DNA of 64,000 nucleotides, from positions 248,001 through 312,000 of the forward strand of contig NZ_CP114780.1 in assembly GCF_027359415.1 (NCBI RefSeq), written 5' to 3'. Positions 1 to 64,000 of this stretch are shown piece after piece. Position 1 is the stretch's first letter. Every line of letters starts with the position of its first letter. The translations under genes were made by a program, and so were the position numbers. The notes beneath the pieces are model-generated. The model had not been told where the DNA came from, did no database searches, and saw only the letters and a program-made list of their open reading frames with translations. This DNA comes from Prochlorococcus marinus str. MIT 0918 (lineage in GTDB: Bacteria > Cyanobacteriota > Cyanobacteriia > PCC-6307 > Cyanobiaceae).

Positions 1-108
1 CTTCAGAGACTTGGAAATCATGATGATGATTTCCTTTGTTGTTCAGAAATAGATAAAGTAAATGTTGTGCCAACACAGAGAGAGCCAGGAGTCCTATGTT
101 GCATTTGA
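1..108 (+). CDS. C-terminal fragment of an unidentified protein
   Basis: Frame 1 is open from the window edge to a TGA at 106-108, encoding the last 35 residues of a protein that begins outside the window. The tail ends in a Cys-Cys-Ile and has no domain I recognise. It is followed after 30 bp by the nitrilase gene on the same strand. The frame is short, so chance openness is possible, but the spacing fits a real upstream gene. Confidence 0.5.
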
Positions 109-138
109 ATACTCAACTTTTAAATTTGGCTTAAGGTT

Positions 139-960
139 TTGTCTGATTTTTTAGCGGCTGCAGTTCAATTGACAAGCACCTCAAATATAGAGGGGAATTT
201 TTCTGCTGCTGAAGAGCAAATAGAATTAGCCTCACGAAGAGGTGCTGATCTGGTTGGCCTCCCTGAGAATTTTGCATTTATAGGAGAAGATCAACACAGA
301 TTAGAAATTTCTTCAACACTTGCTGAAAAGTGCAGTCAGTTTCTTATAACCATGGCTCGCAGATATCAAGTGGTTTTATTAGGAGGAGGATTCCCTGTCC
401 CTGCAGGAGATGGTCAACGCACATTGAATCGTGCAGAACTTGTTGGTTGTGATGGACAGCTTCTTGGACGTTATGACAAGATTCATCTTTTTGATGTTGA
501 TTTGCCTGATGGGAATAAATATCAAGAATCAGAAACTATTGTTTCAGGTAAAGAATTGCCTTCTGTTATTGATATCCCAGGTTTATGCAAAGTAGGTTTG
601 TCAATTTGCTATGACGTCAGATTTCCTGAATTGTTTCGATACTTAGTTGATGAAGGAGCTGAGTTATTAATGATTCCAGCAGCATTCACTGCATTTACAG
701 GAAAAGATCATTGGCAAGTACTTCTTCAATCAAGAGCAATAGAAAATACTGCTTATGTAGTAGCTCCTGCACAAACAGGTGAGCATTATCGTCGTCGCCA
801 AAGTCATGGACATGCAATGATTATTGATCCTTGGGGAACTGTTCTTGCTGATGCTGGAGTTGAACCTGGAGCTTCTATTGCTCCCGTAGATACAGCCAGA
901 GTTAAAAGTATTAGGAGTCAGATGCCTTGTTTAAAGCATAGAAAAAAGGATCTTTTTTAA
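139..960 (+). CDS. Carbon-nitrogen hydrolase (nitrilase superfamily, Nit1/Nit2-like)
   Basis: A 273-aa nitrilase-fold hydrolase. The three catalytic elements are visible: Glu in LPENF (about residue 43), Lys in RYDKIHLFD (about 114) and Cys in SICYDVRFPELFR (about 156). The last block is characteristic of the Nit1/Nit2 branch, whose known members are omega-amidases or deaminated-glutathione amidases, so metabolite repair is the likely role. The start is TTG at 139, preceded by AAGG at a suitable distance. The length is normal. It lies 5 bp before the amidase gene and is probably in one transcript with the next three genes. The exact substrate cannot be told from sequence. Confidence 0.9.
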   Translation: MSDFLAAAVQLTSTSNIEGNFSAAEEQIELASRRGADLVGLPENFAFIGEDQHRLEISSTLAEKCSQFLITMARRYQVVLLGGGFPVPAGDGQRTLNRAELVGCDGQLLGRYDKIHLFDVDLPDGNKYQESETIVSGKELPSVIDIPGLCKVGLSICYDVRFPELFRYLVDEGAELLMIPAAFTAFTGKDHWQVLLQSRAIENTAYVVAPAQTGEHYRRRQSHGHAMIIDPWGTVLADAGVEPGASIAPVDTARVKSIRSQMPCLKHRKKDLF

Positions 961-965
961 AACTT

Positions 966-2057
966 ATGAGCTTTATTAAGGCAAAATCATTATTGATTGT
1001 TGTTTTTTGTAGCTCATTATTTTCTTTTTCTTTTCCTATTCCTTCGTTTGCGGCCAGTGTATTAGCAGCTTGGAGAATTACTACAAATGGTGTTCTTAAA
1101 TTACGTACAAAAGAAGGAGTTCCTTTAGATGCCTTTTTTCAATCTGGTTACGCCAATACAGGAGATAGGGTATGGATAGATTTTCCAGGAGAATTAATTC
1201 AACCTAGGAAAATTAAGGGTAATGGACCTATTAAGGAGATAAGACTTGGAAAGCCTTATAAAGGTAACACTAGATTAGTAGTTGAATTTGAACCTTATGT
1301 AGCTCTTAATCCATCTAAATTAGTACTTTTAGGAACTTCACCTAATCTATGGGAATTAAATTTTCATGACTTAAATGTTAATGGTCTATCCGATATAGGA
1401 GAAGGGGTTCTAGTTAAATCTTCTATAGATAGATCTAATTTAAGTTCAAGAAATACTTCGTTTAATTATTCTTTAAGTTCCTCATCTTTGCCAAGTGTTC
1501 AAAGAAATGTTTATAGAGTTGTTATTGATCCTGGTCATGGAGGTAGTGACCCTGGAGCTATTGGAATAAATGGTATTAGAGAAAATGATATTGTTTTAGA
1601 AATTTCAAAAGATGTTTCTAGGCTTTTAAAAGAAAAAGGAGTAGAGGTTGTGCTCACTAGAAATAAGAATATTGACCTTGAATTGACGGAAAGAGTGTTA
1701 ATAGCTAATAGGATTAGGGCAAATGCCTTTATTAGTATTCATGCAAATGCAACACGAGGTTATCGGAGAGATGTTAATGGCATAGAAACTTATTTTTTTG
1801 CTGGTTATAGGGGAAAGCAGCTAGCCAAGAAAATTCAAAGAGAAGTTCTTAATGTTTCTTCAGGTAGTCCAGATAGGGGTGTTAGACAAAGTCGTTTTTT
1901 TGTAATTAAGCAAACAAATATGCCTGCTGCTCTTGTTGAGGTTGGTTTTTTAACTGGGAGAATTGATGCAAGAAGGCTTTCTCAAAAAAATCATAGAAGA
2001 AAACTTGCTTATGCAATTTCAAAGGGAATACTTAACTATCTGAAGGGGGGCTATTGA
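966..2057 (+). CDS. amiC: N-acetylmuramoyl-L-alanine amidase (AmiC-type, AMIN + Amidase_3)
   Basis: A 363-aa exported cell-wall hydrolase. A signal peptide occupies about residues 1-30 (hydrophobic core, then SFAAS). An AMIN-like beta domain follows (about 32-135), then a Ser-rich linker, then the zinc amidase domain (about 182-360). The zinc ligands fit His191 (DPGHGG), Glu206 (IRE) and His259 (SIHAN), and the catalytic Glu fits Glu325 (VEVGF). The enzyme cleaves the MurNAc-L-Ala bond and in cyanobacteria acts in cell separation. Its stop overlaps the TTG start of murI by 4 bp, so the two peptidoglycan genes are likely translationally coupled. Confidence 0.92.
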   Translation: MSFIKAKSLLIVVFCSSLFSFSFPIPSFAASVLAAWRITTNGVLKLRTKEGVPLDAFFQSGYANTGDRVWIDFPGELIQPRKIKGNGPIKEIRLGKPYKGNTRLVVEFEPYVALNPSKLVLLGTSPNLWELNFHDLNVNGLSDIGEGVLVKSSIDRSNLSSRNTSFNYSLSSSSLPSVQRNVYRVVIDPGHGGSDPGAIGINGIRENDIVLEISKDVSRLLKEKGVEVVLTRNKNIDLELTERVLIANRIRANAFISIHANATRGYRRDVNGIETYFFAGYRGKQLAKKIQREVLNVSSGSPDRGVRQSRFFVIKQTNMPAALVEVGFLTGRIDARRLSQKNHRRKLAYAISKGILNYLKGGY

Positions 2058-2857
2058 ACTTTCGAATAGGATTATTTGATAGTGGAGTTGGAGGCTTCAC
2101 TGTTCTTAAGAGTATTCAAGATCGTCATTCAGATGTTAGTACATTGTATTTGGCTGATACAGGAAGAGTTCCTTATGGTTCAAAGAAAACTAGTGATATA
2201 AGAATGATTGCAAGAGAGGTTATTGAATGGTTAACTCAGCAAAATATTCACGCTGTTGTAGTTGCATGTAATACTACTAATTCTCTAGCTATTGATATAA
2301 TTAAAAACTTTTCAAACCTTCCAGTTTTTGAGCTTATTGAGTCTTCTTCTGAATTTATCTTTGAATCAAGAATTGGAGTATTGTCTACTCCTTTAACTGC
2401 TGCCTCAAAGGCATATACAAAAAATATTTTGTCTTTTAATCCAAATGCTTTTGTAATTGAACAAGGCTGTCCAGAATTTGTTCCGATGATAGAGGGATGC
2501 CTTTCAAACAAAAAATCTCTTGAAGAGACTGTAAGGAAACATCTTAGACCTCTTTTAGAAGCTAATGTTCAATCAATTGTTCTTGGTTGTAGTCATTATC
2601 CACTTCTTAATTCAATTTTTGAAGAATTACTTCCTGAAAATATTCGTTTAATAGACCCATCACTTTACTTATCTAGGAAATTGGATGATTTATTAAGATC
2701 TGCTAATGATCCTAATCATAAGCATCAAAGCATTGCTAGCACAAGGTTTTATGTCACTTCAGACCCCTCTGGATTCGCATCAAAAGTGAAATATTGGATG
2801 GGAATTACACCTGAAATTCAAGTTATTTCTCTTCAATCTAAGTCGTGTGTCTTCTAA
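2054..2857 (+). CDS. murI: Glutamate racemase
   Basis: A 267-aa enzyme that makes D-glutamate for peptidoglycan. The N-terminal FDSGVGGFTVL motif and the two catalytic cysteines, Cys72 (ACNTTNS) and Cys179 (LGCSHYPLL), are intact. The start is TTG at 2054, inside the end of the upstream amidase, with a G-rich AAGGGGGG ribosome binding site just before it. Length is typical of the family. It sits between the amidase and sds in the same orientation. Confidence 0.95.
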   Translation: MNFRIGLFDSGVGGFTVLKSIQDRHSDVSTLYLADTGRVPYGSKKTSDIRMIAREVIEWLTQQNIHAVVVACNTTNSLAIDIIKNFSNLPVFELIESSSEFIFESRIGVLSTPLTAASKAYTKNILSFNPNAFVIEQGCPEFVPMIEGCLSNKKSLEETVRKHLRPLLEANVQSIVLGCSHYPLLNSIFEELLPENIRLIDPSLYLSRKLDDLLRSANDPNHKHQSIASTRFYVTSDPSGFASKVKYWMGITPEIQVISLQSKSCVF

Positions 2858-2901
2858 TATCTTTATAAGAAAGATCTTTTTGGCCAATAACCAGAGAATT
2901 T

Positions 2902-3873
2902 ATGGCCGCAGTAACCAACTTGCTTCAGCCCGTAGAGCTAGATCTTGAGTCGCTCCTTATAGATCTTCGCGAGTTAATTGGTGCTGGTCATCCAATTCTT
3001 CAAGCAGCAGCAGAACATTTATTTAGTGCAGGGGGTAAACGTATAAGACCTGGAATAGTTCTCTTACTTTCTAGGGCTTTAACTAATGATGGTGAACTGT
3101 CTCCTAGGCATAGAAGATTAGCTGAGATTACTGAAATGATTCATACAGCTTCTCTGGTTCATGATGATGTTGTAGATGAAGCTTCTACTCGAAGAGGAGT
3201 TGAAACAGTTCATAGTCGATTTAATTACCGAGTAGCAGTATTAGCAGGAGATTTCCTTTTTGCTCAAGCCAGTTGGCATCTTGCTAATTTAAATAATTTA
3301 GATGTAGTTAAACTTTTAAGTAGAGTTATCATGGATTTAGCTGATGGTGAAGTAAAACAAGGTTTATATCGTTATGATCCTAAGCAAACTTTTGATGACT
3401 ATTTAGAAAAAAGTTATTGTAAAACCGCTTCATTGATTGCAAACAGTGCCCAAGCTGTAGGGGTATTAAGTGGAGTCTCTGAGGAAAAATTAAAATCTTT
3501 ATATGATTTTGGAAAGCAACTTGGACTTGCTTTTCAAGTTGTTGATGACATACTTGATTTCACAGCTAGTGAGAAGCAATTAGGTAAACCTTCTGCAAGT
3601 GATTTAGGCAGTGGTTACCTTACCGCACCTGCCCTTTATGCACTCCAAGAAAATCCAACTCTTTCTGAATTTATTCAAAGAAGATTCTCTTTAGAAGGAG
3701 ATCTTGAGAAGGCATTGCATCTTGTAAGAGAGTCAAATGCAATTACTCTCTCTAGATCTTTAGCTGAAACTTATGCAAGTAATGCCTATAAATCTATCGA
3801 GTGGGTTCCAGAATCAGATTATAAAAAAGCATTGCTTGATTTACCTGAATATGTTTTGTCTAGATTGTATTAG
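2902..3873 (+). CDS. sds: Solanesyl (long-chain polyprenyl) diphosphate synthase
   Basis: A 323-aa trans-prenyltransferase with both aspartate-rich motifs: the first, DDxxD, at residues 88-92 (HDDVVDEA) and the second at 215-219 (VDDILDF). GGKRIRP near residues 44-50 binds isopentenyl diphosphate. In cyanobacteria this enzyme makes the C45 side chain of plastoquinone. An ATG start at 2902 gives a full-length family member. It converges with the HAD phosphatase gene across a 20-bp gap. Confidence 0.93.
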   Translation: MAAVTNLLQPVELDLESLLIDLRELIGAGHPILQAAAEHLFSAGGKRIRPGIVLLLSRALTNDGELSPRHRRLAEITEMIHTASLVHDDVVDEASTRRGVETVHSRFNYRVAVLAGDFLFAQASWHLANLNNLDVVKLLSRVIMDLADGEVKQGLYRYDPKQTFDDYLEKSYCKTASLIANSAQAVGVLSGVSEEKLKSLYDFGKQLGLAFQVVDDILDFTASEKQLGKPSASDLGSGYLTAPALYALQENPTLSEFIQRRFSLEGDLEKALHLVRESNAITLSRSLAETYASNAYKSIEWVPESDYKKALLDLPEYVLSRLY

Positions 3874-3893
3874 ATTTAGACAAATTGTTTTTT

Positions 3894-4553
3894 CTAATTC
3901 TCTAATTCTTTTATTATTTCAAGTAGATTATTAACATAAATTGGGTTTGAATCAGATTTATTTTCGAGAAAATCTAATATTTCTATATTTTTAAGAATCC
4001 ATACTTTACATTTAGCATCTAAAGCTGATTGTGCACCTGCTAAAGAATCTTCTAAAGCCCAACAAGATTTAGCATTTATTCCAAGTTTATTTGCTGCTAA
4101 AAGATAGGGATCAGGATTAGGTTTACCTTTTTTTAAAGAAGGATCATCCCCATAGATTCTAATTTTAATAAGTTCTAACCACTTGTGATTAATACTTTTA
4201 AAAGTTGCAGAAGATCTTGTGCTACTTGTTACAAGAGCTATAGGTATTTTACTTCCAACACAAAAATTTACAAGTTCTTCGGCCCAAGGAATTGCCTTTA
4301 CATCTTTAAGTATTTTTTTATGAATTGAATTATATACAATAAGTACTTCATCAACGGTTATTTTTTTATCTGACCATTTTATTAAATCATTAGCACATTC
4401 GATTTTCCTTCGACCTAATAAGGATTTTAATTGAATATTGGAAGGTTCAGCTCCAAATGATCTAGAAGTTTCAGTCCAAGCAAGTTTATTTAATGGTTCT
4501 GTATCAAGAAGGACTCCATCAAGGTCAAAAAGAAATGCTTTTGGTTGTTTCAT
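3894..4553 (-). CDS. HAD-superfamily hydrolase, beta-phosphoglucomutase/CbbY-like
   Basis: A 219-aa subfamily I HAD protein. The nucleophile motif FDLDGVLLDTE has Asp10 and Asp12. Motif II is the VTSSTRS stretch, motif III Lys lies in KKGKPNPDPY, and motif IV is WALEDSLAG. The helical cap between motifs I and II fits sugar-phosphate phosphatases or mutases. The substrate cannot be read from sequence. It is transcribed away from acs, whose start is about 100 bp off, so the two share an upstream region at 4554-4651. Confidence 0.85.
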   Translation of the reverse strand: MKQPKAFLFDLDGVLLDTEPLNKLAWTETSRSFGAEPSNIQLKSLLGRRKIECANDLIKWSDKKITVDEVLIVYNSIHKKILKDVKAIPWAEELVNFCVGSKIPIALVTSSTRSSATFKSINHKWLELIKIRIYGDDPSLKKGKPNPDPYLLAANKLGINAKSCWALEDSLAGAQSALDAKCKVWILKNIEILDFLENKSDSNPIYVNNLLEIIKELEN

Positions 4554-4651
4554 GCTGGAATCATGTTTTTCTTTTTAATAACCGTTTCACTAACTTCTCT
4601 ATTTCCTAATAAATAGCTTGAATAAAAGCAATTAATGGAAATTATTGTTTT

Positions 4652-6628
4652 ATGAATTCCGAATCTTCAGAAACAATTGAAACAGTACTACAGGAAGAAA
4701 GAATTTTTCACCCTTCTGAATCAAATTTCAAAAATTCAAGTATTAGCGGATTTGATGAATATCAGAAAATGGTTGATAAGGCTAATTCTGACCCTGAAAT
4801 ATTCTGGAAAGATAATGCTTTAAATGAGTTGCATTGGTTTAAACCTTTTAATAGTGTTTTGGACTGGTCAAATGCCCCTTTTGCTAAATGGTTCGAAGGA
4901 GGGAAGACTAATGTTTCTTACAATTGCTTAGACCGTCATATTGAACAAGGTAAAGGAGGAAAAATTGCAATTATTTGGGAAGGTGAGCCTGGAGAAGTCA
5001 GGAAAATTACTTATAAAGAACTTTTCGACGAAGTATGTAGAACAGCTAATGCTTTAAAGCAAATAGGCATACAAAAGGGTGATTTAGTTGCTCTTTATAT
5101 GCCAATGATCCCAGAAGCTGCTATTGCAATGCTGGCTTGCGCAAGAATTGGAGCCCCACATTCTGTTGTTTTTGGTGGGTTCTCTTCAGAAGCATTGAGA
5201 GATAGGTTAAATGATGGGAATGCAAAAGCTGTTATTACAGCTGATGGTGGATTTAGAAAAGATAAAATCATCCCTTTAAAAAAGGCAGTTGATGAGGCTT
5301 TGTTGGATGGTAGTTGTCCTTCTGTTGATTCGGTTTTAGTTGTTCAAAGAACTAGGGAAAACATTTCTTTTAACTCAGATCGAGACTTCTGGTGGCATGA
5401 ATTAGTTCCAGCCCAATCTACTGAGTGCCCAGCAGAACAAATGGATAGTGAAGATAGACTTTTTGTTTTATATACATCTGGATCTACAGGAAAGCCTAAG
5501 GGAGTTGTTCATACAACAGCTGGATATAACTTATGGGCTCATTTGACTTTTAAATGGATTTTTGATGTTCGAGATGATGATGTTTATTGGTGCACAGCAG
5601 ATGTTGGTTGGATAACAGGGCATAGTTATATTGTTTATGGTCCACTCTCAAATTGTTCAACTTCTCTTATGTATGAGGGCGTTCCTCGTCCATCAAATCC
5701 AGGAGCTTTTTGGGATGTTATTCAACGGCATCAAGTCAATATCTTTTACACGGCACCTACAGCCATAAGAGCTTTTATGAAAACAGGAAGAAATATCCCA
5801 GATAAATATGATTTGAGCAGCTTAAGATTATTAGGAACAGTAGGAGAGCCAATTAATCCAGAGGCATGGATGTGGTATCGCCAGGTAATAGGAGGGGATA
5901 AGTGCCCCATAATAGATACATGGTGGCAGACAGAAACTGGTGGAGTAATGATTAGTCCCTTACCTGGTGTTACATCAACTAAGCCTGGTTCAGCAACACT
6001 GCCATTGCCTGGTATTGAAGCAGATGTTGTAGATGCAGATGGTAATTCTGTAGAGCCTAATCAAGGGGGCTATTTAGTAATTAAAAAACCTTGGCCTGGA
6101 ATGATGAGAACTGTTCATGGTAATCCAAATAGATTCAGAGAAAATTATTGGGAATATTTAAAGCCTATTAATGGCAATTTGATTTATTTTGCTGGAGATG
6201 GAGCTAGGCGAGATGATGATGGTTATTTCTGGGTAATGGGTCGTGTTGATGATGTGATAAATGTTTCAGGACATCGATTAGGAACAATGGAAATAGAATC
6301 TGCACTTGTAAGTCATAAATTAGTATCCGAGGCGGCTGTCGTTGGAAGACCAGATGAATTAAAGGGAGAATCAGTTGTGGCCTTTGTTACTTTAGAAAGT
6401 GGTAAGGAAGGCACAAGTGAATTAATTATTCAATTAAAAAATCACGTAGGGAAAGAGATTGGAGCTATAGCAAAGCCAGAGGAAATTAGATTTACAAATT
6501 CATTACCTAAGACACGTAGTGGAAAAATAATGAGGAGAATCCTTAGATCACTTGCTTCAGGTGAAGAAATAAAAGGTGATACTTCTACTTTAGAAGATAG
6601 AAACGTATTAGACGAATTGCGTAGATAG
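4652..6628 (+). CDS. acs: Acetyl-CoA synthetase
   Basis: A 658-aa AMP-forming acyl-CoA synthetase. It has the N-terminal ACAS domain ([17 protein letters not shown]), the P-loop-like [15 protein letters not shown], the WWQTETGG adenylation motif and the C-terminal [14 protein letters not shown]. Lys625 in SGK is the residue that is acetylated in characterised homologues. It converts acetate, ATP and CoA to acetyl-CoA. Length is full, and the ATG start at 4652 keeps the conserved N-terminus. It stands alone, with an AT-rich 97-bp tail before the convergent methyltransferase gene. Confidence 0.95.
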
Positions 6629-6725
6629 ATTTATATAAAAATATTTTGATATTTAATAAATAAGGGATAATTTTATATATTAATTATTATTTATATAATA
6701 GAGAATAAAATCTTAGTAATAGTAT

Positions 6726-7784
6726 TTATTTATTAGCAGACCAAACTCTTGTCATGAAAAAAGATTCTGCTTCAATACAATTAAATCCAGTTTTATCCAA
6801 CCTCTTTCTTATATCATCTTTAATATAGTCTCTATAATATGGCTCATGAAATACTCTATAGAAGTTTTCCATTACTTGTGTAAAATGAGGAGAGTCATCT
6901 AATTGAATAGAGTCAGCAATTATTAGTACACCATTTGGTTTTAGAACTCTATAAAATTCATTGATTGCATTTTGTCTTGCATCTCTAGGTAATTCGTGAA
7001 AGAGGAAGACACAAGTAATGGCATGGAATGATTCATCTAAGAAAGGAAGCTTTTCTGCATTACCTTTTATTAATTGAACCATCTCACCGTCTTTATTATT
7101 TAAATATTTACTAGCTTGTTTCAGGTAAGCTCCAGACAAATCAATACCTATAAGTTCAGAACTAGGTAAAGAAGATCTGACTTGTTGAAGTGTCCTTCCA
7201 GTACCTGTAGCTACATCGAGTAATTTTATAGCAGAAGTTTTGATATGCTTATAGTTTTTCTGCAAGCCTTTTTTTAATGGAGAAATTACTCTTCTTCTCA
7301 TTGCATCAGCAGTTCCATTAAATAGAATTTCCACTTGAATGTCATATATTTCTGCGGAATGGTCACTTAAGTAACCATCCGTTTGATGATGAAAATTTTG
7401 GAGATAATAATCAGGATATTTATCTCGGTTTATTTTTTTTGGTAGATCCTGGTAATGTTTTTCTTTTCTTCTTTTCCAGGTAGAAGGCATATCCAGCCAA
7501 ACTAATGGGTATTTTAAGAACCATTCAATCCATGGAGCATCAAAAAGTAAGTTTTTTGGATATAAGCCTTTCTCAGCATCTAACCAGTCAATTTCTTCTA
7601 GTTCTTTTATTGATTTCCTTAGTTCTACTAGTAAATCTGAGTTTATAGGTGATGTTTCAGGGAGGGCGTCAGGAACTATTAGTTCCATTAGTTTTGTGCT
7701 GATTCCTTTATGAGCCAAGCCAACAAGACCTTTCCCTTGTTGAAGGGTTTGATAAGCAATTTTTGTGAGGTTAGGCGATGCCAT
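6726..7784 (-). CDS. SAM-dependent methyltransferase (type 11)
   Basis: A 352-aa protein with a class I methyltransferase core in its second half. Motif I is LLDVATGTGRTLQ and the second strand acidic residue is in LIGIDLSGAYL. The post-motif block is FHAITCVFLFHELPRDAR, and there is a C-terminal YRVLKPNGVLII segment. The N-terminal 150 residues carry no recognised domain and contain a Trp/Tyr-rich stretch. Related cyanobacterial proteins are annotated only as methyltransferases, so the acceptor is unknown. The family is conserved in marine picocyanobacteria to my knowledge. Confidence 0.8.
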   Translation of the reverse strand: MASPNLTKIAYQTLQQGKGLVGLAHKGISTKLMELIVPDALPETSPINSDLLVELRKSIKELEEIDWLDAEKGLYPKNLLFDAPWIEWFLKYPLVWLDMPSTWKRRKEKHYQDLPKKINRDKYPDYYLQNFHHQTDGYLSDHSAEIYDIQVEILFNGTADAMRRRVISPLKKGLQKNYKHIKTSAIKLLDVATGTGRTLQQVRSSLPSSELIGIDLSGAYLKQASKYLNNKDGEMVQLIKGNAEKLPFLDESFHAITCVFLFHELPRDARQNAINEFYRVLKPNGVLIIADSIQLDDSPHFTQVMENFYRVFHEPYYRDYIKDDIRKRLDKTGFNCIEAESFFMTRVWSANK

Positions 7785-7888
7785 AAACCTTTTAAAGATA
7801 AGTATATTTCAACAGATTTTTTCCCATTCCGAGAGCTTTAAGGTGGTTCTGTTGTCAAGAGAATTATATAAGGCCTTGTTTTAGATTG

Positions 7889-8182
7889 CTATGGACATAG
7901 TTGTGAAGGGATTATGACCATAAGTTCTTTGATTTCAGTCCAATTATAATTAGGCTCTTTCTCACTTAATATTGATAGATTATTAGAGATTATATTATTT
8001 AGTTTTTTAGCATCTTCACAAACGAGCTTAGTTCTATTTCTTTTTATATTTCTTTCCATATTTATTAGTATTTTATTAACTAAATGTTGATTATCTTCTT
8101 CGATTTGTTTTGTATGTCCTTTAAGAAAAATCAAGTCAAATTGAGATAATAATAATAATAAATAAGTAAGTAAATAAAGCAT
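7889..8182 (-). CDS. Small unidentified ORF with hydrophobic N-terminus
   Basis: An open frame for 97 residues lies between glnA and the methyltransferase gene on the same strand. Its first 18 residues are almost all Leu/Tyr/Thr and come from a run of AAT/TAA triplet repeats on the plus strand. The remainder is charged and probably helical. An alternative start at about residue 43 would drop the low-complexity part. I recognise no family. It could be a real small protein, or an artefact of the repeat run. Confidence 0.4.
   Translation of the reverse strand: MLYLLTYLLLLLSQFDLIFLKGHTKQIEEDNQHLVNKILINMERNIKRNRTKLVCEDAKKLNNIISNNLSILSEKEPNYNWTEIKELMVIIPSQLCP
8146..8180. repeat. AAT-type triplet microsatellite
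   Basis: A run of about five AAT triplets continues into AAGT/AAAT variants. Read on the minus strand, it produces the Leu-rich start of the small ORF at 7889-8182. Simple repeats are rare in this compact genome; a similar run occurs in phnE at 23391-23411. Confidence 0.6.
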
Positions 8183-8261
8183 GAATGTTTTATTCGTAAA
8201 TACTATATTTATTATTATTATAAATTACTATTTATAAAAAGAAATAGTAATAGTAATTACT

Positions 8262-9683
8262 TTATGCGTCATAGTACATAAAGAACTCATGAGGATGAGG
8301 CCTTTGCCTTAGTTGTTGAACTTCCTCATATTTCATCTCAATGAAGTTATTGATAAAGTCTTGGTCAAATACTCCGCCAGCAGTTAGATAATCATTATCT
8401 TCTTTTAATGCTTCTAGGGCATCATTTAAAGATGAAGGGACAGTTGATATTTTTTCTAGATCCTTAGAAGGAAGTTCAAAAAGATCAACATCAACTCCAT
8501 TGCCAGGATCAATTTGATTTTGAATACCATCAATACCTGCCATCATCATCGCACTAAAGGCTAAATATGGGTTAGCTAAAGCATCTCCTGACCTAAACTC
8601 AAGTCTTTTTGCTTTTGGGCTAGGACCTGTTAAAGGAATTCTTACAGCAGCAGATCTATTGCCTTGAGAATAAACTAAATTTACAGGTGCTTCAAAACCA
8701 GGAACTAGTCTTTTGTAGCTATTTGTGGCTGGATTAGTAAAAGCTAGGAATGATGGGGCATGTTTAAGTATTCCACCTATATACCATTTAGCAGTTTGAG
8801 AAAGATTGGCATATGTATCTTCTTCAAAAAATAAAGGTTGATTTCCTTTCCATAGACTTTGATGGACATGCATACCAGTACCGTTGTCATTCCAAACTGG
8901 TTTAGGCATAAATGTCGCTGTTTTACCGTACTTTTTAGCAATATTTCTTACTACATATTTGTAAGTCATTACATTGTCTGCCGCACTGATTAAAGAAGCA
9001 AACTTCATACCAAGTTCATGTTGACCTGGACCTGCAACTTCGTGATGGTGTTTTTCTATAGGAATACCTAACTGACCCATTAGAAGAAGCATCTCTGACC
9101 TCATATCTTGAGCAGTATCATTAGGAGAAACTGGAAAATAACCTTCTTTATATTGGATCTTATAAGCTAAATTCCCTCCCTCTTCATTTCTTCCTGTATT
9201 CCATGGAGCTTCTATAGTGTCAACGCTATAAAAGGAAGTCCCCTCTTTTGAGTCATATCTAACATCATCAAATATAAAGAATTCTGGTTCAGGGCCAAAG
9301 AATGCACTATCAGCTAGGCCAGTTTCTGAGAGGTATGAAAGTGCTTTTTGAGCCAAAGATCTTGGACATCTAGAATATGGTTCACCACTTCTGGGTTCTT
9401 GTATTGAACAAATTAAACTAAGTGTTTTATGGCGATAAAAAGGGTCTATCCATGATGTGCTTGGATCAGGAACCATTGACATATCAGATTCATTGATTGC
9501 TTTCCAACCTCTGATGGATGATCCATCAAAAGCCAGTCCTTCTTGAAATGAGTTTTCTTCAATCATGTCTGACGTAACTGTTAAATGCTGCCATTTACCA
9601 TGTATGTCAGTAAATTTCAGATCAATTAGTTCAATGCCCTCCTCTTTTATTTGATTGAGTACATCTTTTGCTGTTTTCGCCAT
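8262..9683 (-). CDS. glnA: Glutamine synthetase, type I
   Basis: A 473-aa GS-I that assimilates ammonium into glutamine. Diagnostic blocks are FDGSSIRGW, the [10 protein letters not shown] metal site, [14 protein letters not shown], and the [19 protein letters not shown] and NRSAAVRIP segments. The position equivalent to the enteric adenylylated Tyr carries Phe402 (DVDLFELP). This agrees with cyanobacterial GS not being controlled by adenylylation. The upstream region carries an NtcA box and a matching -10 element, so nitrogen control is transcriptional. The ATG at 9683 gives the standard N-terminus. Confidence 0.97.
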
Positions 9684-9710
9684 TGACTTTCTTTAGTTAT
9701 TTATAAATTA

Positions 9711-9716
9711 AAATTA
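9711..9716 (-). promoter_or_regulatory. -10 element of the glnA promoter
   Basis: On the minus strand the hexamer reads TAATTT (pattern TAnnnT). It starts exactly 22 nt after the end of the NtcA box, the spacing known for NtcA-activated cyanobacterial promoters. A start site a few bases downstream would leave a leader of only about 20 nt before the glnA ATG. Confidence 0.65.
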
Positions 9717-9738
9717 ATTTGACCAGCAAACTACTTTT

Positions 9739-9752
9739 GTATCAATTAGTAC
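9739..9752 (-). promoter_or_regulatory. NtcA-binding site upstream of glnA
   Basis: The minus strand reads GTACTAATTGATAC, a perfect GTA-N8-TAC consensus for the global nitrogen regulator NtcA. It lies 56 bp upstream of the glnA start codon and 22 nt ahead of a TAnnnT box. glnA is a classical NtcA target in cyanobacteria, so sequence and context agree. Confidence 0.85.
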
Positions 9753-9921
9753 TTTTCAGGACACTTTCCCTAGTTTTGTCAATGTTTGCAGTTCAAGTGT
9801 GTATGATTCCATCAAAAATAAGCGGTTGAAATTTTCTTATCACCATTGCAATACCTAAAATAAATTTCACGACAATACCGTTAGGTGTTTAGGCTCATAA
9901 TTAAATATTCATTCTCAGGTC

Positions 9922-11088
9922 TTGGCGACAACAAAAGCTAACTCCTCTTTCATAAAGAATTCTGATAAGACAGTCCTTCCTATTTCTGTCCCGGAAAGGC
10001 TTTTGCTAGGACCAGGCCCTTCTAATTCTCATCCTTCTGTCTTAAAGGCTTTATCTCTTCAGCCTGTAGGTCATCTAGATCCTTTTTATATAAACCTTAT
10101 GGCTGAGGTTCAAGGGCTATTAAGACAAGTTTGGAAAACAAATAATCGTTTGACTCTTCCTATGAGTGGGACTGGAAGTGCTGCTATGGAAGCAACTCTT
10201 GCAAATATTTTAGAACCAGGAGATTCTGTTTTAGTTGGTATTAAGGGGTATTTTGGAAATCGTCTTGCTGATATGGCTTCAAGGTATCAGGCAAATGTTA
10301 ATAAAATTGAAAAAAAATGGGGCGAAGCTTTTACTCTTGAGGAAATAGAAGAAGCAATTATTAAATTCAAGCCTTCTGTTTTAGCACTTGTTCATGCTGA
10401 AACTTCAACAGGAGTATGCCAACCAATGCAAGGGATTGGTGATTTATGTCGAAAGTATGACTGTCTTTTAATTTTGGATACAGTCACTTCTCTTGGAAGT
10501 ATTCCTCTTTATTTAGATGATTGGAAAGTTGATCTTGCCTATAGCTGCAGTCAAAAAGGCTTAAGTTGTCCTCCAGGCTTAGGCCCATTTACGATGAATG
10601 AACGGGCAGAAGAAAAATTAAATAATAGAAACTCTAAGGTACCAAACTGGTATTTAGATGTCTCTTTATTAAATAAATATTGGGGTAGTGATCGTGTTTA
10701 TCATCATACGGCCCCTGTAAATATGAATTTTGGAATAAGAGAAGCTCTAAGATTAATTGTTGAGGAAGGAATAGAGAATTCCTGGAACCGTCATAAACGA
10801 AATGCCCTTGAGTTGTGGAATGGCTTAGAAAAATTAGGGCTGGAATTATATGTAGAAGAAAAACTTAGGCTCCCAACTTTGACAACAGTAAAAATTCCTG
10901 AAGGTATTAATGGCAAGGACTTCACTCTTCATTTGTTAAATGAACATGGCGTGGAAATTGGTGGAGGTTTAGGTGATTTAGCTGGTAAAGTTTGGAGGAT
11001 AGGATTAATGGGATATAATTCAAAAACAGAAAATGTAGAAAAAGTACTTAATCTCTTTGAAACTGAGTTGCCAAAATTTAAAAGCTAG
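9922..11088 (+). CDS. Serine/alanine-glyoxylate aminotransferase (class V)
   Basis: A 388-aa PLP enzyme of the alanine-glyoxylate / serine-glyoxylate class. LLLGPGPSNSHPSVL near the N-terminus is diagnostic, Asp186 (LILDTVTS) binds the pyridine nitrogen and Lys212 (SCSQKGLSCPPG) holds the PLP. The expected role is photorespiratory glyoxylate to glycine conversion. The start is TTG at 9922. It is divergent from glnA across a 238-bp spacer. Its 3-prime end overlaps the convergent tadA gene by 11 bp. Confidence 0.9.
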   Translation: MATTKANSSFIKNSDKTVLPISVPERLLLGPGPSNSHPSVLKALSLQPVGHLDPFYINLMAEVQGLLRQVWKTNNRLTLPMSGTGSAAMEATLANILEPGDSVLVGIKGYFGNRLADMASRYQANVNKIEKKWGEAFTLEEIEEAIIKFKPSVLALVHAETSTGVCQPMQGIGDLCRKYDCLLILDTVTSLGSIPLYLDDWKVDLAYSCSQKGLSCPPGLGPFTMNERAEEKLNNRNSKVPNWYLDVSLLNKYWGSDRVYHHTAPVNMNFGIREALRLIVEEGIENSWNRHKRNALELWNGLEKLGLELYVEEKLRLPTLTTVKIPEGINGKDFTLHLLNEHGVEIGGGLGDLAGKVWRIGLMGYNSKTENVEKVLNLFETELPKFKS

Positions 11089-11578
11089 TGTTTTTTGATC
11101 TTTGCTGTTTAAACCAAGATTCAATTAGATCTTTTACTTGCTTATTCATTATTCCTCCTTTAACAATCATTTTATGATGAGCACTTTTGTGAGTTGATAG
11201 GTCAATTGATCCTCCAAGGCCACCTCTTTTTTGATCTTCTGCTCCATATATAACTTTACCCATGCGAGCTTGGATTAATGCTCCTGCGCACATTTGACAT
11301 GGCTCAAGAGTAACTATCATTGTACATTCGTTAAATCTCCAATCATTTTTAATTAGAGCTGCCTGTCGAAGTGCCACTATTTCTGCATGGCCAAGAGGGT
11401 CTCTTTTTTTATTTCTTGTATTCCTTCCATGACCTATGCAATGGCCTTTTTCATCAAGGATTATCGCAGCCACTGGAACTTCGCCTTCATTTCCCAGGTT
11501 TTTTGCTCTTTCAAGAAGAATTACCATCCATCTAAGAGTTTGTGTATCGTTAAGTTTTACCGGTTTAGTAAATTGCAT
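11078..11578 (-). CDS. tadA: tRNA-specific adenosine deaminase
   Basis: A 166-aa zinc deaminase of the CMP/dCMP deaminase fold. The zinc and proton-shuttle residues are present: His64 and Glu66 (GHAEIVAL), and Cys94 and Cys97 (PCQMCAGAL). GSIDLSTHKSAHHKM fits TadA rather than a nucleoside deaminase. It makes inosine-34 in tRNA-Arg(ACG). It is normal length with an ATG start at 11578. Confidence 0.9.
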   Translation of the reverse strand: MQFTKPVKLNDTQTLRWMVILLERAKNLGNEGEVPVAAIILDEKGHCIGHGRNTRNKKRDPLGHAEIVALRQAALIKNDWRFNECTMIVTLEPCQMCAGALIQARMGKVIYGAEDQKRGGLGGSIDLSTHKSAHHKMIVKGGIMNKQVKDLIESWFKQQRSKNTSF

Positions 11579-11670
11579 ACTTATAAAGTCAAGTTTTTAG
11601 ACTTGAACATATCTAATCCCTTTATTTTTAAATCTTTTTAAGTAAAAAAGATATTGCAAAGGAACATCCA

Positions 11671-13038
11671 TTGGAATTTTTCGCTTCTCCTTATCTAACT
11701 GATCAAAAAATCAAGTCTTTTTTAGAGGAATCTTGTACAAGGCTTTGTGATTGGTTTGCGACTACTGATCAAAGAGAGATTTCCCCACGTTTTTCTGAAT
11801 TGCCTGAAATAGATCCTTTTGATGAAGGTCTTGCTCCTAATGAATTGTTAGATGATTTGCAATTGATAATGAATGGCTCCTATCAACCATCTCATCCTGG
11901 AGCTCTTGCTCATTTAGATCCTCCTCCTCTTGTGGGTTCGATCGTTGGAGATTTGATTTCTGCTGGACTTAATAACAATTTATTAGCTGAAGAACTTTCT
12001 CCAAGTCTTACAAAACTAGAACGTTCACTTTGTAGATGGTTTGCTGGAAAACTTGGCCTCCCTAAATCTGCAGGCGGTGTATCAGCTAGTGGGGGTAGTC
12101 TCGCTAATTTAATGGCGCTTTTAGTTGCACGTTCTCAGGCCAAACGTCTTTATGATACTGAGATTGTAGTTATGGCAAGCATTGAGGCTCATGTCTCTAT
12201 ATCAAGAGCCATTAAGGTTATGGGATTACCTCCGCATGCTTTATGTCAACTTCCTACTGACAATGAAGGGAAAATAATTATTAGCTCATTAGAAGAGAAC
12301 CTTAGGAAGATTCAATCAGAAGGCAAAAAATGCTTTGCTGTAGTTGCTACAGCAGGCACTACTGTAAGAGGAGCTATCGATCCATTAGCTGAAATTTCAA
12401 ACTTTTGCGCTAAGGAAGGGATATGGCTTCATGTTGATGCGGCTATTGGAGGTGTTTTTTCTTTATCTACTTCTACTTCACACCTTCTCTCAAATATCTC
12501 TAAGGCTGATTCAGTAGTTATCAATCCACAAAAAGTACTTGGTATTACAAAGACCTCATCTCTTTTGTTAGTTGCTAACAAAGCAGATTTATATGCTTGC
12601 TTTTCTACTGGTTTTCCTTATATCGAACCCTCATCGGACAATGAAGCGCAAGGTGGAGAATTAGGTTTGCAAGGTACTAGACCTGCTGAGGTTTTAAAAC
12701 TATGGATAGGTTTAAGACAACTTGGGCAAAAGGGCATTAATGATTTACTTGATGGCTCCTTAAAGCGTAGACTTTATTTTTATGAGAAAATTAATCGTCA
12801 AAAATTTAAAGTTATTAGCGGACCATTACATCTATTAGCATTTACTCCAAGTTCTATAGATGATATTCATGCAAAAGAATGGTCTATGACTACAAAATCA
12901 AAATTGTTAAAGAATAAGTTTATGCTTTCTCGACCTAATTATAAAAATCGTTATTATCTAAAGGCTGTAATGGGTAATCCTCATACAACATTAACTCATA
13001 TAGATGAGCTAATAGGAATTTTAAATCAATGCATCTAA
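11671..13038 (+). CDS. PLP-dependent decarboxylase, group II (DABA/glutamate/aromatic decarboxylase-like)
   Basis: A 455-aa member of the group II decarboxylases. Visible blocks are SHPGALAHLDPPPLVGSIVGD, the SASGGSLANLMALLVAR PLP-phosphate region, HVDAAIGG (the Asp that binds PLP) and INPQKVLGI with the Schiff-base Lys. Homologues include L-2,4-diaminobutyrate, glutamate and aromatic amino-acid decarboxylases, and sequence alone does not separate them. The start is TTG at 11671 with AAAGGA upstream. HVDAAIGG differs from the usual HVDAAWGG, which may bear on specificity. Confidence 0.85.
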   Translation: MEFFASPYLTDQKIKSFLEESCTRLCDWFATTDQREISPRFSELPEIDPFDEGLAPNELLDDLQLIMNGSYQPSHPGALAHLDPPPLVGSIVGDLISAGLNNNLLAEELSPSLTKLERSLCRWFAGKLGLPKSAGGVSASGGSLANLMALLVARSQAKRLYDTEIVVMASIEAHVSISRAIKVMGLPPHALCQLPTDNEGKIIISSLEENLRKIQSEGKKCFAVVATAGTTVRGAIDPLAEISNFCAKEGIWLHVDAAIGGVFSLSTSTSHLLSNISKADSVVINPQKVLGITKTSSLLLVANKADLYACFSTGFPYIEPSSDNEAQGGELGLQGTRPAEVLKLWIGLRQLGQKGINDLLDGSLKRRLYFYEKINRQKFKVISGPLHLLAFTPSSIDDIHAKEWSMTTKSKLLKNKFMLSRPNYKNRYYLKAVMGNPHTTLTHIDELIGILNQCI

Positions 13039-13045
13039 GACAATT

Positions 13046-13231
13046 ATGAATAAAGAAAATAAAAACAGCAAGCTTGTAGCTATTATTACAGGGGCATTCT
13101 CAATTTTTATAGGAATTATTTATTTGATTTTAATTAGTATTCTTGACTCTCGTGGTCCCATGATGCCTCCTCCCCTTGAAGCTCTTGGTGTGGTGGTAAC
13201 TGTTTTCTTTTTGATTTTTCCAGTGGTCTGA
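13046..13231 (+). CDS. Small membrane protein, function unknown
   Basis: A 61-aa protein with two predicted membrane helices (about residues 9-31 and 45-60) flanking a LDSRGPMMPPPLEALG loop. The Gly-Pro-Pro-rich loop and helix pattern look like a conserved cyanobacterial small protein rather than chance. Its ATG is 7 bp after the decarboxylase gene. The last 98 bp run antisense to the 3-prime end of the GTPase gene, an unusually long overlap for two real genes, so one end may be mis-set. Confidence 0.6.
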   Translation: MNKENKNSKLVAIITGAFSIFIGIIYLILISILDSRGPMMPPPLEALGVVVTVFFLIFPVV

Positions 13232-14699
13232 TTACTCTATTCATGGCTGAATGAATAAATATCCTTAAGTTACTTTCCCGCTTGTTCAAATCATAATGGC
13301 GTTGCACAACTTCTTGAATACCTCCGTCACCCCAATCTTGATCTTGTTGGAAATATGTTATAAAACTTTCACCGGCTACTTTTGTTAGCCAGGCTGCAGT
13401 AACACTTTGGATTGTCCTTCCTATTAAATATGTAGGAAGGTTTAATGTTAATGAATTGCTAATTATTGATAAACCACCTTTTATTATACCAAGCCCTGCA
13501 ATTGTTTGTCCTACTGACATTGCTAAGTCTTTAGCACGTTCTCTATTTAAATTAACACCATATATTTTAGATATTTCCATTACCATCCTTCCATTCACTA
13601 CAGCAGTACCTAATAGGTCGATGCCTGGTAATGGTGTAATAAAAACAACGCCAGTGCTTATCCATGCGTATCTCTCAATAGACCTTTTTGATTCTCTAAG
13701 CCTTTGATTGTCTAATAACTTTCTTCCTGACAAACCTAAATTTCTGCATTGAAGCAATATATTGTCAGCAATTAATTCTTCGCCCTCTTCATGTAAGACA
13801 AATGCCATTCTTTTAATTAATTTGTTGATTTCTGGTTTGGGTTGCAATGGACGACTACCTACAATAGGTATTGATTGAGGTGAAGCAACAACGGGGACAA
13901 TATCAGCTGGGTCCATTAAGCCAGTGCAATGGTCTTTTAATAATCCAATAAGTTTCTCCTCTTCTCTTGCTCCTCTAAGGTCACATTTGTTTAATATTAG
14001 AAATAATTTTTTTCCGATTTTTGAAAGTTTTGTAATTAATTCCATTTCACCAGCTCTTAAATCACTATCAACAACAAATAAAATTAAATCTGCACGGCTA
14101 GCATTTAAAAAGGCACTTTTCTCTCTAGAGCGACCCTTTATTCCACCTTCAAATATCCCTGGAGTATCAATAATCTGTATTCCTCTTTCTATATCTCTTA
14201 GTCTTAGACGATATGATTTTGTTTGTTCTGTGGATCCCATGATTGGTCCTACCTCTCCAACAATCTTTTTTAAAAGAGCCCTGATTAAAGATGTCTTACC
14301 GCTAGACCCTGTACCGAAAACCACTATCACTAAATCTCCACGCAATAATTCTTTCTGGACTCGTTCTTTTTCTTGCTTTAATCCTTCTACAGCAATTTGA
14401 TTTTGTATAAGATTAATTAGTTGATCAATACTTTTTAAACTTTGCTTAGCTGCTTCACTTTTGCTATTGCGTAAGTTATTAAATTGGCTTCTTTTTGTTA
14501 AATTAAAATTATCAATACTAGATAGTTTTTTTAATAAGTTTAACCGCTTTTTTTTAGATAAAATAAATATAATGATTAAGGAAATAAATAAAGTTTGCAA
14601 GTTTATAAGTTTTAAAATCCCACCAATTATTCCTGCCAATAGAAATATAATGATAAATAGCAAACAATAAAGATATATTTTATTATTGGTATTTATCAT
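13134..14699 (-). CDS. Membrane-associated GTPase with DUF697 domain
   Basis: A 521-aa protein. Two hydrophobic segments lie at about residues 8-28 and 34-48. A TRAFAC GTPase domain follows, with P-loop 129-137 (GTGSSGKTS), switch II DTPG 178-181 and base-specificity NKCD 237-240. The C-terminal half resembles DUF697 (ITPLPGIDLLGTAVVNGRMVMEISKIYGV). This architecture is common in cyanobacteria and chloroplasts, where the role is uncharacterised. It is the last gene of the bioY-lspA-GTPase operon, starting 2 bp after lspA. Confidence 0.85.
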   Translation of the reverse strand: MINTNNKIYLYCLLFIIIFLLAGIIGGILKLINLQTLFISLIIIFILSKKKRLNLLKKLSSIDNFNLTKRSQFNNLRNSKSEAAKQSLKSIDQLINLIQNQIAVEGLKQEKERVQKELLRGDLVIVVFGTGSSGKTSLIRALLKKIVGEVGPIMGSTEQTKSYRLRLRDIERGIQIIDTPGIFEGGIKGRSREKSAFLNASRADLILFVVDSDLRAGEMELITKLSKIGKKLFLILNKCDLRGAREEEKLIGLLKDHCTGLMDPADIVPVVASPQSIPIVGSRPLQPKPEINKLIKRMAFVLHEEGEELIADNILLQCRNLGLSGRKLLDNQRLRESKRSIERYAWISTGVVFITPLPGIDLLGTAVVNGRMVMEISKIYGVNLNRERAKDLAMSVGQTIAGLGIIKGGLSIISNSLTLNLPTYLIGRTIQSVTAAWLTKVAGESFITYFQQDQDWGDGGIQEVVQRHYDLNKRESNLRIFIHSAMNRVIRPLEKSKRKQLPPHQELQGEEASWDHESQEY

Positions 14700-14701
14700 A
14701 A

Positions 14702-15217
14702 TTAATTGAAGAAGTTTCTAGAACTCTTTATGAATACATCTTTAAGTCTTTGTAAATGAATACTCGAAGATAAATTGTTTGTAATAAGTATAAAAAAAGC
14801 AATATTAATGGATATATCGGCAATATTAAAAATGGGGAAATTGATAGGTATTAGTTGAATAAAATCAATAACATATCCTAAGCTAAGACGATCTATACCG
14901 TTCCCTATAGTTCCACCTAAAAGAAAGGATATTGTTAAACAAGTTGAAGTGCTAATATTAGGGTTCTTAGCAAAAAAAACTATAATAGCTATTGCTACAA
15001 TTAGACTCATTATCGCTAAGAATATTGGAAATTCATTTAAAATACTGAATGCAGCACCTGTATTCTTTACTAGATTAAACTGGATTATATTTGGTATAAT
15101 ACTTATTTGGTCCTGATAATTTATAGTTATTGCTATATTCTTAGTAACTTGATCTATTATTACAATAGAAATTGTAATAACAAAGAATATAATTCGATTG
15201 ATATAAATTTTATTCAT
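14702..15217 (-). CDS. lspA: Signal peptidase II (prolipoprotein signal peptidase)
   Basis: A 171-aa inner-membrane aspartyl protease that removes signal peptides from prolipoproteins. It has four predicted helices and the conserved NTGAAFS, GGTIGNGIDRL and FNIADISI motifs, with the catalytic aspartates in GIDRL and NIADIS. Length is normal. It overlaps bioY by 4 bp and nearly abuts the GTPase gene, so the three form a tight operon. Confidence 0.93.
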   Translation of the reverse strand: MNKIYINRIIFFVITISIVIIDQVTKNIAITINYQDQISIIPNIIQFNLVKNTGAAFSILNEFPIFLAIMSLIVAIAIIVFFAKNPNISTSTCLTISFLLGGTIGNGIDRLSLGYVIDFIQLIPINFPIFNIADISINIAFFILITNNLSSSIHLQRLKDVFIKSSRNFFN

Positions 15218-15786
15218 TCTATTAATAGAATTTTTCTTAAAATTTTAGCCATAAAAACTATTGCCGGACAAAGTAAAAGTTGTGTTGGAAAGGTTGATAG
15301 GCTATAGGTAATGATGAGTTCGATTAAAGAAGTTGGCCAACGTGATAGTAGTGTCCCTGTAAAAATATTAACTAAGCCTATTGTATGAATCAATGACAAA
15401 CCAATAAAAATTGATATGAACAAACTAAAAAACGTATTTTCTTCGTTTGTTTCGGTTAATCTTCCTGTGACCCAAACTGCAGGAATAAAGCCCAGAAGGT
15501 AACCAAAGTCAGGAGTTGCAATATATCCAATGCTCCCACCACCATGAAATACAGGCAAATAAAATAAACCTATAGTTAAATAAGCAAAAGTTGCAATAAG
15601 GCCTGACTTTGGTCCGCAAACTACTGCTACTAAAAGTAAGCCTGGCACTTGCCAGGAACTTGGTAAGTCAATGAGCTTTAACCCTAATTGACTTGTCGGC
15701 ATAACAATCGCTGACTGGAGTAGTCCAGATATAAGAATTATTAGTAGACCAGCAAGCGCACTACTTAATTTAATTAATGATTTCAA
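15214..15786 (-). CDS. bioY: Biotin transporter substrate-binding subunit BioY
   Basis: A 190-aa membrane protein with about six helices and the BioY signature block GGGSIGYIATPDFGYLLGFIPAAWVTG-like region at about residues 80-108. BioY is the S component of ECF vitamin transporters and binds biotin. No T component (EcfT) is encoded here, but an ECF-type ATPase lies at 19477-20109. It leads the bioY-lspA-GTPase operon and is divergent from sipA. Confidence 0.88.
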   Translation of the reverse strand: MKSLIKLSSALAGLLIILISGLLQSAIVMPTSQLGLKLIDLPSSWQVPGLLLVAVVCGPKSGLIATFAYLTIGLFYLPVFHGGGSIGYIATPDFGYLLGFIPAVWVTGRLTETNEENTFFSLFISIFIGLSLIHTIGLVNIFTGTLLSRWPTSLIELIITYSLSTFPTQLLLCPAIVFMAKILRKILLIE

Positions 15787-15877
15787 TGATTTCTCTTGCC
15801 AATCTAATTACAATATTAAAAGTATCTTTGTAATAAGCTAGTTCCTTTTTTAATCAGTAAAGTTTAAATAATAAAAT

Positions 15878-15883
15878 TATAAT
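15878..15883 (+). promoter_or_regulatory. Candidate -10 box for sipA-prfC
   Basis: A perfect TATAAT lies 26 bp before the sipA ATG in the 123-bp spacer between bioY and sipA. No convincing -35 element is seen. In a genome this AT-rich a single hexamer is weak evidence. Confidence 0.4.
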
Positions 15884-15909
15884 AGCTTAATTTTAATTAA
15901 GTACTATTT

Positions 15910-16131
15910 ATGACTCTAGAAATTGGACAGCAAGTCACTTTAAAAATCCCTCAATCTTATTTGAAAACAAGTGACCCTATACCTATGCTGAGGCCTCCTG
16001 ATCTAGTTTCTTTAGAGGAAACTGGCAAAATAATTAAGTTATTGCCAAAGGATATGGCAGAAGTCAGGTTTAGAAGAGGTACCTTTCTATTATCAATAGA
16101 TCATTTATCTTCTCAACCACTCTTAAAGTAA
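15910..16131 (+). CDS. sipA: SipA-like regulatory protein (DUF3148)
   Basis: A 73-aa beta-rich protein. The block [17 protein letters not shown] followed by [23 protein letters not shown] matches the SipA/DUF3148 family as I know it. SipA binds the histidine kinase NblS (Hik33) and stimulates it, linking it to high-light and nutrient stress signalling. The ATG at 15910 and full length fit. It precedes prfC by 8 bp. Confidence 0.8.
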
Positions 16132-16139
16132 AAACTGAT

Positions 16140-17807
16140 ATGACATCATCTACCTCTGATTTGGAAGCACAGAAAAGTTTTAATGATGATAATTTTCTTA
16201 AGCATTTAGAGGAAGCTGTAAAAAAAAGAAAAAACTTTGCAATTATCTCACACCCTGATGCTGGCAAAACAACACTTACTGAAAAGTTGTTGCTTTATGG
16301 AGGAGCTATTCAACAAGCAGGCGCTGTCAAAGCTCGAGGCGAACAAAGGAAAGTTACTTCTGATTGGATGGAGTTGGAGAAACAAAGAGGCATTTCTATA
16401 ACATCAACCGTTTTACAATTTGAATATAACGATACAACTATTAATTTACTTGATACACCTGGGCACCAGGACTTTTCAGAAGATACTTATAGAACACTTG
16501 CAGCAGCAGATAATGCAGTAATGTTAGAAGATGCTGCTAAAGGTTTAGAACCTCAGACCAGGAAATTGTTTGAGGTTTGTAGGCTTAGAAATATTCCTAT
16601 TTTTACCTTTATTAATAAAATGGATAGGCCAGGATTAGAGCCTCTTTCCTTATTAGATGAAATTGAATCAGAATTAGATTTAGCTACATTTGCAATTAAT
16701 TGGCCTATAGGTAGTGGTGATTTTTTTCGAGGAGTTATAGATCGTTATAGTAAGAATGTTTTTTTATTCTCTAAGGCAGAACGAGGTAAGCAATCTATAG
16801 AGAGAAGATTAAAACTAGATGACCCTGAACTTCATCAATTAGTTGAAAAAGATCTTTTGGATAAAGCTTTAGAGGAGATTGAGCTACTAGAGGTTGCAGG
16901 AGCTGAATTGAATGTCGAATTAATTAGAGCTGGTGAACTTACACCAGTTTTTTTTGGATCTGCAATGACTAATTTTGGAGTACGACCTTTTTTAGATAGC
17001 TTTTTGAAGATGGCCCAAGGCCCAGTAGCTCGAATTTCTAGTCAAGGACCTATTGATCCAATGCGAGAAACTTTTACTGGGTTCGTATTTAAACTTCAAG
17101 CAAATATGGATCCTAGGCATAGAGATAGAGTTGCGTTTGTTCGAGTTTGTAGTGGTCGCTTTCAGAAGGATATGATTGTTCGTCATGCCCGTACAGGAAA
17201 AACAATACGCTTATCTCGTCCACAAAAGATCTTTGCTCAAGACCGAGCTGTTGTAGAAGATGCTTATCCAGGAGATGTTATTGGATTGAACAATCCAGGG
17301 ATGTTTGCTATCGGAGATACGCTTTATAGTGGTAAAAGAGTTGAATATGAAGGTATTCCATGCTTTAGCCCAGAAATATTTTGTTGGTTACGCAATCCAA
17401 ATCCTTCGGCATTTAAAAACTTTAAAAAAGGTGTAAATGAATTAAGAGAAGAAGGAGCAGTTCAAATTCTTTATGACATAGATCAAAGTAAAAGAGATCC
17501 AATCTTAGCTGCAGTTGGACAATTACAATTAGAGGTTGTCCAACATCGATTAGAGAATGAATACTCTGTGAAAACTCGATTAGAGCCTATAGGTTTTCAA
17601 GTCGCTCGATGGGTTGTTGGTGGATGGCCTTCCCTTAAAAAAATTGGGAGAATCTTTAATTGTAAAACTGTTCAAGACTCTTGGGAAAGACCTGTTCTTT
17701 TATTTAAAAATCAATGGAATTTAAATCAACTTGAAGAAGATAATCCCTCATTATCTTTAAGTAAAGTTGCGCCTGTTGTCAGTGGAGTCAATCCTATCAA
17801 TCTTTAG
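16140..17807 (+). CDS. prfC: Peptide chain release factor 3
   Basis: A 555-aa translational GTPase that recycles RF1/RF2 from the ribosome. G1 is [15 protein letters not shown], the switch region is [11 protein letters not shown]3 is [14 protein letters not shown] and G4 is [12 protein letters not shown] and the [20 protein letters not shown] stretch separate RF3 from EF-G. Full length. The ATG start at 16140 keeps the N-terminal extension normal for the family. Confidence 0.95.
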
Positions 17808-17870
17808 TATATAAAGCCATATCAGTCTATGAATTCATATATAGTCTCATAAATAAAGTAAATAGGAATT

Positions 17871-18548
17871 TTGACTGAAAAAGACTCTGAAGCTAATAAA
17901 GCAACCCAAGAAGCACTATCAATTCTTGGACTTGATCCTAACGCCTCTTTTGATGAAATCCAGGATGCGCGTAATGAAAAGCTTGCTCAAGCTGGAGAAG
18001 ACCCACTCATAAAAGCAAAAATAGAGGCTTCATACGATTTGTTGCTAATGAATAGTCTCAAAGCAAGACGCCTTGGAAAAATTAGTTCAGAAGCAGTAAA
18101 TGCTTCTCAAAAAGAAGAAGTAATAGTCGATATGAACTCTGGTCTTGGCAATGTATTGAGAACGAGACTTAAATCCATCACTTCTTCATTACCTAATTCT
18201 AATGATAATTCTTCTGAAAATGCTATCAACCTTCCAAATGGGTCTGGGCTTACTATAAGAATTTCATTAGGAATATTAACTCTTGTTTTACTGTTAGTAG
18301 CACCAGATCAAAATATACAATTCATTCTTTCTATTGCCACTATAGGACTTTTTATTAGCCAAATCAAAAGAGGTCGAAGAGTTATTCAATCATTAGGATG
18401 GAGTGTTGTCTTTTTATCAAGTGGTTTAATATTAGGTGGTTTAGTTGTTAGTGGAATATCTGACCAGTCATTATTAGTTTCATTAGCAAAAATAGAAGCC
18501 TTGCCAGCCGTCTTTTTACTTTGGATTGGCTCTCTAATTCTTTCTTAA
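17871..18548 (+). CDS. CPP1-like chaperone-like membrane protein (DUF3353)
   Basis: A 225-aa protein. A J-like segment at about residues 12-58 (ALSILGLDPNASFDEIQDARNEK) is followed by a Ser-rich linker and three to four C-terminal membrane helices from about residue 125. This is the layout of the cyanobacterial/plastid CPP1 family. Its plant member stabilises light-dependent protochlorophyllide oxidoreductase. The His-Pro-Asp motif of true J domains is absent, as in that family. The start is TTG at 17871. It converges with hslO. Confidence 0.8.
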   Translation: MTEKDSEANKATQEALSILGLDPNASFDEIQDARNEKLAQAGEDPLIKAKIEASYDLLLMNSLKARRLGKISSEAVNASQKEEVIVDMNSGLGNVLRTRLKSITSSLPNSNDNSSENAINLPNGSGLTIRISLGILTLVLLLVAPDQNIQFILSIATIGLFISQIKRGRRVIQSLGWSVVFLSSGLILGGLVVSGISDQSLLVSLAKIEALPAVFLLWIGSLILS

Positions 18549-18565
18549 CTAAAGATTAATTTCAA

Positions 18566-19471
18566 TTATAATTGATCAATAATTGCTTTGAGTTCTGTTT
18601 CTTCTATTAAATAAATTGAATTACAGTAATTACATCTTATCTCAGATTTTTTATCTTCATTCAATATATTTATAATTTCTTCTTTCCCTAAGAGTTTAAG
18701 AGCTGAAATGCTCCGAGTTCTAGAACATCTACACTTGAAACTTATAGCTTTAGGTTTGTCTTTGATTAATATATTTTCTTTTGTAAGACTAGGAAAAGTC
18801 ATTTTAAATATGTCTTGAAGATTGTTTCTGCATTGGAATAATTTCTCACTAAAGAAATTTATCTTTTTACATTCATCATCTAATTTATTTATTAATAATT
18901 TATTTGTAATTGCGTTAGGTAATACTTGTGCTATGAGGGCTCCTGAACAAATTATTTCACTATTTAGGATTTTCTCTCCGACAAATACAGCTGATTGAAT
19001 CTGCTCAGAATGCATTAAATAAGATGCTATATCCTCTCCAATTCCACCTTGAATTAACTCTACAGTGCTTGCGAAAGGTTGTCCTTGACCAATATCTCTT
19101 GTGACATGAAGATATCCTTTACCAGTAGCAGAATTAAAATCAAAATAATGATTACCCTCACTATCTTTTATCAAGTCTAGTTCTAACTTGGGGTTGCCTA
19201 CATAACCTCTTACTGTGCCATCACATCCAGCATCTACATTAAGTCCTTTTAATGGACCATCAGATTGAATTTTTATAGTAACTCTCCCTTGCTTGACTTT
19301 CATTGAGCTAGCTAATAGTAATCCTGTGCTCATTGCTCTTCCCAATAGTGCTGATGTTAGAAAAGATAGTGAATGTCTTCTTTTTGCTTCATTTAAAGCC
19401 TGAGTTATTAAAACAGCAACTAAACTGATAGAACCATTTGCAGCAGTTGCTCTAATAAGATTATCTTTCAT
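18566..19471 (-). CDS. hslO: Redox-regulated chaperonin Hsp33
   Basis: A 301-aa holdase activated by oxidation. The N-terminal domain has the LLASSMKVKQGRVTIKIQSDGPLKG region. The C-terminal zinc centre has its four cysteines as CxC (FKCRCSR) and CxxC (IRCNYCN). It lies 5 bp downstream of the ABC ATPase gene on the same strand, so the two are probably cotranscribed. Full length with ATG at 19471. Confidence 0.93.
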   Translation of the reverse strand: MKDNLIRATAANGSISLVAVLITQALNEAKRRHSLSFLTSALLGRAMSTGLLLASSMKVKQGRVTIKIQSDGPLKGLNVDAGCDGTVRGYVGNPKLELDLIKDSEGNHYFDFNSATGKGYLHVTRDIGQGQPFASTVELIQGGIGEDIASYLMHSEQIQSAVFVGEKILNSEIICSGALIAQVLPNAITNKLLINKLDDECKKINFFSEKLFQCRNNLQDIFKMTFPSLTKENILIKDKPKAISFKCRCSRTRSISALKLLGKEEIINILNEDKKSEIRCNYCNSIYLIEETELKAIIDQL

Positions 19472-19476
19472 GTATC

Positions 19477-20109
19477 TTAAATTATATCTTTAAATAATTT
19501 TCCTGTTGAAAGTTGATAACTGTCAACAGGGTGATTTTTGAAAAGATCAGGCTCATGAGTTGCCACAATAACAGTCTGTTCTTTTGATAATTTATTTATT
19601 AACAGAACTATTTCATCACGAACAGACCAATCAAGACCAGCAGTAGGCTCATCAAGTAAAAGGACCTTGGGCTTTCTAATTAATTGAACAGCTATCGCTA
19701 AACGTCTCTGTTGGCCTCCGCTTAAATTTTCTGGTAATTGTTTTAAATTAATCTCATTAAGGCCTACCTGATTGAGAACTTTTGATTGCAGCTCTTCTGA
19801 AACTCTTCGATGTCCGATTTTTAATTCTTCTAAAATAGTTAAGCCTATGAAGTGACGCTCTGGGAATTGAAATACCACTCCACATAAATTTCTTCTTTGT
19901 TTTTCGACAATAATAATATTATTCCAGTAGCAACAACCATTTGTAGGTGCTATTAAACCACTAATAATTTCTATCAGAGTAGTTTTTCCACTTCCACTTT
20001 TACCAACGAATATAGTTGGATTACCCTTATCAGCATTAAATGAGATTCCAGCTAATACTTCTTTTTCAGAAGTTGCAGGGAAATAGTGAATTCCTTTTAA
20101 ATAAAGCAT
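19477..20109 (-). CDS. ECF/CbiO-type ABC transporter ATP-binding protein
   Basis: A 210-aa ATPase with Walker A (GKSGSGKTTL), a Q-loop in VVFQFPERHFIG, the signature LSGGQQRRLAIA and Walker B VLLLDEPTAGLD. The FQFPE block at the Q-loop is typical of energy-coupling-factor ATPases (EcfA) and of the plastid ABCI11/NAP14 branch, rather than of ordinary importers. It could energise the BioY S component encoded 4 kb away. That pairing is an inference. Confidence 0.8.
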   Translation of the reverse strand: MLYLKGIHYFPATSEKEVLAGISFNADKGNPTIFVGKSGSGKTTLIEIISGLIAPTNGCCYWNNIIIVEKQRRNLCGVVFQFPERHFIGLTILEELKIGHRRVSEELQSKVLNQVGLNEINLKQLPENLSGGQQRRLAIAVQLIRKPKVLLLDEPTAGLDWSVRDEIVLLINKLSKEQTVIVATHEPDLFKNHPVDSYQLSTGKLFKDII

Positions 20110-20219
20110 TTTTGATTATATAGCTCTGAGGTTTAGGTTGGTAAACTTTGCTCAAGCATTGTATTTTTCGATATCATCTATCATTAATCATTTAAGATAA
20201 CAAATATCGTAAAAATATT

Positions 20220-20669
20220 ATGGAAGTACATTTTCGTGAGATTGATCCATTTAATTGTTGGATTTGGTTTCATTTTTCGGATCTCCCTAGTCAAGGTGAA
20301 AAAAATTATCTTAATGGCATTTTGGATAGTTGGTATGTAATAGGTCACTTAGGTGGATTTAATTCTGGTAATTTACAAGCCCATCAAGCGGAAAATGATA
20401 TAAGTTGGCTAAATTATGATAATTCTGATGAAGTATCTAATTTGCCAGCATTAATGCATAATTTAGGACAGCTGGAATATCAAGGGGAATGGGCTAGATG
20501 TTGGGTAGACTTAGGCACATCTGATGCTATTGCTCTTGACGTTTTAATAAATACCATGAGACAAATAGATGGCGATTTAATTCGATTTAGAGAAATTTTT
20601 GTAGGTGGTGTAAATGAAGATTGGGAAATAGATGAGAATCCTGATGCTCTTTTTATAGATAACGACTAA
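20220..20669 (+). CDS. DUF3531 family protein
   Basis: A 149-aa acidic protein rich in Trp and Asp, for example DPFNCWIWFHF near the start and RCWVDLGTSDAIALDVLINTM in the middle. This is the DUF3531 family of cyanobacteria and plastids, for which I know no firmly established function. No membrane segment or signal peptide is seen. It is 4 bp before rsmE, suggesting one transcript. Confidence 0.75.
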   Translation: MEVHFREIDPFNCWIWFHFSDLPSQGEKNYLNGILDSWYVIGHLGGFNSGNLQAHQAENDISWLNYDNSDEVSNLPALMHNLGQLEYQGEWARCWVDLGTSDAIALDVLINTMRQIDGDLIRFREIFVGGVNEDWEIDENPDALFIDND

Positions 20670-20673
20670 TTTC

Positions 20674-21432
20674 GTGGCAGAGCCCAGACGTCTCTTAATA
20701 GAGTATGCACGCATATGCAATTTTATTAATGATGACCTTTCCCTAAAATTAAATCTATCTGAGCAGCATTATCTTTTTAATGTACTTAGATTAAGGACTA
20801 ATGATAAAATTCATATTATTGATGGAGAGGGTAAACTTTGGGAAGCAAAGTTATTTGGTAATAAATTAATTAAATTCACAACCGATGTAAATAATCCCTG
20901 GCAAAACGAATCTAAGTCTAAAAGAAGTTTATGTTTAGCAATAGCTATACCTAAGATAGGTTTTGATGATGTAGTTAGAATGACTTGTGAAATAGGAATT
21001 GATATAATTCAACCCTTGATTTGTGATAGGTCTGTTTTAACTCACGTTAGTATTAATAAGCAAAATCGTTGGGAATCAATTCTTAAAGAATCTATTGAAC
21101 AATCTGAAAGGCTTTGGAAGCCGGAAATTTTAACCCCTCTTAACTTTAAAAATTGGTCAAATAATATATCTCCTCTAAATACTTTTGCTATAGCAACAAC
21201 AAGAATTGATAGTTCTTTGGAAATCGAATTATGGTTAAAGAATCTATCTAGTGATTCAAAAAAAGTTTGGACTTTAATAGGCCCTGAAGGAGGATGGTCT
21301 GAAGATGAACTTGAGTATGCTAAATCAAAGAGATTTTATTTTGTGAAGATGGGAGATGCAATATTAAGGACTTCTACAGCAGCTATTGCCGCTTCACAAA
21401 TCATGGCATCCTGGAGAAAATTAAGCACTTAA
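20674..21432 (+). CDS. rsmE: 16S rRNA m3U1498 methyltransferase
   Basis: A 252-aa SPOUT-class methyltransferase. An N-terminal PUA-like domain includes LSEQHYLFNVLRLR. The knot region includes WTLIGPEGGWSEDELEYAK and MGDAILRTSTAAIAA, which form the SAM-binding trefoil knot. It methylates U1498 of 16S rRNA. A GTG start at 20674 fits the family N-terminus and lies just behind DUF3531. Confidence 0.92.
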   Translation: MAEPRRLLIEYARICNFINDDLSLKLNLSEQHYLFNVLRLRTNDKIHIIDGEGKLWEAKLFGNKLIKFTTDVNNPWQNESKSKRSLCLAIAIPKIGFDDVVRMTCEIGIDIIQPLICDRSVLTHVSINKQNRWESILKESIEQSERLWKPEILTPLNFKNWSNNISPLNTFAIATTRIDSSLEIELWLKNLSSDSKKVWTLIGPEGGWSEDELEYAKSKRFYFVKMGDAILRTSTAAIAASQIMASWRKLST

Positions 21433-21489
21433 TTTCACTATTATATTGTTTTATAATTTAAAATAGAATTATCTATTTATAGAGTAGAG

Positions 21490-22233
21490 ATGACTTTTCC
21501 TTTAGTCGTAAATGAATGGTTTTGGGCCTTTATTATAAACTTTATTCTTATAAGCATTGTTCATACACAGCCATTACTTACTAAAAGAGGATGGGTGCAT
21601 GCCGGTGCTCTTGGAACAATATTATTAGCTTGTTTAGGTTGGAATGGCTGGATTGCTGTTTTTATTTATTTAATATTTGGCTCTGCTGTCACAAAATTTG
21701 GCTTTGCCTATAAACAATCAAAAGGCATAGCAGAATCTAGAGGGGGTAGACGTGGCCCAGAGAATGTCTGGGGCTCTGCGGCAACCGGAACAATTATGGC
21801 TCTTTTATACAAGATTCTTTCTGGTCAAGGTCAATATTATATTTTTGTTGGATTTGCTGCAAGCTTCGCATCTAAACTTGCTGATACCTTTGGTAGTGAA
21901 ATAGGTAAACGTTGGGGTAAGAAAACTTTTTTAATTACCTCTTTTAAATCAGTACCTCCAGGAACTGATGGAGCTATAAGCCTTGAAGGTACATTGGCTA
22001 GTCTTTTAGGAAGTTTATTGATGACATCAGTTATGATGGTTTTTTCATTTATATCTTCTTTTGAGTCTTTTCTAATTGTTATGACTAGTGGGTTCTTAGC
22101 TACAATTTTTGAAAGTATTTTCGGGGCATTATTTCAAAATAAGTTGAAGTTTATGACTAATGAATTTGTAAATTTCTTGCAAACCACTTTTGCATGTTTA
22201 ATTTCAATTATGATGGCATTCATTATTAGTTGA
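21490..22233 (+). CDS. DUF92/TIGR00297 membrane protein, VTE6-like phytyl-phosphate kinase
   Basis: A 247-aa integral membrane protein with about six helices. It has the family motifs SRGGRRGPENVWGSAATG, KLADTFGSEIGKRWGK and PPGTDGAISLEGTLASLLGS. Members of this family include plant VTE6 and a Synechocystis homologue, which phosphorylate phytyl phosphate to feed chlorophyll phytol into tocopherol or chlorophyll. Whether this copy has that activity is inferred from family membership only. The ATG at 21490 is the only good start. Confidence 0.78.
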   Translation: MTFPLVVNEWFWAFIINFILISIVHTQPLLTKRGWVHAGALGTILLACLGWNGWIAVFIYLIFGSAVTKFGFAYKQSKGIAESRGGRRGPENVWGSAATGTIMALLYKILSGQGQYYIFVGFAASFASKLADTFGSEIGKRWGKKTFLITSFKSVPPGTDGAISLEGTLASLLGSLLMTSVMMVFSFISSFESFLIVMTSGFLATIFESIFGALFQNKLKFMTNEFVNFLQTTFACLISIMMAFIIS

Positions 22234-22301
22234 TTGACTAAAGTTTCAATAATATTGTTTGGGAATATCGTTTGGGTTGGTTTTTATAGTAATAATCATC
22301 A

Positions 22302-22949
22302 TCATGACTTTCCCCAGTTTTCTAACGGTGACCAATTCACCACTTTTTCATATATGCAAATATGCCCTTTTGAAGTTAGATGTATTCCATCATCACATAT
22401 AAGATTTTCCCATAAAGGTTGTTCTCTTATTTCTTGATATGTAGGCAGAAAAGGGATATCTAATACTAGGCAACACTCTTCTATTAGTCTTTCATACTGG
22501 AAACACGCTTTATTGGAATACCAAAGGCATTGAGCAAATGGCATTTTTTTCTCAATAACAGGAGTTAAGCCAAGTACCATTACATAGGTAGTTTTTTTGA
22601 TTCTTTTTAAAAGTTCTTCCAATCCAAATCTAAAGGCATCACTGGATAACTGTGGCCGACCATCTATTCTACCTATTCTTGCCGTGTCGTTTAACCCTAC
22701 GGCAATTAATATGCCACTAGGGAAATTTCTTCTGTATTCACCACGGCATTGCCATTCCTTTGCCCATCTTTTAGCAATTTTTTCTAATCCGTCACCTCTC
22801 ACACCTAAAGGATATACAACTGGATAACCTGGATTACTCATCCAATTCTTGCGAAGCCTTTCGCACCAACCACCACCTAAGCTATCTCCCCATCCATATA
22901 CAGAGCTATCTCCAATAACTATTAATTGTTTCGGTGGTGGATTATTCAT
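22302..22949 (-). CDS. GDSL/SGNH-family esterase or lipase
   Basis: A 215-aa SGNH hydrolase. Block I is VIGDSSVYGWGDSLGGGW with the nucleophilic Ser. Block III is the VGLNDTAR stretch and block V is DGIHLTSKGH with the catalytic Asp and His. No signal peptide is seen, so it is probably cytoplasmic. Its start is 9 bp after phnE, making it the last gene of the phn-like operon. Its substrate is unknown. Confidence 0.82.
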   Translation of the reverse strand: MNNPPPKQLIVIGDSSVYGWGDSLGGGWCERLRKNWMSNPGYPVVYPLGVRGDGLEKIAKRWAKEWQCRGEYRRNFPSGILIAVGLNDTARIGRIDGRPQLSSDAFRFGLEELLKRIKKTTYVMVLGLTPVIEKKMPFAQCLWYSNKACFQYERLIEECCLVLDIPFLPTYQEIREQPLWENLICDDGIHLTSKGHICIYEKVVNWSPLENWGKS

Positions 22950-22958
22950 AATGAGACA

Positions 22959-24515
22959 TTATGTTTTTACAGTTAACCCTTGTTCATTGGTTTTCTTTAG
23001 ATAGTTTTGAAATTGTCGGCTTAATGCCTCTCCAATTAATGTAATTAATATAAATGCCATTGTGATCATTAAAACTTCATCCCATGCAAACGAACTTAAT
23101 GATTCTCTTAATTGCCATCCTAATCCAACACCCCCAATAGCACCCACGACAATTGTTTCTCTTAAGATTACATCTGATCTATATGCAGAGTAGGTTAGAT
23201 AGTTATTACTTATGGAGCAAAACTTTCCATAAAACCATCCAATAGAACTTGATGCTCCAACTGATCTAATTGCACTATATTTGCAATTGTCTAATTTTGC
23301 AATATTCTCTTTTAATATTCTTCCCATAACACCTAGATTTTGAATTCCTAATGCTAATGCAGCAACATATATGCTTGGTGTAGTACAAAGTAATAATAAT
23401 AATAATAATAAAGGTGAAGGTATAACTCTAAAGAATATAAATATAATATCTATTAGGAAACTTAAGGATCTAAATGGTAAGATCATTAATAAAAGAGGTG
23501 GAACTGATATAGCAATTGAACTTGACAATACTGTCATTGATATTGTTTCGAAAAATAGTTTAATCCAAGGAAGATTGCTCATGTTCTTAATTATAATCTT
23601 TTGATTATAATCAAAATTAAATGAATGAAATTTTATAGGTGAAAAAATATCTAAACCTAACTTTTGAAGCATTATTATACTTATAATAAGTGAAGATATA
23701 AGTACAATAATATTGAGTAAGGAATAGAGACCTATGTTATTCTGATAAAGATTAGGTGACTGTAAGGAATGAACTATTTTTTCGAGAATGATGATAGTTA
23801 TAAATAATAACCAAAGAGAAGTCCACATATCCCTAAATTCTAAGGATTGAATAGTAAGTTGTAATTCTGTACCGATCCCACCTAATCCGAATATTCCAAG
23901 TGCTGTAGCTCCCCTTATAGCACACTCGAGTCTATAGTAGCCATATGAACTAATTAAAGGTATAATTTTTGGCAGCAATGCTGTTATTAATACTCCGAAC
24001 TTACTTGCTCCATTGTGTTTTATAGCAATAATTGTTGTTATGTCTATTTGATTAATTTGCTCAGAGAATACTCTTGCCATGAGACAAGAATATGGTATCA
24101 CTATGGAAACTATTGCTATCCAAGGTTTTAATCCGAAAAATTGAAGTAATAATAATCCCCATATGAGTTCATGTGTAGCTCTAGGTATAGAAAGTATTAT
24201 TTTAATTGCTTTTGATAGTTTTGGATTTATGTCTATTATTTTATAAAATATATCTGAACTTAATAAACCTAACATAATTCCAAATACTACACTTAAAGAC
24301 CAAGAAATAATTGCTATAAACAAAGTTACTTGAATACCATTTAAACTACTTCTTATAATTGATTGATTTATAGAAGGATTTACTGCTGAAATGATAAATT
24401 TAGTAATATTATATAGACCCCCCATATGAATATCCTTAGTTATTTGCAATGTAATAGGTATTAATACGAAAACTGGTAGTATTGCTAATATCGGTTTTGC
24501 TATAATTATTCTCAT
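22959..24515 (-). CDS. phnE: PhnE-type ABC permease, two modules fused
   Basis: A 518-aa membrane protein made of two permease modules of about 250 residues each. The first carries an EAA-type loop around IIAIKHNGASKFGVLITALLPK and the second around YSAIRSVGASSSIGWFYGKF. Each module ends in a glycine-rich helix (GLGGIGTELQ and GGVGLGWQLRE). PhnE subunits are usually single-module, so this is a natural tandem fusion forming the whole channel. It works with PhnC and PhnD to import phosphonate or phosphite. A run of eight Leu about three-quarters in comes from a triplet repeat. Confidence 0.85.
   Translation of the reverse strand: MRIIIAKPILAILPVFVLIPITLQITKDIHMGGLYNITKFIISAVNPSINQSIIRSSLNGIQVTLFIAIISWSLSVVFGIMLGLLSSDIFYKIIDINPKLSKAIKIILSIPRATHELIWGLLLLQFFGLKPWIAIVSIVIPYSCLMARVFSEQINQIDITTIIAIKHNGASKFGVLITALLPKIIPLISSYGYYRLECAIRGATALGIFGLGGIGTELQLTIQSLEFRDMWTSLWLLFITIIILEKIVHSLQSPNLYQNNIGLYSLLNIIVLISSLIISIIMLQKLGLDIFSPIKFHSFNFDYNQKIIIKNMSNLPWIKLFFETISMTVLSSSIAISVPPLLLMILPFRSLSFLIDIIFIFFRVIPSPLLLLLLLLCTTPSIYVAALALGIQNLGVMGRILKENIAKLDNCKYSAIRSVGASSSIGWFYGKFCSISNNYLTYSAYRSDVILRETIVVGAIGGVGLGWQLRESLSSFAWDEVLMITMAFILITLIGEALSRQFQNYLKKTNEQGLTVKT
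23391..23411. repeat. TAA triplet microsatellite inside phnE
   Basis: Seven TAA units in a row on the plus strand encode most of a run of eight leucines in a membrane helix of the second PhnE module. In-frame length changes here would lengthen or shorten the helix without a frameshift. Confidence 0.75.
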
Positions 24516-24522
24516 TCAATAT

Positions 24523-25263
24523 TTATTTATAAAGATCATCTAAAAGGTTTTTATTAATATCTTTAATGGGCAAGTCAAAGATTAACTTGCCCATTCTTAA
24601 ACCTATTACCCTTGTAAAACATGATATAAAATCAATTTGATGTAAACTTATAACTGAGGTGTCTGGAATTAATAAATTATTTTTCTTGCTTCTATTTAAT
24701 AATGTTAGCAAGATTTTCTTGGCTAATACAGGGTCTAAATCTGAGAAAGGCTCATCAGCTAAAATCAGTTGAGATTGTTGCCTCAGTAATCTAGCTATAG
24801 CAACTCTCTTTCTTTGCCCACTAGAAAGCTCTTTTACACTCTTTTTTATTAAATCTTTTGATAAGTTTGCAGCTTTTAAACAGTTTGTACATTTTTCTTT
24901 TTCTAATATGAATATTAGGTTTGCTATAGACCATAAAATACTATGCCTACCCAATGCCCCTGAATTAACATTTTGTCCAACAGACAATTCTTCTATTAAC
25001 CTAAGATCTTGCCATAATGTACCTATTGATCTCTTTTCTTTTGACTTGAGTTTTTCTATATTTATTTTTTTAAATACTACTGTACCTTTTGAGGGAGATA
25101 AGGATCCATTTGCCACCTTAATTAAAGTAGATTTACCTGATCCACTTTTACCTATTAAAGCAATCTTATCTCCTGGATAAATTTCTATATTTATATCTAT
25201 CAGCCTAGGTAATTTATTATGGCCTTCTACAGTTATGTTGTTTAGGCCTAAAATAGTACTCAC
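24523..25263 (-). CDS. phnC: Phosphonate/phosphite ABC transporter ATP-binding protein
   Basis: A 246-aa ATPase with Walker A (GKSGSGKSTL), signature ELSSGQRKRVAIARLL and Walker B LILADEPFSDLDP. It has a PhnC-like region IGTLWQDLRLIEELSVGQNVNSGALGR after the Q-loop. It overlaps phnD by 4 bp and is 7 bp before phnE. The signature is SSGQ rather than SGGQ, which PhnC proteins tolerate. Confidence 0.88.
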   Translation of the reverse strand: MSTILGLNNITVEGHNKLPRLIDINIEIYPGDKIALIGKSGSGKSTLIKVANGSLSPSKGTVVFKKINIEKLKSKEKRSIGTLWQDLRLIEELSVGQNVNSGALGRHSILWSIANLIFILEKEKCTNCLKAANLSKDLIKKSVKELSSGQRKRVAIARLLRQQSQLILADEPFSDLDPVLAKKILLTLLNRSKKNNLLIPDTSVISLHQIDFISCFTRVIGLRMGKLIFDLPIKDINKNLLDDLYK

Positions 25264-26177
25264 CTTATTTTGCCAATTTTCCGTCCAATTTCTTCTATCA
25301 TTTTATATTGACTTTCTTTAGCTTTGATAAAACGTTTTGCTCCAAACATTTCTAGTATTATTGATTGTTGTTTATTGGAAGAATTTAAGCTCAAAATTGA
25401 ACTTTGTAATTTTTTAGTAAAGCCTTTTCCAAATCTTTTATCTAGGTTTGGCTGTGCTAACCAATGGTAGTCTGGATAAGGAGGTGTGCGCCAAATTTGT
25501 TTTACTTTTTTATTATCAGCTTTACCATTATTAAGAGAACTTTTCCATACTGCTTCGTTAAGTACTCCTGCTTCATAAGAATTACTTTGAACCATTGCTA
25601 TAGTTGCATCATGACTACCACTAAAACCAGGCCTGCCTCCTTTAAATTCTTCAACTCTAACATTAGCTTTATTTAGATAATATTCTGGCATTAACCTTCC
25701 TGATGTTGAACTTTCTGAACCAAATGTAAAACGTCTTCCTTTGAGTTTTTGTAAGTCATCAATTTTTTTAATAGATTCAATATTACTTTTAGTATTAACT
25801 ATAATTACACTATGGAAGTTTTTATCTATATCTCTTTGTGCCATTACTATTGCGCCTGGACGTTGCAACCTAGCTTGAACTCCTGTTAGACCACCAAACC
25901 AAACAAGGTCTAGATCACCTGTCCTAAATGATGTTACAGCAGCTTGGTAATTAATTACAGGTTTATATTCTATTTGAACTTTTAATATTCTACTTAGTTC
26001 ATTTGACAGGGTTTTGTATAGTCTATTTAGCTTTTCTGGATATTGATCTGGAATTGCGCTGATTATTAGCTTTTCTTCCGCATAGGTAATGTTGGTGATT
26101 AATATATTACCCAATAATAATATTGATAAAGATAGTTTTATATATAAAAATCTATATGCGATTTTAATATTGGACAA
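25260..26177 (-). CDS. phnD: Phosphonate/phosphite-binding periplasmic protein
   Basis: A 305-aa substrate-binding protein. A signal peptide covers about residues 1-33 (ending ITYAEE). The mature part has AIPDQYPEKLNRLY, the DLVWFGGLTGVQARLQ region and FTFGSESSTSGRLMPEYYL, all typical of PhnD/PtxB binding proteins. The STSG segment lies in the ligand pocket of that family. In Prochlorococcus such proteins bind phosphite or short phosphonates; no catabolic phn or ptx gene is near, so the ligand is not settled here. It is encoded 3 bp after the aminotransferase gene. Confidence 0.87.
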   Translation of the reverse strand: MSNIKIAYRFLYIKLSLSILLLGNILITNITYAEEKLIISAIPDQYPEKLNRLYKTLSNELSRILKVQIEYKPVINYQAAVTSFRTGDLDLVWFGGLTGVQARLQRPGAIVMAQRDIDKNFHSVIIVNTKSNIESIKKIDDLQKLKGRRFTFGSESSTSGRLMPEYYLNKANVRVEEFKGGRPGFSGSHDATIAMVQSNSYEAGVLNEAVWKSSLNNGKADNKKVKQIWRTPPYPDYHWLAQPNLDKRFGKGFTKKLQSSILSLNSSNKQQSIILEMFGAKRFIKAKESQYKMIEEIGRKIGKIR

Positions 26178-26180
26178 TTT

Positions 26181-27371
26181 TTATTTTGATAACTTACTAT
26201 TAATTATAACTCTCTTTAGACGATTAAGTCCATCAATTATAGTATTTTCTGATACAGCGCATGATATGCGAATGCATCGATCATCGCCAAAGGCTACACC
26301 TGGAACGATTGCAAGCCCCTGGTTCTCAAGTGCAGTTTTACAAAACTCTAATGAGTTAGGTAAATCATTATTTAAATATGGAAATGCATAAAATGCTCCT
26401 TCTGGCTTTTTAATTAGTAAACCATCTATTTCTTTTAAACCATTAAGTAATAAATCTCTTCTTGAGTTATAGTTTTCTATCATATAATCTATCCCTCTCA
26501 TTGACTTTGTAATGGCAGCAAGTGCTCCTCTTTGAGCAAAGCTACAAACATTGCTAGTACTTTGACTTTGCAAGGCGATACATTTTTTTATTATATCTTT
26601 AGCTCCTCGTAAATATCCAACCCGCCATCCTGTCATTGCCCATGCTTTTGCAAATCCATTTACTATAAATATTCTATCCTTAAGATCAGGAGTAATAGAA
26701 GAAATACTTATATGCTCTTGATTTCTATCAATTAAATACTCATATATCTCATCGCTTATTATATTTAAATTAGGGAATTGTACAGCTATATCAATTATTT
26801 CCTCTAGTTCACTTCTCTTCATGACTCTACCAGTAGGATTACAAGGAGAGTTTAAAATTAGTAGCTTAGTCTTATTTGTTATGTTGTTTTTGAGTTTAGC
26901 TATATCTAATTTAAAATTATTTTCAGCAGATGAAGGTAATGTTATAGGAATACCTCCGGCTAATTTAATTATCTGAGGATAGCTAAGCCAATAAGGTGAT
27001 GGTAATAATACTTCATCTCCAATATTAAGTATTACTTGACATAAATTAAAAATCGCTTGTTTTCCACCATTAGTTATAAGAATATTTTCTATATTGGAAG
27101 GTGTTTTATTGATATTAGTAAGTTTATTTGCAATTGCATCTCTTAGTTCTTGATCCCCAGCAGCAGGACCATATCGTGTTACACCATCTTTTAATGCTTT
27201 TATAGCTGCTTCTACTATGAAATCTGGTGTGTCATAGTCAGGCTCACCTGCACTCAAACTGCATATGTTTCTTCCTTGCTTTTTTAGAGTTTGCGCAAGA
27301 GAGCTGATCTCTAATGTTAAAGATGGCTCTAAAGATAGAGCTCGCTGGGAAATTACATGAGAGGCGCTCAT
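26181..27371 (-). CDS. aspC: Class I aminotransferase (aspartate aminotransferase, type Ib)
   Basis: A 396-aa PLP enzyme. It has SLSAGEPDYDTPDFI at the N-terminus, LNSPCNPTGRVM, SDEIYEYLI and the Schiff-base lysine in NGFAKAWAMTGWRVGY. The N-terminal blocks and length match the aspartate/prephenate aminotransferase group of cyanobacteria. It is the first gene of the minus-strand phn-like operon. It may simply be a neighbour with housekeeping function. Confidence 0.88.
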   Translation of the reverse strand: MSASHVISQRALSLEPSLTLEISSLAQTLKKQGRNICSLSAGEPDYDTPDFIVEAAIKALKDGVTRYGPAAGDQELRDAIANKLTNINKTPSNIENILITNGGKQAIFNLCQVILNIGDEVLLPSPYWLSYPQIIKLAGGIPITLPSSAENNFKLDIAKLKNNITNKTKLLILNSPCNPTGRVMKRSELEEIIDIAVQFPNLNIISDEIYEYLIDRNQEHISISSITPDLKDRIFIVNGFAKAWAMTGWRVGYLRGAKDIIKKCIALQSQSTSNVCSFAQRGALAAITKSMRGIDYMIENYNSRRDLLLNGLKEIDGLLIKKPEGAFYAFPYLNNDLPNSLEFCKTALENQGLAIVPGVAFGDDRCIRISCAVSENTIIDGLNRLKRVIINSKLSK

Positions 27372-27461
27372 TTTCTGAAACCTCTAAATTTGGATTCTCT
27401 TTTTAACATCTCTGCTCCCTTTGGTGACTGGCATAAGCTGTTTAAATTATATAAAGTTTAA

Positions 27462-27860
27462 ATGGATTGCATTCAAGCTAGTTTTTTAATTTCTACATCT
27501 AAGCCTAAAGAGCTTTCAACTTTTTATTCTTCTCTATTTTCTAAGAAAGTAGAGGAAGGCTTTGATAGTAATCATTGTTCGATAAATGCTCATTCATCTC
27601 TCCAAATAACATTCTATAAACCTTCCAGCAATAGAATTCCTTCTGATATGAGATGTCCACCTATATCGCTTTGTTTTGAAAAGCCAGCATCTAAAGAGCC
27701 ATTGATAGTTTTGAATAATTGGTTAGAAGAAGTTATTTCTTTAGGAGCTACTCTTATTGAAAAGCCAAAGTTAGAGTCTTTTGGCGCTGAGGCATGGGTA
27801 TTAGATATAGATCAAAATAAGGTTTTGTTATATGTCCCTTATAAAAAAAGTTGTGAATAA
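27462..27860 (+). CDS. Glyoxalase/bleomycin-resistance-like protein
   Basis: A 132-aa protein of the vicinal oxygen chelate fold, with ISTSKPKELSTFYSSLFSKKVEEGF at the N-terminus and the C-terminal GAEAWVLDIDQNKVLLYVPY. It looks like a single-repeat member. Metal-binding residues are not clearly conserved, and the activity is unknown. The ATG start is at 27462, divergent from aspC over 90 bp. Confidence 0.65.
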   Translation: MDCIQASFLISTSKPKELSTFYSSLFSKKVEEGFDSNHCSINAHSSLQITFYKPSSNRIPSDMRCPPISLCFEKPASKEPLIVLNNWLEEVISLGATLIEKPKLESFGAEAWVLDIDQNKVLLYVPYKKSCE

Positions 27861-27922
27861 GATAAAAATTACTTTATTGATTATTATTTAAATTTGTTAT
27901 TTACACTAGCCTTTCCCCAAAG

Positions 27923-28468
27923 TTGGACAGCACAAAGCTTGTTATTTCGAGAGGGAATCCATTTTCTCGTTTAATGTTAATAGGAGAAGCCCCTGGGGCT
28001 ATGGAAGAACAAATAGGTAAGCCTTTTGTTGGGAGATCTGGTTTATTGTTAAATAATCTTTTAAAGTCTTCAGGAATTAACCATGATAAGGATGTTTACA
28101 TATGTAATTTGGTTAAAACACGACCACCTAATAACCGACCACCAACAAAAAAAGAAATTTCCGAACATTTACCTTGGCTTTTTCAACAAATAAAATTGGT
28201 GGACCCCTTGATTATTGTTTTGATTGGTTCTACTGCTTTACGTACAATACTTAGTACTAAGACCAAAATCACAGAATTAAGAGGTGTTTGGCACAAATGG
28301 AATGGAGTCTATGTAATGCCAATTTTTCACCCTGCATACCTACTAAGAAATCCTTCAAAGACTCCTGGAGGCCCATTTGACTTGACGCGTTTAGATTTGT
28401 TAGAAGTTTGGAAAAAACATAACGAATTGAAAACGGTATTGAATTCCTCAACATCTTTTCCTTTATAG
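27923..28468 (+). CDS. Type-4 uracil-DNA glycosylase lacking the iron-sulfur cysteines
   Basis: A 181-aa family-4 uracil-DNA glycosylase. It has the catalytic and uracil-binding block [22 protein letters not shown], the [18 protein letters not shown] region and the C-terminal HPAYLLRNP motif. Family 4 enzymes normally hold a 4Fe-4S cluster with four cysteines. Here the N-terminal CxxC region is missing, the KCRPP cysteine is Thr66 and the fourth is His82. The only cysteine is Cys61. Reading upstream of the TTG at 27923 to the stop at 27878 adds no cysteine, so the loss is not a start-site artefact. Confidence 0.88.
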
Positions 28469-28479
28469 AGAGTTTGATT

Positions 28480-29709
28480 ATGACAATGCTTTCAACAATC
28501 GAAGATAATAACGACTTGTTGTCTCGTCGTTATAGCACTCAAATCCATCGCAGAAAAACATGTTCTGTAATAGTTGGAGGTATTGGAATAGGTAGTGAGC
28601 ATCCTGTTTCAGTCCAATCAATGATTAATGAAGATACTTTAGATATTGATTCATCTACAGCTGCTATAAGACGTTTACATGAGGTTGGTTGTGAAATCGT
28701 TAGATTGACAGTCCCTTCACTTTCTCATGCAAAAGCAGTAGGCGAAATAAAAAATAGACTTGAAAAAACTTATATGCATGTTCCATTGGTTGCTGATGTT
28801 CATCACAATGGTATGAAGATAGCTTTAGAAGTAGCAAAACATGTAGATAAGGTAAGAATAAATCCAGGCCTTTTTGTTTTTTCTCAACCAGATCCAAATC
28901 GTACTGAATTTTCAAAAGAAGAAATCGAATCAATAAAAGATAAGATTGTTGATAATTTTAAACCAATTGTTAATACTTTAAAACAGCAGAATAAGGCATT
29001 GAGAATAGGCGTAAACCATGGATCTTTAGCAGAAAGGATGTTATTCCAGTTTGGGGATACACCTCTTGGAATGGTTGAATCTGCAATGGAATTTATTAGG
29101 ATATGTGATTCATTAGATTTTCATAATATTATTATCTCTATGAAGGCATCTAGGCCGCCTGTAATGCTTGCGGCTTATAGACTTATGGCAGATACTATGG
29201 ATAAGGAAGGTTATAATTATCCTCTTCATTTAGGCGTCACAGAGGCTGGAGATGGAGATTATGGTCGAATTAAAAGCACCGTAGGAATTGGAACACTTTT
29301 GTCTGAGGGAATTGGAGATACTATAAGAGTTTCACTTACTGAAGCACCAGAAAAGGAGATTCCTGTAGCTTATTCAATATTACAAACCGTTGGTTTAAGG
29401 AAAACAATGGTTGAATATATAAGTTGTCCAAGTTGTGGAAGAACATTATTTAACCTTGAGGAAGTAGTAGCAAAAGTAAGAGATGCAACTAATCATTTAA
29501 CTGGTTTAGATATTGCAGTAATGGGTTGTATTGTTAACGGCCCAGGAGAAATGGCAGATGCTGATTATGGTTACGTTGGCAAAGGGAAAGGAATAATTGC
29601 ACTTTATAGAGGTAGAGAAGAAATTAGAAAAGTAGCAGAAGAAGATGGTGTTACTGCATTAATTGATCTAATTAAAGAAGATGGTAAATGGATAGAGCCT
29701 GGCGAATAA
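28480..29709 (+). CDS. ispG: 4-hydroxy-3-methylbut-2-en-1-yl diphosphate synthase
   Basis: A 409-aa iron-sulfur enzyme of the MEP isoprenoid pathway, reducing MEcPP to HMBPP. It has the [10 protein letters not shown] and [10 protein letters not shown] segments and the cluster-binding C-terminal region with CPSCGR and [20 protein letters not shown] chose the ATG at 28480, with GAGAG about 7 bp before it. A TTG at 28474 and an ATG at 28486 are alternatives. It lies 11 bp after the uracil-DNA glycosylase gene. Confidence 0.94.
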
Positions 29710-29739
29710 ATGTATTTTATAACTTTCAATTAGATCAAT

Positions 29740-31068
29740 ATGTATAAACCTTACTATAAAAAACGTATTGCTAATAATTTTATAAGATCTATATTTTTTT
29801 CCGTTTTTTTGGTCCCAGTTGCTTTTGCTATTCCATTAAACAACTCTTTGATTGAAGATAGCCCTAAAGAAGTTTTAGATCAAGTTTGGCAAATAATATA
29901 CAGAGATTATATGGACTCCACAGGTAAGTATGATCCATCTAATTGGATTAGGCTTAGAAAAAAATTACTTTCTAATAAATATCATAATTATTCTCAAGTC
30001 TATGATGAAATTGAAGCCATGTTGTTAACTTTAGAAGATCCTTATACAAGATTTTTGGATCCAAAGCAATTTGATGAAATGAAAATAGATACATCAGGAC
30101 AGTTGACTGGGGTAGGTATACAAATAGCAATAGATGATAAAACCAAAAATATAGTTGTAATATCACCAATAGAAGGAACTCCTGCTTTCAAGGCAGGTGT
30201 AAAAGCAAAAGATATTATCTTTTCAATAGATGGAAAAAATACTGAAGGAATGAGTATAGATAATGTTGTAAAATTAATACGAGGAAAGGAAGGTACTAAG
30301 GTCTTAATTGGCTTTCAAAGGGGAAACAAATCTATTAATATATCACTTGTTAGAGAAAAAATAGAAATTAGAACAGTATCAACAAAACGTAAAATATTAA
30401 ATAATGGCATGAAAATTTCTTATATAAGATTAAAAACATTTAGTGCTAATGCTTCAAAAGAAATGAATAATGCAATTAAGTCTGCAGAACTTCATAATAC
30501 AGATGGTTATATTATTGATTTAAGAGGAAATCCAGGGGGATTACTTGAAGCAAGTATAGAGATATCAAGACAATTCTTAGATAAAGGAATTATAGTAAGT
30601 ACCCAAACTAGAAATGGTATAAAAAATGTAAGAAGGGCTAGAAATACTTCATTAACTAAAAAGCCAATAGCGATTTTAGTTAATGAAGGTTCTGCTAGTG
30701 CAAGTGAAATTCTATCTGGAGCTATCCAAGATAATAAAAGAGGAATTCTTGTAGGAAATAAAACCTTTGGTAAAGGGTTGGTTCAATCTGTCAAGCCATT
30801 AATTGATGGCTCTGGACTTACAGTTACAGTAGCCAAATATCTAACTCCCAATGGAGTTGATATTAATAAGAATGGTATTAAGCCAGATATCAAAGTAAAT
30901 CTAATCTTGAAGAAGAGTGATAATTTCTCTATTAGTGATTTAGGGTCATCAATAGATAATCAGTATACAGTTGCCGAAAATGCTTTAGTGCAAAAGATTA
31001 ATCAATTAAGTAACATCAAAAGCTATGTACCTGGTTCAGCTAATTTAGAGAAGGCACTAAATAAATAA
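29740..31068 (+). CDS. ctpA: Carboxyl-terminal processing protease
   Basis: A 442-aa S41 serine protease. A hydrophobic signal segment covers about residues 16-32, a PDZ domain includes TGVGIQIAIDDKTKNIVVISPIEG, and the catalytic domain has NEGSASASEILSGA (Ser) and NKTFGKGLVQ (Lys) as the dyad. Cyanobacterial CtpA processes the D1 protein of photosystem II. Several CtpA paralogues usually exist, so the substrate of this one is not certain. It converges with nadA with only 7 bp between the stops. Confidence 0.88.
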   Translation: MYKPYYKKRIANNFIRSIFFSVFLVPVAFAIPLNNSLIEDSPKEVLDQVWQIIYRDYMDSTGKYDPSNWIRLRKKLLSNKYHNYSQVYDEIEAMLLTLEDPYTRFLDPKQFDEMKIDTSGQLTGVGIQIAIDDKTKNIVVISPIEGTPAFKAGVKAKDIIFSIDGKNTEGMSIDNVVKLIRGKEGTKVLIGFQRGNKSINISLVREKIEIRTVSTKRKILNNGMKISYIRLKTFSANASKEMNNAIKSAELHNTDGYIIDLRGNPGGLLEASIEISRQFLDKGIIVSTQTRNGIKNVRRARNTSLTKKPIAILVNEGSASASEILSGAIQDNKRGILVGNKTFGKGLVQSVKPLIDGSGLTVTVAKYLTPNGVDINKNGIKPDIKVNLILKKSDNFSISDLGSSIDNQYTVAENALVQKINQLSNIKSYVPGSANLEKALNK

Positions 31069-31075
31069 ATTCTTA

Positions 31076-32065
31076 TTATTTACTCATTTCTAGCATTTTT
31101 TTTATTGGGTTAAAGGCTTTACTTCTTATACTTTCTTCTAGTATTATTTCTGGATTCATTTGTTCAAGTGATCTAATCACTTTTTCAGCTGTATTAAGCC
31201 TCATGTAAGGACAGGAATTGCAGCTGCATCCATCAATTCCTGGAACATCAACAAAATTCTTTAACGGTTCTTTTATTTTCATTTGATGAATTATTCCTGG
31301 CTCTGTTAAAACAATAAAAGTAGAAGTATCCGATTTTTGAATATATGATAATAACTTACTTGTAGAACCTATATAATCTGAATATTCTAATAAGCTTTGT
31401 GTACATTCAGGATGTGCAATTATTTCTGAATCTGGATTCTTTGCTTTTAATTTAATAAGTTCTTCCTCACTAAATGTTTCGTGTACGATGCATGAACCTT
31501 CCCACAATTTCATCTTTCGACCACTTTGATTTATAACCCACCTGCCTAAGTTCTTGTCAGGTGCAAATATGATTGGAATCTCCTTTGGTATCTTTTTAAC
31601 AAGGTCAACTGCATTACTACTTGTACATATAAGATCGCTTTGTGCTTTAACAGCTGCTGAACAATTTATATAGCTAATAACAAAATGATCTGGGTATTTG
31701 TTTAAAAACTTCTTGAATTCATCTGCAGGGCATTCATCAGCTAGTGAGCATCCTGCATTTATGTCTGGTATTAGAACAGTTTTTTTTGGGCTTAAAATCT
31801 TCGCTGTTTCAGCCATAAAGTGAACACCACAAAAAACTATTACATCTGCGTTTGTCTGAGATGCCTTTCTAGATAACTCAAGGGAGTCTCCTATGAAATG
31901 AGCTATATCTTGAATGACTTCATCCTGGTAATAATGAGCAAGAATAATGGCATTCTTTTCATTGCAAAGCAGGTTTATCTGCTTTTTTATTTCATCCCTT
32001 GTTTTGGGAACAGGTAAATCCGTCTGATAGCTAGTTTTAGATTTAAACAGTTTCTTTTGAGCAAT
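31076..32065 (-). CDS. nadA: Quinolinate synthase with no canonical start codon
   Basis: A [4Fe-4S] enzyme that makes quinolinate for NAD. The three cluster cysteines are in VFCGVHF, LICTSSNA and CSCNSCPY. The first ATG/GTG/TTG in frame (ATG at 31814-31816) falls at MAETAKI, well inside the conserved protein. I read the frame upstream by hand: AIILAHYYQDE, VIQDIAHFIGDSLELS and FCGVHF continue without a stop up to the TAA at 32087-32089. In that stretch there is no ATG, GTG or TTG. Candidates are ATT at 32063-32065 (chosen, giving 329 aa) and CTG at 32048-32050 or 32072-32074. Confidence 0.88.
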   Translation of the reverse strand: MAQKKLFKSKTSYQTDLPVPKTRDEIKKQINLLCNEKNAIILAHYYQDEVIQDIAHFIGDSLELSRKASQTNADVIVFCGVHFMAETAKILSPKKTVLIPDINAGCSLADECPADEFKKFLNKYPDHFVISYINCSAAVKAQSDLICTSSNAVDLVKKIPKEIPIIFAPDKNLGRWVINQSGRKMKLWEGSCIVHETFSEEELIKLKAKNPDSEIIAHPECTQSLLEYSDYIGSTSKLLSYIQKSDTSTFIVLTEPGIIHQMKIKEPLKNFVDVPGIDGCSCNSCPYMRLNTAEKVIRSLEQMNPEIILEESIRSKAFNPIKKMLEMSK

Positions 32066-32109
32066 ATGATGCAGTATAGAGGTTGATTATCTAGTTAATT
32101 CTGTCACGT

Positions 32110-32952
32110 ATTCGACTCGCTATAGCAGGAGATATACATGGTTCTTGGTTGAAAGAGGATCATGACCTATTAATGGCTTTAAAGCCTGATGCAATTTTAT
32201 TTGTTGGGGATCTCGGAGATGGGCATATTGGAAATGTTAAGGCTATTAGAAGACTAGATATCCCTAAGGCTTTAATTCTGGGAAATCATGATCGTGGTAA
32301 AGATCTTTCTGGATTTCATCTCAAACAACAACTCGATTTATTGGGTGATATTGATTGTTCTTGGCGTCACTGTAATTGGCACAATCTACAGTTATCAATT
32401 GTAGGAGGAAGACCTTGTAGTTCAGGTGGTGGCTTCTACCTTTCTCCTCAAATTAAATCTGTTTTTGGTCCTATTACACTTCATGATTCAGTTTGCAGAA
32501 TTGTTTCTGCAGCTAAACAAGTTCCACTAGAAAATCCACTTATAATTTTGGCCCATTCAGGCCCTACGGGTTTAGGTTCTCAAGCTTCTAGTATTTGTGG
32601 TAGAGATTGGAAATTACCTCCTATTGATTGGGGCGATCAGGATCTTGCAATAGCAATTAATCAAATTCAAAAGCAAAGATCATTGGACTTAGTAGTTTTT
32701 GGTCATATGCATCATCGTTTAAAAAGGAGTAAAGGTTTTAGGGAAACCTTCTTTTACGATTCTATTCGTGACACATGTTTTCTAAATGCTGCTTGTGTTC
32801 CAAGAAGAGGAAATGATGAAAATGGGGTTGCTTTATGCCATTTGTCCTGGGTTGAATTTTCAAATAATAAATTAATTGAAGCATCACATAGATGGTTTCG
32901 ATCAGATGCTTCCTTGGCTTATAAAGAAGAACTTTTTGTAAGAAAAATATAG
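32110..32952 (+). CDS. Calcineurin-like metallophosphoesterase with no canonical start codon
   Basis: A binuclear metallophosphoesterase. Motifs in order are GDIHGSW, FVGDLGDGHIGN, GNHDRG, AHSGPTG and FGHMHHR, which together supply the metal ligands. The first in-frame TTG (32149) would remove GDIHG, an essential motif, so the gene must begin earlier. The frame is open from the stop at 32092-32094. In between there are only ATT and CTG codons. ATT at 32110-32112 would give xRLAIAGDIHG, the position where homologues carry Met. The substrate is unknown. It is divergent from nadA over about 45 bp. Confidence 0.8.
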   Translation: MRLAIAGDIHGSWLKEDHDLLMALKPDAILFVGDLGDGHIGNVKAIRRLDIPKALILGNHDRGKDLSGFHLKQQLDLLGDIDCSWRHCNWHNLQLSIVGGRPCSSGGGFYLSPQIKSVFGPITLHDSVCRIVSAAKQVPLENPLIILAHSGPTGLGSQASSICGRDWKLPPIDWGDQDLAIAINQIQKQRSLDLVVFGHMHHRLKRSKGFRETFFYDSIRDTCFLNAACVPRRGNDENGVALCHLSWVEFSNNKLIEASHRWFRSDASLAYKEELFVRKI

Positions 32953-32957
32953 GTATA

Positions 32958-34031
32958 ATGTTAATTTATTTATGTTTAAGTAGTCATGGATATGGACATG
33001 CTGCAAGACAAGCGGCAATCTTTTCAGAACTTTATAGATTGAGACCAGATTGGCAATATGTAGTTAGTTCAGTAGTTGATTATGAATTTTTAAACCTAGC
33101 TTTTAATGGAATACCTATTATTCACCGTAGAATAAAATGGGATATTGGTACGGTCCAAGATAATGCATTAACTGTTGATATTGAAAAGACTTTGTATGAA
33201 TTAAATAATTTTTATTTAAAATTACCTGAGATTCTAATAGAAGAATCAGATTGGATTAAAAGTCAGAATAATAATCCATTAATAATAGGCGATATACCAC
33301 CTTCTGCCTCAAGATTGGCCTCTTTACTAACAGCACCTTTAATATGGATGGGTAACTTCGGTTGGGATAATATATATAGTTCTTATGATAATAGATTTTC
33401 AGAATATATATCAAATATCTCTGATGATTACTCTAAAGGTAATATTTTAATACGATTTCCATTCTCTATGAACATGAATTGGAAGATAAAAGAACATAAG
33501 GTTGGTTTAGTTGTTTCTCAAAAAAAAATATTGCCTAATAAATTCCTTGCAAATCTAGAATCTATTAAAAAGAAATTCATCTTAATTTCATTGGGGGGTA
33601 TGGGATTTAAGCTTTCAAAGGAAACTTTTTCAAAGTGGAGGGACTTTCATTTTTTGATTAATAGAGAGAATGATATTAATGATTGTAGTGACATTGAAAA
33701 TGTTTCCTTATTGCCAAGATCTTTATGTTTAATTGATGTTATGCCTTATTGCTATAGAGTTATTACTAAGCCAGGTTTTAGTACTTTCTGTGAGGCAATA
33801 AGTTGTAATTTAGGAATCCATGTTGTTGAAAGAAAATATTTTTCTGAGGCTCAATTTCTCATAGAAGGTCTAAAGAAATATGGTTCCTTTAGATTATTAT
33901 CAGAAGAGTCATTTTATAATGGAAATTGGCAATTAGATAAAGAATTACGTAACGAACATAATTCTATAATTAAATCAGATGGTGCTTTGTCTTCAGCGGA
34001 AGCTGTTATTAGCTACATTGAGGAAATATAG
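32958..34031 (+). CDS. GT28/MurG-like glycosyltransferase-fold protein
   Basis: A 357-aa protein starting MLIYLCLSSHGYGHAARQ. This is the nucleotide-sugar transferase N-terminus seen in the GT-B family and in the N-terminal part of plant arabinokinase-like proteins. The C-terminal half has LISLGGMGFKLS and a KPGFSTFCEAIS segment typical of a GT-B donor site. No signal peptide or membrane segment is seen. It follows the phosphoesterase by 5 bp. Donor and acceptor are unknown. Confidence 0.65.
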   Translation: MLIYLCLSSHGYGHAARQAAIFSELYRLRPDWQYVVSSVVDYEFLNLAFNGIPIIHRRIKWDIGTVQDNALTVDIEKTLYELNNFYLKLPEILIEESDWIKSQNNNPLIIGDIPPSASRLASLLTAPLIWMGNFGWDNIYSSYDNRFSEYISNISDDYSKGNILIRFPFSMNMNWKIKEHKVGLVVSQKKILPNKFLANLESIKKKFILISLGGMGFKLSKETFSKWRDFHFLINRENDINDCSDIENVSLLPRSLCLIDVMPYCYRVITKPGFSTFCEAISCNLGIHVVERKYFSEAQFLIEGLKKYGSFRLLSEESFYNGNWQLDKELRNEHNSIIKSDGALSSAEAVISYIEEI

Positions 34032-34047
34032 TTTTAGAACTATATTT
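34024..34047. terminator. Bidirectional hairpin between convergent genes
   Basis: A perfect 10-bp inverted repeat (AAATATAGTT, loop TTAG, AACTATATTT) lies where the genes at 32958 and 34863 meet. The TAG stop of the plus-strand gene is inside the left arm. The position and symmetry fit a bidirectional terminator, though the stem is AT-rich. Confidence 0.55.
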
Positions 34048-34050
34048 ATC

Positions 34051-34863
34051 TTAATTTTCCGTACTATGATTACTTCCTAGAGTTGCTTTCCGTGTTAAAA
34101 GATAAGATATGACCAAACATGTTATAAACGAAACTATATTTCTTGACAAAGGAAGTATTTCATTTGTCCTTGTAATAATTGGAGCTATTCCAAATATACC
34201 AAAAAGCATTATCCATAATGGTGACATCAATAACAACCACTTCCAAGCAATTAATTCTTCTTGTTTTCTTGGTACAGCAGCAACCCCAGCTATTACTCCT
34301 CCTAAAATTGATGTACCAAGAGTCCAAATCCATTGTTCTCTAGGAAGTCCAGGTACAACTTCACAGCCTCCTTTATTTAGGCATGTTTTTACTGCATTGA
34401 TAGAGTCAATTATTGCTTCACTTTCTCCATTATCTCTTACATAAAATTGATTGCCATATCTAGTCTGTAATTCAACCCAAAATATTCTTGGTAATAGTGC
34501 AAAATATGCATCTCCTACATTAAAATTCAACAGATTACCACCTCTAGGATCAGCTACTAATATCAGAGTTGTTTCATCAATGTCCCAGAATTCTTTTATT
34601 GCTGTTCCTGGTGTATTTTCAAATTGTGTAAGGACTTTTATCTTCCAGCCTGTCTCCTCCTCATATTGATTTAATGATTCTTCTAGCTTTATGCGTTGAC
34701 TCTCATTTAAAGATTTTGCCAAGTCAATAACAGGCGTCTTGTGTGTTGGTAATAATTCTGCATTGTCATAGCCAAAAGCAGGTATGGTTATAAAAAAGGA
34801 GATTAATAGTGTGCCAATAATTCCTAAAATTAAAGTTAGAAAGTTTTTTGATGACATTTTCAT
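34051..34863 (-). CDS. psb32: Psb32-like TPM-domain membrane protein
   Basis: A 270-aa protein. A signal peptide covers about residues 1-32 (ending AFGYD). A TPM domain (about 40-165) includes VIDLAKSLNESQRIKLEESLNQYE and the LILVADPRGGNLLNFNVGDAYF block. Two C-terminal helices follow at about 205-260. It matches cyanobacterial Psb32 and plant TLP18.3, which help repair photosystem II after light damage. A conserved Cys pair (CLNKGGCE) lies before the helices. The symbol is by family similarity. Confidence 0.78.
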   Translation of the reverse strand: MKMSSKNFLTLILGIIGTLLISFFITIPAFGYDNAELLPTHKTPVIDLAKSLNESQRIKLEESLNQYEEETGWKIKVLTQFENTPGTAIKEFWDIDETTLILVADPRGGNLLNFNVGDAYFALLPRIFWVELQTRYGNQFYVRDNGESEAIIDSINAVKTCLNKGGCEVVPGLPREQWIWTLGTSILGGVIAGVAAVPRKQEELIAWKWLLLMSPLWIMLFGIFGIAPIITRTNEILPLSRNIVSFITCLVISYLLTRKATLGSNHSTEN

Positions 34864-34887
34864 TAGTAATTAACGTTATTCTCCCTT

Positions 34888-36096
34888 ATGAATCGTACTC
34901 TTGTGAATTGTCCAGATTGGTTAGCTCATCTTATTCAAGAGGCAGGAGGTTCAATAAGTTTTTCAAAATTTATGGATTTGGCCCTTAATGATCCTAATCA
35001 TGGTGCTTATTCCTCTGGGAAACTAAGCATTGGAGTTAAAGGTGATTTTGTTACTTCTCCATCCTTAGGCCCCGATTTTGGGCAATTATTAGCTGTACAA
35101 ATTACAGATTGGCTTAAGCAAATTGATTTAGTTAATAAAAATAGATCAAAACTTTCTATTATTGATGTGGGTCCAGGAGAAGGTGATCTTGCTTTTTATC
35201 TCATCAACGCATTAAAGGAAACGTTTTTTAATCTTAATTCTAATGTTGAATATGTTCTTGTCGAAATTAATAATGGTATGAAAAATCGACAGATAAAGAG
35301 ATTAGAAAGTATAGATAGTATTCCAATTAGGTGGACAACTTTAGAAGAATTATCTAAAGAACCTGTTACTGGGATTATGCTAGCTCATGAACTTTTAGAT
35401 GCATTACCTGTAGAGCGCCTTATAACTCTTAATAATCAGTTACATTTGCAAGGTGTAAGAGTTATTCAGGAAAAGAATGATTACTTCCTAGATTTCATTT
35501 TATTACCTATAGAAAATTCCACTAAAATATTTTTGGAGGAAATTAAAAAAGAATATATGATTTCTATACCTCCTGAAAATGCACCAGATTATTGGACAAC
35601 TGAAATACATTTAAAATTAGACTCATGGTTTAATATTGCTTCAAAGGCCTTAAAAGAAGGACAACTTTTAATTATAGATTATGCTATTGAAGCATCAAGA
35701 TATTATTCTTTATTTAGAAGTAATGGAACATTGATATCATATTATAAGCAAAAGGCAAATACTAATATTTTGGCACAGGCAGGAAATAGAGATATAACAG
35801 CACATTTATGCCTTGAAACATTATATATAGCCGCAAAGAAAAATTTATTTCATTTTCAAGGAGAAACAAGACAGGGGCTAGCTCTTTTAACATTAGGACT
35901 AGCAGAAAAACTTTTTAATTTAACGAAATTACAAACAAAAGACTTGAATATAGCACTGAATAAGAGAGAGAGTCTATTAAGATTAGTTGATCCATCTTGC
36001 TTAGGAGAATTTAGATGGATAGTATTTACAAAATCATCTCAATATATAACAAATAAAAATATTACTAATAAATTTCTTAAGGAACCAATTAATTAA
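34888..36096 (+). CDS. MidA-type SAM-dependent methyltransferase (DUF185, NDUFAF7-like)
   Basis: A 402-aa methyltransferase. It has the N-terminal ISFSKFMDLALNDPNHGAY typical of the MidA/NDUFAF7 family, the SAM motif IIDVGPGEGDLA and the GIMLAHELLDALPVERL block. The mitochondrial homologue methylates an arginine of complex I subunit NDUFS2. A matching role on NDH-1 in cyanobacteria is an inference. It is divergent from psb32 by 24 bp and overlaps the convergent aroB gene by 4 bp. Confidence 0.82.
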   Translation: MNRTLVNCPDWLAHLIQEAGGSISFSKFMDLALNDPNHGAYSSGKLSIGVKGDFVTSPSLGPDFGQLLAVQITDWLKQIDLVNKNRSKLSIIDVGPGEGDLAFYLINALKETFFNLNSNVEYVLVEINNGMKNRQIKRLESIDSIPIRWTTLEELSKEPVTGIMLAHELLDALPVERLITLNNQLHLQGVRVIQEKNDYFLDFILLPIENSTKIFLEEIKKEYMISIPPENAPDYWTTEIHLKLDSWFNIASKALKEGQLLIIDYAIEASRYYSLFRSNGTLISYYKQKANTNILAQAGNRDITAHLCLETLYIAAKKNLFHFQGETRQGLALLTLGLAEKLFNLTKLQTKDLNIALNKRESLLRLVDPSCLGEFRWIVFTKSSQYITNKNITNKFLKEPIN

Positions 36097-37205
36097 ATAC
36101 TATTTATTTCTCTTAGAAACTCTTCTATCTCTATATAGGTAATATTTGTTTCTATATATACAGTTCCAATTTTAACTGGCATTATAAATCTTACGCATCC
36201 ATCTTTAACTTTCTTGTCTGATTTTAATACTCTAATAACTTTTTCTATATCTAGTTTTGGGTATTCTATAGGTAAGCCAGCTTTCTCTATTAATAGTTTT
36301 TGTCTTTCCACTTGTGACGATTCCCACTGATTTCTTTTTAATGAAAGTTCTCCTATAAGAATCATTCCTAATGCTACAGCTTCACCATGCAACCAAGTGC
36401 CATAACCAAATAGATTCTCTATGACATGGCCAAATGTGTGGCCATAATTTAATATTGCTCTTAAGCCTTTTTCTAATTCATCCTCTACAACTATTTTAGA
36501 TTTGATTTTTACTGATTTCGTGATTATCTCTAACAACTGTTTTTCATTGATATCACCTAAGCATCTTAAGCTCGAAATTAGTTCTAATTTCTTAAAAAGT
36601 TCTTTATCACCTATAACGCCATATTTTATAACCTCAGCCATGCCAGCAGAAAACTCTCTATTAGGCAATGTCTGTAACGTATTTATATCAATTAGTACTA
36701 ATTTAGGTTGATGAAATGCACCAATTAAGTTTTTCCCGAATTTGTGGTTGACTCCTGTTTTTCCTCCTATTGAGGCATCTACCATGGCCAGTAAGGTTGT
36801 AGGCACTTGTACAAATGCGATTCCTCTAAGCCATGTTGCAGCAGCAAATCCAGCCATATCTCCAATAACTCCTCCCCCTAGGGCAATAATTAATGAATCT
36901 CTTTCAATTTCATGCTCATATGCTGCGTTATGAATTTTGGCGATTGTTTGAGGTGTTTTATGTTGTTCACCTGCTTCGATTATTAAAAGATTAGACTTTA
37001 AGTTTGATTGCTCAAGACTTTTTATTAGAGCAGAGCTATATGGCTTGGCTACATCAGGATTTGAAACAATTAATATTTTAGTTTTTGGACGTATACCAAT
37101 TCTCAGCAGTTCTTCTCCAATGGTTTTAATACCTCCTGCACTTATAACAACGTCATATGGGGTATTTGTTAGATTGACTTTGATTCGGTTGATGTCTTGA
37201 TACAC
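36093..37205 (-). CDS. aroB: 3-dehydroquinate synthase
   Basis: A 370-aa NAD-dependent enzyme of the shikimate pathway. It shows the GGGVIGDMAGFAAATWLRGI and PTTLLAMVDASIGGKTGVNH nucleotide and substrate blocks, KYGVIGD, and the zinc ligand region LNYGHTFGHVIE with HGEAVALGM. Full length. The start is GTG at 37205. It is divergent from purK by 80 bp. Confidence 0.95.
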   Translation of the reverse strand: MYQDINRIKVNLTNTPYDVVISAGGIKTIGEELLRIGIRPKTKILIVSNPDVAKPYSSALIKSLEQSNLKSNLLIIEAGEQHKTPQTIAKIHNAAYEHEIERDSLIIALGGGVIGDMAGFAAATWLRGIAFVQVPTTLLAMVDASIGGKTGVNHKFGKNLIGAFHQPKLVLIDINTLQTLPNREFSAGMAEVIKYGVIGDKELFKKLELISSLRCLGDINEKQLLEIITKSVKIKSKIVVEDELEKGLRAILNYGHTFGHVIENLFGYGTWLHGEAVALGMILIGELSLKRNQWESSQVERQKLLIEKAGLPIEYPKLDIEKVIRVLKSDKKVKDGCVRFIMPVKIGTVYIETNITYIEIEEFLREINSI

Positions 37206-37285
37206 AATATTAATAAATTAATTTTATAAGGTTTCCAACTTTAGTTGGTTTCTTTTATTTAAGCTCAATTGATAGGAGAATTTCA

Positions 37286-38473
37286 TTGGATCAGAAAAAA
37301 AACGATTGTCCTACTGTAGGAGTAATAGGTGGAGGCCAGCTTGCGCAAATGTTGGCAAAGGCAGGTAAGAAACATGGAGTCAATGTAATTGTACAAACAG
37401 GCTCTTCAAAGGACCCTGCTGGGAATTATGCTTATGATCTTGTACTTTCACATACTCAGGATATTAAAGGAACTAGGCAGTTATCAGATCATTGCAACTC
37501 TATTACCTTTGAAAATGAATGGCTAGATATTGAAGGATTATCGCTTTTGGAAGAAGATGGAGTGTTCTTTGTCCCAAATCTTTCAGCTATATCTCCGCTT
37601 GTAAATAAACTTTCACAAAGAAAACTTATTGATAGATTACATATACCTGGACCAAAATGGATTTCTTTGTCAACACTTAAATTAGACGACTTTATATTGC
37701 CTGATAAATGGACTTTTCCTCTTATGGCTAAATCATCTATTGGAGGTTACGATGGAAAAGGTACTAAGATTATAAACGACTATAATGATCTTAAGAAACT
37801 CTTATTAGAAGTAAATCATGAGAATTGGTTTTTAGAACAATGGGTAAGTTATATTAAAGAATTATCATTAGTTATTTCAAGATCTACTGACGGAGTTGTT
37901 AAATCATTCCCTTTAACTGAAACCATACAAGATCGTCAAATATGTGATTGGGTCTTAGCACCTGCTGATGTAAATCATGCAGTTAAAGCACTTGCTTATA
38001 ACCTTGGAGTATCTTTGGTTAGAGAGCTTAATTATGTGGGAGTGTTGGCAATAGAGTTCTTCTGGGGAGAATCTGGATTATTAGTAAATGAAATAGCTCC
38101 AAGAACTCATAACTCAGCACATTTTACTATTGAAGGTTGTAAGAGTAGCCAATTTGAACATCAAATTCTCATAGCCGCTGGACTACCAGTCCCTTCAACA
38201 GACTTAATATCGCCTGGTGCTATTATGGTTAACCTTTTAGGATATTCAGATAATAATAACCCTAATAATTCTATAGATAATAGATTAAATCAACTTAGTG
38301 AAATATCTGGACTAAATATACACTGGTATGATAAACAAAATAATGCTCCTGGTAGAAAGCTAGGACATGTAACAATGCTTTTAAAGGCTAAAGATTGCAT
38401 AGCAAGGAAACAAGAAGCGATAAATGCGGTTCAAAAGATCAGGTCTATATGGCCCAATGAGATAAACTCCTAA
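37286..38473 (+). CDS. purK: N5-carboxyaminoimidazole ribonucleotide synthase
   Basis: A 395-aa ATP-grasp enzyme of purine biosynthesis. It has GVIGGGQLAQMLAKAGKKHG at the N-terminus, KSSIGGYDGKGTKI in the ATP-grasp domain and VNEIAPRTHNSAHFT with the metal-binding Glu/Asn. The start is TTG at 37286. The 6S RNA gene follows within about 20 bp, the same order as in other cyanobacteria, where purK and 6S RNA can be cotranscribed. Confidence 0.93.
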   Translation: MDQKKNDCPTVGVIGGGQLAQMLAKAGKKHGVNVIVQTGSSKDPAGNYAYDLVLSHTQDIKGTRQLSDHCNSITFENEWLDIEGLSLLEEDGVFFVPNLSAISPLVNKLSQRKLIDRLHIPGPKWISLSTLKLDDFILPDKWTFPLMAKSSIGGYDGKGTKIINDYNDLKKLLLEVNHENWFLEQWVSYIKELSLVISRSTDGVVKSFPLTETIQDRQICDWVLAPADVNHAVKALAYNLGVSLVRELNYVGVLAIEFFWGESGLLVNEIAPRTHNSAHFTIEGCKSSQFEHQILIAAGLPVPSTDLISPGAIMVNLLGYSDNNNPNNSIDNRLNQLSEISGLNIHWYDKQNNAPGRKLGHVTMLLKAKDCIARKQEAINAVQKIRSIWPNEINS

Positions 38474-38484
38474 CTTAACTTCTT

Positions 38485-38666
38485 TATTCTGGAACTGTTT
38501 TGTTGGTGATGGCTTTTTAAGTGCTCTGATCTGACTCTCTTTCGATCTGAGGAGACTGTCGTTATGGGGAAGTAAACCAGTTTAACTGGAAATGGAACCT
38601 AGCTTTGCCTCCTCTTCTGGTTAATCCAGGTCGATCTCTTAGGTCACACGGCAAAACGGTTCAATT
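38485..38666 (+). ncRNA. ssrS: 6S RNA
   Basis: A G+C-richer stretch of about 180 nt directly after purK. The closing stem is an 11-bp pairing of GAACTGTTTTG (38492-38502) with CAAAACGGTTC (38652-38662). Inner pairings such as GATCTGA with TCGATCTGAGG fold the rest into a long interrupted rod with an internal bulge, the shape that mimics an open promoter and binds RNA polymerase. Location next to purK is the hallmark of cyanobacterial 6S RNA (Yfr7 in Prochlorococcus). End positions are estimated. Confidence 0.88.
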
Positions 38667-38668
38667 TT

Positions 38669-38952
38669 TATTTATTTATAGACTTAGTAATTAATATTTA
38701 AATAACAGGGTAAAATGTAAGAATCTATTTTGAAGTCGTGTTATATATTCCTTTTTATAAGAATCTGAATAATTATATAGTTTTATTTTATAGAATGATT
38801 CATGTTTATAAGAGGAACTATTAGTTAAATTTCATACTAATTAAGAATAAGCTAGGAATGAACTTAAATTTTACTTACTTATATTTTTTCCTTAATATTT
38901 TTACAGATTAATCACAGCTTTGGATTATTATAGAGATAGCTTTTAGATAAAA
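38669..38952. other. AT-rich spacer at the island boundary
   Basis: 284 bp between 6S RNA and the first island gene. It is very AT-rich, and I see no ORF of note, tRNA or direct repeat. Promoter elements for the cassette are expected here, but no single candidate stands out. Confidence 0.5.
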
Positions 38953-39972
38953 ATGCTTATTCTTGAGGCTAATGGCAAACTGGTTTACCGTAAGAACCCA
39001 AATCCTCAACAAAAAAACCTCGAAAACTGTGCACTTGTTGCTCCAAAAATAGTAGGTGTTTGTTCAAGTGATATTCCTAGATGTTTTGATGGGAAAGCCT
39101 ATTTTTACCCATTAACGATAGGTCATGAATTTATGGTTGAAATTTTAGAAAGTAATTCTAATAAATTAATCAAAGGAGATAAATGTGCTGTTTTCCCACT
39201 TAAACCATGTTTTAATTGTCTTGCCTGTACCAGAAAAGAATATAACAAATGCAGTAATTATTCATATTATGGCTCAAGAGAAAATGGTGGCATGCAGAAA
39301 ACAATAAATATAGATTATTGGAACTTAATTAAGCTTCCAGAGGATTTTGATGATTTATCCGGTTCTTTAATAGAGCCTGTAGCAGTCTGTGTAAATTTAT
39401 GTAGAAAAATTGAAAAAAATACAAATGTTTTGCTAGTCGGAGGTGGTTTTTTATCTCAAATAATATGTCAAATTTTGTTAGATAAATGTTGTAGTGTTAC
39501 TTGTGTAGATAGAAATAATTACAAAAAAGTTTTCTTTCCTGATAACGTTATTTTTATAGATTCTATTAATAAAATAAAAACCGAATTATATGATATTTCT
39601 ATCGATTGTTGTGGATCACCAAATGCTATTAATAATTGCATAGAACAAACTAATCAAGGAGGTAAAGTTATATTTTTAGGTAATCCTTCGGATTCAACAT
39701 CAATAAACTCAAAAGAAATTTCAACTGCAATGAGAAGAGAGTTAACATTACTAGGTTCTTGGAATAGTAGATTCAGACCTGATGATATTAGTTTATGTGA
39801 TTGGAATGAAGGTATAAGATTAATCTCTAAAGGAAAGTTATCATTAAAATCACTTATAACCCATGAATCTATGCTAGAAAACTCTCCTGAATTATTATCC
39901 AAAATAAATCGAAGAAGGGTAGATAGAAAAATATTGCCTAATTTTAATAAGGCTATTATTCATATAGATTAA
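38953..39972 (+). CDS. Zinc-dependent medium-chain alcohol/polyol dehydrogenase
   Basis: A 339-aa MDR protein. Catalytic zinc ligands fit Cys in VGVCSSD, His-Glu in TIGHEF and Glu in LIEPVAV. Structural zinc cysteines lie in PCFNCLACTRKEYNKC. The Rossmann motif LLVGGGFLSQI is slightly unusual. It is related to sorbitol, threonine and ribitol-5-phosphate (TarJ-type) dehydrogenases. It is the first gene of the accessory cassette, with the next gene 2 bp away. A role in making a polyol or ketose phosphate is inferred from context. Confidence 0.8.
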   Translation: MLILEANGKLVYRKNPNPQQKNLENCALVAPKIVGVCSSDIPRCFDGKAYFYPLTIGHEFMVEILESNSNKLIKGDKCAVFPLKPCFNCLACTRKEYNKCSNYSYYGSRENGGMQKTINIDYWNLIKLPEDFDDLSGSLIEPVAVCVNLCRKIEKNTNVLLVGGGFLSQIICQILLDKCCSVTCVDRNNYKKVFFPDNVIFIDSINKIKTELYDISIDCCGSPNAINNCIEQTNQGGKVIFLGNPSDSTSINSKEISTAMRRELTLLGSWNSRFRPDDISLCDWNEGIRLISKGKLSLKSLITHESMLENSPELLSKINRRRVDRKILPNFNKAIIHID

Positions 39973-39974
39973 TT

Positions 39975-40730
39975 GTGGAAAATAATATTGCATGTGTCAT
40001 TCCTTGTTTTAATGAAGCTAATCGTATTGATAGTTTGATTAAAGAGATTCTTTCATTAAATTCTTCAGATATAGATTGGTATTTACTTGATAATGGTTCT
40101 ATAGATGATACTCAAGATAGAATATGTCAACTTAGCATAAATAAACTTGAAGCTAAGAATATAATGTTTATTAGAAAGAATATTAATGAAGGCTATGGCT
40201 CTGGAATTAAATATGCCTTTAAGAATATTGTTATAAATAATTCATATAAAGTATTTTGTTGGACCCATGGAGATGGTCAGACTCCTTTAAATGATATCTT
40301 ATTAGCTAGTAATTTACTTAAGATTCAAACTAATGGTTTCTATTTAATAAAAGGGAAAAGGTTATCTAGAAAAGATGGAACCATTTCTTATTTATTTACA
40401 TTTGTCTTAAATTTAATATTATTTATATTAGGCTATAGACAAGCAATTTCGCCAAACTCTCAACCAACATCAATATCTGTAGATCTAATGAATAAGATAA
40501 TTAACAAACTTCCTGAAGATGGTAAGTTTGATATTGCAATCTTATTATATATTATAGACTTAGGAGTAAAAATCTCGAGATTCAATGTACATTTTTTAGA
40601 AAGGGAACAAGGAGAAGGAGCTAATGAATCTATAGATGCTAAGATAATTTATTCTATTAACATGTTAAAATATATATTTAAATGGAAAATTAGACATTTA
40701 TTTTCTAATAACATATCATTAACAAAATGA
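39975..40730 (+). CDS. GT2 glycosyltransferase, polyprenol-phosphate sugar synthase-like
   Basis: A 251-aa GT-A enzyme starting with ACVIPCFNEANRIDSLIKEIL, with a DNGSIDDT nucleotide motif and a WTHGDGQTPL (DxD-like) region. The RLSRKDGTISYLFTFVLNL stretch resembles the dolichol-phosphate mannose synthase/GtrB group, which loads a sugar on a polyprenyl phosphate. It lacks the C-terminal membrane helices of longer GtrB proteins. The start is GTG at 39975. Stop and start overlap the next gene by 4 bp. Confidence 0.78.
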   Translation: MENNIACVIPCFNEANRIDSLIKEILSLNSSDIDWYLLDNGSIDDTQDRICQLSINKLEAKNIMFIRKNINEGYGSGIKYAFKNIVINNSYKVFCWTHGDGQTPLNDILLASNLLKIQTNGFYLIKGKRLSRKDGTISYLFTFVLNLILFILGYRQAISPNSQPTSISVDLMNKIINKLPEDGKFDIAILLYIIDLGVKISRFNVHFLEREQGEGANESIDAKIIYSINMLKYIFKWKIRHLFSNNISLTK

Positions 40731-41341
40731 GTTTACACCCTATTGCACATAGGATTCTATCAATAGAAGATAGTGAGAAAATTCCTAAAGATATTGGATT
40801 GGAATTTGATGTACATGCTTATAATCAAAAATTGGTCATAGCTCATGATTCTTTCCACAATGGAGATGATTTTGAGGATTATTTATGGTCCAATAGAAAT
40901 CGTGTACTTGCTATTAACGTTAAGGAAGAGGGCATTGAAGATGAAATTATAAGAATTGCTAATAAGGTTTCTTTAGATAAATATTTTATGTTTGATCTTT
41001 CATTTCCTGTAGCTTATAAGATGGGACAGAATTATAGGAGTAATATATGCTTGAGAGTTTCTCAGTATGAAATGCTAAATTACAAAAAATGTAGTGATAT
41101 CAGTAGTTATTTGTGGGTTGATACCTTTGATGGTTCATTTTGGATGACTGAATCTGACATTGAAAATGCTCAAAATAATAATTTTAATCTTTGTTTTGTT
41201 TCTCCAGAACTACATTATCCATCTTTACGTTCCCCTAGCCTAATAGACACAAGAAAATTCGATAATAAGATAAATTCTATTAAAAATTCATTGAGTGGAA
41301 CTAATTATATATGTACTAAGAACTATCAGAAATGGATTTAG
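40727..41341 (+). CDS. Glycerophosphodiester phosphodiesterase-like protein
   Basis: A 204-aa protein with the start of a GDPD TIM barrel. HPIAHRI replaces the usual AHRG, GLEFDVHAYNQ gives the Glu and Asp metal ligands, and LVIAHDSFHNG gives the HD pair. The chain is shorter than typical GDPDs (about 240-300 aa). The PENT motif after AHRG is absent. It may cleave a phosphodiester of the surface polymer or a precursor. It sits inside the cassette and overlaps its neighbour. Confidence 0.55.
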   Translation: MSLHPIAHRILSIEDSEKIPKDIGLEFDVHAYNQKLVIAHDSFHNGDDFEDYLWSNRNRVLAINVKEEGIEDEIIRIANKVSLDKYFMFDLSFPVAYKMGQNYRSNICLRVSQYEMLNYKKCSDISSYLWVDTFDGSFWMTESDIENAQNNNFNLCFVSPELHYPSLRSPSLIDTRKFDNKINSIKNSLSGTNYICTKNYQKWI

Positions 41342-41345
41342 ACCT

Positions 41346-42302
41346 ATGACATTTATTATTTCAAGTCTAAGTATAATATATATCTTTAGGTGTTATATAC
41401 ATTTAAAGAAAAGACTCAATTGGCAACTTGCATTATTAATAATTCTATTTTTCATGACAAGTTTATATGAAATTTCATTTCTATCTTTTATAGGAAATAA
41501 TCTATCTACACAACTTAAATTTTCACTCACTGGGTTTCAGTCTTTATTTAATGGTTGGTTCTTAGGTAATAGATCAGGCTTATTTTTAATATCCCTTTTA
41601 TATATTATAGAGAAGGTAAGTAGATCTTCTATAAGTTCATCTATCTTAATTGAGATTAGTTTATTAACGATAGGTCTGGCAACTCCACTTTCATTAATAT
41701 ATCCAAATTATTCTAGTATTCCTATTATTTTAGGTTTATTTATTTCAATACTAATTCATCTTTCAAAAAGAAATAGTAAATTTGAATCAAATTCATTAAC
41801 ATTTTTTTCTTTTATCGATTATAAATCTTTTAAGAGCCGTGATTTTTTTCATATTCTTATTGGAATTATTACATGTTTCACATTACTTAAATTTCCCTTC
41901 GATGATTTATCCATAGAACCAATTTCTTCTGATCATATTCTTAGATTATTTTTTATATGGTTAATAGCTTTGTTTACTCTTTTAAACAAAGGTTTGTTAA
42001 GTAAACAACGTATTCAATTATATTTACCTCAATATTCAATATATGTAGGTTGTGCAATATCTACAGTTCTAATTAATTTATACAATCTTCCAGCTCCTGT
42101 ATCCATATTTACGTTTGATTGTATTTCAGCTATTTGCCTTCTACCTCTTATAGATTTATTAATTATAAGTTATTATACTATAAACAAAAAATTTGAAATA
42201 GGTATATTACGCATTAATAGAATATTCTTTCAAAGGTTTATAGATTTATCACTTATAATATTAATAGTACTATATTTATTGTATGTTTTTACATCAGGAT
42301 AA
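41346..42302 (+). CDS. Polytopic membrane protein, unidentified
   Basis: A 318-aa protein with about nine or ten hydrophobic helices and very few charged residues. I recognise no family. I placed the start at the ATG at 41346, 4 bp after the upstream stop. A GTG at 41295 in the same frame would overlap the GDPD-like gene by 47 bp. Its stop overlaps the start of the next dehydrogenase gene by 1 bp. A role in moving or modifying a lipid-linked intermediate is plausible from context only. Confidence 0.6.
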   Translation: MTFIISSLSIIYIFRCYIHLKKRLNWQLALLIILFFMTSLYEISFLSFIGNNLSTQLKFSLTGFQSLFNGWFLGNRSGLFLISLLYIIEKVSRSSISSSILIEISLLTIGLATPLSLIYPNYSSIPIILGLFISILIHLSKRNSKFESNSLTFFSFIDYKSFKSRDFFHILIGIITCFTLLKFPFDDLSIEPISSDHILRLFFIWLIALFTLLNKGLLSKQRIQLYLPQYSIYVGCAISTVLINLYNLPAPVSIFTFDCISAICLLPLIDLLIISYYTINKKFEIGILRINRIFFQRFIDLSLIILIVLYLLYVFTSG

Positions 42303-43330
42303 TGCCTAGAGCCGCTTTTCTAAAAAGAATAAAGACCTTTGATATAAATGAGCATAATCATTGTATTGATGATGATGATATTGTTAGACTGAAGGTAGAT
42401 AGTTGTGCTATTTGCGGATCTGACATAAGGATATTTAATAAAGGAAATGAGCGACTTACCTATCCAGCAATAATTGGACATGAAATTTCGGGTATTGTTT
42501 CAGAATCTAATGTTGATGGTTTTAAAAAAGGAGACCGATTGAGCCTTGGTGCTGATATACCTTGTGGTAAATGTCATAAATGCATAAATGGTACACCTAA
42601 CCTATGTAATGATAATCTTGCTATCGGTTATCAGCTTCAAGGTGGCTTTGCTGAATATATAAATATAGATAGAAGAGTTTTTGACTTTGGACCAGTAGTT
42701 AAAATTCCAGATGAATTAGATATAGAAGCAGCTGCGTTAGGAGAGCCTTTGGCTTGTGCAATAAATGGCGTTGAAAAGCTTAATGTTAAGACTCATTCTA
42801 GAATAATGATAATTGGTGGCGGACCTATAGGAATTATGTTGGGTTATTTATGTAAAAAATTAAAAAAAGCAGCAAGAATTGATTATGTTGAGATTTCAGA
42901 TTACAAAAGGGATTTTATAAAAGGGCTAAATATTTCCGATAATACTTATAATTATAATGATTTTATTTCTAAAATAAATAAATATAAAAGATCATATGAT
43001 TATGTCTTTACTGCCTGTAGTGTTTTTGATACTCATCAGTTAGGCATTTCCCTATTAGATAATGGAGGAAGTATCAACTTCTTTGGAGGGCTTCCTAATC
43101 CTGCACCAAGTATTGAACTTATTACAAACGATCTTCATTATAAAGAAATGACTTTAACTGGTAGTCATGGTTCAACACCTCGACAACATTCAGAGGCGAT
43201 TAAAATGATTACTAAAGATAGTGCTTTCTTTCTTAGTCTAATTACTGATAGGTTTCCATTGGATAATATTAATGAAGCCTTTGAAATAGCCTCTAGAGGT
43301 GAAAGTATTAAAATCCTGATTAAGCCATGA
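42302..43330 (+). CDS. Zinc-dependent medium-chain alcohol/polyol dehydrogenase (second copy)
   Basis: A 342-aa MDR protein with catalytic zinc ligands in SCAICGSD, IIGHE and LGEPLA, four structural cysteines in PCGKCHKCINGTPNLC and a Rossmann motif IIGGGPIGI. It resembles sorbitol/L-threonine dehydrogenases and is clearly distinct from the copy at 38953, so this is not a recent duplication. It overlaps the epimerase gene by 4 bp. Confidence 0.85.
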   Translation: MPRAAFLKRIKTFDINEHNHCIDDDDIVRLKVDSCAICGSDIRIFNKGNERLTYPAIIGHEISGIVSESNVDGFKKGDRLSLGADIPCGKCHKCINGTPNLCNDNLAIGYQLQGGFAEYINIDRRVFDFGPVVKIPDELDIEAAALGEPLACAINGVEKLNVKTHSRIMIIGGGPIGIMLGYLCKKLKKAARIDYVEISDYKRDFIKGLNISDNTYNYNDFISKINKYKRSYDYVFTACSVFDTHQLGISLLDNGGSINFFGGLPNPAPSIELITNDLHYKEMTLTGSHGSTPRQHSEAIKMITKDSAFFLSLITDRFPLDNINEAFEIASRGESIKILIKP

Positions 43331-44016
43331 AAATAAACAAATTTAAGCTCCTACCTTCGATAATGTGCATCAACTGGAATAAAGTTGGTGAAGAACTTAT
43401 TCAAATATCAAACAGAGTTGATTTTTTTCATTGGGACATTTTAGATGGATCATTTGCCCCTGATTTTACTATGGGTAGTAGTATTATTAATACAATTAGA
43501 GAAGAATTTCCAAAAAGAGGTGACTATCATCTAATGGTAGAAGAACCCTCTAGACTGTATAACAGCTTAGGATTTAAGGAAGGAGACAGAGTTTGTGTTC
43601 ATGTTGAATGTTCTAAGAATTTACATAGAGATGTTTCTAAACTTAGAGAATTAGGCCTTTCACCAGGTGTTGCTTTATCACCAGCAACTCCATTAGCATC
43701 ATTAGATTATATTTTGGATGATATTGACAGAATTCTAATATTAACTGTAAATCCAGGTTATCATAGTCAGCCTTTAGTTAAGCAGGCTATATCAAAGATA
43801 AGAGATCTTTCTACAATATTATCAGAAACTGGACAAGAAAGAATATCTATAATAGCTGATGGCAATGTTAATTTAAATACTATACCCAGCATGTTTAAAA
43901 GTGGAGCAAGAGAATTTGTATTAGGAAAAAGTGGTCTTTTCTATGGAGACATTATTAAAAATATTGATAGTCTTGAACAAATGCTTATTAATTTATCAAC
44001 TAAGGATTCCAAATGA
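43327..44016 (+). CDS. Ribulose-phosphate 3-epimerase family protein
   Basis: A 229-aa TIM barrel. Metal ligands fit His and Asp in FFHWDILDG, His in YHLMVEEPS and Asp in IADGNVN. The substrate loop LTVNPGYHSQ is present. The HWDILDG and IADGN motifs differ from housekeeping Rpe (usually HxDxMDG and VDGG). This suggests a dedicated pentulose- or hexulose-phosphate epimerase rather than the Calvin-cycle enzyme. It is coupled to both neighbours by 4-bp overlaps. Confidence 0.82.
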   Translation: MKINKFKLLPSIMCINWNKVGEELIQISNRVDFFHWDILDGSFAPDFTMGSSIINTIREEFPKRGDYHLMVEEPSRLYNSLGFKEGDRVCVHVECSKNLHRDVSKLRELGLSPGVALSPATPLASLDYILDDIDRILILTVNPGYHSQPLVKQAISKIRDLSTILSETGQERISIIADGNVNLNTIPSMFKSGAREFVLGKSGLFYGDIIKNIDSLEQMLINLSTKDSK

Positions 44017-44933
44017 AACTATCAGTAAACACAGGTTTTTTAGTTAATAGATATCCTTCCCCAAGACAATGGTGTGAAGTAATAAATCAACTTGGAGTTA
44101 AAAATATTCAAATAACGGCAGATCTTTTTAATCCTTCCTATCCAGATAAAATATTAAGCAAGCAAGTAGATGAAATTAATAAATTAAAAAATGATTATGG
44201 CTTCACAATCTATTCCGCATTTACAGGTGCCTTTACTCGAGTAAACCATTTTTGCCATCCTGATGAGGATGTTAGAAATTATTGGCTGAATTGGTTTGTT
44301 CGATATGCTGACTATGCTTCTAAAATAGGTGTAAAGCGCTTAGGTAGTCATATAGGTATACTTTCTGTACCTGACAATAAAACCAATCGCAATTTCTATA
44401 GGGATATTTGCGTAACTTATTGGAATAAGTTATATAATGAAGTTTCTAAGTTTGGTATAGAAGAATTAACCTGGGAGCATATGAGCATAGAAAGAGAACA
44501 AGGGCATACACAAAAAGATATCGATTGGTTATTGAGAGAACTCTCTAGAGAAGGACTTCCCATTAACCTTTGTTTAGATCCAGATCATGGAGATTTATCA
44601 TCATCAAACAATGAAGATTATGAACCCTATGGCCTTATAGAAAAATATGCTAATTTTTCAAGTCAACTTCACCTTAAACAAATAAGCAAGGATAAGAGAA
44701 AAAATAGTCCTTTTACTACTGTATTCAATAAAACTGGTTTAGTAAAAGCAAATAAAGTAATAAAGTTATTATTAGATAAAATTGATAAGCAAAAACATCG
44801 AAATTTCGAGTTAATCCTCGAACTTAATGCTCGTGAAAGAGAGCCTGATGATTCCAATATCGTAATGGATATTCAAGAGTCTTTGAATTATTGGAAGTCA
44901 GCTCTTGATGATTTAAGTGTAGAATATGAATAA
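44013..44933 (+). CDS. Sugar-phosphate isomerase/epimerase (xylose isomerase-like TIM barrel)
   Basis: A 306-aa protein starting MKLSVNTGFLVNRYPSPRQW, with GSHIG, LTWEHMSIEREQGHT, LDPDHGD and ILELNARERE. These acidic and His residues fit the metal site of the AP-endonuclease-2 / tagatose-epimerase fold. The N-terminus and the WEHMS block recall erythrulose-phosphate epimerases of erythritol pathways (EryH), but only loosely. It probably acts on a tetrulose, pentulose or hexulose phosphate made by its neighbours. It overlaps the next gene by 8 bp. Confidence 0.75.
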   Translation: MKLSVNTGFLVNRYPSPRQWCEVINQLGVKNIQITADLFNPSYPDKILSKQVDEINKLKNDYGFTIYSAFTGAFTRVNHFCHPDEDVRNYWLNWFVRYADYASKIGVKRLGSHIGILSVPDNKTNRNFYRDICVTYWNKLYNEVSKFGIEELTWEHMSIEREQGHTQKDIDWLLRELSREGLPINLCLDPDHGDLSSSNNEDYEPYGLIEKYANFSSQLHLKQISKDKRKNSPFTTVFNKTGLVKANKVIKLLLDKIDKQKHRNFELILELNAREREPDDSNIVMDIQESLNYWKSALDDLSVEYE

Positions 44934-46458
44934 AAAGATAGCAGTTGCTATTCCTATAGCTGGTCAATCAACAAGATTTCAAAAACACGGATATAATACT
45001 CATAAGGCTTTTCTTCCACTCAATAAGAATTGTATATTAGAAAACATTATTCTTCAGTTTGATAGCTCTAATTTTGATATATATATAATATGTACTGAAG
45101 AACAATTAAATCAGAATAATAAAATTATAAGTCAGATACTATCCAAACATATTAATGTAAAAATTCAAAAAATCAAAAAACATTCCTTAGGACCAACTTA
45201 CTCAGTATTAAATTGTGTAGATATAGATGATGATATACCAATAGTAGTTCACTATTGTGATTTTTTAGTTCGAATGGATATGAATAGACTTACTAATTTG
45301 TTATCAGATAATAATATTGTAGCTCCCTACTTTAGTGGTTTTCACCCTGCTTCTTTAGGCACTACAACATTTGCTTATATGAAGGTAGATCAATTAAATA
45401 ATATGATTGCGCTTAAAGAAAAGGAGTCCTTTACTAATGATAGAATTCAAGAACCCTGCTCTACTGGGATATATGCTTTCCCAACATTTAATATATTTAA
45501 AAAAATAGCAACTAAATTATTAGACAATCCAGGTTCATGGGGGCAAAAAGAAGCATATACATCACTTTGTTTGAATATTGCCATTAAACAATTCTATAAA
45601 GTTGTTTGTCTTGAAGTAGAGAATTTTATTTGTTTGGGAACACCAAGAGATTATGAAGAATATTCCCACTGGAGAAACTTATATTTATGTTATAGAAACC
45701 ATGATATAGCCTATGTTAAAGAACCTCATCTTATAACAGCAGCTGGTAAAGGTAGTAGGTTTAAAAAATATGGTTATCTTGTCGATAAGATATTCCTTGA
45801 TTTTCAAGGATATAAACTAATAGAACAAAGCTTTTCTTCTCTTAATAATAATTATAAATTTTTAGCAGCTCTTAAAACACAAGAAATATATTTCGATGAT
45901 AATTTATTAGATTCATCTTCAAAACTCTTTCTTGATGATACACCTAATGGACAATTATTAACACTTAATATGTTAGTTAATAATTATTCTATAGAATCGT
46001 CATTCTTTGTCTCTTCAGCAGATTATAAATTTCATATTGATATATCTAGATTTTATAAATTTATTAATCAAAACAACCCAGATATAATTATTCTAACAAC
46101 AAAATGGAAATATTTTTCTAATGAATCAACTAATAATTATGGATTTCTAAATCTAGATAAGAACTCTCGTGTTACCAACATTATAGAAAAAGAAGAAATA
46201 GACATTAATTCCTCCTATATTAATAATCTCTTAATAGGTACATTTTGGTTTAAGGATAAATCTATTTTATCAATATTAAGCGATAATAATAACCAAGAAG
46301 GAGAGCAATATATAGCTAAAAATATTGGTTCATATCTTTCTACTCTTAGAGTATTTGCATTTGAAGTAGATTACTGGTTGTCTTTGGGTACACCTAAGGA
46401 GTTATTTCTTGCACAATATTGGTTTAATTATTTTGATAAAATATCAAATTTAGAATAA
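44926..46458 (+). CDS. Tandem two-domain sugar nucleotidyltransferase
   Basis: A 510-aa protein with two nucleotidyltransferase-like halves. The first (about 1-260) begins AVAIPIAGQSTRFQKHGYNTHKAFLPL. The second (about 264-510) begins LITAAGKGSRFKKYGYLVDKIFLDF. Both ends repeat a LSLGTPKE / CLGTPRDYEE tail. The GxSTRF/GKGSRF and Lys motifs are those of NTP-transferases that make CDP- or other NDP-sugars. The halves are diverged, so one may be regulatory or may use a different substrate. The tandem layout is unusual. Confidence 0.8.
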   Translation: MNKKIAVAIPIAGQSTRFQKHGYNTHKAFLPLNKNCILENIILQFDSSNFDIYIICTEEQLNQNNKIISQILSKHINVKIQKIKKHSLGPTYSVLNCVDIDDDIPIVVHYCDFLVRMDMNRLTNLLSDNNIVAPYFSGFHPASLGTTTFAYMKVDQLNNMIALKEKESFTNDRIQEPCSTGIYAFPTFNIFKKIATKLLDNPGSWGQKEAYTSLCLNIAIKQFYKVVCLEVENFICLGTPRDYEEYSHWRNLYLCYRNHDIAYVKEPHLITAAGKGSRFKKYGYLVDKIFLDFQGYKLIEQSFSSLNNNYKFLAALKTQEIYFDDNLLDSSSKLFLDDTPNGQLLTLNMLVNNYSIESSFFVSSADYKFHIDISRFYKFINQNNPDIIILTTKWKYFSNESTNNYGFLNLDKNSRVTNIIEKEEIDINSSYINNLLIGTFWFKDKSILSILSDNNNQEGEQYIAKNIGSYLSTLRVFAFEVDYWLSLGTPKELFLAQYWFNYFDKISNLE

Positions 46459-46498
46459 TTAATTAATTAAATAAATTAAAATAAAACAATAAGACTTT

Positions 46499-46876
46499 AT
46501 GAATGAATTTAATAAATTATTTAGATTCTTAACTGTAGGTTTAATTAATAATGTAATTAATTTTGCTGTAGTTTATATTTGCTTTAGTTTCTTTAATTGG
46601 AAAACATCTATAGCAGGTGCTTTAGGATTCGGTTTTGGAGCATTTATTTCATTTACTTTAAACTCTAAGTTTACATTCTTATATTCAAGTAGCTATATTA
46701 GGGCAATAAGAAAATTTGTATTTTTGCAATTATCACTTCTTTTGATATTCTCAATAGTTTTAGGATTGATAAATGATTTTATCGTTAATATACACTTGTC
46801 TTGGTTCATAACAACATCATTGGTTTTTCTACTAAACTATTATTTCCAAAAATATTATGTTTTTAATAAATCATAG
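46499..46876 (+). CDS. GtrA-family membrane protein
   Basis: A 125-aa protein with four predicted helices, matching GtrA. FLTVGLINNVINFAVVYICF, ISFTLNSKFTF and LNYYFQKYYVF are the hallmark regions. GtrA is thought to flip polyprenyl-phosphate-linked sugars across the membrane for a periplasmic glycosyltransferase. Together with the GT2 protein at 39975 and the large membrane protein at 46986 it would make a GtrA/B/C-like set. Confidence 0.85.
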   Translation: MNEFNKLFRFLTVGLINNVINFAVVYICFSFFNWKTSIAGALGFGFGAFISFTLNSKFTFLYSSSYIRAIRKFVFLQLSLLLIFSIVLGLINDFIVNIHLSWFITTSLVFLLNYYFQKYYVFNKS

Positions 46877-46985
46877 TTCCATTTTCTTCGTTGTTGAGTT
46901 TTTTAAAGACAATATCTATTTTCCATTCAATTCTTCTAGCTTATTTATTGTTTTGTAGTAGAATTTATAAAATACCAATAAGTTC

Positions 46986-48809
46986 TTGATAGCACTCTCA
47001 ATTTTAGTAGGAATTATTTTAATCATAATTGCTTCTTATGCATTATGGTCAAAAATTACTTATCACCATACCTTTATAACACTATACATTATATCATCAC
47101 CTATACCTCTTTTTGCTTATACCCAAGCCTGGATTATTAAATGGTATTTATTTTCTATATTCTTAACAACTATTATAATATCTTTTTATAAAATTTATAT
47201 TATTTCTGGCTCTAGTATACATCTTCTTAAAGTAAAATTAGCCGAATACCTTCTTTATAATTTTAATAATATTAGTTTTAAAAATAATAAGTTAATTATA
47301 TCTCTTCTCTTAGCATTAACTCTCTCATTTTATTTTTCTTTTAAAATTATTCCTAGTAATTGGAGGTTTGAAGGACATGATGTTTTATATTATTCATGGT
47401 TAAATGATATTTTTACCATTGACTACTTAGGTTCTATAAGGGTTCCAACTGCATATCCCAATTTATTAAGTGCGAATCATTTAATGGCTGGTAGCATTCT
47501 TTCTCCCTTTCTTTTTCTTGTAAACCCAATAAATATATATTATTCTTTTACAGTAAAGTATGCTCTTGTTTTACTTTCATTTTTTAATTTCTTTTATACT
47601 TATATCTCTTCTATCTTTAGTAGGAATCTTCGTTTAGATTTTACTAATTTAATTATATATATTCTTCTTCTATTTATTCCATTTTCTATTTTAATGCCAG
47701 AAATTGACTATTCACTTGGTATATCTAATTATACAATATTATTTTGTCTCTTTGCTTTAACATCATTATTATTAGATACTTATAAGATAAATAATAATTT
47801 TTCTATTACTAAGATATCAAAAGACAATGTTACTCTTTTTATTTTTCTTTTAACTTCTCTTCTTATTTCCAAGGCCTCAACATTCCCAACATTTTTCTTT
47901 TCATTTATTTTCCTATTACTACATTATTATCGTAGATTTTTTAATAGTACATCAATTAAAAGTCTATTTCAAACTTTCCTCCTACCTTTATTAATTGTCA
48001 TTATTTCTTTTTTAAGTTGGATTATACCTAAAAGTAACCATGGCTCATTAGCAATATCAAATCCATTCTGTTTTATATTAGACATTAATTCTCAATGCCT
48101 AAACTCTACTTTTAACAATCCATTTACTGGTTGGATATTACAGGATGACCACAAGATCCAATTATTAACTAATTTACCTCTTTTTTCTCATCATAATATA
48201 ATTGTATTTATTTATATTTGGTTTATTTCAATTCTACCCTGTTTCTTTTTGGGTACATATCTTGTTAAGTGTTCTATTAACCCATATGTCAATATCTTTG
48301 GGAATTTATCTAGGTATTACTCAATTTCAACAGCACTTTCAGTTGTCTTTATTAGAGAATCTACCAGATTAGGTGGAGGTCATACAGCTCATTCCTATTA
48401 TATTGCATGTATATTTTCACTTATGTGCCTTTCTCTTATTATTTACGAATTTATTCCTAGTTCTAATTATAGTTCTTTAATCTTATTTCCTATTACACTC
48501 ATTATTGTATTACTTTTTACATATAACAACACCAATACTTCAATTCTTTCCAAAAGAATAGTAACTATGAACCTTGCTAAGACAAAGATAACAAATAATG
48601 TTTCACTTACAATCCAAGAGAATAATTATTTCGATTCCTCTATTTGTACTAACTCCAATGTTATAAGGGAAACATTTGGTTTATTTCTAGATGATAATGG
48701 TTGTGGAACTAATGATCTCGCCGAAATTAAACATTCATTAGATTCTACTCGTTCTAATGTTTCAATAAATGCTGATAATTCATTTATAAAAAATTGGGTT
48801 ATTAAATAG
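46986..48809 (+). CDS. Large polytopic membrane protein, possible GT-C glycosyltransferase
   Basis: A 607-aa protein with about a dozen hydrophobic helices and a C-terminal periplasmic-looking tail from about residue 525. WRFEGHDVLYYSW in an early loop could be the acidic loop of a GT-C enzyme. I recognise no specific family. The start is TTG at 46986. It follows GtrA and would fit the GtrC role of moving the sugar from the lipid carrier to the polymer, but this is inference. Confidence 0.55.
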   Translation: MIALSILVGIILIIIASYALWSKITYHHTFITLYIISSPIPLFAYTQAWIIKWYLFSIFLTTIIISFYKIYIISGSSIHLLKVKLAEYLLYNFNNISFKNNKLIISLLLALTLSFYFSFKIIPSNWRFEGHDVLYYSWLNDIFTIDYLGSIRVPTAYPNLLSANHLMAGSILSPFLFLVNPINIYYSFTVKYALVLLSFFNFFYTYISSIFSRNLRLDFTNLIIYILLLFIPFSILMPEIDYSLGISNYTILFCLFALTSLLLDTYKINNNFSITKISKDNVTLFIFLLTSLLISKASTFPTFFFSFIFLLLHYYRRFFNSTSIKSLFQTFLLPLLIVIISFLSWIIPKSNHGSLAISNPFCFILDINSQCLNSTFNNPFTGWILQDDHKIQLLTNLPLFSHHNIIVFIYIWFISILPCFFLGTYLVKCSINPYVNIFGNLSRYYSISTALSVVFIRESTRLGGGHTAHSYYIACIFSLMCLSLIIYEFIPSSNYSSLILFPITLIIVLLFTYNNTNTSILSKRIVTMNLAKTKITNNVSLTIQENNYFDSSICTNSNVIRETFGLFLDDNGCGTNDLAEIKHSLDSTRSNVSINADNSFIKNWVIK

Positions 48810-48830
48810 TAATTCTGATATAATAGAAAA

Positions 48831-49103
48831 ATGAAAATTTTTATTATTAACAATAAATTCGTTAAACTCTTAAGTCTTCTTTTTTTAGTTTCTATTTTTC
48901 AGATAGTTTTACTTCCTTCTACTTTTAACTTAATTAAATCTCAAACAAAGAATATATTGTTAATGGATAAAATATTTTATACAAAACTTCTAAATAATAT
49001 ATACATTAAAACCTGTAATTCTTATTTGGCTTTAGAAAGTCCTAAAGAGTCTTTAGTAAATTCGATTTGTAAATTAGAAAGACCTAACTTTTTTAGTAAA
49101 TAA
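48831..49103 (+). CDS. Small protein with N-terminal membrane anchor, unidentified
   Basis: A 90-aa protein with a hydrophobic segment at about residues 12-30 and a short hydrophilic part with three cysteines (KTCNSY, NSICKL and one early). It starts 21 bp after the 607-aa membrane protein gene. No family recognised. The AT-rich codon use is the same as in the rest of the island. Confidence 0.5.
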   Translation: MKIFIINNKFVKLLSLLFLVSIFQIVLLPSTFNLIKSQTKNILLMDKIFYTKLLNNIYIKTCNSYLALESPKESLVNSICKLERPNFFSK

Positions 49104-49116
49104 TTTGAGTTTAATT

Positions 49117-50721
49117 TTACTCTAATGATATCCACCCTTTTACATTATTAGCTTTGAATTTAATATCTTCATTTATTAATTTTAATTCATTTCTTTTACA
49201 CATTCCGGGTGAAGCAACAATAATAATCTTTACATTTTCATTTATTATTTGTGTATCATTATTAGATATTAGTTGTATTCCATCTAATAAATCCTTTATT
49301 CTATCTTCAAATCTAATATAATAATCTTGATCTTTAAGTTTTCCTAGAGTTAATAATAATATCTTTTCTCCTTTAGAATAATTTAGTGGCCCAGATGCTA
49401 ATAAATCAATGTCTTTTTTCCATGTCTCTGGCTTATCTTTTAATATAGTCTTTAAAAGAGGATATGGAATTAGTGATTTATATTCCTGTGTACTATATAT
49501 TATATTTGTTATTTTGTCGGCTATATAAGCTATTATACTTCCTGTTAATAAGCCGATAAGTAGTGATATTGAGAGGATTCTTGATTCATTAGGTGCTATC
49601 GGATCCTCTACTACTGTTGGCTCAGAAATTAATTCCCATGGTGTATTTTGCTTAGCTCTTTGTAATTTAAGATTCGAGATTTGTGATTCAAGGCCTAGAA
49701 GGGTATTCTGATCTCTACCAGCTTGACTTTTTAGCTGCCTGTATTCATTTAATATTACAGTAGGCCTAGATAGGGATTTTTCTAATGAATCTATTCTTCT
49801 TTTTAATGATTTTATAATCTCCGAGTTAGGCTTTAATAGTGATGACTTTATAGATAACTCTGATTCTAGCAAAGCTAATAATTCAAAGTTATCCCGATAT
49901 CTCTCCATAGTTTCTGCATCTATTGGATTAAATGATTGACTTTTTAATTCGCTTGCACTAAAAGATTGAGCAAAAGGTGTACTTTTACTAGTTGTAGGTG
50001 AGCTAGTAGCTGACGATTTTATATCTGTAGATGAAAAAATTGGAAGACCATCCGCTCCTCCCAAGCCATTTTTCATGGAAAAGTCTATATATTCAGTCAT
50101 TGATGTATTTGCTCTAGCTTTATATATATCAATTTGTTCTTCTAAATATTTGATTCCTTGTCGCATACCCTGTTGTCTTGATCTTCCAGAATATCTTTGA
50201 TATGTATCGGTAACTTTTTTTAATACAGGAACAATTAATTGCTTATCTTTATCTTTATATGTGACATTTAATACAGTTGTATCTTTTTTTAATTTAACTT
50301 GAAGTTTAGCATCCTTCCAGTTGTTAAATTTCCATGCTCTCAGATCTTTTCCTAGTTTAAATTTCTCAGCTTTAACATAATTAAATACTGGCATTAAAAC
50401 TGATGGGCTTTTTAATATTGCCACTTCTGTTTTTAAGGATGTGTTTACAGCACTAAATACCCCAGGGATACCTGATGCCGCTATGTTTGAAGCACCACTA
50501 CTACCTTCATTATTTGTAGTTGACCTAATAACTATTTGCGTTGTACCCTCCCACACTTTATCTTGTAATGATAAATGTATGCAACCAATTCCTAGTGATA
50601 TTCCTGTTATAGCAATGACTATACCTTTGTTTCTATATAGTGAATAAATTATTTGTTGATAATCTATATCATCTTCTAGTGTATCTATTAAATTTAATTG
50701 CTCTTTATCTAAGGTGCTCAT
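49117..50721 (-). CDS. Wzz/GumC-like polysaccharide chain-length determinant
   Basis: A 534-aa inner-membrane protein. TM1 is at about residues 35-55 (IAITGISLGIGCIHL), followed by a long periplasmic coiled-coil region with DNFELLALLESELSIKSSLL and a SLEKSLSRPTVILNEYRQLKSQ stretch. TM2 is near residue 385 (SISLLIGLLTGSIIAYIAD). A cytoplasmic tail of about 130 residues lacks Walker motifs, so it is not a tyrosine kinase. It follows the Wza-like gene by 14 bp and both face the cassette. It would set polymer length and link to export. Confidence 0.85.
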   Translation of the reverse strand: MSTLDKEQLNLIDTLEDDIDYQQIIYSLYRNKGIVIAITGISLGIGCIHLSLQDKVWEGTTQIVIRSTTNNEGSSGASNIAASGIPGVFSAVNTSLKTEVAILKSPSVLMPVFNYVKAEKFKLGKDLRAWKFNNWKDAKLQVKLKKDTTVLNVTYKDKDKQLIVPVLKKVTDTYQRYSGRSRQQGMRQGIKYLEEQIDIYKARANTSMTEYIDFSMKNGLGGADGLPIFSSTDIKSSATSSPTTSKSTPFAQSFSASELKSQSFNPIDAETMERYRDNFELLALLESELSIKSSLLKPNSEIIKSLKRRIDSLEKSLSRPTVILNEYRQLKSQAGRDQNTLLGLESQISNLKLQRAKQNTPWELISEPTVVEDPIAPNESRILSISLLIGLLTGSIIAYIADKITNIIYSTQEYKSLIPYPLLKTILKDKPETWKKDIDLLASGPLNYSKGEKILLLTLGKLKDQDYYIRFEDRIKDLLDGIQLISNNDTQIINENVKIIIVASPGMCKRNELKLINEDIKFKANNVKGWISLE

Positions 50722-50735
50722 TTGAAAATTATGTA

Positions 50736-51917
50736 TTAATCAAAAAGGTTTAATAATGAGTATATACCCACTACAGGTCTTGTAATTGTACTTACAGATT
50801 CTGTTAAATACCCTACAGGTGATCTGTTTATATGAATTATATCACCAGATATCAGTATGGGATTGTTTGGTGAGCCTGGCTTAGCTGTGGGCATGTGGTT
50901 AAATTTTCGTTTATCTATTTCACCATTTGAATAAAACCTAATAAAACTTATATCTCCGCTGAATATTTTTTTACCTCCTGAGGCAGCAATTGCCTCATTT
51001 AATGATCTTCCATTTCGTATTGCTATTCTTCCAGACTTCTCAGCTTGGCCACTAATAAAGACATTGAAGGAATCAGGGTTGATATTAATAACTGATGCTT
51101 CAAGTATTTGTTTATTTAGAGATTTTTCACTTTTTCCTATCTTAATAATATCTCCATCAAAGATTCTTATGTTCTGGGACTGATCTCCTTCAAGTATTAA
51201 CGGCATTAGATTAATAGTTGTTTTAATATATCCTCCACCATTTGTAATAGGATTTTTTCTTTTGATCTGTATATTTGATAAATCAGTAAAAGGTGTAATA
51301 CCTTGTGAAATTCTTATTGCATCAAATAAAGTTGGAAAATTTATTGTTTGATATTTCTTATATAATTGTAATGAAGCTGCCTCTTCTGCAGGCATTAAAA
51401 TATTATCTAATTTACCAGTGCCTTTAGTTGATAATGTTCCAACTTCATTTGGTATAGCTTGGTTTATACCTGATAAAGTATATAATCCAGGCCTTTTAAC
51501 CTCTCCAGCTATAAAAGTTTTAACAGGTCTATATGCAATAATTCTGATTGAAATTTTTGGATATCTTACAAAAACAGAATATCTTTTTAATAAATCATTC
51601 TCTAATTCTTCTAAAGTTAATCCTTCTACATAAGTATTTTTTAGTTCAGGAATATATATATAGCCATCTGGTCCTACTGAAACATTAGTACTTAATTCAG
51701 GTAGATGTTCTAATTCTATTCTAATAGTATCTCCTGATCCTATAATATATGGAGTTTTATTCTTATTACTAGAGTAATGATTCTTTATAGGGTTACTATT
51801 TGTTTTACTATTATTTTCTTCATTATCAAGTGAATAAGCACTATTGATTGATAATGTAAGTAAGATTATACTTATTTTAATAAACTTATTTATATTTTTT
51901 CTTGTAACTAGGTACAA
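50736..51917 (-). CDS. Wza-like polysaccharide export protein
   Basis: A 393-aa protein. A signal peptide covers about residues 1-30 (ending SAYSLD), with no lipobox cysteine. A polysaccharide-export domain follows (IGSGDTIRIELEHLPEL, VSVGPDGYIYIPELK), then SLBB-like repeats (VFISGQAEKSGRIAIRNGRSLNEAI and similar). This is the outer-membrane channel family. The start is TTG at 51917; the nearby ATG upstream is in another frame. It heads the two-gene export operon. Confidence 0.85.
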   Translation of the reverse strand: MYLVTRKNINKFIKISIILLTLSINSAYSLDNEENNSKTNSNPIKNHYSSNKNKTPYIIGSGDTIRIELEHLPELSTNVSVGPDGYIYIPELKNTYVEGLTLEELENDLLKRYSVFVRYPKISIRIIAYRPVKTFIAGEVKRPGLYTLSGINQAIPNEVGTLSTKGTGKLDNILMPAEEAASLQLYKKYQTINFPTLFDAIRISQGITPFTDLSNIQIKRKNPITNGGGYIKTTINLMPLILEGDQSQNIRIFDGDIIKIGKSEKSLNKQILEASVININPDSFNVFISGQAEKSGRIAIRNGRSLNEAIAASGGKKIFSGDISFIRFYSNGEIDKRKFNHMPTAKPGSPNNPILISGDIIHINRSPVGYLTESVSTITRPVVGIYSLLNLFD

Positions 51918-52133
51918 TTTTATAAACTTTAAAAAATATCATTCTATTTAACCGCCAAACCTATCTGTTGTCAAGTTTAATCAAGAGATCCAAATATTTA
52001 TAATATGGCTAGTCTAAGTAAATAATAAATTATTATAAAGGAATTTATTTAGTTATTATTCAAATAACTATCTTGGTTTGGTTTTGAATCCTAGCTCCTA
52101 TATTTGAATCTGAAATTATTAGGGTTTATTATA

Positions 52134-52349
52134 TTAATCTTCATCTGATAATTGCAGCCAACCACTTGTCCAATTGGCATATATTTTTAATTCATTCCAA
52201 GGTATTTCTATGGTGATACTTTTATCCATAATAGCGCAGAGAGTTACCCATCGTTCTTCTCCTTTACCCCCGTATTCTAGAACTTCAAAATGTCTATGGC
52301 CTTCTCTTGGTGTATTTGAAGTCCAGGCTTTGTTTGGTGGCCACCTCAT
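52134..52349 (-). CDS. TIGR02450/DUF2389 Trp-rich protein
   Basis: A 71-aa protein with RWPPNKAWTSNTPREGHRHFE and a second Trp-rich half (WNELKIYANWTSGWLQL). This is the conserved Trp-rich cyanobacterial and proteobacterial family TIGR02450, with no known function. The ATG start lies in an AT-rich spacer. It stands alone. Confidence 0.8.
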   Translation of the reverse strand: MRWPPNKAWTSNTPREGHRHFEVLEYGGKGEERWVTLCAIMDKSITIEIPWNELKIYANWTSGWLQLSDED

Positions 52350-52595
52350 TTTCTTGCTTTTGATAGGTACATTTACTTCCCTAATCTATAGAGTGAGAAG
52401 TTTTAATCATTTATATTTTAGGAACAATTTTAGGTTATGCAAATTAATATTATTTTTTTGCTTATAGAAGCATACATGCATATCAAATTTTATTTGGGAA
52501 ATTTCTATAATTATCAACGGCATGCCTATTATAATTATAAGTTCTATTGGTATTACCATTAGTATCTAAAAAGGTTTATTCTTTTCACTGACTTG

Positions 52596-53036
52596 ATGAG
52601 ACCATCAAAACTACGATTTCTTGATTTAATTGGAAGAATTTTTCTTGCCACTGCATTTATCATACCAATTCCTCTTAAGATTCTACGTTACCCATTATTT
52701 TTAAAATCACTAATTGCTCATGGTATCCCACCAAACTTAGCTCCTTTCCTTTTGATTTCTGCTATTTTTTGCATGACAGTTGGTTCTACACTACTTATAT
52801 TTGGTAGCCAACAGAAATTAGGATCATTCTTTTTATTGTTATTTTTAATTCCTACAACAATCATATTCCATCTCTCTCCTTTTCAATATAATATCTTTTT
52901 TACAAATTTAGGATTAATAGGAGGATTAATTATAATTATATCACGTCCTAATCCCTTAATTCATAGAATACCAATAATAAAGTTCGACAAAATTATAAAT
53001 GATATAATATCAAAAATTAAAACTTTAATTAGCTAG
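52596..53036 (+). CDS. DoxX-family membrane protein
   Basis: A 146-aa protein with four predicted helices. LRFLDLIGRIFLATAFIIPIPLKI, IPPNLAPFLLISAIFCMTVG, SFFLLLFLIPTTIIFHLSPFQ and LGLIGGLIIIISRP fit the DoxX family of small quinone-linked membrane proteins. I chose the ATG at 52596; a TTG one codon earlier is the alternative. Possibly accessory, since it lies between the island and the small-gene cluster. Confidence 0.72.
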   Translation: MRPSKLRFLDLIGRIFLATAFIIPIPLKILRYPLFLKSLIAHGIPPNLAPFLLISAIFCMTVGSTLLIFGSQQKLGSFFLLLFLIPTTIIFHLSPFQYNIFFTNLGLIGGLIIIISRPNPLIHRIPIIKFDKIINDIISKIKTLIS

Positions 53037-53108
53037 TATTAAATTATGTTTAGGAATTAAATTTATAATAAGTAAATATAGAAATTAAATTAAAGTCTAA
53101 ATAAATAG

Positions 53109-53155
53109 ATAATAATACCTAGTAGTAAATATAAGTATTATTATTTAGTTTTTTT
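53109..53155 (+). terminator. Hairpin with T-run after doxX
   Basis: ATAATAATAC at 53109-53118 pairs with GTATTATTAT at 53135-53144 (10 bp, 16-nt loop). A T-run follows at 53149-53155. The stem is AT-rich and a little weak. It lies 70 bp after the DoxX gene and just past the end of the minus-strand gene at 53145, so it could serve both. Confidence 0.4.
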
Positions 53156-53399
53156 CATGTAATTTGTTAAGAGATTTTAGAATCAATTCAATTGTAATAG
53201 CTGTAAAAAATAATATTAGTGAAGGTAGAAATAATGGTTTCCATAATAATTGAAATAAGGACAATAGTTTATGATTGTTATTTAATTCAAAGATAATACT
53301 TGTTATAAAAAAGATCGATGCTGATATTATAATGAATATATTTATCACTAAAAATAAATCTATAATTTTTTTTAGATTTGTGATTATATTTTGATTCAT
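53145..53399 (-). CDS. Small membrane protein, unidentified
   Basis: An 84-aa protein with two hydrophobic helices, at about residues 13-35 and 50-72. No family recognised. It starts 11 bp after the PetP-like gene on the same strand and may be cotranscribed with it. Confidence 0.5.
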   Translation of the reverse strand: MNQNIITNLKKIIDLFLVINIFIIISASIFFITSIIFELNNNHKLLSLFQLLWKPLFLPSLILFFTAITIELILKSLNKLHEKN

Positions 53400-53410
53400 A
53401 ATATCACAAA

Positions 53411-53650
53411 TTACTTATTAGGTTGAGTAATTTCGGATAATTCTTCTTCAAAAAACCATTGTGGTGAACCAATACTTAGATCCAATACCAGGCCAAATTG
53501 ATTACCATCAACCATTTTATAACCAATTAATTTACCTGTTGGGTTTTTCTTTATATACTCTAGAAGTTTATTATTGAATCGATCTGCAATTCTATCAATA
53601 TCTATTTTAAGAAGTTGACCTTTTTTTAATTTTGATGAATCTTTTATCAT
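53411..53650 (-). CDS. petP: PetP-like protein (DUF2862)
   Basis: A 79-aa SH3-like beta protein. GKLIGYKMVDGNQFGLVLDL and QWFFEEEL closely follow the pattern of cyanobacterial PetP, a small peripheral subunit of the cytochrome b6f complex that affects state transitions and linear electron flow. The N-terminus is less conserved than usual, so assignment to PetP itself, rather than a DUF2862 relative, is tentative. Confidence 0.65.
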   Translation of the reverse strand: MIKDSSKLKKGQLLKIDIDRIADRFNNKLLEYIKKNPTGKLIGYKMVDGNQFGLVLDLSIGSPQWFFEEELSEITQPNK

Positions 53651-53663
53651 ATGAAGTTGTAGG

Positions 53664-53831
53664 TTATATTTTATTTATTTGCAGAGTGCCTTTGGCTTTT
53701 ATAGTCAAGTAATCAATATTGTTTTTATTGAATAAATGGTAATTAACATCTTTTTCAACTTTTGAAGCTATTATTGTATTGTTTTTATTTGATTTAAAAA
53801 GGTTTGAAAGACTTAGATGATTAACAAACAT
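53664..53831 (-). CDS. Short unidentified ORF, 55 aa
   Basis: I translated this frame by hand from the sequence: 55 residues starting MFVNHLSLSNLFKSN and ending LQINKI. Its stop lies 13 bp before the start of the PetP-like gene, so it would be the first gene of that small operon. No family recognised and no membrane segment. It could be chance, but its position supports a real gene. Confidence 0.4.
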   Translation of the reverse strand: MFVNHLSLSNLFKSNKNNTIIASKVEKDVNYHLFNKNNIDYLTIKAKGTLQINKI

Positions 53832-53946
53832 AGTGTTTTTTCTTTATCTTATTAATCTGATTTCCAATGTCAAGTAGAGTTATCATAATATTAATGGTTA
53901 AGAATTTACTAATATTTAAATATAGGCATAACATTAATTGAATATA

Positions 53947-54237
53947 TTATGAGTTGTCATTTCTGTGTGTGCACAATTGATAAGCTAGCATATAAGATAA
54001 TTCTTTTTTGCTTAATTCTGATTCATTGATAAATGACTGAGGAAGTTGTTTTTTCAATTGCTTAGAAGCAATTGATACACATTGATTCTTGTTTATATAA
54101 TCTTTACTTATAGGGTATACTAGATTTAATATAATTATAAAAAGTATAAAATTTATTATACTCTTTGTATGGTCTTTTACTTTATCAATCGGTAAATTTC
54201 TAATGTAGTTTAGATATTGCTGGACTTTTATTTTCAT
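53947..54237 (-). CDS. Small single-span membrane protein, unidentified
   Basis: A 96-aa protein with one hydrophobic helix at about residues 27-43 and a hydrophilic C-terminus with two cysteines (NQCVSIA and YQLCTHR). The ATG overlaps the stop of the ORF at 54237-54398 by 1 bp, suggesting coupled translation. No family recognised. Confidence 0.6.
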   Translation of the reverse strand: MKIKVQQYLNYIRNLPIDKVKDHTKSIINFILFIIILNLVYPISKDYINKNQCVSIASKQLKKQLPQSFINESELSKKELSYMLAYQLCTHRNDNS

Positions 54238-54398
54238 TACTTTATAGATATATATTTCTTGGAATCAGTTTTCATTTCATTAATTATACATATTTCCAAA
54301 GATTGTGAAGATTTTCCTTTTATTTTCCAGTGGTTAATAAGTAGTTGTAGCTCCTCTATCCTTTGTTCTGCAAATTGAATCTTGTCTGTCGTATCCAT
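54237..54398 (-). CDS. Short coiled-coil-like ORF, 53 aa
   Basis: Read by hand from an ATG at 54396-54398: 53 residues, beginning MDTTDKIQFAEQRIEELQLL. The first half is a charged, heptad-like helix. The TAA stop (54237-54239) shares its last A with the ATG of the following 96-aa gene, a typical coupled arrangement, which supports both being real. Function unknown. Confidence 0.5.
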   Translation of the reverse strand: MDTTDKIQFAEQRIEELQLLINHWKIKGKSSQSLEICIINEMKTDSKKYISIK

Positions 54399-54579
54399 AA
54401 AAATTTAGATAACATTTGAAATATGCTATGAAATAGCTTTTTAGCAATGCCAATGTGTTTAAAAGAAAGCTTTTCAATCAACTTTAAGTACTTATGCCTA
54501 CTTACCTTTACCTCATTTTATTGGAATTGCCTTTATATGTAATTTTGCTATATATTTAATATAAGCTAAAAACACTTAA

Positions 54580-54819
54580 ATGAAAAAAGTTAAATATGCA
54601 GAAGTTGCCCCTTGGGACGGAGGACCTAATCAAACTCATACCAATGACCCAGAATGGATTATGCAAAAGGGAATAATAGAAGTTAGTTTTAGCAGAAATC
54701 AACTTGACCATAATTATTTCCATATTAGAAGAGGAGATAAGGAAGAACAGGTATATACTTTTCAAGCTCGTTATCTTTACCAGGAGCTTTTAGATAAAGG
54801 ATTTAATCTTAAAGAATAA
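54580..54819 (+). CDS. Conserved small hypothetical protein
   Basis: A 79-aa soluble protein with APWDGGPNQTHTNDPEWIMQKG and a HNYFHIRRGDKEEQVYTF block. Its composition looks like a genuine folded protein. I believe relatives occur in marine picocyanobacteria, but I know no function. The ATG at 54580 is the natural start. It is followed by a hairpin. Confidence 0.6.
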   Translation: MKKVKYAEVAPWDGGPNQTHTNDPEWIMQKGIIEVSFSRNQLDHNYFHIRRGDKEEQVYTFQARYLYQELLDKGFNLKE

Positions 54820-54825
54820 ATCCTT
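54797..54825 (+). terminator. Inverted repeat at the end of the 79-aa gene
   Basis: AAGGATTTA (54797-54805) pairs perfectly with TAAATCCTT (54817-54825) across an 11-nt loop that includes the last codons. No strong T-run follows (only ATTAAAACC). It may be a weak terminator or an RNA-stability element. Confidence 0.4.
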
Positions 54826-54906
54826 ATTAAAACCTTTATTTATATTTATACTATACTTTATTAAAATAATTATATCAATTAATTATATAATTATTATTTT
54901 CTTCTA

Positions 54907-55047
54907 ATGCAAATTGATCAAAACACTTTAATGGTATTTGCCTTATCGTTCTTTTTTCTATCTGGCTTTTACTATGTTTTCCTATGGGTTCGCGATTCCT
55001 TAGTTACAAATGGAGACGATACTAAAAGCACTCAACCTTGGGATTAA
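54907..55047 (+). CDS. Single-span membrane microprotein, 46 aa
   Basis: Read by hand: ATG at 54907, stop TAA at 55045-55047, 46 residues. A single helix (MVFALSFFFLSGFYYVFLWV) is followed by a short charged C-terminus ending QPWD. Size and shape are like the small subunits of photosynthetic complexes, but I cannot match it to a named one. No clear promoter is seen upstream. Confidence 0.5.
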   Translation: MQIDQNTLMVFALSFFFLSGFYYVFLWVRDSLVTNGDDTKSTQPWD

Positions 55048-55250
55048 ATAGAAAATTTCATTTTAACGTTAAAATTTTAAAACTCAAACACTTTACCTTC
55101 AGTTCCTACTGTAATAAGTGATTATACTTATGTTGAATATTTAATTATAATATAGAAATTTATGTGATATAAGATACTTTTCCACATTTATCTTCTTCTA
55201 ATAACAAAAAAATTAAATAAAAATCCATGTAATCCAATATTCTCTCTTTG

Positions 55251-55256
55251 TATAAT
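55251..55256 (+). promoter_or_regulatory. Candidate -10 box of an RNA gene
   Basis: A perfect TATAAT on the plus strand, placed just before the composition shift at about 55264. No TTGACA-like -35 is present at the usual distance. Prochlorococcus promoters often lack a clear -35. Confidence 0.45.
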
Positions 55257-55263
55257 TTATAAC

Positions 55264-55460
55264 TCTTGCCCAAACTGACTGCAGTAGAAGCAGTCTCAGG
55301 TTCGAGCTGATGTTGTCACACATCCACTTATGACTTTGTCCTACTCACATGATTTAGACACTGCATCATATGCATTCTGTGGAAATGTGGAAAAGCCCCC
55401 TAGGTGTTAAAACTCCTCGAGCTATCTTTTGGAATAACCACCTTGTAACTAATGTCATTA
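55264..55460 (+). ncRNA. Candidate non-coding RNA, unidentified
   Basis: The stretch is clearly less AT-rich than its surroundings and starts about 8 nt after a TATAAT box. It can form a 6-bp hairpin GACTGC / GCAGTC (55277-55295) and a pairing of AGGTG (55402-55406) with CACCT (55439-55443) that encloses an ACTCCTCGAG loop. It is not tRNA, tmRNA, RNase P, SRP RNA or the glutamine riboswitch by sequence. It may be a small regulatory RNA or the leader of a short peptide. Boundaries are guesses. Confidence 0.35.
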
Positions 55461-55521
55461 TCAAATGTAAAAGGCTTATAGATTATTCTTCTTTTTATAA
55501 TTATAGTTTGGCTATATATTT

Positions 55522-58500
55522 TTACGTTGTCTCTGATAGTTTATCTAGTAAATTAGAAGAAATGTTATTTTCAATATCTGAAATCTGTGTAGCCATCTTT
55601 GTTAACCAGTCTATTAGAAATTCAACTTGTTTATAAATAGGATACATATTTAATCCTCTTGCCATCACTTCTGATGTTTTAGAACCTTTTTTAAAAACCA
55701 TTCTACCTTGTAAATGAGAATCTAAACCTTTCTTCAGTGACTTAAAGGCAGATTCAATCATTAAGGTTTCTAGTACCAAGTTTTTATTAACTACTTTTAT
55801 TCGTGAAAATCCTGTTTGTTTAGCAATTATTTTTAATTTCATTATTAATAGTAATGCTTCTACAGAAGCTGGTAATTTACCAAACCTATCTGTCCATGAT
55901 GCTGCTAATTCCACTAAACTTGCATTTGTTTGACATTCTGAAGCCTCTTTATATGCAATTAACTTTTGTTCATTATCTTTTAACCATGTAGAGGGTATAA
56001 ATGCTGTTATAGGTAAATCAATTGTTGTTTCTTCAACAATTGGAATCTTTTGACCTTTAATCTCTGCTATTGATTCTTGAAGTATTTCCATATATAAATC
56101 AAAACCAATTGCCTCCATTTGACCACTCTGCTGAACACCAATAATGTTACCTATTCCTCTTATTTCCATATCTCTCATAGCTAATTGATATCCACTTCCA
56201 AGTTCACTAAACTCTTGGATTGCTTTTAATCTTTTTATTGCATTAGTATTTATTTCAGAATGATTTGGATAAAATAACCATGCATGAGCTTGTATACCGC
56301 TTCTACCAACTCTTCCTCTTAATTGGTATAATTGTGATAAGCCAAACCTATGAGCATCCTCAATTAATATAGTATTTACTCTTGGAATATCTAATCCACT
56401 TTCTATAATCGTAGTACATAACATTAAATCAGCTTCTCCTGCATTAAAAGCAATCATTGCATTTTCAAGTTCCCCTTCATCCATACGACCATGCGCCAAT
56501 ATTATTTTAACATTGGGCACCATTTCTTTGATTTTTAACGCTACTTCTTCTATGCCGTTAATTCTAGGAACTACATAAAATATTTGCCCACCCCTACTTA
56601 TTTCATGACATATTGCACTTCTAATAACTTCAGGATCTTTATTAGTAAGATGAGTTTTTATTGATCTACGAAGTGGCGGTGGAGTTGTAATTAGACTCAT
56701 TTCTCTCACACCAGACATACTCATATATAAGGTTCTTGGTATTGGAGTAGCAGAAAGTGTTATTACATCTACATTCTTTTTTAAAGATTTTATTTTTTCT
56801 TTTTGGTTGACTCCAAATCTTTGTTCTTCATCTATTACAAGTAAACCTAAATCTTTGTATATTATTTTTTTAGATAGCAATAAATGAGTTCCTACAATTA
56901 CATCTATTTTACCTTCTTTTAGATTTGAATAAATATCTTTTTTTTCCTTACTAGATTTAAATCGGTTTAAGAGTGAGACTTTTATTGGATAAGGCGCAAA
57001 TCTATCTGTTAATGTTCTCCAATGTTGTTGTGAAAGAATAGTTGTAGGAGAGAGTAATGCAACTTGTTTTCCTGATGTTATAGCTTTAAATAACGCGCGT
57101 ATAGCTACTTCTGTTTTACCATAGCCAACATCACCACAGATTAATCTATCCATAGGAATAGATTTTTCCATATCATTTTTGATATCAATAACTGCTTTTA
57201 ATTGATCTGGTGTAGCTTTGTAGGGAAATGCATCCTCTAGTTCCTGTTGCCAGGGACCATCTTCTGGAAATGCATATCCTTTTGTCGTAGACCTTTCAGC
57301 ATATAGTTTGATTAAATCTATAGCAACCTTATTAATTGATTTACTAGCCTTTTCCTTTGCTTTAAGCCAACTAGTTCCTCCTAGCTTGTTTATTTTAGGG
57401 TTTGTACCATAAGATGATCTATATCTTCCAAGTGAATTAAGTTGATCAGCAGCTACCCTTAATGTTCCATCAAGATACTGAACTAGAAGGTAATCTCTAC
57501 TCTCATTATTTACTATAAATTTTTCTATTTTTAGAAATTTACCTATTCCATGGTTACGATGAACTACATAGTCTCCAGAGGAAAGTTTATTAGGATTTAT
57601 TTTTTTACTAGAAGCTGTTTTTCTTTTTCGTATGTATCCAGTAGTTGATATAAGATTTTGACCAAATATTTCTTTATCTGTTATTACTAAAACTTTCCAG
57701 GCTACTAAGTCTATACCTTCAATATCTACATTTGAATTAACCTTTAGTGCTAATGGAGTTTTTACTCCAATAATGTCTTTGATAAACTTATCTGAATTAT
57801 TTTGTATAAACTTAACGTAACATTCATGCTCTTCAAGAAGAGCTGAAGTTCTACTAGGTTGAGCAGAATATAACCATATAGAGTATTTTTTCTTTTGGTA
57901 TGAACGTATTAATTCAGCTAATTTACTAAAATGATTTGGATAGCTAGCTATTGATTTTGTTGGAAGTTCAAAATAATTATTATCTTTATCCGATGTGGTT
58001 ATTGGGTTGTAATTAATACCTATATAAGATTGTAATATTTTATATAATGCATCATTATCATAATATAAAGACCTTAATTCTTCTTGGTTCAATTCATTAT
58101 TAACATTATTTAAATATTCTTTAAGGGTTAGATCTACATGTTTCAACCAGTTATCAGTGTGGACTTTACATTGTTGTTCATCATCGATTACTAAGAATGT
58201 ATCCTTATCAAGGTAATCTAATAGAGAAGCTTTATATAACTTTTTTATATCATTGGTTTTTAATGGATTTTCCGTTTGGTGATAATCAATTTCATTATCT
58301 GTAAGACAAAAGTTATAATTAACTGGTGTAATTGACAAATTATTTATAGTATCTAGTGATCTTTGTGTAATTGGATCGAATTCTTTAAGTTTTTCTATTT
58401 GATCCCCGAATAATTCAAGTCTTATAGGCAACTCATTATTTACTGCATAAATATCTATTATATCTCCTCTTCTACTCCATTGTCCTTCTTCCTCTATAGT

Positions 58501-59007
58501 ATTTGTTTTATGATAACCCAGAAGTGATAATTTCTTACAAAATTCAGATAAATCCAAATTAGCTCCTATTTCAATATTAATAGAGTTATTGTTCACTTCA
58601 TTGATTGAGGGTAAGTGAGGCTGAAGAGACTTCTCTGTTGTTATTATTGCCAATGAACTTATATCTTTATGTCTAATCAATTCGCTTAATACACTTAATT
58701 GACCCCAAATAATTTCATTTGATACGTTAATAGATTCAAATGGTGATGATTCACTTGTAGGATAAAATAATGTTTTTTTCCATCCCATAAGTTGTATTAA
58801 AGAAAACCACCTTGAAGCTTCTTCTAATGTAGGAAGTATTATTAAAAGTGGTTTCTTTGATTTTTTTGCTAGAACTGATGCTATTATTGCTCTCGCTGAT
58901 CTAGAACCCTTAGAAATTTTTAATCTCTTAATAGTGGTAATTCTTAAGTATATTTCTTCTATTAAATTAGTATCTAGAAGGTTATTTATTAAAGATCTAA
59001 GTGCCAT
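55522..59007 (-). CDS. mfd: Transcription-repair coupling factor
   Basis: A 1161-aa protein. The N-terminal third resembles UvrB domains (FYPTSESSPFES, QWSRRGDIIDIYAV). A CarD-like RNA-polymerase-interacting domain follows at about 470-540 (SGDYVVHRNHGIGKF). The RecG-like motor domain has Walker A ICGDVGYGKTEVA, DEEQRFG, SATPIPRTLYMS and RVGRSG. A C-terminal regulatory domain ends the chain. It removes RNA polymerase stalled at lesions and recruits UvrA. The length is normal, and the ATG at 59007 is at the expected position. Confidence 0.96.
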   Translation of the reverse strand: MALRSLINNLLDTNLIEEIYLRITTIKRLKISKGSRSARAIIASVLAKKSKKPLLIILPTLEEASRWFSLIQLMGWKKTLFYPTSESSPFESINVSNEIIWGQLSVLSELIRHKDISSLAIITTEKSLQPHLPSINEVNNNSINIEIGANLDLSEFCKKLSLLGYHKTNTIEEEGQWSRRGDIIDIYAVNNELPIRLELFGDQIEKLKEFDPITQRSLDTINNLSITPVNYNFCLTDNEIDYHQTENPLKTNDIKKLYKASLLDYLDKDTFLVIDDEQQCKVHTDNWLKHVDLTLKEYLNNVNNELNQEELRSLYYDNDALYKILQSYIGINYNPITTSDKDNNYFELPTKSIASYPNHFSKLAELIRSYQKKKYSIWLYSAQPSRTSALLEEHECYVKFIQNNSDKFIKDIIGVKTPLALKVNSNVDIEGIDLVAWKVLVITDKEIFGQNLISTTGYIRKRKTASSKKINPNKLSSGDYVVHRNHGIGKFLKIEKFIVNNESRDYLLVQYLDGTLRVAADQLNSLGRYRSSYGTNPKINKLGGTSWLKAKEKASKSINKVAIDLIKLYAERSTTKGYAFPEDGPWQQELEDAFPYKATPDQLKAVIDIKNDMEKSIPMDRLICGDVGYGKTEVAIRALFKAITSGKQVALLSPTTILSQQHWRTLTDRFAPYPIKVSLLNRFKSSKEKKDIYSNLKEGKIDVIVGTHLLLSKKIIYKDLGLLVIDEEQRFGVNQKEKIKSLKKNVDVITLSATPIPRTLYMSMSGVREMSLITTPPPLRRSIKTHLTNKDPEVIRSAICHEISRGGQIFYVVPRINGIEEVALKIKEMVPNVKIILAHGRMDEGELENAMIAFNAGEADLMLCTTIIESGLDIPRVNTILIEDAHRFGLSQLYQLRGRVGRSGIQAHAWLFYPNHSEINTNAIKRLKAIQEFSELGSGYQLAMRDMEIRGIGNIIGVQQSGQMEAIGFDLYMEILQESIAEIKGQKIPIVEETTIDLPITAFIPSTWLKDNEQKLIAYKEASECQTNASLVELAASWTDRFGKLPASVEALLLIMKLKIIAKQTGFSRIKVVNKNLVLETLMIESAFKSLKKGLDSHLQGRMVFKKGSKTSEVMARGLNMYPIYKQVEFLIDWLTKMATQISDIENNISSNLLDKLSETT

Positions 59008-59019
59008 TAATGTTATTAT

Positions 59020-59035
59020 ATTATAATATTATAAT
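59020..59035. repeat. 16-bp AT palindrome upstream of mfd
   Basis: ATTATAATATTATAAT is a perfect palindrome within a longer run of alternating ATTAT units in the 39-bp gap between mfd and the gene at 59047. It also contains -10-like sequences for mfd. Alternation this regular may be just low complexity. Confidence 0.5.
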
Positions 59036-59046
59036 AATATCACATT

Positions 59047-59751
59047 TTACTCTGATACATTGTCTAGTTTAGATATAAGCATCAGGTTAAACTTCAATAA
59101 TTCTTTGTTTTCTAATTCAGATCTACTATTCTTACTAAAATTATTTTTAAGATATTCTCTCGCATAATTCAAGTCCCACCCAAGTTTTTTAATCATATTA
59201 TCAGATAGTAATATCATTTGATCTTTGTCTATAAATCTTTTTAAACTAGAGATACCTTCGCCTTCTCTTATTTGTTGTAATAATTTAATTAATAAAATTA
59301 TTTCTTGATATTCTGTTATTCTATTTCTATCTTTATAACCTAATGTTTTTTCAATAAAATCATTTTCTTGAGCCTTTGACCATCCAATTCTTTTAAGATT
59401 AACTTCTATTTGAGATAATTCTTTGCTCCAGTCTTGAGGCTCATCATTTTTATTGTCACTGTTCAGTTTGTCTTTAAAAGAATCCGATCTCTTAATTGAA
59501 TTATCAGTTTTTATTTTTGGATCGTTCTTTCCTATAACTTTTGAATTATAATTAGAATTATTATTTTGACTTGGGATTATAATTTTTGTTTGTATTCTTT
59601 CCACTAAACTATTAATAGCAAGTTCCTCTGCTTCTTTTACATTTGAGGCTTGACCTAGGCTACTTCCTAGTTTTTCATTATTTTCATATCCAGTAATTCT
59701 TACAATAATATTGTTAGAATCAACGTGACAGAGTTCAGAGAAAAACTTCAT
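59047..59751 (-). CDS. Conserved cyanobacterial protein, function unknown
   Basis: A 234-aa soluble protein. The first 55 residues (SNNIIVRITGYENNEKLGSSLGQASNVKEAEELA) look like an alpha-beta domain reminiscent of dsRNA-binding folds. A low-complexity Asn/Lys/Ser linker follows (about 60-105), then a helical domain (DWSKELSQIEVNLKRIGWSKAQE, SRITEYQEIILLIKLLQQI-like). It lies just upstream of mfd on the same strand. I cannot name a family. Confidence 0.6.
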   Translation of the reverse strand: MKFFSELCHVDSNNIIVRITGYENNEKLGSSLGQASNVKEAEELAINSLVERIQTKIIIPSQNNNSNYNSKVIGKNDPKIKTDNSIKRSDSFKDKLNSDNKNDEPQDWSKELSQIEVNLKRIGWSKAQENDFIEKTLGYKDRNRITEYQEIILLIKLLQQIREGEGISSLKRFIDKDQMILLSDNMIKKLGWDLNYAREYLKNNFSKNSRSELENKELLKFNLMLISKLDNVSE

Positions 59752-59830
59752 TCGATGTTCCTGTTGTAATTATTATTTAGAAAAACATTTTCTTGTCATC
59801 TCTATTAAGCTTACTTGAAATAAGCAATTT

Positions 59831-60547
59831 GTGCTTTATTTAATGGACTCAGCCTCATTAGATATATTAACTCCTGTTCTTGACGGAATAGATCGTTGGG
59901 CAGAGTTGGCACCATTATTGCCATTGTTAGTCTTATTGGAGCTTGTTCTGTCAGCAGATAACGCTGTGGCTTTAGCGTCTATTACAAGGCAACTAAATAA
60001 TCTCGAATTACAAAAGAAATCATTAAATATTGGTATTGCTATTTCTTTGATTTTACGTATTATTCTTATTCTTGCAGCAAATATAATTATTAAATATTCT
60101 TTTATTCAACTAATAGCAGCAATTTATCTTCTTTCACTTTGTTTTAATAAGTTTGTTTTCTCTGATAGAAATGATAATGAAGATATAATAGATAAACAAA
60201 CTTCCAATTCTTTTTTTAAGGTTACATTATTATTAGCATTAACAGATTTAGCTTTTTCTATTGATAGTGTAACTGCAGCAGTTGCTATTAGTGATCAAAT
60301 TCTACTTGTAATTACAGGAGCTTTTGTAGGTGTTATTGCTCTTAGGTTTACTACAGGATTTTTTATTAGATGGTTAGAGATATTTATTAATCTTGAAAAT
60401 GCAGGTTATATAGCTGTTGGCCTTGTTTCCATTAAATTACTTATTAAGCTTATATTTCCTGAATTATTTATTCCGGAGTATACTTTTTTTATAATATTAC
60501 TCCTAGTTTTTATTTGGGGATTCTCTAAACGTATTGTTAATGAATAA
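59831..60547 (+). CDS. TerC/Alx-family membrane protein
   Basis: A 238-aa protein with about seven helices. It has the TerC hallmark LLELVLSADNAVALASI (the acidic Asp-Asn pair) and the second LALTDLAFSIDSVTAA motif. TerC proteins move or handle metal ions such as manganese, and a chloroplast member is needed for thylakoid membrane protein insertion. The start is GTG at 59831; an ATG at 59843 is an equal alternative. It is divergent from the gene at 59751. Confidence 0.85.
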   Translation: MLYLMDSASLDILTPVLDGIDRWAELAPLLPLLVLLELVLSADNAVALASITRQLNNLELQKKSLNIGIAISLILRIILILAANIIIKYSFIQLIAAIYLLSLCFNKFVFSDRNDNEDIIDKQTSNSFFKVTLLLALTDLAFSIDSVTAAVAISDQILLVITGAFVGVIALRFTTGFFIRWLEIFINLENAGYIAVGLVSIKLLIKLIFPELFIPEYTFFIILLLVFIWGFSKRIVNE

Positions 60548-60550
60548 TAT

Positions 60551-61570
60551 TTAGCCTTTAAATTTTATTACATCTCTAAACTTGTTATTGTTCATTATTT
60601 GTTGTATTAATGATTTGCCTGAATTAATTTTCTTTCCTTCAACTTTTGCTTTTCTTATTAATATATAACCAGTTTTAGCTTTAATAACTAAGCCTTCGTC
60701 ACCTAAAATACCTATTAGTTCTCCAGCTTTTGACTCATGTGACTTTCTAATTTCATTTATATTAAATTCTTTTATAAAGTTTATATAGGTATTTGACTGG
60801 ATTAATTCGATTGCTTCTAATATTTTTATTCTTTTATTTTCTAATATTGTATAGGCGTTTGGATATAGTCCTAGAACTTTTTGCTGAATTTCGTAACTGC
60901 TACTATTCCAATTAATTAGATATTCTGATTTATCTATTAGATTTGCATATGTTGGATTTCTATTAAGTTTATATTGTTCTGTAAGTTTTAATTTGCTTTT
61001 ACTATCTTTTGCCTTTTGTATTATTACTAGTGATTCTAGTAATGCTTCTGATGATAATTCACTTAATATTGAGCTTAATTCTTCTGCATTAACTTTAGGT
61101 TCGATCTTTGTATTCTTTTCTAATAAAATAGGTCCAGTATCTAGCCCTTCTTCCATTAACATTATTGCTATTCCTGTTTCTTTATCTCCTTCTATCACTG
61201 ATCTTTGTATTGGTGCTGCACCTCTCCATCTAGGCAATAAAGATGCATGTATGTTCCAGCAACCATATTTAGGTTGTTTAAGTACATTCTTAGGTAATAT
61301 TTGTCCAAATGCCACAACTACATATATATCAGCTTTCATTTCATTAATTTGAGATTGTACCTCTATGTCTTTTTTTATATTAGTAGGTGTAAAAACAGGT
61401 ATATTCATTTCTATAGCTTTTTCTTTAACTGGCGAATAACATATCTTTTTACCTCTACTTCTCTTTCTATCTGGTTGAGTAACAACAGCAATGATTTTAT
61501 GGTTACTATTTATTAGTGAATTAAATATAGGTATACAATATTTAGGTGTTCCCCAGAATATTATATTCAT
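60551..61570 (-). CDS. fmt: Methionyl-tRNA formyltransferase
   Basis: A 339-aa enzyme that formylates the initiator Met-tRNA. It has WGTPKYCIPIFNSL at the N-terminus, the catalytic block NIHASLLPRWRGAAPIQRS (Asn, His) and EGLDTGPILL with the catalytic Asp. The C-terminal OB-like domain includes VLGLYPNAYTILENKRIKI. Its ATG overlaps the pmbA stop by 4 bp, so it is the last gene of the tldD-pmbA-fmt operon. Confidence 0.95.
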   Translation of the reverse strand: MNIIFWGTPKYCIPIFNSLINSNHKIIAVVTQPDRKRSRGKKICYSPVKEKAIEMNIPVFTPTNIKKDIEVQSQINEMKADIYVVVAFGQILPKNVLKQPKYGCWNIHASLLPRWRGAAPIQRSVIEGDKETGIAIMLMEEGLDTGPILLEKNTKIEPKVNAEELSSILSELSSEALLESLVIIQKAKDSKSKLKLTEQYKLNRNPTYANLIDKSEYLINWNSSSYEIQQKVLGLYPNAYTILENKRIKILEAIELIQSNTYINFIKEFNINEIRKSHESKAGELIGILGDEGLVIKAKTGYILIRKAKVEGKKINSGKSLIQQIMNNNKFRDVIKFKG

Positions 61571-62940
61571 GAATCACCAGTTATTGATAACTCATTAATC
61601 CAAATATGAGGAGAAACCCCTTGATGAGTTTCAAATTGCTTATTTTCTATTTGAATAATATTATTTAATAGACTAATTATGTCTCCTGCTATAGTTGCAG
61701 ACTCAATAGATTTCTTCATTCCATTTTTAACTAACCATCCATCAAATGGAAGTGAAAATGATCCTTGACTAGCTTTTATTCCTGCATGTAATGCATTAAG
61801 ATTCTCTACCAAAACAAATGTTTCTTTAGATTTCTCAAAATTTAAGTTTGGGCAAAGGGATACTATTCCATCACTTTTTGATATGACAGGCCAGTCTGGC
61901 GAAACAGATGCTTTTGCTCCTATCGATGCATGGCCAGTAGGATTAACACCATATTCCCTTGCTGTAGCCTCTGAATGTATAAAGTTTTTTAGAGTACCAT
62001 CTTTAATGATAATAATATCTTGTGTAGGAGTACCTTCTCCGTCGAAGGTAAAGGCTCCTATATTAGATTTATGAAGTCCATTGTCACTTAGAGATAATAT
62101 CTCACTAGCCACTTGATTACCGATTGATTCCTTCGTAGATAAACTAACCCCATCAATCACGGACCTAGCGTTATATATATTACTAAAGGCTGTTATAAGA
62201 TCTAGGAAAGCTTCTGGTTTAAAACAAACTAAATACTTTCCTGTTGTTATTGGATGATAATCTAAATGATCGATAGTTCTTGTTGCAGCTTCTTTAATAC
62301 AATTATTAATATCAAGTTCATTTACACCATGAGCTAACTTTATTGATCCTGAACTTCTAGGCTTTCTACCATTTTCTTCTGCTCTAGCAAAAAGATATAG
62401 ACTGGCTTGTGTTAGTAACATATGTCTTACTGCACCCTCACTATTAATATATACTCGTTCATATCTATTTTCTGACAGTCCATTATATGGAACACTTTTT
62501 ATAGAATTATGGCTATTAATAAGATCACTTTCAGCTTCTATTAATAGATTTATTAGTTTTGTTATCCCAACTGATTCTCTAATTGGCCGCTTAATTAATG
62601 GAAGATCAGTTTTAGATAGTTTGGAGAAATCAGGAGTTTCATTATTGTTACCAAACATACTAGCTTCTAGAGCTTTATTAAGTGCTTTTCTAAGACCTAC
62701 ATCTGATAAATCTGATGTACTTGTTGTTCCAACTAAATTCTCACTATTCCATACTCTTATTGTTATATTACTTTTTTGAGAAGCTTTAGTTTGCTTTGGT
62801 TCACCTTTGTCAATTTGTACTGATATGTCATTATTTACTGAAGCTCCAAAGTCCCACTTTTTAATATTAATTTCTTTTGATAAAGTGTTTAACTTATCTT
62901 TTAAAAATAATTCATTAATTAGAGTGCTTTTATTATTCAT
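61567..62940 (-). CDS. pmbA: PmbA/TldE metalloprotease-complex subunit
   Basis: A 457-aa TldD/PmbA family protein with the C-terminal INPTGHASIGAKASVSPDW-like glycine block and FVLVENLNALHAGIKASQGSFSLPFDGWLVKNG. It lacks the HExxxH motif seen in TldD, as expected for TldE. The pair forms a heterodimeric protease acting on unfolded or modified peptides, for example in microcin or antitoxin processing. It overlaps tldD by 1 bp (TAATG). Confidence 0.92.
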   Translation of the reverse strand: MNNKSTLINELFLKDKLNTLSKEINIKKWDFGASVNNDISVQIDKGEPKQTKASQKSNITIRVWNSENLVGTTSTSDLSDVGLRKALNKALEASMFGNNNETPDFSKLSKTDLPLIKRPIRESVGITKLINLLIEAESDLINSHNSIKSVPYNGLSENRYERVYINSEGAVRHMLLTQASLYLFARAEENGRKPRSSGSIKLAHGVNELDINNCIKEAATRTIDHLDYHPITTGKYLVCFKPEAFLDLITAFSNIYNARSVIDGVSLSTKESIGNQVASEILSLSDNGLHKSNIGAFTFDGEGTPTQDIIIIKDGTLKNFIHSEATAREYGVNPTGHASIGAKASVSPDWPVISKSDGIVSLCPNLNFEKSKETFVLVENLNALHAGIKASQGSFSLPFDGWLVKNGMKKSIESATIAGDIISLLNNIIQIENKQFETHQGVSPHIWINELSITGDS

Positions 62941-64000
62941 TATCTTCCTCCAATGGTTATTGAATCAACCTTTATATGTGGTTGTCCGACGGTAACATTT
63001 ATATTCCCACTGACAGAACCACAGAACCCAGCAGCAAGATCAAGATCATCTGCACACATTGATATTCTGGGCATAATGTCTATTGCTTCTCCAATTAATG
63101 TTGCTCCTTTTACTGGTTCAGTTAATTTGCCATTCTTTATTAGATAACCTTCTTCAACAGAAAAGTTAAATTGTCCTGTTGCTCCAACGCTACCTCCTCC
63201 CATTGATTTGCAATAGATTCCTTGATCAATACTTTCAATTAATTCATTAACTTTATAGGGACCTTTTTCTATATATGTGTTTCTCATACGACTAGCAGCA
63301 GCGAAAGCATAGCTTTGTCTTCTTCCACTACCGGTTCTTGCATGCCCAGTTCGCAACTCTCCTGCTCTATCACTTAGAAATTGTTTTAATACACCATTTT
63401 TGATAAGTATTGTTTTTTGTGTTTCCATACCTTCATCATCCATAGAAATTGATCCAAATGCTCCTTCACTAAGGCCTTCATCTATTGCTGTTACAGCCTT
63501 ATTTGCAATTTGATGGTTTAGTTTATGTTCAAAAGGGGTAGTTCCTCTTTCGATCTGAGTTGTTTCGAGTAGATGACCGCATGCCTCATGAAAAATTACA
63601 CCACCAAATTTATTGGCTAGAACTGCAGGCATTTGTCCAGCATTTACATATTTTGCATAAAGCATTTTATTTGCACTTTCATTAATTTCTTGGGCTGTTT
63701 CATCGGCGTTCCATTCAATAAGAGCACGGGGTTGTGATGATGAACCTAATCTTCTTCCAATTGATGATCGATTCTTTTTGTCTGCTGCTAAAACATTTAC
63801 TCCAATAGATTGATATAATCTTAAATCTCTAGCAAAAGTTCCGTCACTTGAAGCGACAATAACTTCTTGTATGGTTTTTGAATAACTTCCTCTTCTCACA
63901 TTTAATTTTGGACCATACTTCCTTAGATGGTTTGTTGCTTCTAATATTTTTTTACTACTTTCTTGAAGAGATGGACAGTCTGATAGAAATTGGTTTTTAT
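62940..64000 (-). CDS. tldD: TldD metalloprotease subunit, N-terminus outside the window
   Basis: The zinc motif HEACGH is visible in [16 protein letters not shown], with the C-terminal [23 protein letters not shown] region. A GTG at 63897-63899 is internal. The same frame stays open to position 64000, encoding [20 protein letters not shown], so the true start is beyond the window. It partners with PmbA/TldE encoded next door. Only about 350 of the usual 460-480 residues are present here. Confidence 0.92.

Follow-up and report, generated by a model that had tools for sequence, protein, structure and literature searches.

A candidate pathway for a nucleotide-activated rare ketose or alditol, inserted in a Prochlorococcus genome and recurring in a T4-like phage

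What might a compact run of sugar-phosphate enzymes make in a picocyanobacterium, and for what purpose? The question is raised by eight genes at 38953-46458 on the forward strand of a 64,000-nt stretch of the Prochlorococcus marinus str. MIT 0918 genome (the window), which the initial annotation read as a route to an activated ketose or polyol phosphate, along the lines of CDP-polyol synthesis, for a cell-surface polymer.

The inserted block and its genes

The features that matter here are the following.

38953-39972, + strand: MDR1, zinc MDR dehydrogenase, GatD-like
39975-40730, + strand: GT2 glycosyltransferase (PF00535, 7.6e-9)
40727-41341, + strand: GDPD-like phosphodiesterase, a short TIM barrel
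41295-42302, + strand: multi-pass membrane protein of no known family
42302-43330, + strand: MDR2, second zinc MDR dehydrogenase, Tdh/IolM-like
43327-44016, + strand: Rpe-like protein, a ribulose-phosphate-3-epimerase paralogue (PF00834, 151 bits)
44013-44933, + strand: EryC-family TIM-barrel racemase/epimerase (PDB 4k3z, 3.7e-55)
44926-46458, + strand: tandem nucleotidyltransferase (NTase), with signature residues in both halves; PHROG 3980
46499-46876, + strand: GtrA/DPMS transmembrane protein (PF04138, 1.3e-13)
46986-48809, + strand: 607-aa membrane protein, with homologues beside other tandem-NTase cassettes
49117-50721, - strand: Wzz-type chain-length protein (PF02706, 1.5e-7)
50736-51917, - strand: Poly_export/SLBB (Wza-type) polysaccharide export protein (PF02563, 1.7e-16)
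38474-52592, no strand: inserted block, between purK and the short conserved ORF before mfd

All eight ORFs are present and intact, and Pfam and NCBIfam matches (ADH_N/ADH_zinc_N twice, Glycos_transf_2, Ribul_P_3_epim, AP_endonuc_2 and two NTP-transferase domains) bear out the domain families originally assigned. The genes had been described as overlapping throughout, which holds for six of the seven junctions, mostly by 1-8 nt and by 47 nt for the membrane protein ORF, taking its GTG codon as the start; a gap of 2 nt separates MDR1 from GT2. The run also continues past 46458 into the GtrA and 607-aa membrane protein genes, which had been missed. The cassette lies, together with the Wzz and Poly_export genes, on an insertion of ~14 kb flanked by purK (37286-38473) and the short conserved ORF (52593-53036) followed by mfd, and this block is absent at this site in two sister genomes (G002 and G012). 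The initial annotation had noticed neither the insertion nor the probable link to phage DNA modification described below. A tRNA-anchored island was rejected because no tRNA gene is found within the 64-kb window, and a defence system was discarded after a PADLOC search gave no match. Promoter and terminator scans were uninformative, the promoter matches being fewer than in shuffled sequence.

The surface-polymer role that had been proposed for this genome is supported by what the insertion encodes: GT2, GtrA and other membrane proteins, as well as Wzz and Poly_export. Judging from sequence, GtrA would take part in the flipping or retention of a polyprenyl-phosphate sugar; its gene comes after that of the NTase also in the cassette of Prochlorococcus sp. 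AG-402-G22 and in the class II aldolase cassettes described below. GT2, whose counterparts in related cassettes are encoded beside GDPD and GtrA, probably acts on polyprenyl phosphate. The 607-aa protein, which has no Pfam match and has homologues in loci L121 and L125 at 36-38% identity, is a candidate GT-C transferase or polymerase.

Recurrence in a second Prochlorococcus and in a T4-like phage

AG-402-G22 is the one other cyanobacterium in which the searches found this gene set, in almost the same order; the initial annotation had named a gene order conserved nowhere else as a reason to abandon its reading, and this is not what the search of other genomes returned. A scan of the genome contigs with the single TIM-barrel sequence gave no relatives, and the alignment-based scan gave AG-402-G22 as its sole match. 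Identities between the two loci are 43-65% for the enzymes (47% for MDR1 and 61% for MDR2), 43% for GT2 and 38% for GtrA, and the membrane protein gene at 41295-42302 has a homologue at the AG-402-G22 locus with 36% identity, on the opposite strand.

Six of the genes recur in a T4-like phage from IMG/VR (L137; IMGVR_UViG_3300028888_001628) as a compact run in the order TIM barrel, MDR1, MDR2, Rpe, NTase and GDPD, without GT2 and GtrA (identity of MDR1 37%, of MDR2 38%). Viral scans with MDR1, MDR2 and the TIM barrel found matches only in the same two near-identical phage contigs, and the window GDPD as a tblastn query against phages gave no relatives. The phage contig encodes a T4-type Gp23 capsid protein (1.1e-35); a terminase Pfam search of the record gave no match. 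The run lies between genes for a dCMP hydroxymethylase (PDB 1b49, 7.5e-57, versus 7e-4 for thymidylate synthase) and for a TET-associated DNA glycosyltransferase (TAGT; PF20691, 2.3e-11), the latter without a match when used as a tblastn query in phage records. L137, a T4-like phage, therefore encodes both a dCMP hydroxymethylase and a DNA glycosyltransferase, and this gene context suggests that its six enzymes serve DNA hypermodification. A close parallel is the arabinosyl or glucosyl DNA hypermodification of T4-like phages (RB69, NP and T6): L137 has these two enzymes and a protein distantly related to the UDP-arabinose enzyme of RB69, but the sugar-supply enzymes differ, and for this metagenomic phage the modification is a prediction.

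Conservation in the second Prochlorococcus and the recurrence of six members in the phage indicate that the gene set is not a chance assembly, and the compact phage run delimits one pathway of six enzymes: MDR1, MDR2, the Rpe-like and EryC-like proteins, the tandem NTase and the GDPD-like protein. On balance, we consider it probable that these form a single, horizontally mobile pathway with a surface and a DNA use. Full sets are known in three lineages only. MDRs are promiscuous enzymes, and the two found here could act outside such a pathway. Alternatively, the operon could hold two unrelated short pathways without a common product, for instance one for polyol catabolism and one for glycosylation; relatives of EryC and GatD are otherwise catabolic, but the set has neither a transporter nor a sugar kinase and its six genes cluster in the phage without GT2 and GtrA as well as in two Prochlorococcus, which makes this alternative very improbable.

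Enzyme families and the nature of the activated compound

The ketose/polyol phosphate chemistry put forward initially is well supported at the level of sequence by an EryC-family protein with its active site kept, a GatD-like MDR and a divergent Rpe paralogue. MDR1 resembles galactitol-1-phosphate 5-dehydrogenase (GatD; PDB 4a2c, 1.7e-41) and has its catalytic and structural Zn ligands in place; its best NCBIfam match is PRK10309 (162 bits), and that of MDR2 to NF003808 reaches 139 bits, both under the respective cut-offs. The Rpe-like protein scores 151 bits against PF00834, where the housekeeping rpe, a separate gene, reaches 289 bits, and 160.8 bits against the NCBIfam equivalog for ribulose-phosphate 3-epimerase, below the cut-off of 212.6. 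Its catalytic residues H35, D37, H68 and D178 are invariant, the phage copy included; its phosphate loops (GYHS, DGN and GKSG) are altered, and its similarity to AlsE almost equals that to Rpe. By these sequence features it is a divergent paralogue of the epimerase.

The protein encoded at 44013-44933 had been called a TIM-barrel sugar-phosphate isomerase. The TIM barrel stands, but a racemase/epimerase of the EryC type is the better reading, given its match to the erythritol-pathway TIM barrel 4k3z over residues 2-298 (runner-up 1.4e-12) and a conserved active site (E155, R161, E162, D189, H192, H220, Q223, P233-F234-T235, E270, E275 and E277). EryC is a tetrulose-4-phosphate racemase (PMC11508834; PMC5992420). 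Erythritol catabolism in Brucella and rhizobia (EryABC, EryH and EryI) also relies on an EryC-family enzyme, which agrees with the cassette protein in its active-site residues, but is catabolic, employs an FGGY kinase, EryB, TpiA and RpiB, and has no activation step. Plasmid relatives of the TIM barrel that were inspected are located in ery operons; a catabolic erythritol operon was rejected here because EryA, EryB and RpiB are absent among the cassette neighbours (ORF list and Pfam). Family resemblance leaves the chain length undecided, as EryC suggests C4, Rpe C5, and AlsE and GatD C6. A literature search for CDP-erythritol found no paper.

The GDPD-like protein has no Pfam match, but its model (pLDDT 90.5) confirms the predicted fold: the 13 PDB matches with E<=0.001 are all GDPDs. 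The catalytic HR, E-x-D and HD motifs are present (H8 R9, E26, D28, H40, with K66 also conserved), the phage copy being without the D of HD.

The CDP-polyol product originally proposed is not established. In its strict form, a ketose-5-phosphate would be epimerised, reduced by an MDR as by TarJ, activated with CTP as by TarI, and polymerised as a poly(alditol phosphate). The combination of MDR and NTase follows this logic, as in the TarI/TarJ pathway to CDP-ribitol, the GatD-like MDR1 may by analogy interconvert ketose and alditol phosphates, and the NTase has weak IspD, TarI and LicC matches. However, the model of the NTase (pLDDT 88.1) has an RmlA/GlmU-like sugar-phosphate NTase fold, and its nearest structural neighbours are sugar-1-phosphate NTases. 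Its match to IspD lies below the Pfam cut-off and that to TarI (PDB 4jis) is just 0.0038 over 51 residues; TarI is absent from its top 50 fold matches, so that it is not specifically of the IspD/TarI type. Direct assignment to TarIJ was rejected because the NTase has no preferential relation to these families. Moreover, TarIJ needs less than the two MDRs plus EryC found here beside a second epimerase, a tandem NTase and a GDPD, Pfam scans of the insertion gave no TagF/TarF/TarL/LicD-type polyol-phosphotransferase, and the users are glycosyltransferases, GT2 here and TAGT in the phage. We regard the strict CDP-alditol route as unlikely. The CDP-6-D-glucitol pathway of Campylobacter jejuni HS:5 (HS5.17/HS5.18; PMC10918830) also combines nucleotide activation of a ketose phosphate with reduction, but HS5.17 belongs to the SDRs and works once activation has taken place, and the pathway has no epimerases, MDR or GDPD; both dehydrogenases of the cassette are MDRs, and no SDR reductase for a CDP-ketose was found.

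With GT2 and a DNA glycosyltransferase as users, a glycosyl donor is indicated as much as a CDP-polyol. This donor could be an ordinary anomeric NDP-linked rare sugar, transferred by GT2 to polyprenyl phosphate and by TAGT to DNA, with the MDRs and epimerases only inverting stereocentres. Glycosyltransferases end both contexts and the NTase fold is RmlA/GlmU-like, which favours this reading, yet the set is without a mutase, kinase or SIS-type isomerase to place phosphate on the anomeric carbon, and the substrates of EryC and Rpe are open-chain ketose phosphates. Such a donor seems rather doubtful to us.

Proposed pathway and its two uses

The boldest reading, plausible but short of probable, is that an undescribed six-enzyme pathway to a nucleotide-activated rare ketose or alditol serves a picocyanobacterial surface glycan and T4-like phage DNA hypermodification, and so implies both a new phage base modification and a new surface sugar. 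The pathway judged probable above would draw on a common ketose phosphate, which is probably a pentulose-5-phosphate and possibly a tetrulose phosphate. The Rpe-like enzyme would epimerise the carbon adjoining the C2 ketone and the EryC-like enzyme the carbon beside the ketone that adjoins CH2-O-P, MDR1 and MDR2 would shift or reduce the ketone, and the rare ketose or alditol phosphate formed in this way would react with an NTP on the NTase to give the activated compound. In Prochlorococcus, GT2 would load the activated unit onto a polyprenyl-phosphate carrier and GtrA would handle it, after which Wzz, Poly_export and the membrane proteins of the insertion would incorporate it into a surface polymer; in the phage, the six enzymes would supply the unit and the DNA glycosyltransferase would attach it to hydroxymethylcytosine. 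We infer the single common product, the direction of flux and both uses.

Related cassettes have a class II aldolase, a PRK-like kinase and a HAD protein in place of the supply genes (found in Prochlorococcus, the E. coli plasmid NZ_CP145712, Azospirillum and Hirschia). Their NTase, GtrA, GT2 and GDPD are of the same families as here; the aldolase and the PRK-like kinase supply the sugar, a task that falls to the MDRs, Rpe and EryC in the present cassette. Further related cassettes hold a kinase-like/KbaY-like aldolase together with an Rpe-like protein. We infer that the alternative supply genes converge on a ketose-1-phosphate. Because all three alternative supply modules deal in that class, a preferred but weaker sub-hypothesis is that the activated compound may be, or derive from, a ketose-1-phosphate.

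If right, the proposal adds a further route to nucleotide-activated sugars or polyols of an unusual kind, one whose list of parts can be tested. It predicts a new surface component in Prochlorococcus, which would likely act as a receptor for phages or as a shield, and a T4-like phage with a new DNA base modification. The base modification and the surface sugar would then share an origin, and a single building block may be put to two quite unlike uses, a surface coat and the decoration of phage DNA. The proposal would also suggest what PHROG 3980 does: this tandem NTase family of unknown function, which occurs in cyanophages and in some 60 IMG/VR contigs, would carry out the activation step for sugar-supply modules that can be exchanged. 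Across one change of supply module, the N-half of the NTase is conserved and the C-half is not.

The gene block and its insertion

All eight open reading frames of the initial annotation are intact and lie in the order proposed there, with overlaps at six of the seven junctions and a gap of 2 nt between the genes for the first zinc MDR dehydrogenase (MDR1) and GT2. Pfam and NCBIfam bear out two MDR dehydrogenases, a GT2 protein, a member of the ribulose-phosphate-3-epimerase family (Rpe-like), an AP_endonuc_2 TIM barrel and a tandem nucleotidyltransferase (NTase). The same run continues with genes for GtrA and a 607-aa membrane protein, after which Wzz and Poly_export/SLBB proteins (Pfam) are encoded on the opposite strand.

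38953-46458, plus strand: the eight-gene cassette
38474-52592: the extra DNA in the window, about 14 kb
52593-53036: a short open reading frame

The initial annotation named a gene order conserved nowhere else among the things that would refute its pathway; the order recurs as MDR1-GT2-GDPD-MDR2-Rpe-TIM-NTase-GtrA in Prochlorococcus sp. AG-402-G22, so that this objection falls. The proteins of the two copies are 47% (MDR1), 43% (GT2), 47% (GDPD), 61% (MDR2), 65% (Rpe), 60% (TIM), 49% (NTase) and 38% (GtrA) identical, and the gene for the 335-aa membrane protein has moved to the opposite strand in AG-402-G22. In two genomes of the same genus (G002 and G012), no more than about 1.5 kb separates purK from a homologue of the short open reading frame, after which comes mfd; the DNA lying between them in the window is therefore extra. 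The GC content is 28.6% in the cassette, 25.1% in the GtrA and 607-aa genes, and 33.4% in the left half of the window. A search of 400 genomes of the family found the TIM barrel in two, the window's own among them; 386 genomes drawn from the phylum added no further case, and neither of the two other searched members of the genus of AG-402-G22 gave a match. The cassette is a real, conserved and mobile pathway, and is best read as a new form of the synthesis of nucleotide-activated rare sugars or polyols.

Enzymes of the cassette

The TIM barrel belongs to the EryC family. In the PDB it matches 4k3z best (3.7e-55; runner-up 1.4e-12), putative metal and substrate ligands are among its invariant residues, and the plasmid relatives inspected lie in erythritol operons with an FGGY kinase, an EryB-like dehydrogenase, TpiA and RpiB. 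EryC is now described as a tetrulose-4-phosphate racemase (PMC11508834; PMC5992420), so 4k3z, itself an EryC-family TIM barrel, carries an outdated PDB title, 'D-erythrulose 4-phosphate dehydrogenase'. The erythritol-type locus on S. meliloti pSymB includes a class II aldolase of 352 aa (L084:5796-6854) that shares 33% identity with its counterpart in the tandem-NTase cassettes described below.

The Rpe-like protein is a paralogue: another copy in the genome scores 289 bits against 151. Read from the sequence, its catalytic residues are kept and its phosphate loops altered. The matches of the two dehydrogenases all score below the curated cut-offs; the nearest are galactitol-1-phosphate 5-dehydrogenase for MDR1, and threonine dehydrogenase and IolM for MDR2. 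Neither Pfam nor PDB gave a sequence match for the GDPD-like protein, but the thirteen best fold matches of its predicted model are GDPDs. The predicted model of the tandem NTase has a sugar-phosphate nucleotidyltransferase fold, with the signature residues kept in both halves.

The TarJ/TarI-like logic put forward initially holds in part: the scheme, reduction of a ketose phosphate together with nucleotide activation, is shared with TarIJ and with the HS:5 CDP-glucitol system (PMC10918830), whereas membership fails on the NTase type, on the polyol phosphotransferase (none found in Pfam scans of the insertion) and on the dehydrogenases, which are MDR and not SDR. At most, the cassette functions like these systems without being placed among them.

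Differing supply modules and a proposed route

The NTase, GtrA, GT2 and GDPD families also occur in other Prochlorococcus and on plasmids of E. coli, Azospirillum and Hirschia, in cassettes whose supply module differs. Its members are a RhaD/FucA-like class II aldolase, a HAD protein and a membrane protein whose version on the E. coli plasmid carries a phosphoribulokinase (PRK)-like kinase domain. This class II aldolase cassette is widespread and apparently undescribed.

Loci with class II aldolase, tandem NTase, GtrA, GT2, GDPD-like protein, membrane protein or PRK-like kinase, and HAD protein
L008, L009, L010, L115-L124: Prochlorococcus
L014: E. coli plasmid NZ_CP145712, with the cassette near an IS26 element
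L015, L019: further loci

The pairing of tandem NTase and class II aldolase is also found on many IMG/VR contigs and in cyanophages S-SM2 and Bellamy; most viral contigs found with an NTase of this family, PHROG 3980, carry the aldolase (L021-L082; L085, S-SM2; L086, Bellamy). The pair may serve a surface change driven by the virus or the modification of DNA. On a Pseudomonas alcaligenes plasmid (L018:11998-14837), two separate proteins carry a GT2 annotation, and the NTase query matches the first of them. A GDPD-like and a HAD protein lie between the two, an ABC transporter and a WavE protein next to the group, and the locus resembles the tandem-NTase module in unfused form.

In a third version, a large protein combines what reads as a kinase-like N-terminus with a KbaY-like aldolase domain, and an Rpe-like protein adjoins it or is fused to it. 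At L126:10828-14709, a 1293-aa protein with kinase-like, class II FBA/KbaY-like aldolase and Rpe-like parts lies upstream of the tandem NTase; L125 holds the unfused version. Between the NTase of L125 (KbaY class) and those of the aldolase class, the N-half is 36-42% identical and the C-half 19-25%. As N-half identity holds and C-half identity falls between the classes, this suggests that the C-half may follow the supplied sugar and the N-half may do a job common to both.

RhaD/FucA-type aldolases yield ketose-1-phosphates, PRK yields ketose-1,5-bisphosphates and KbaY-type aldolases yield ketose-1,6-bisphosphates, and the EryC substrate has its ketone next to CH2-O-P, as in a ketose-1-phosphate. 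Given this chemistry, the simplest common denominator of the supply modules is a ketose-1-phosphate. For the window, we infer one possible route that would use each enzyme once, from ribulose-5-phosphate to nucleotidyl transfer: the Rpe-like protein would form xylulose-5-phosphate, MDR1 would reduce this to a pentitol phosphate, MDR2 would oxidise the latter at its other end to a ketopentose-1-phosphate, and the EryC-like protein would epimerise this product before the NTase acts. A tetrose version would fit EryC equally well.

The phage copy

Two nearly identical IMG/VR contigs (L136 and L137) carry the run TIM-MDR1-MDR2-Rpe-NTase-GDPD, from which GT2 and GtrA are absent. The six proteins are homologues of those in the window (23-38% identity), with the distinctive motifs kept, and the 156 kb phage record has a T4-type Gp23 match (1.1e-35). 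This copy shows which proteins make the activated unit and which merely use it (GT2, GtrA and the membrane proteins).

Directly upstream of the TIM gene lies a dCMP hydroxymethylase gene (T4 gp42, PDB 1b49, 7.5e-57; thymidylate synthase only 7e-4), and directly downstream of the GDPD gene one for a TET-associated glycosyltransferase (PF20691, 2.3e-11), with the PHROG label beta-glucosyl-HMC-alpha-glucosyltransferase. Such enzymes have been proposed to put a second sugar on glucosylated hydroxymethylcytosine in T6-like phages (PMC13390438). Another gene of the phage is distantly related to one whose annotated role in RB69-like phages is UDP-arabinose synthesis (PMC6024577). By inference, the phage applies the product of the pathway to its own DNA. 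That a phage copy adjoins DNA-modification genes is the most surprising result, and it makes the product directly testable. The modification cluster also includes a further NTase, single rather than tandem, and a 416-aa protein without a known family (L137:2295-4197).
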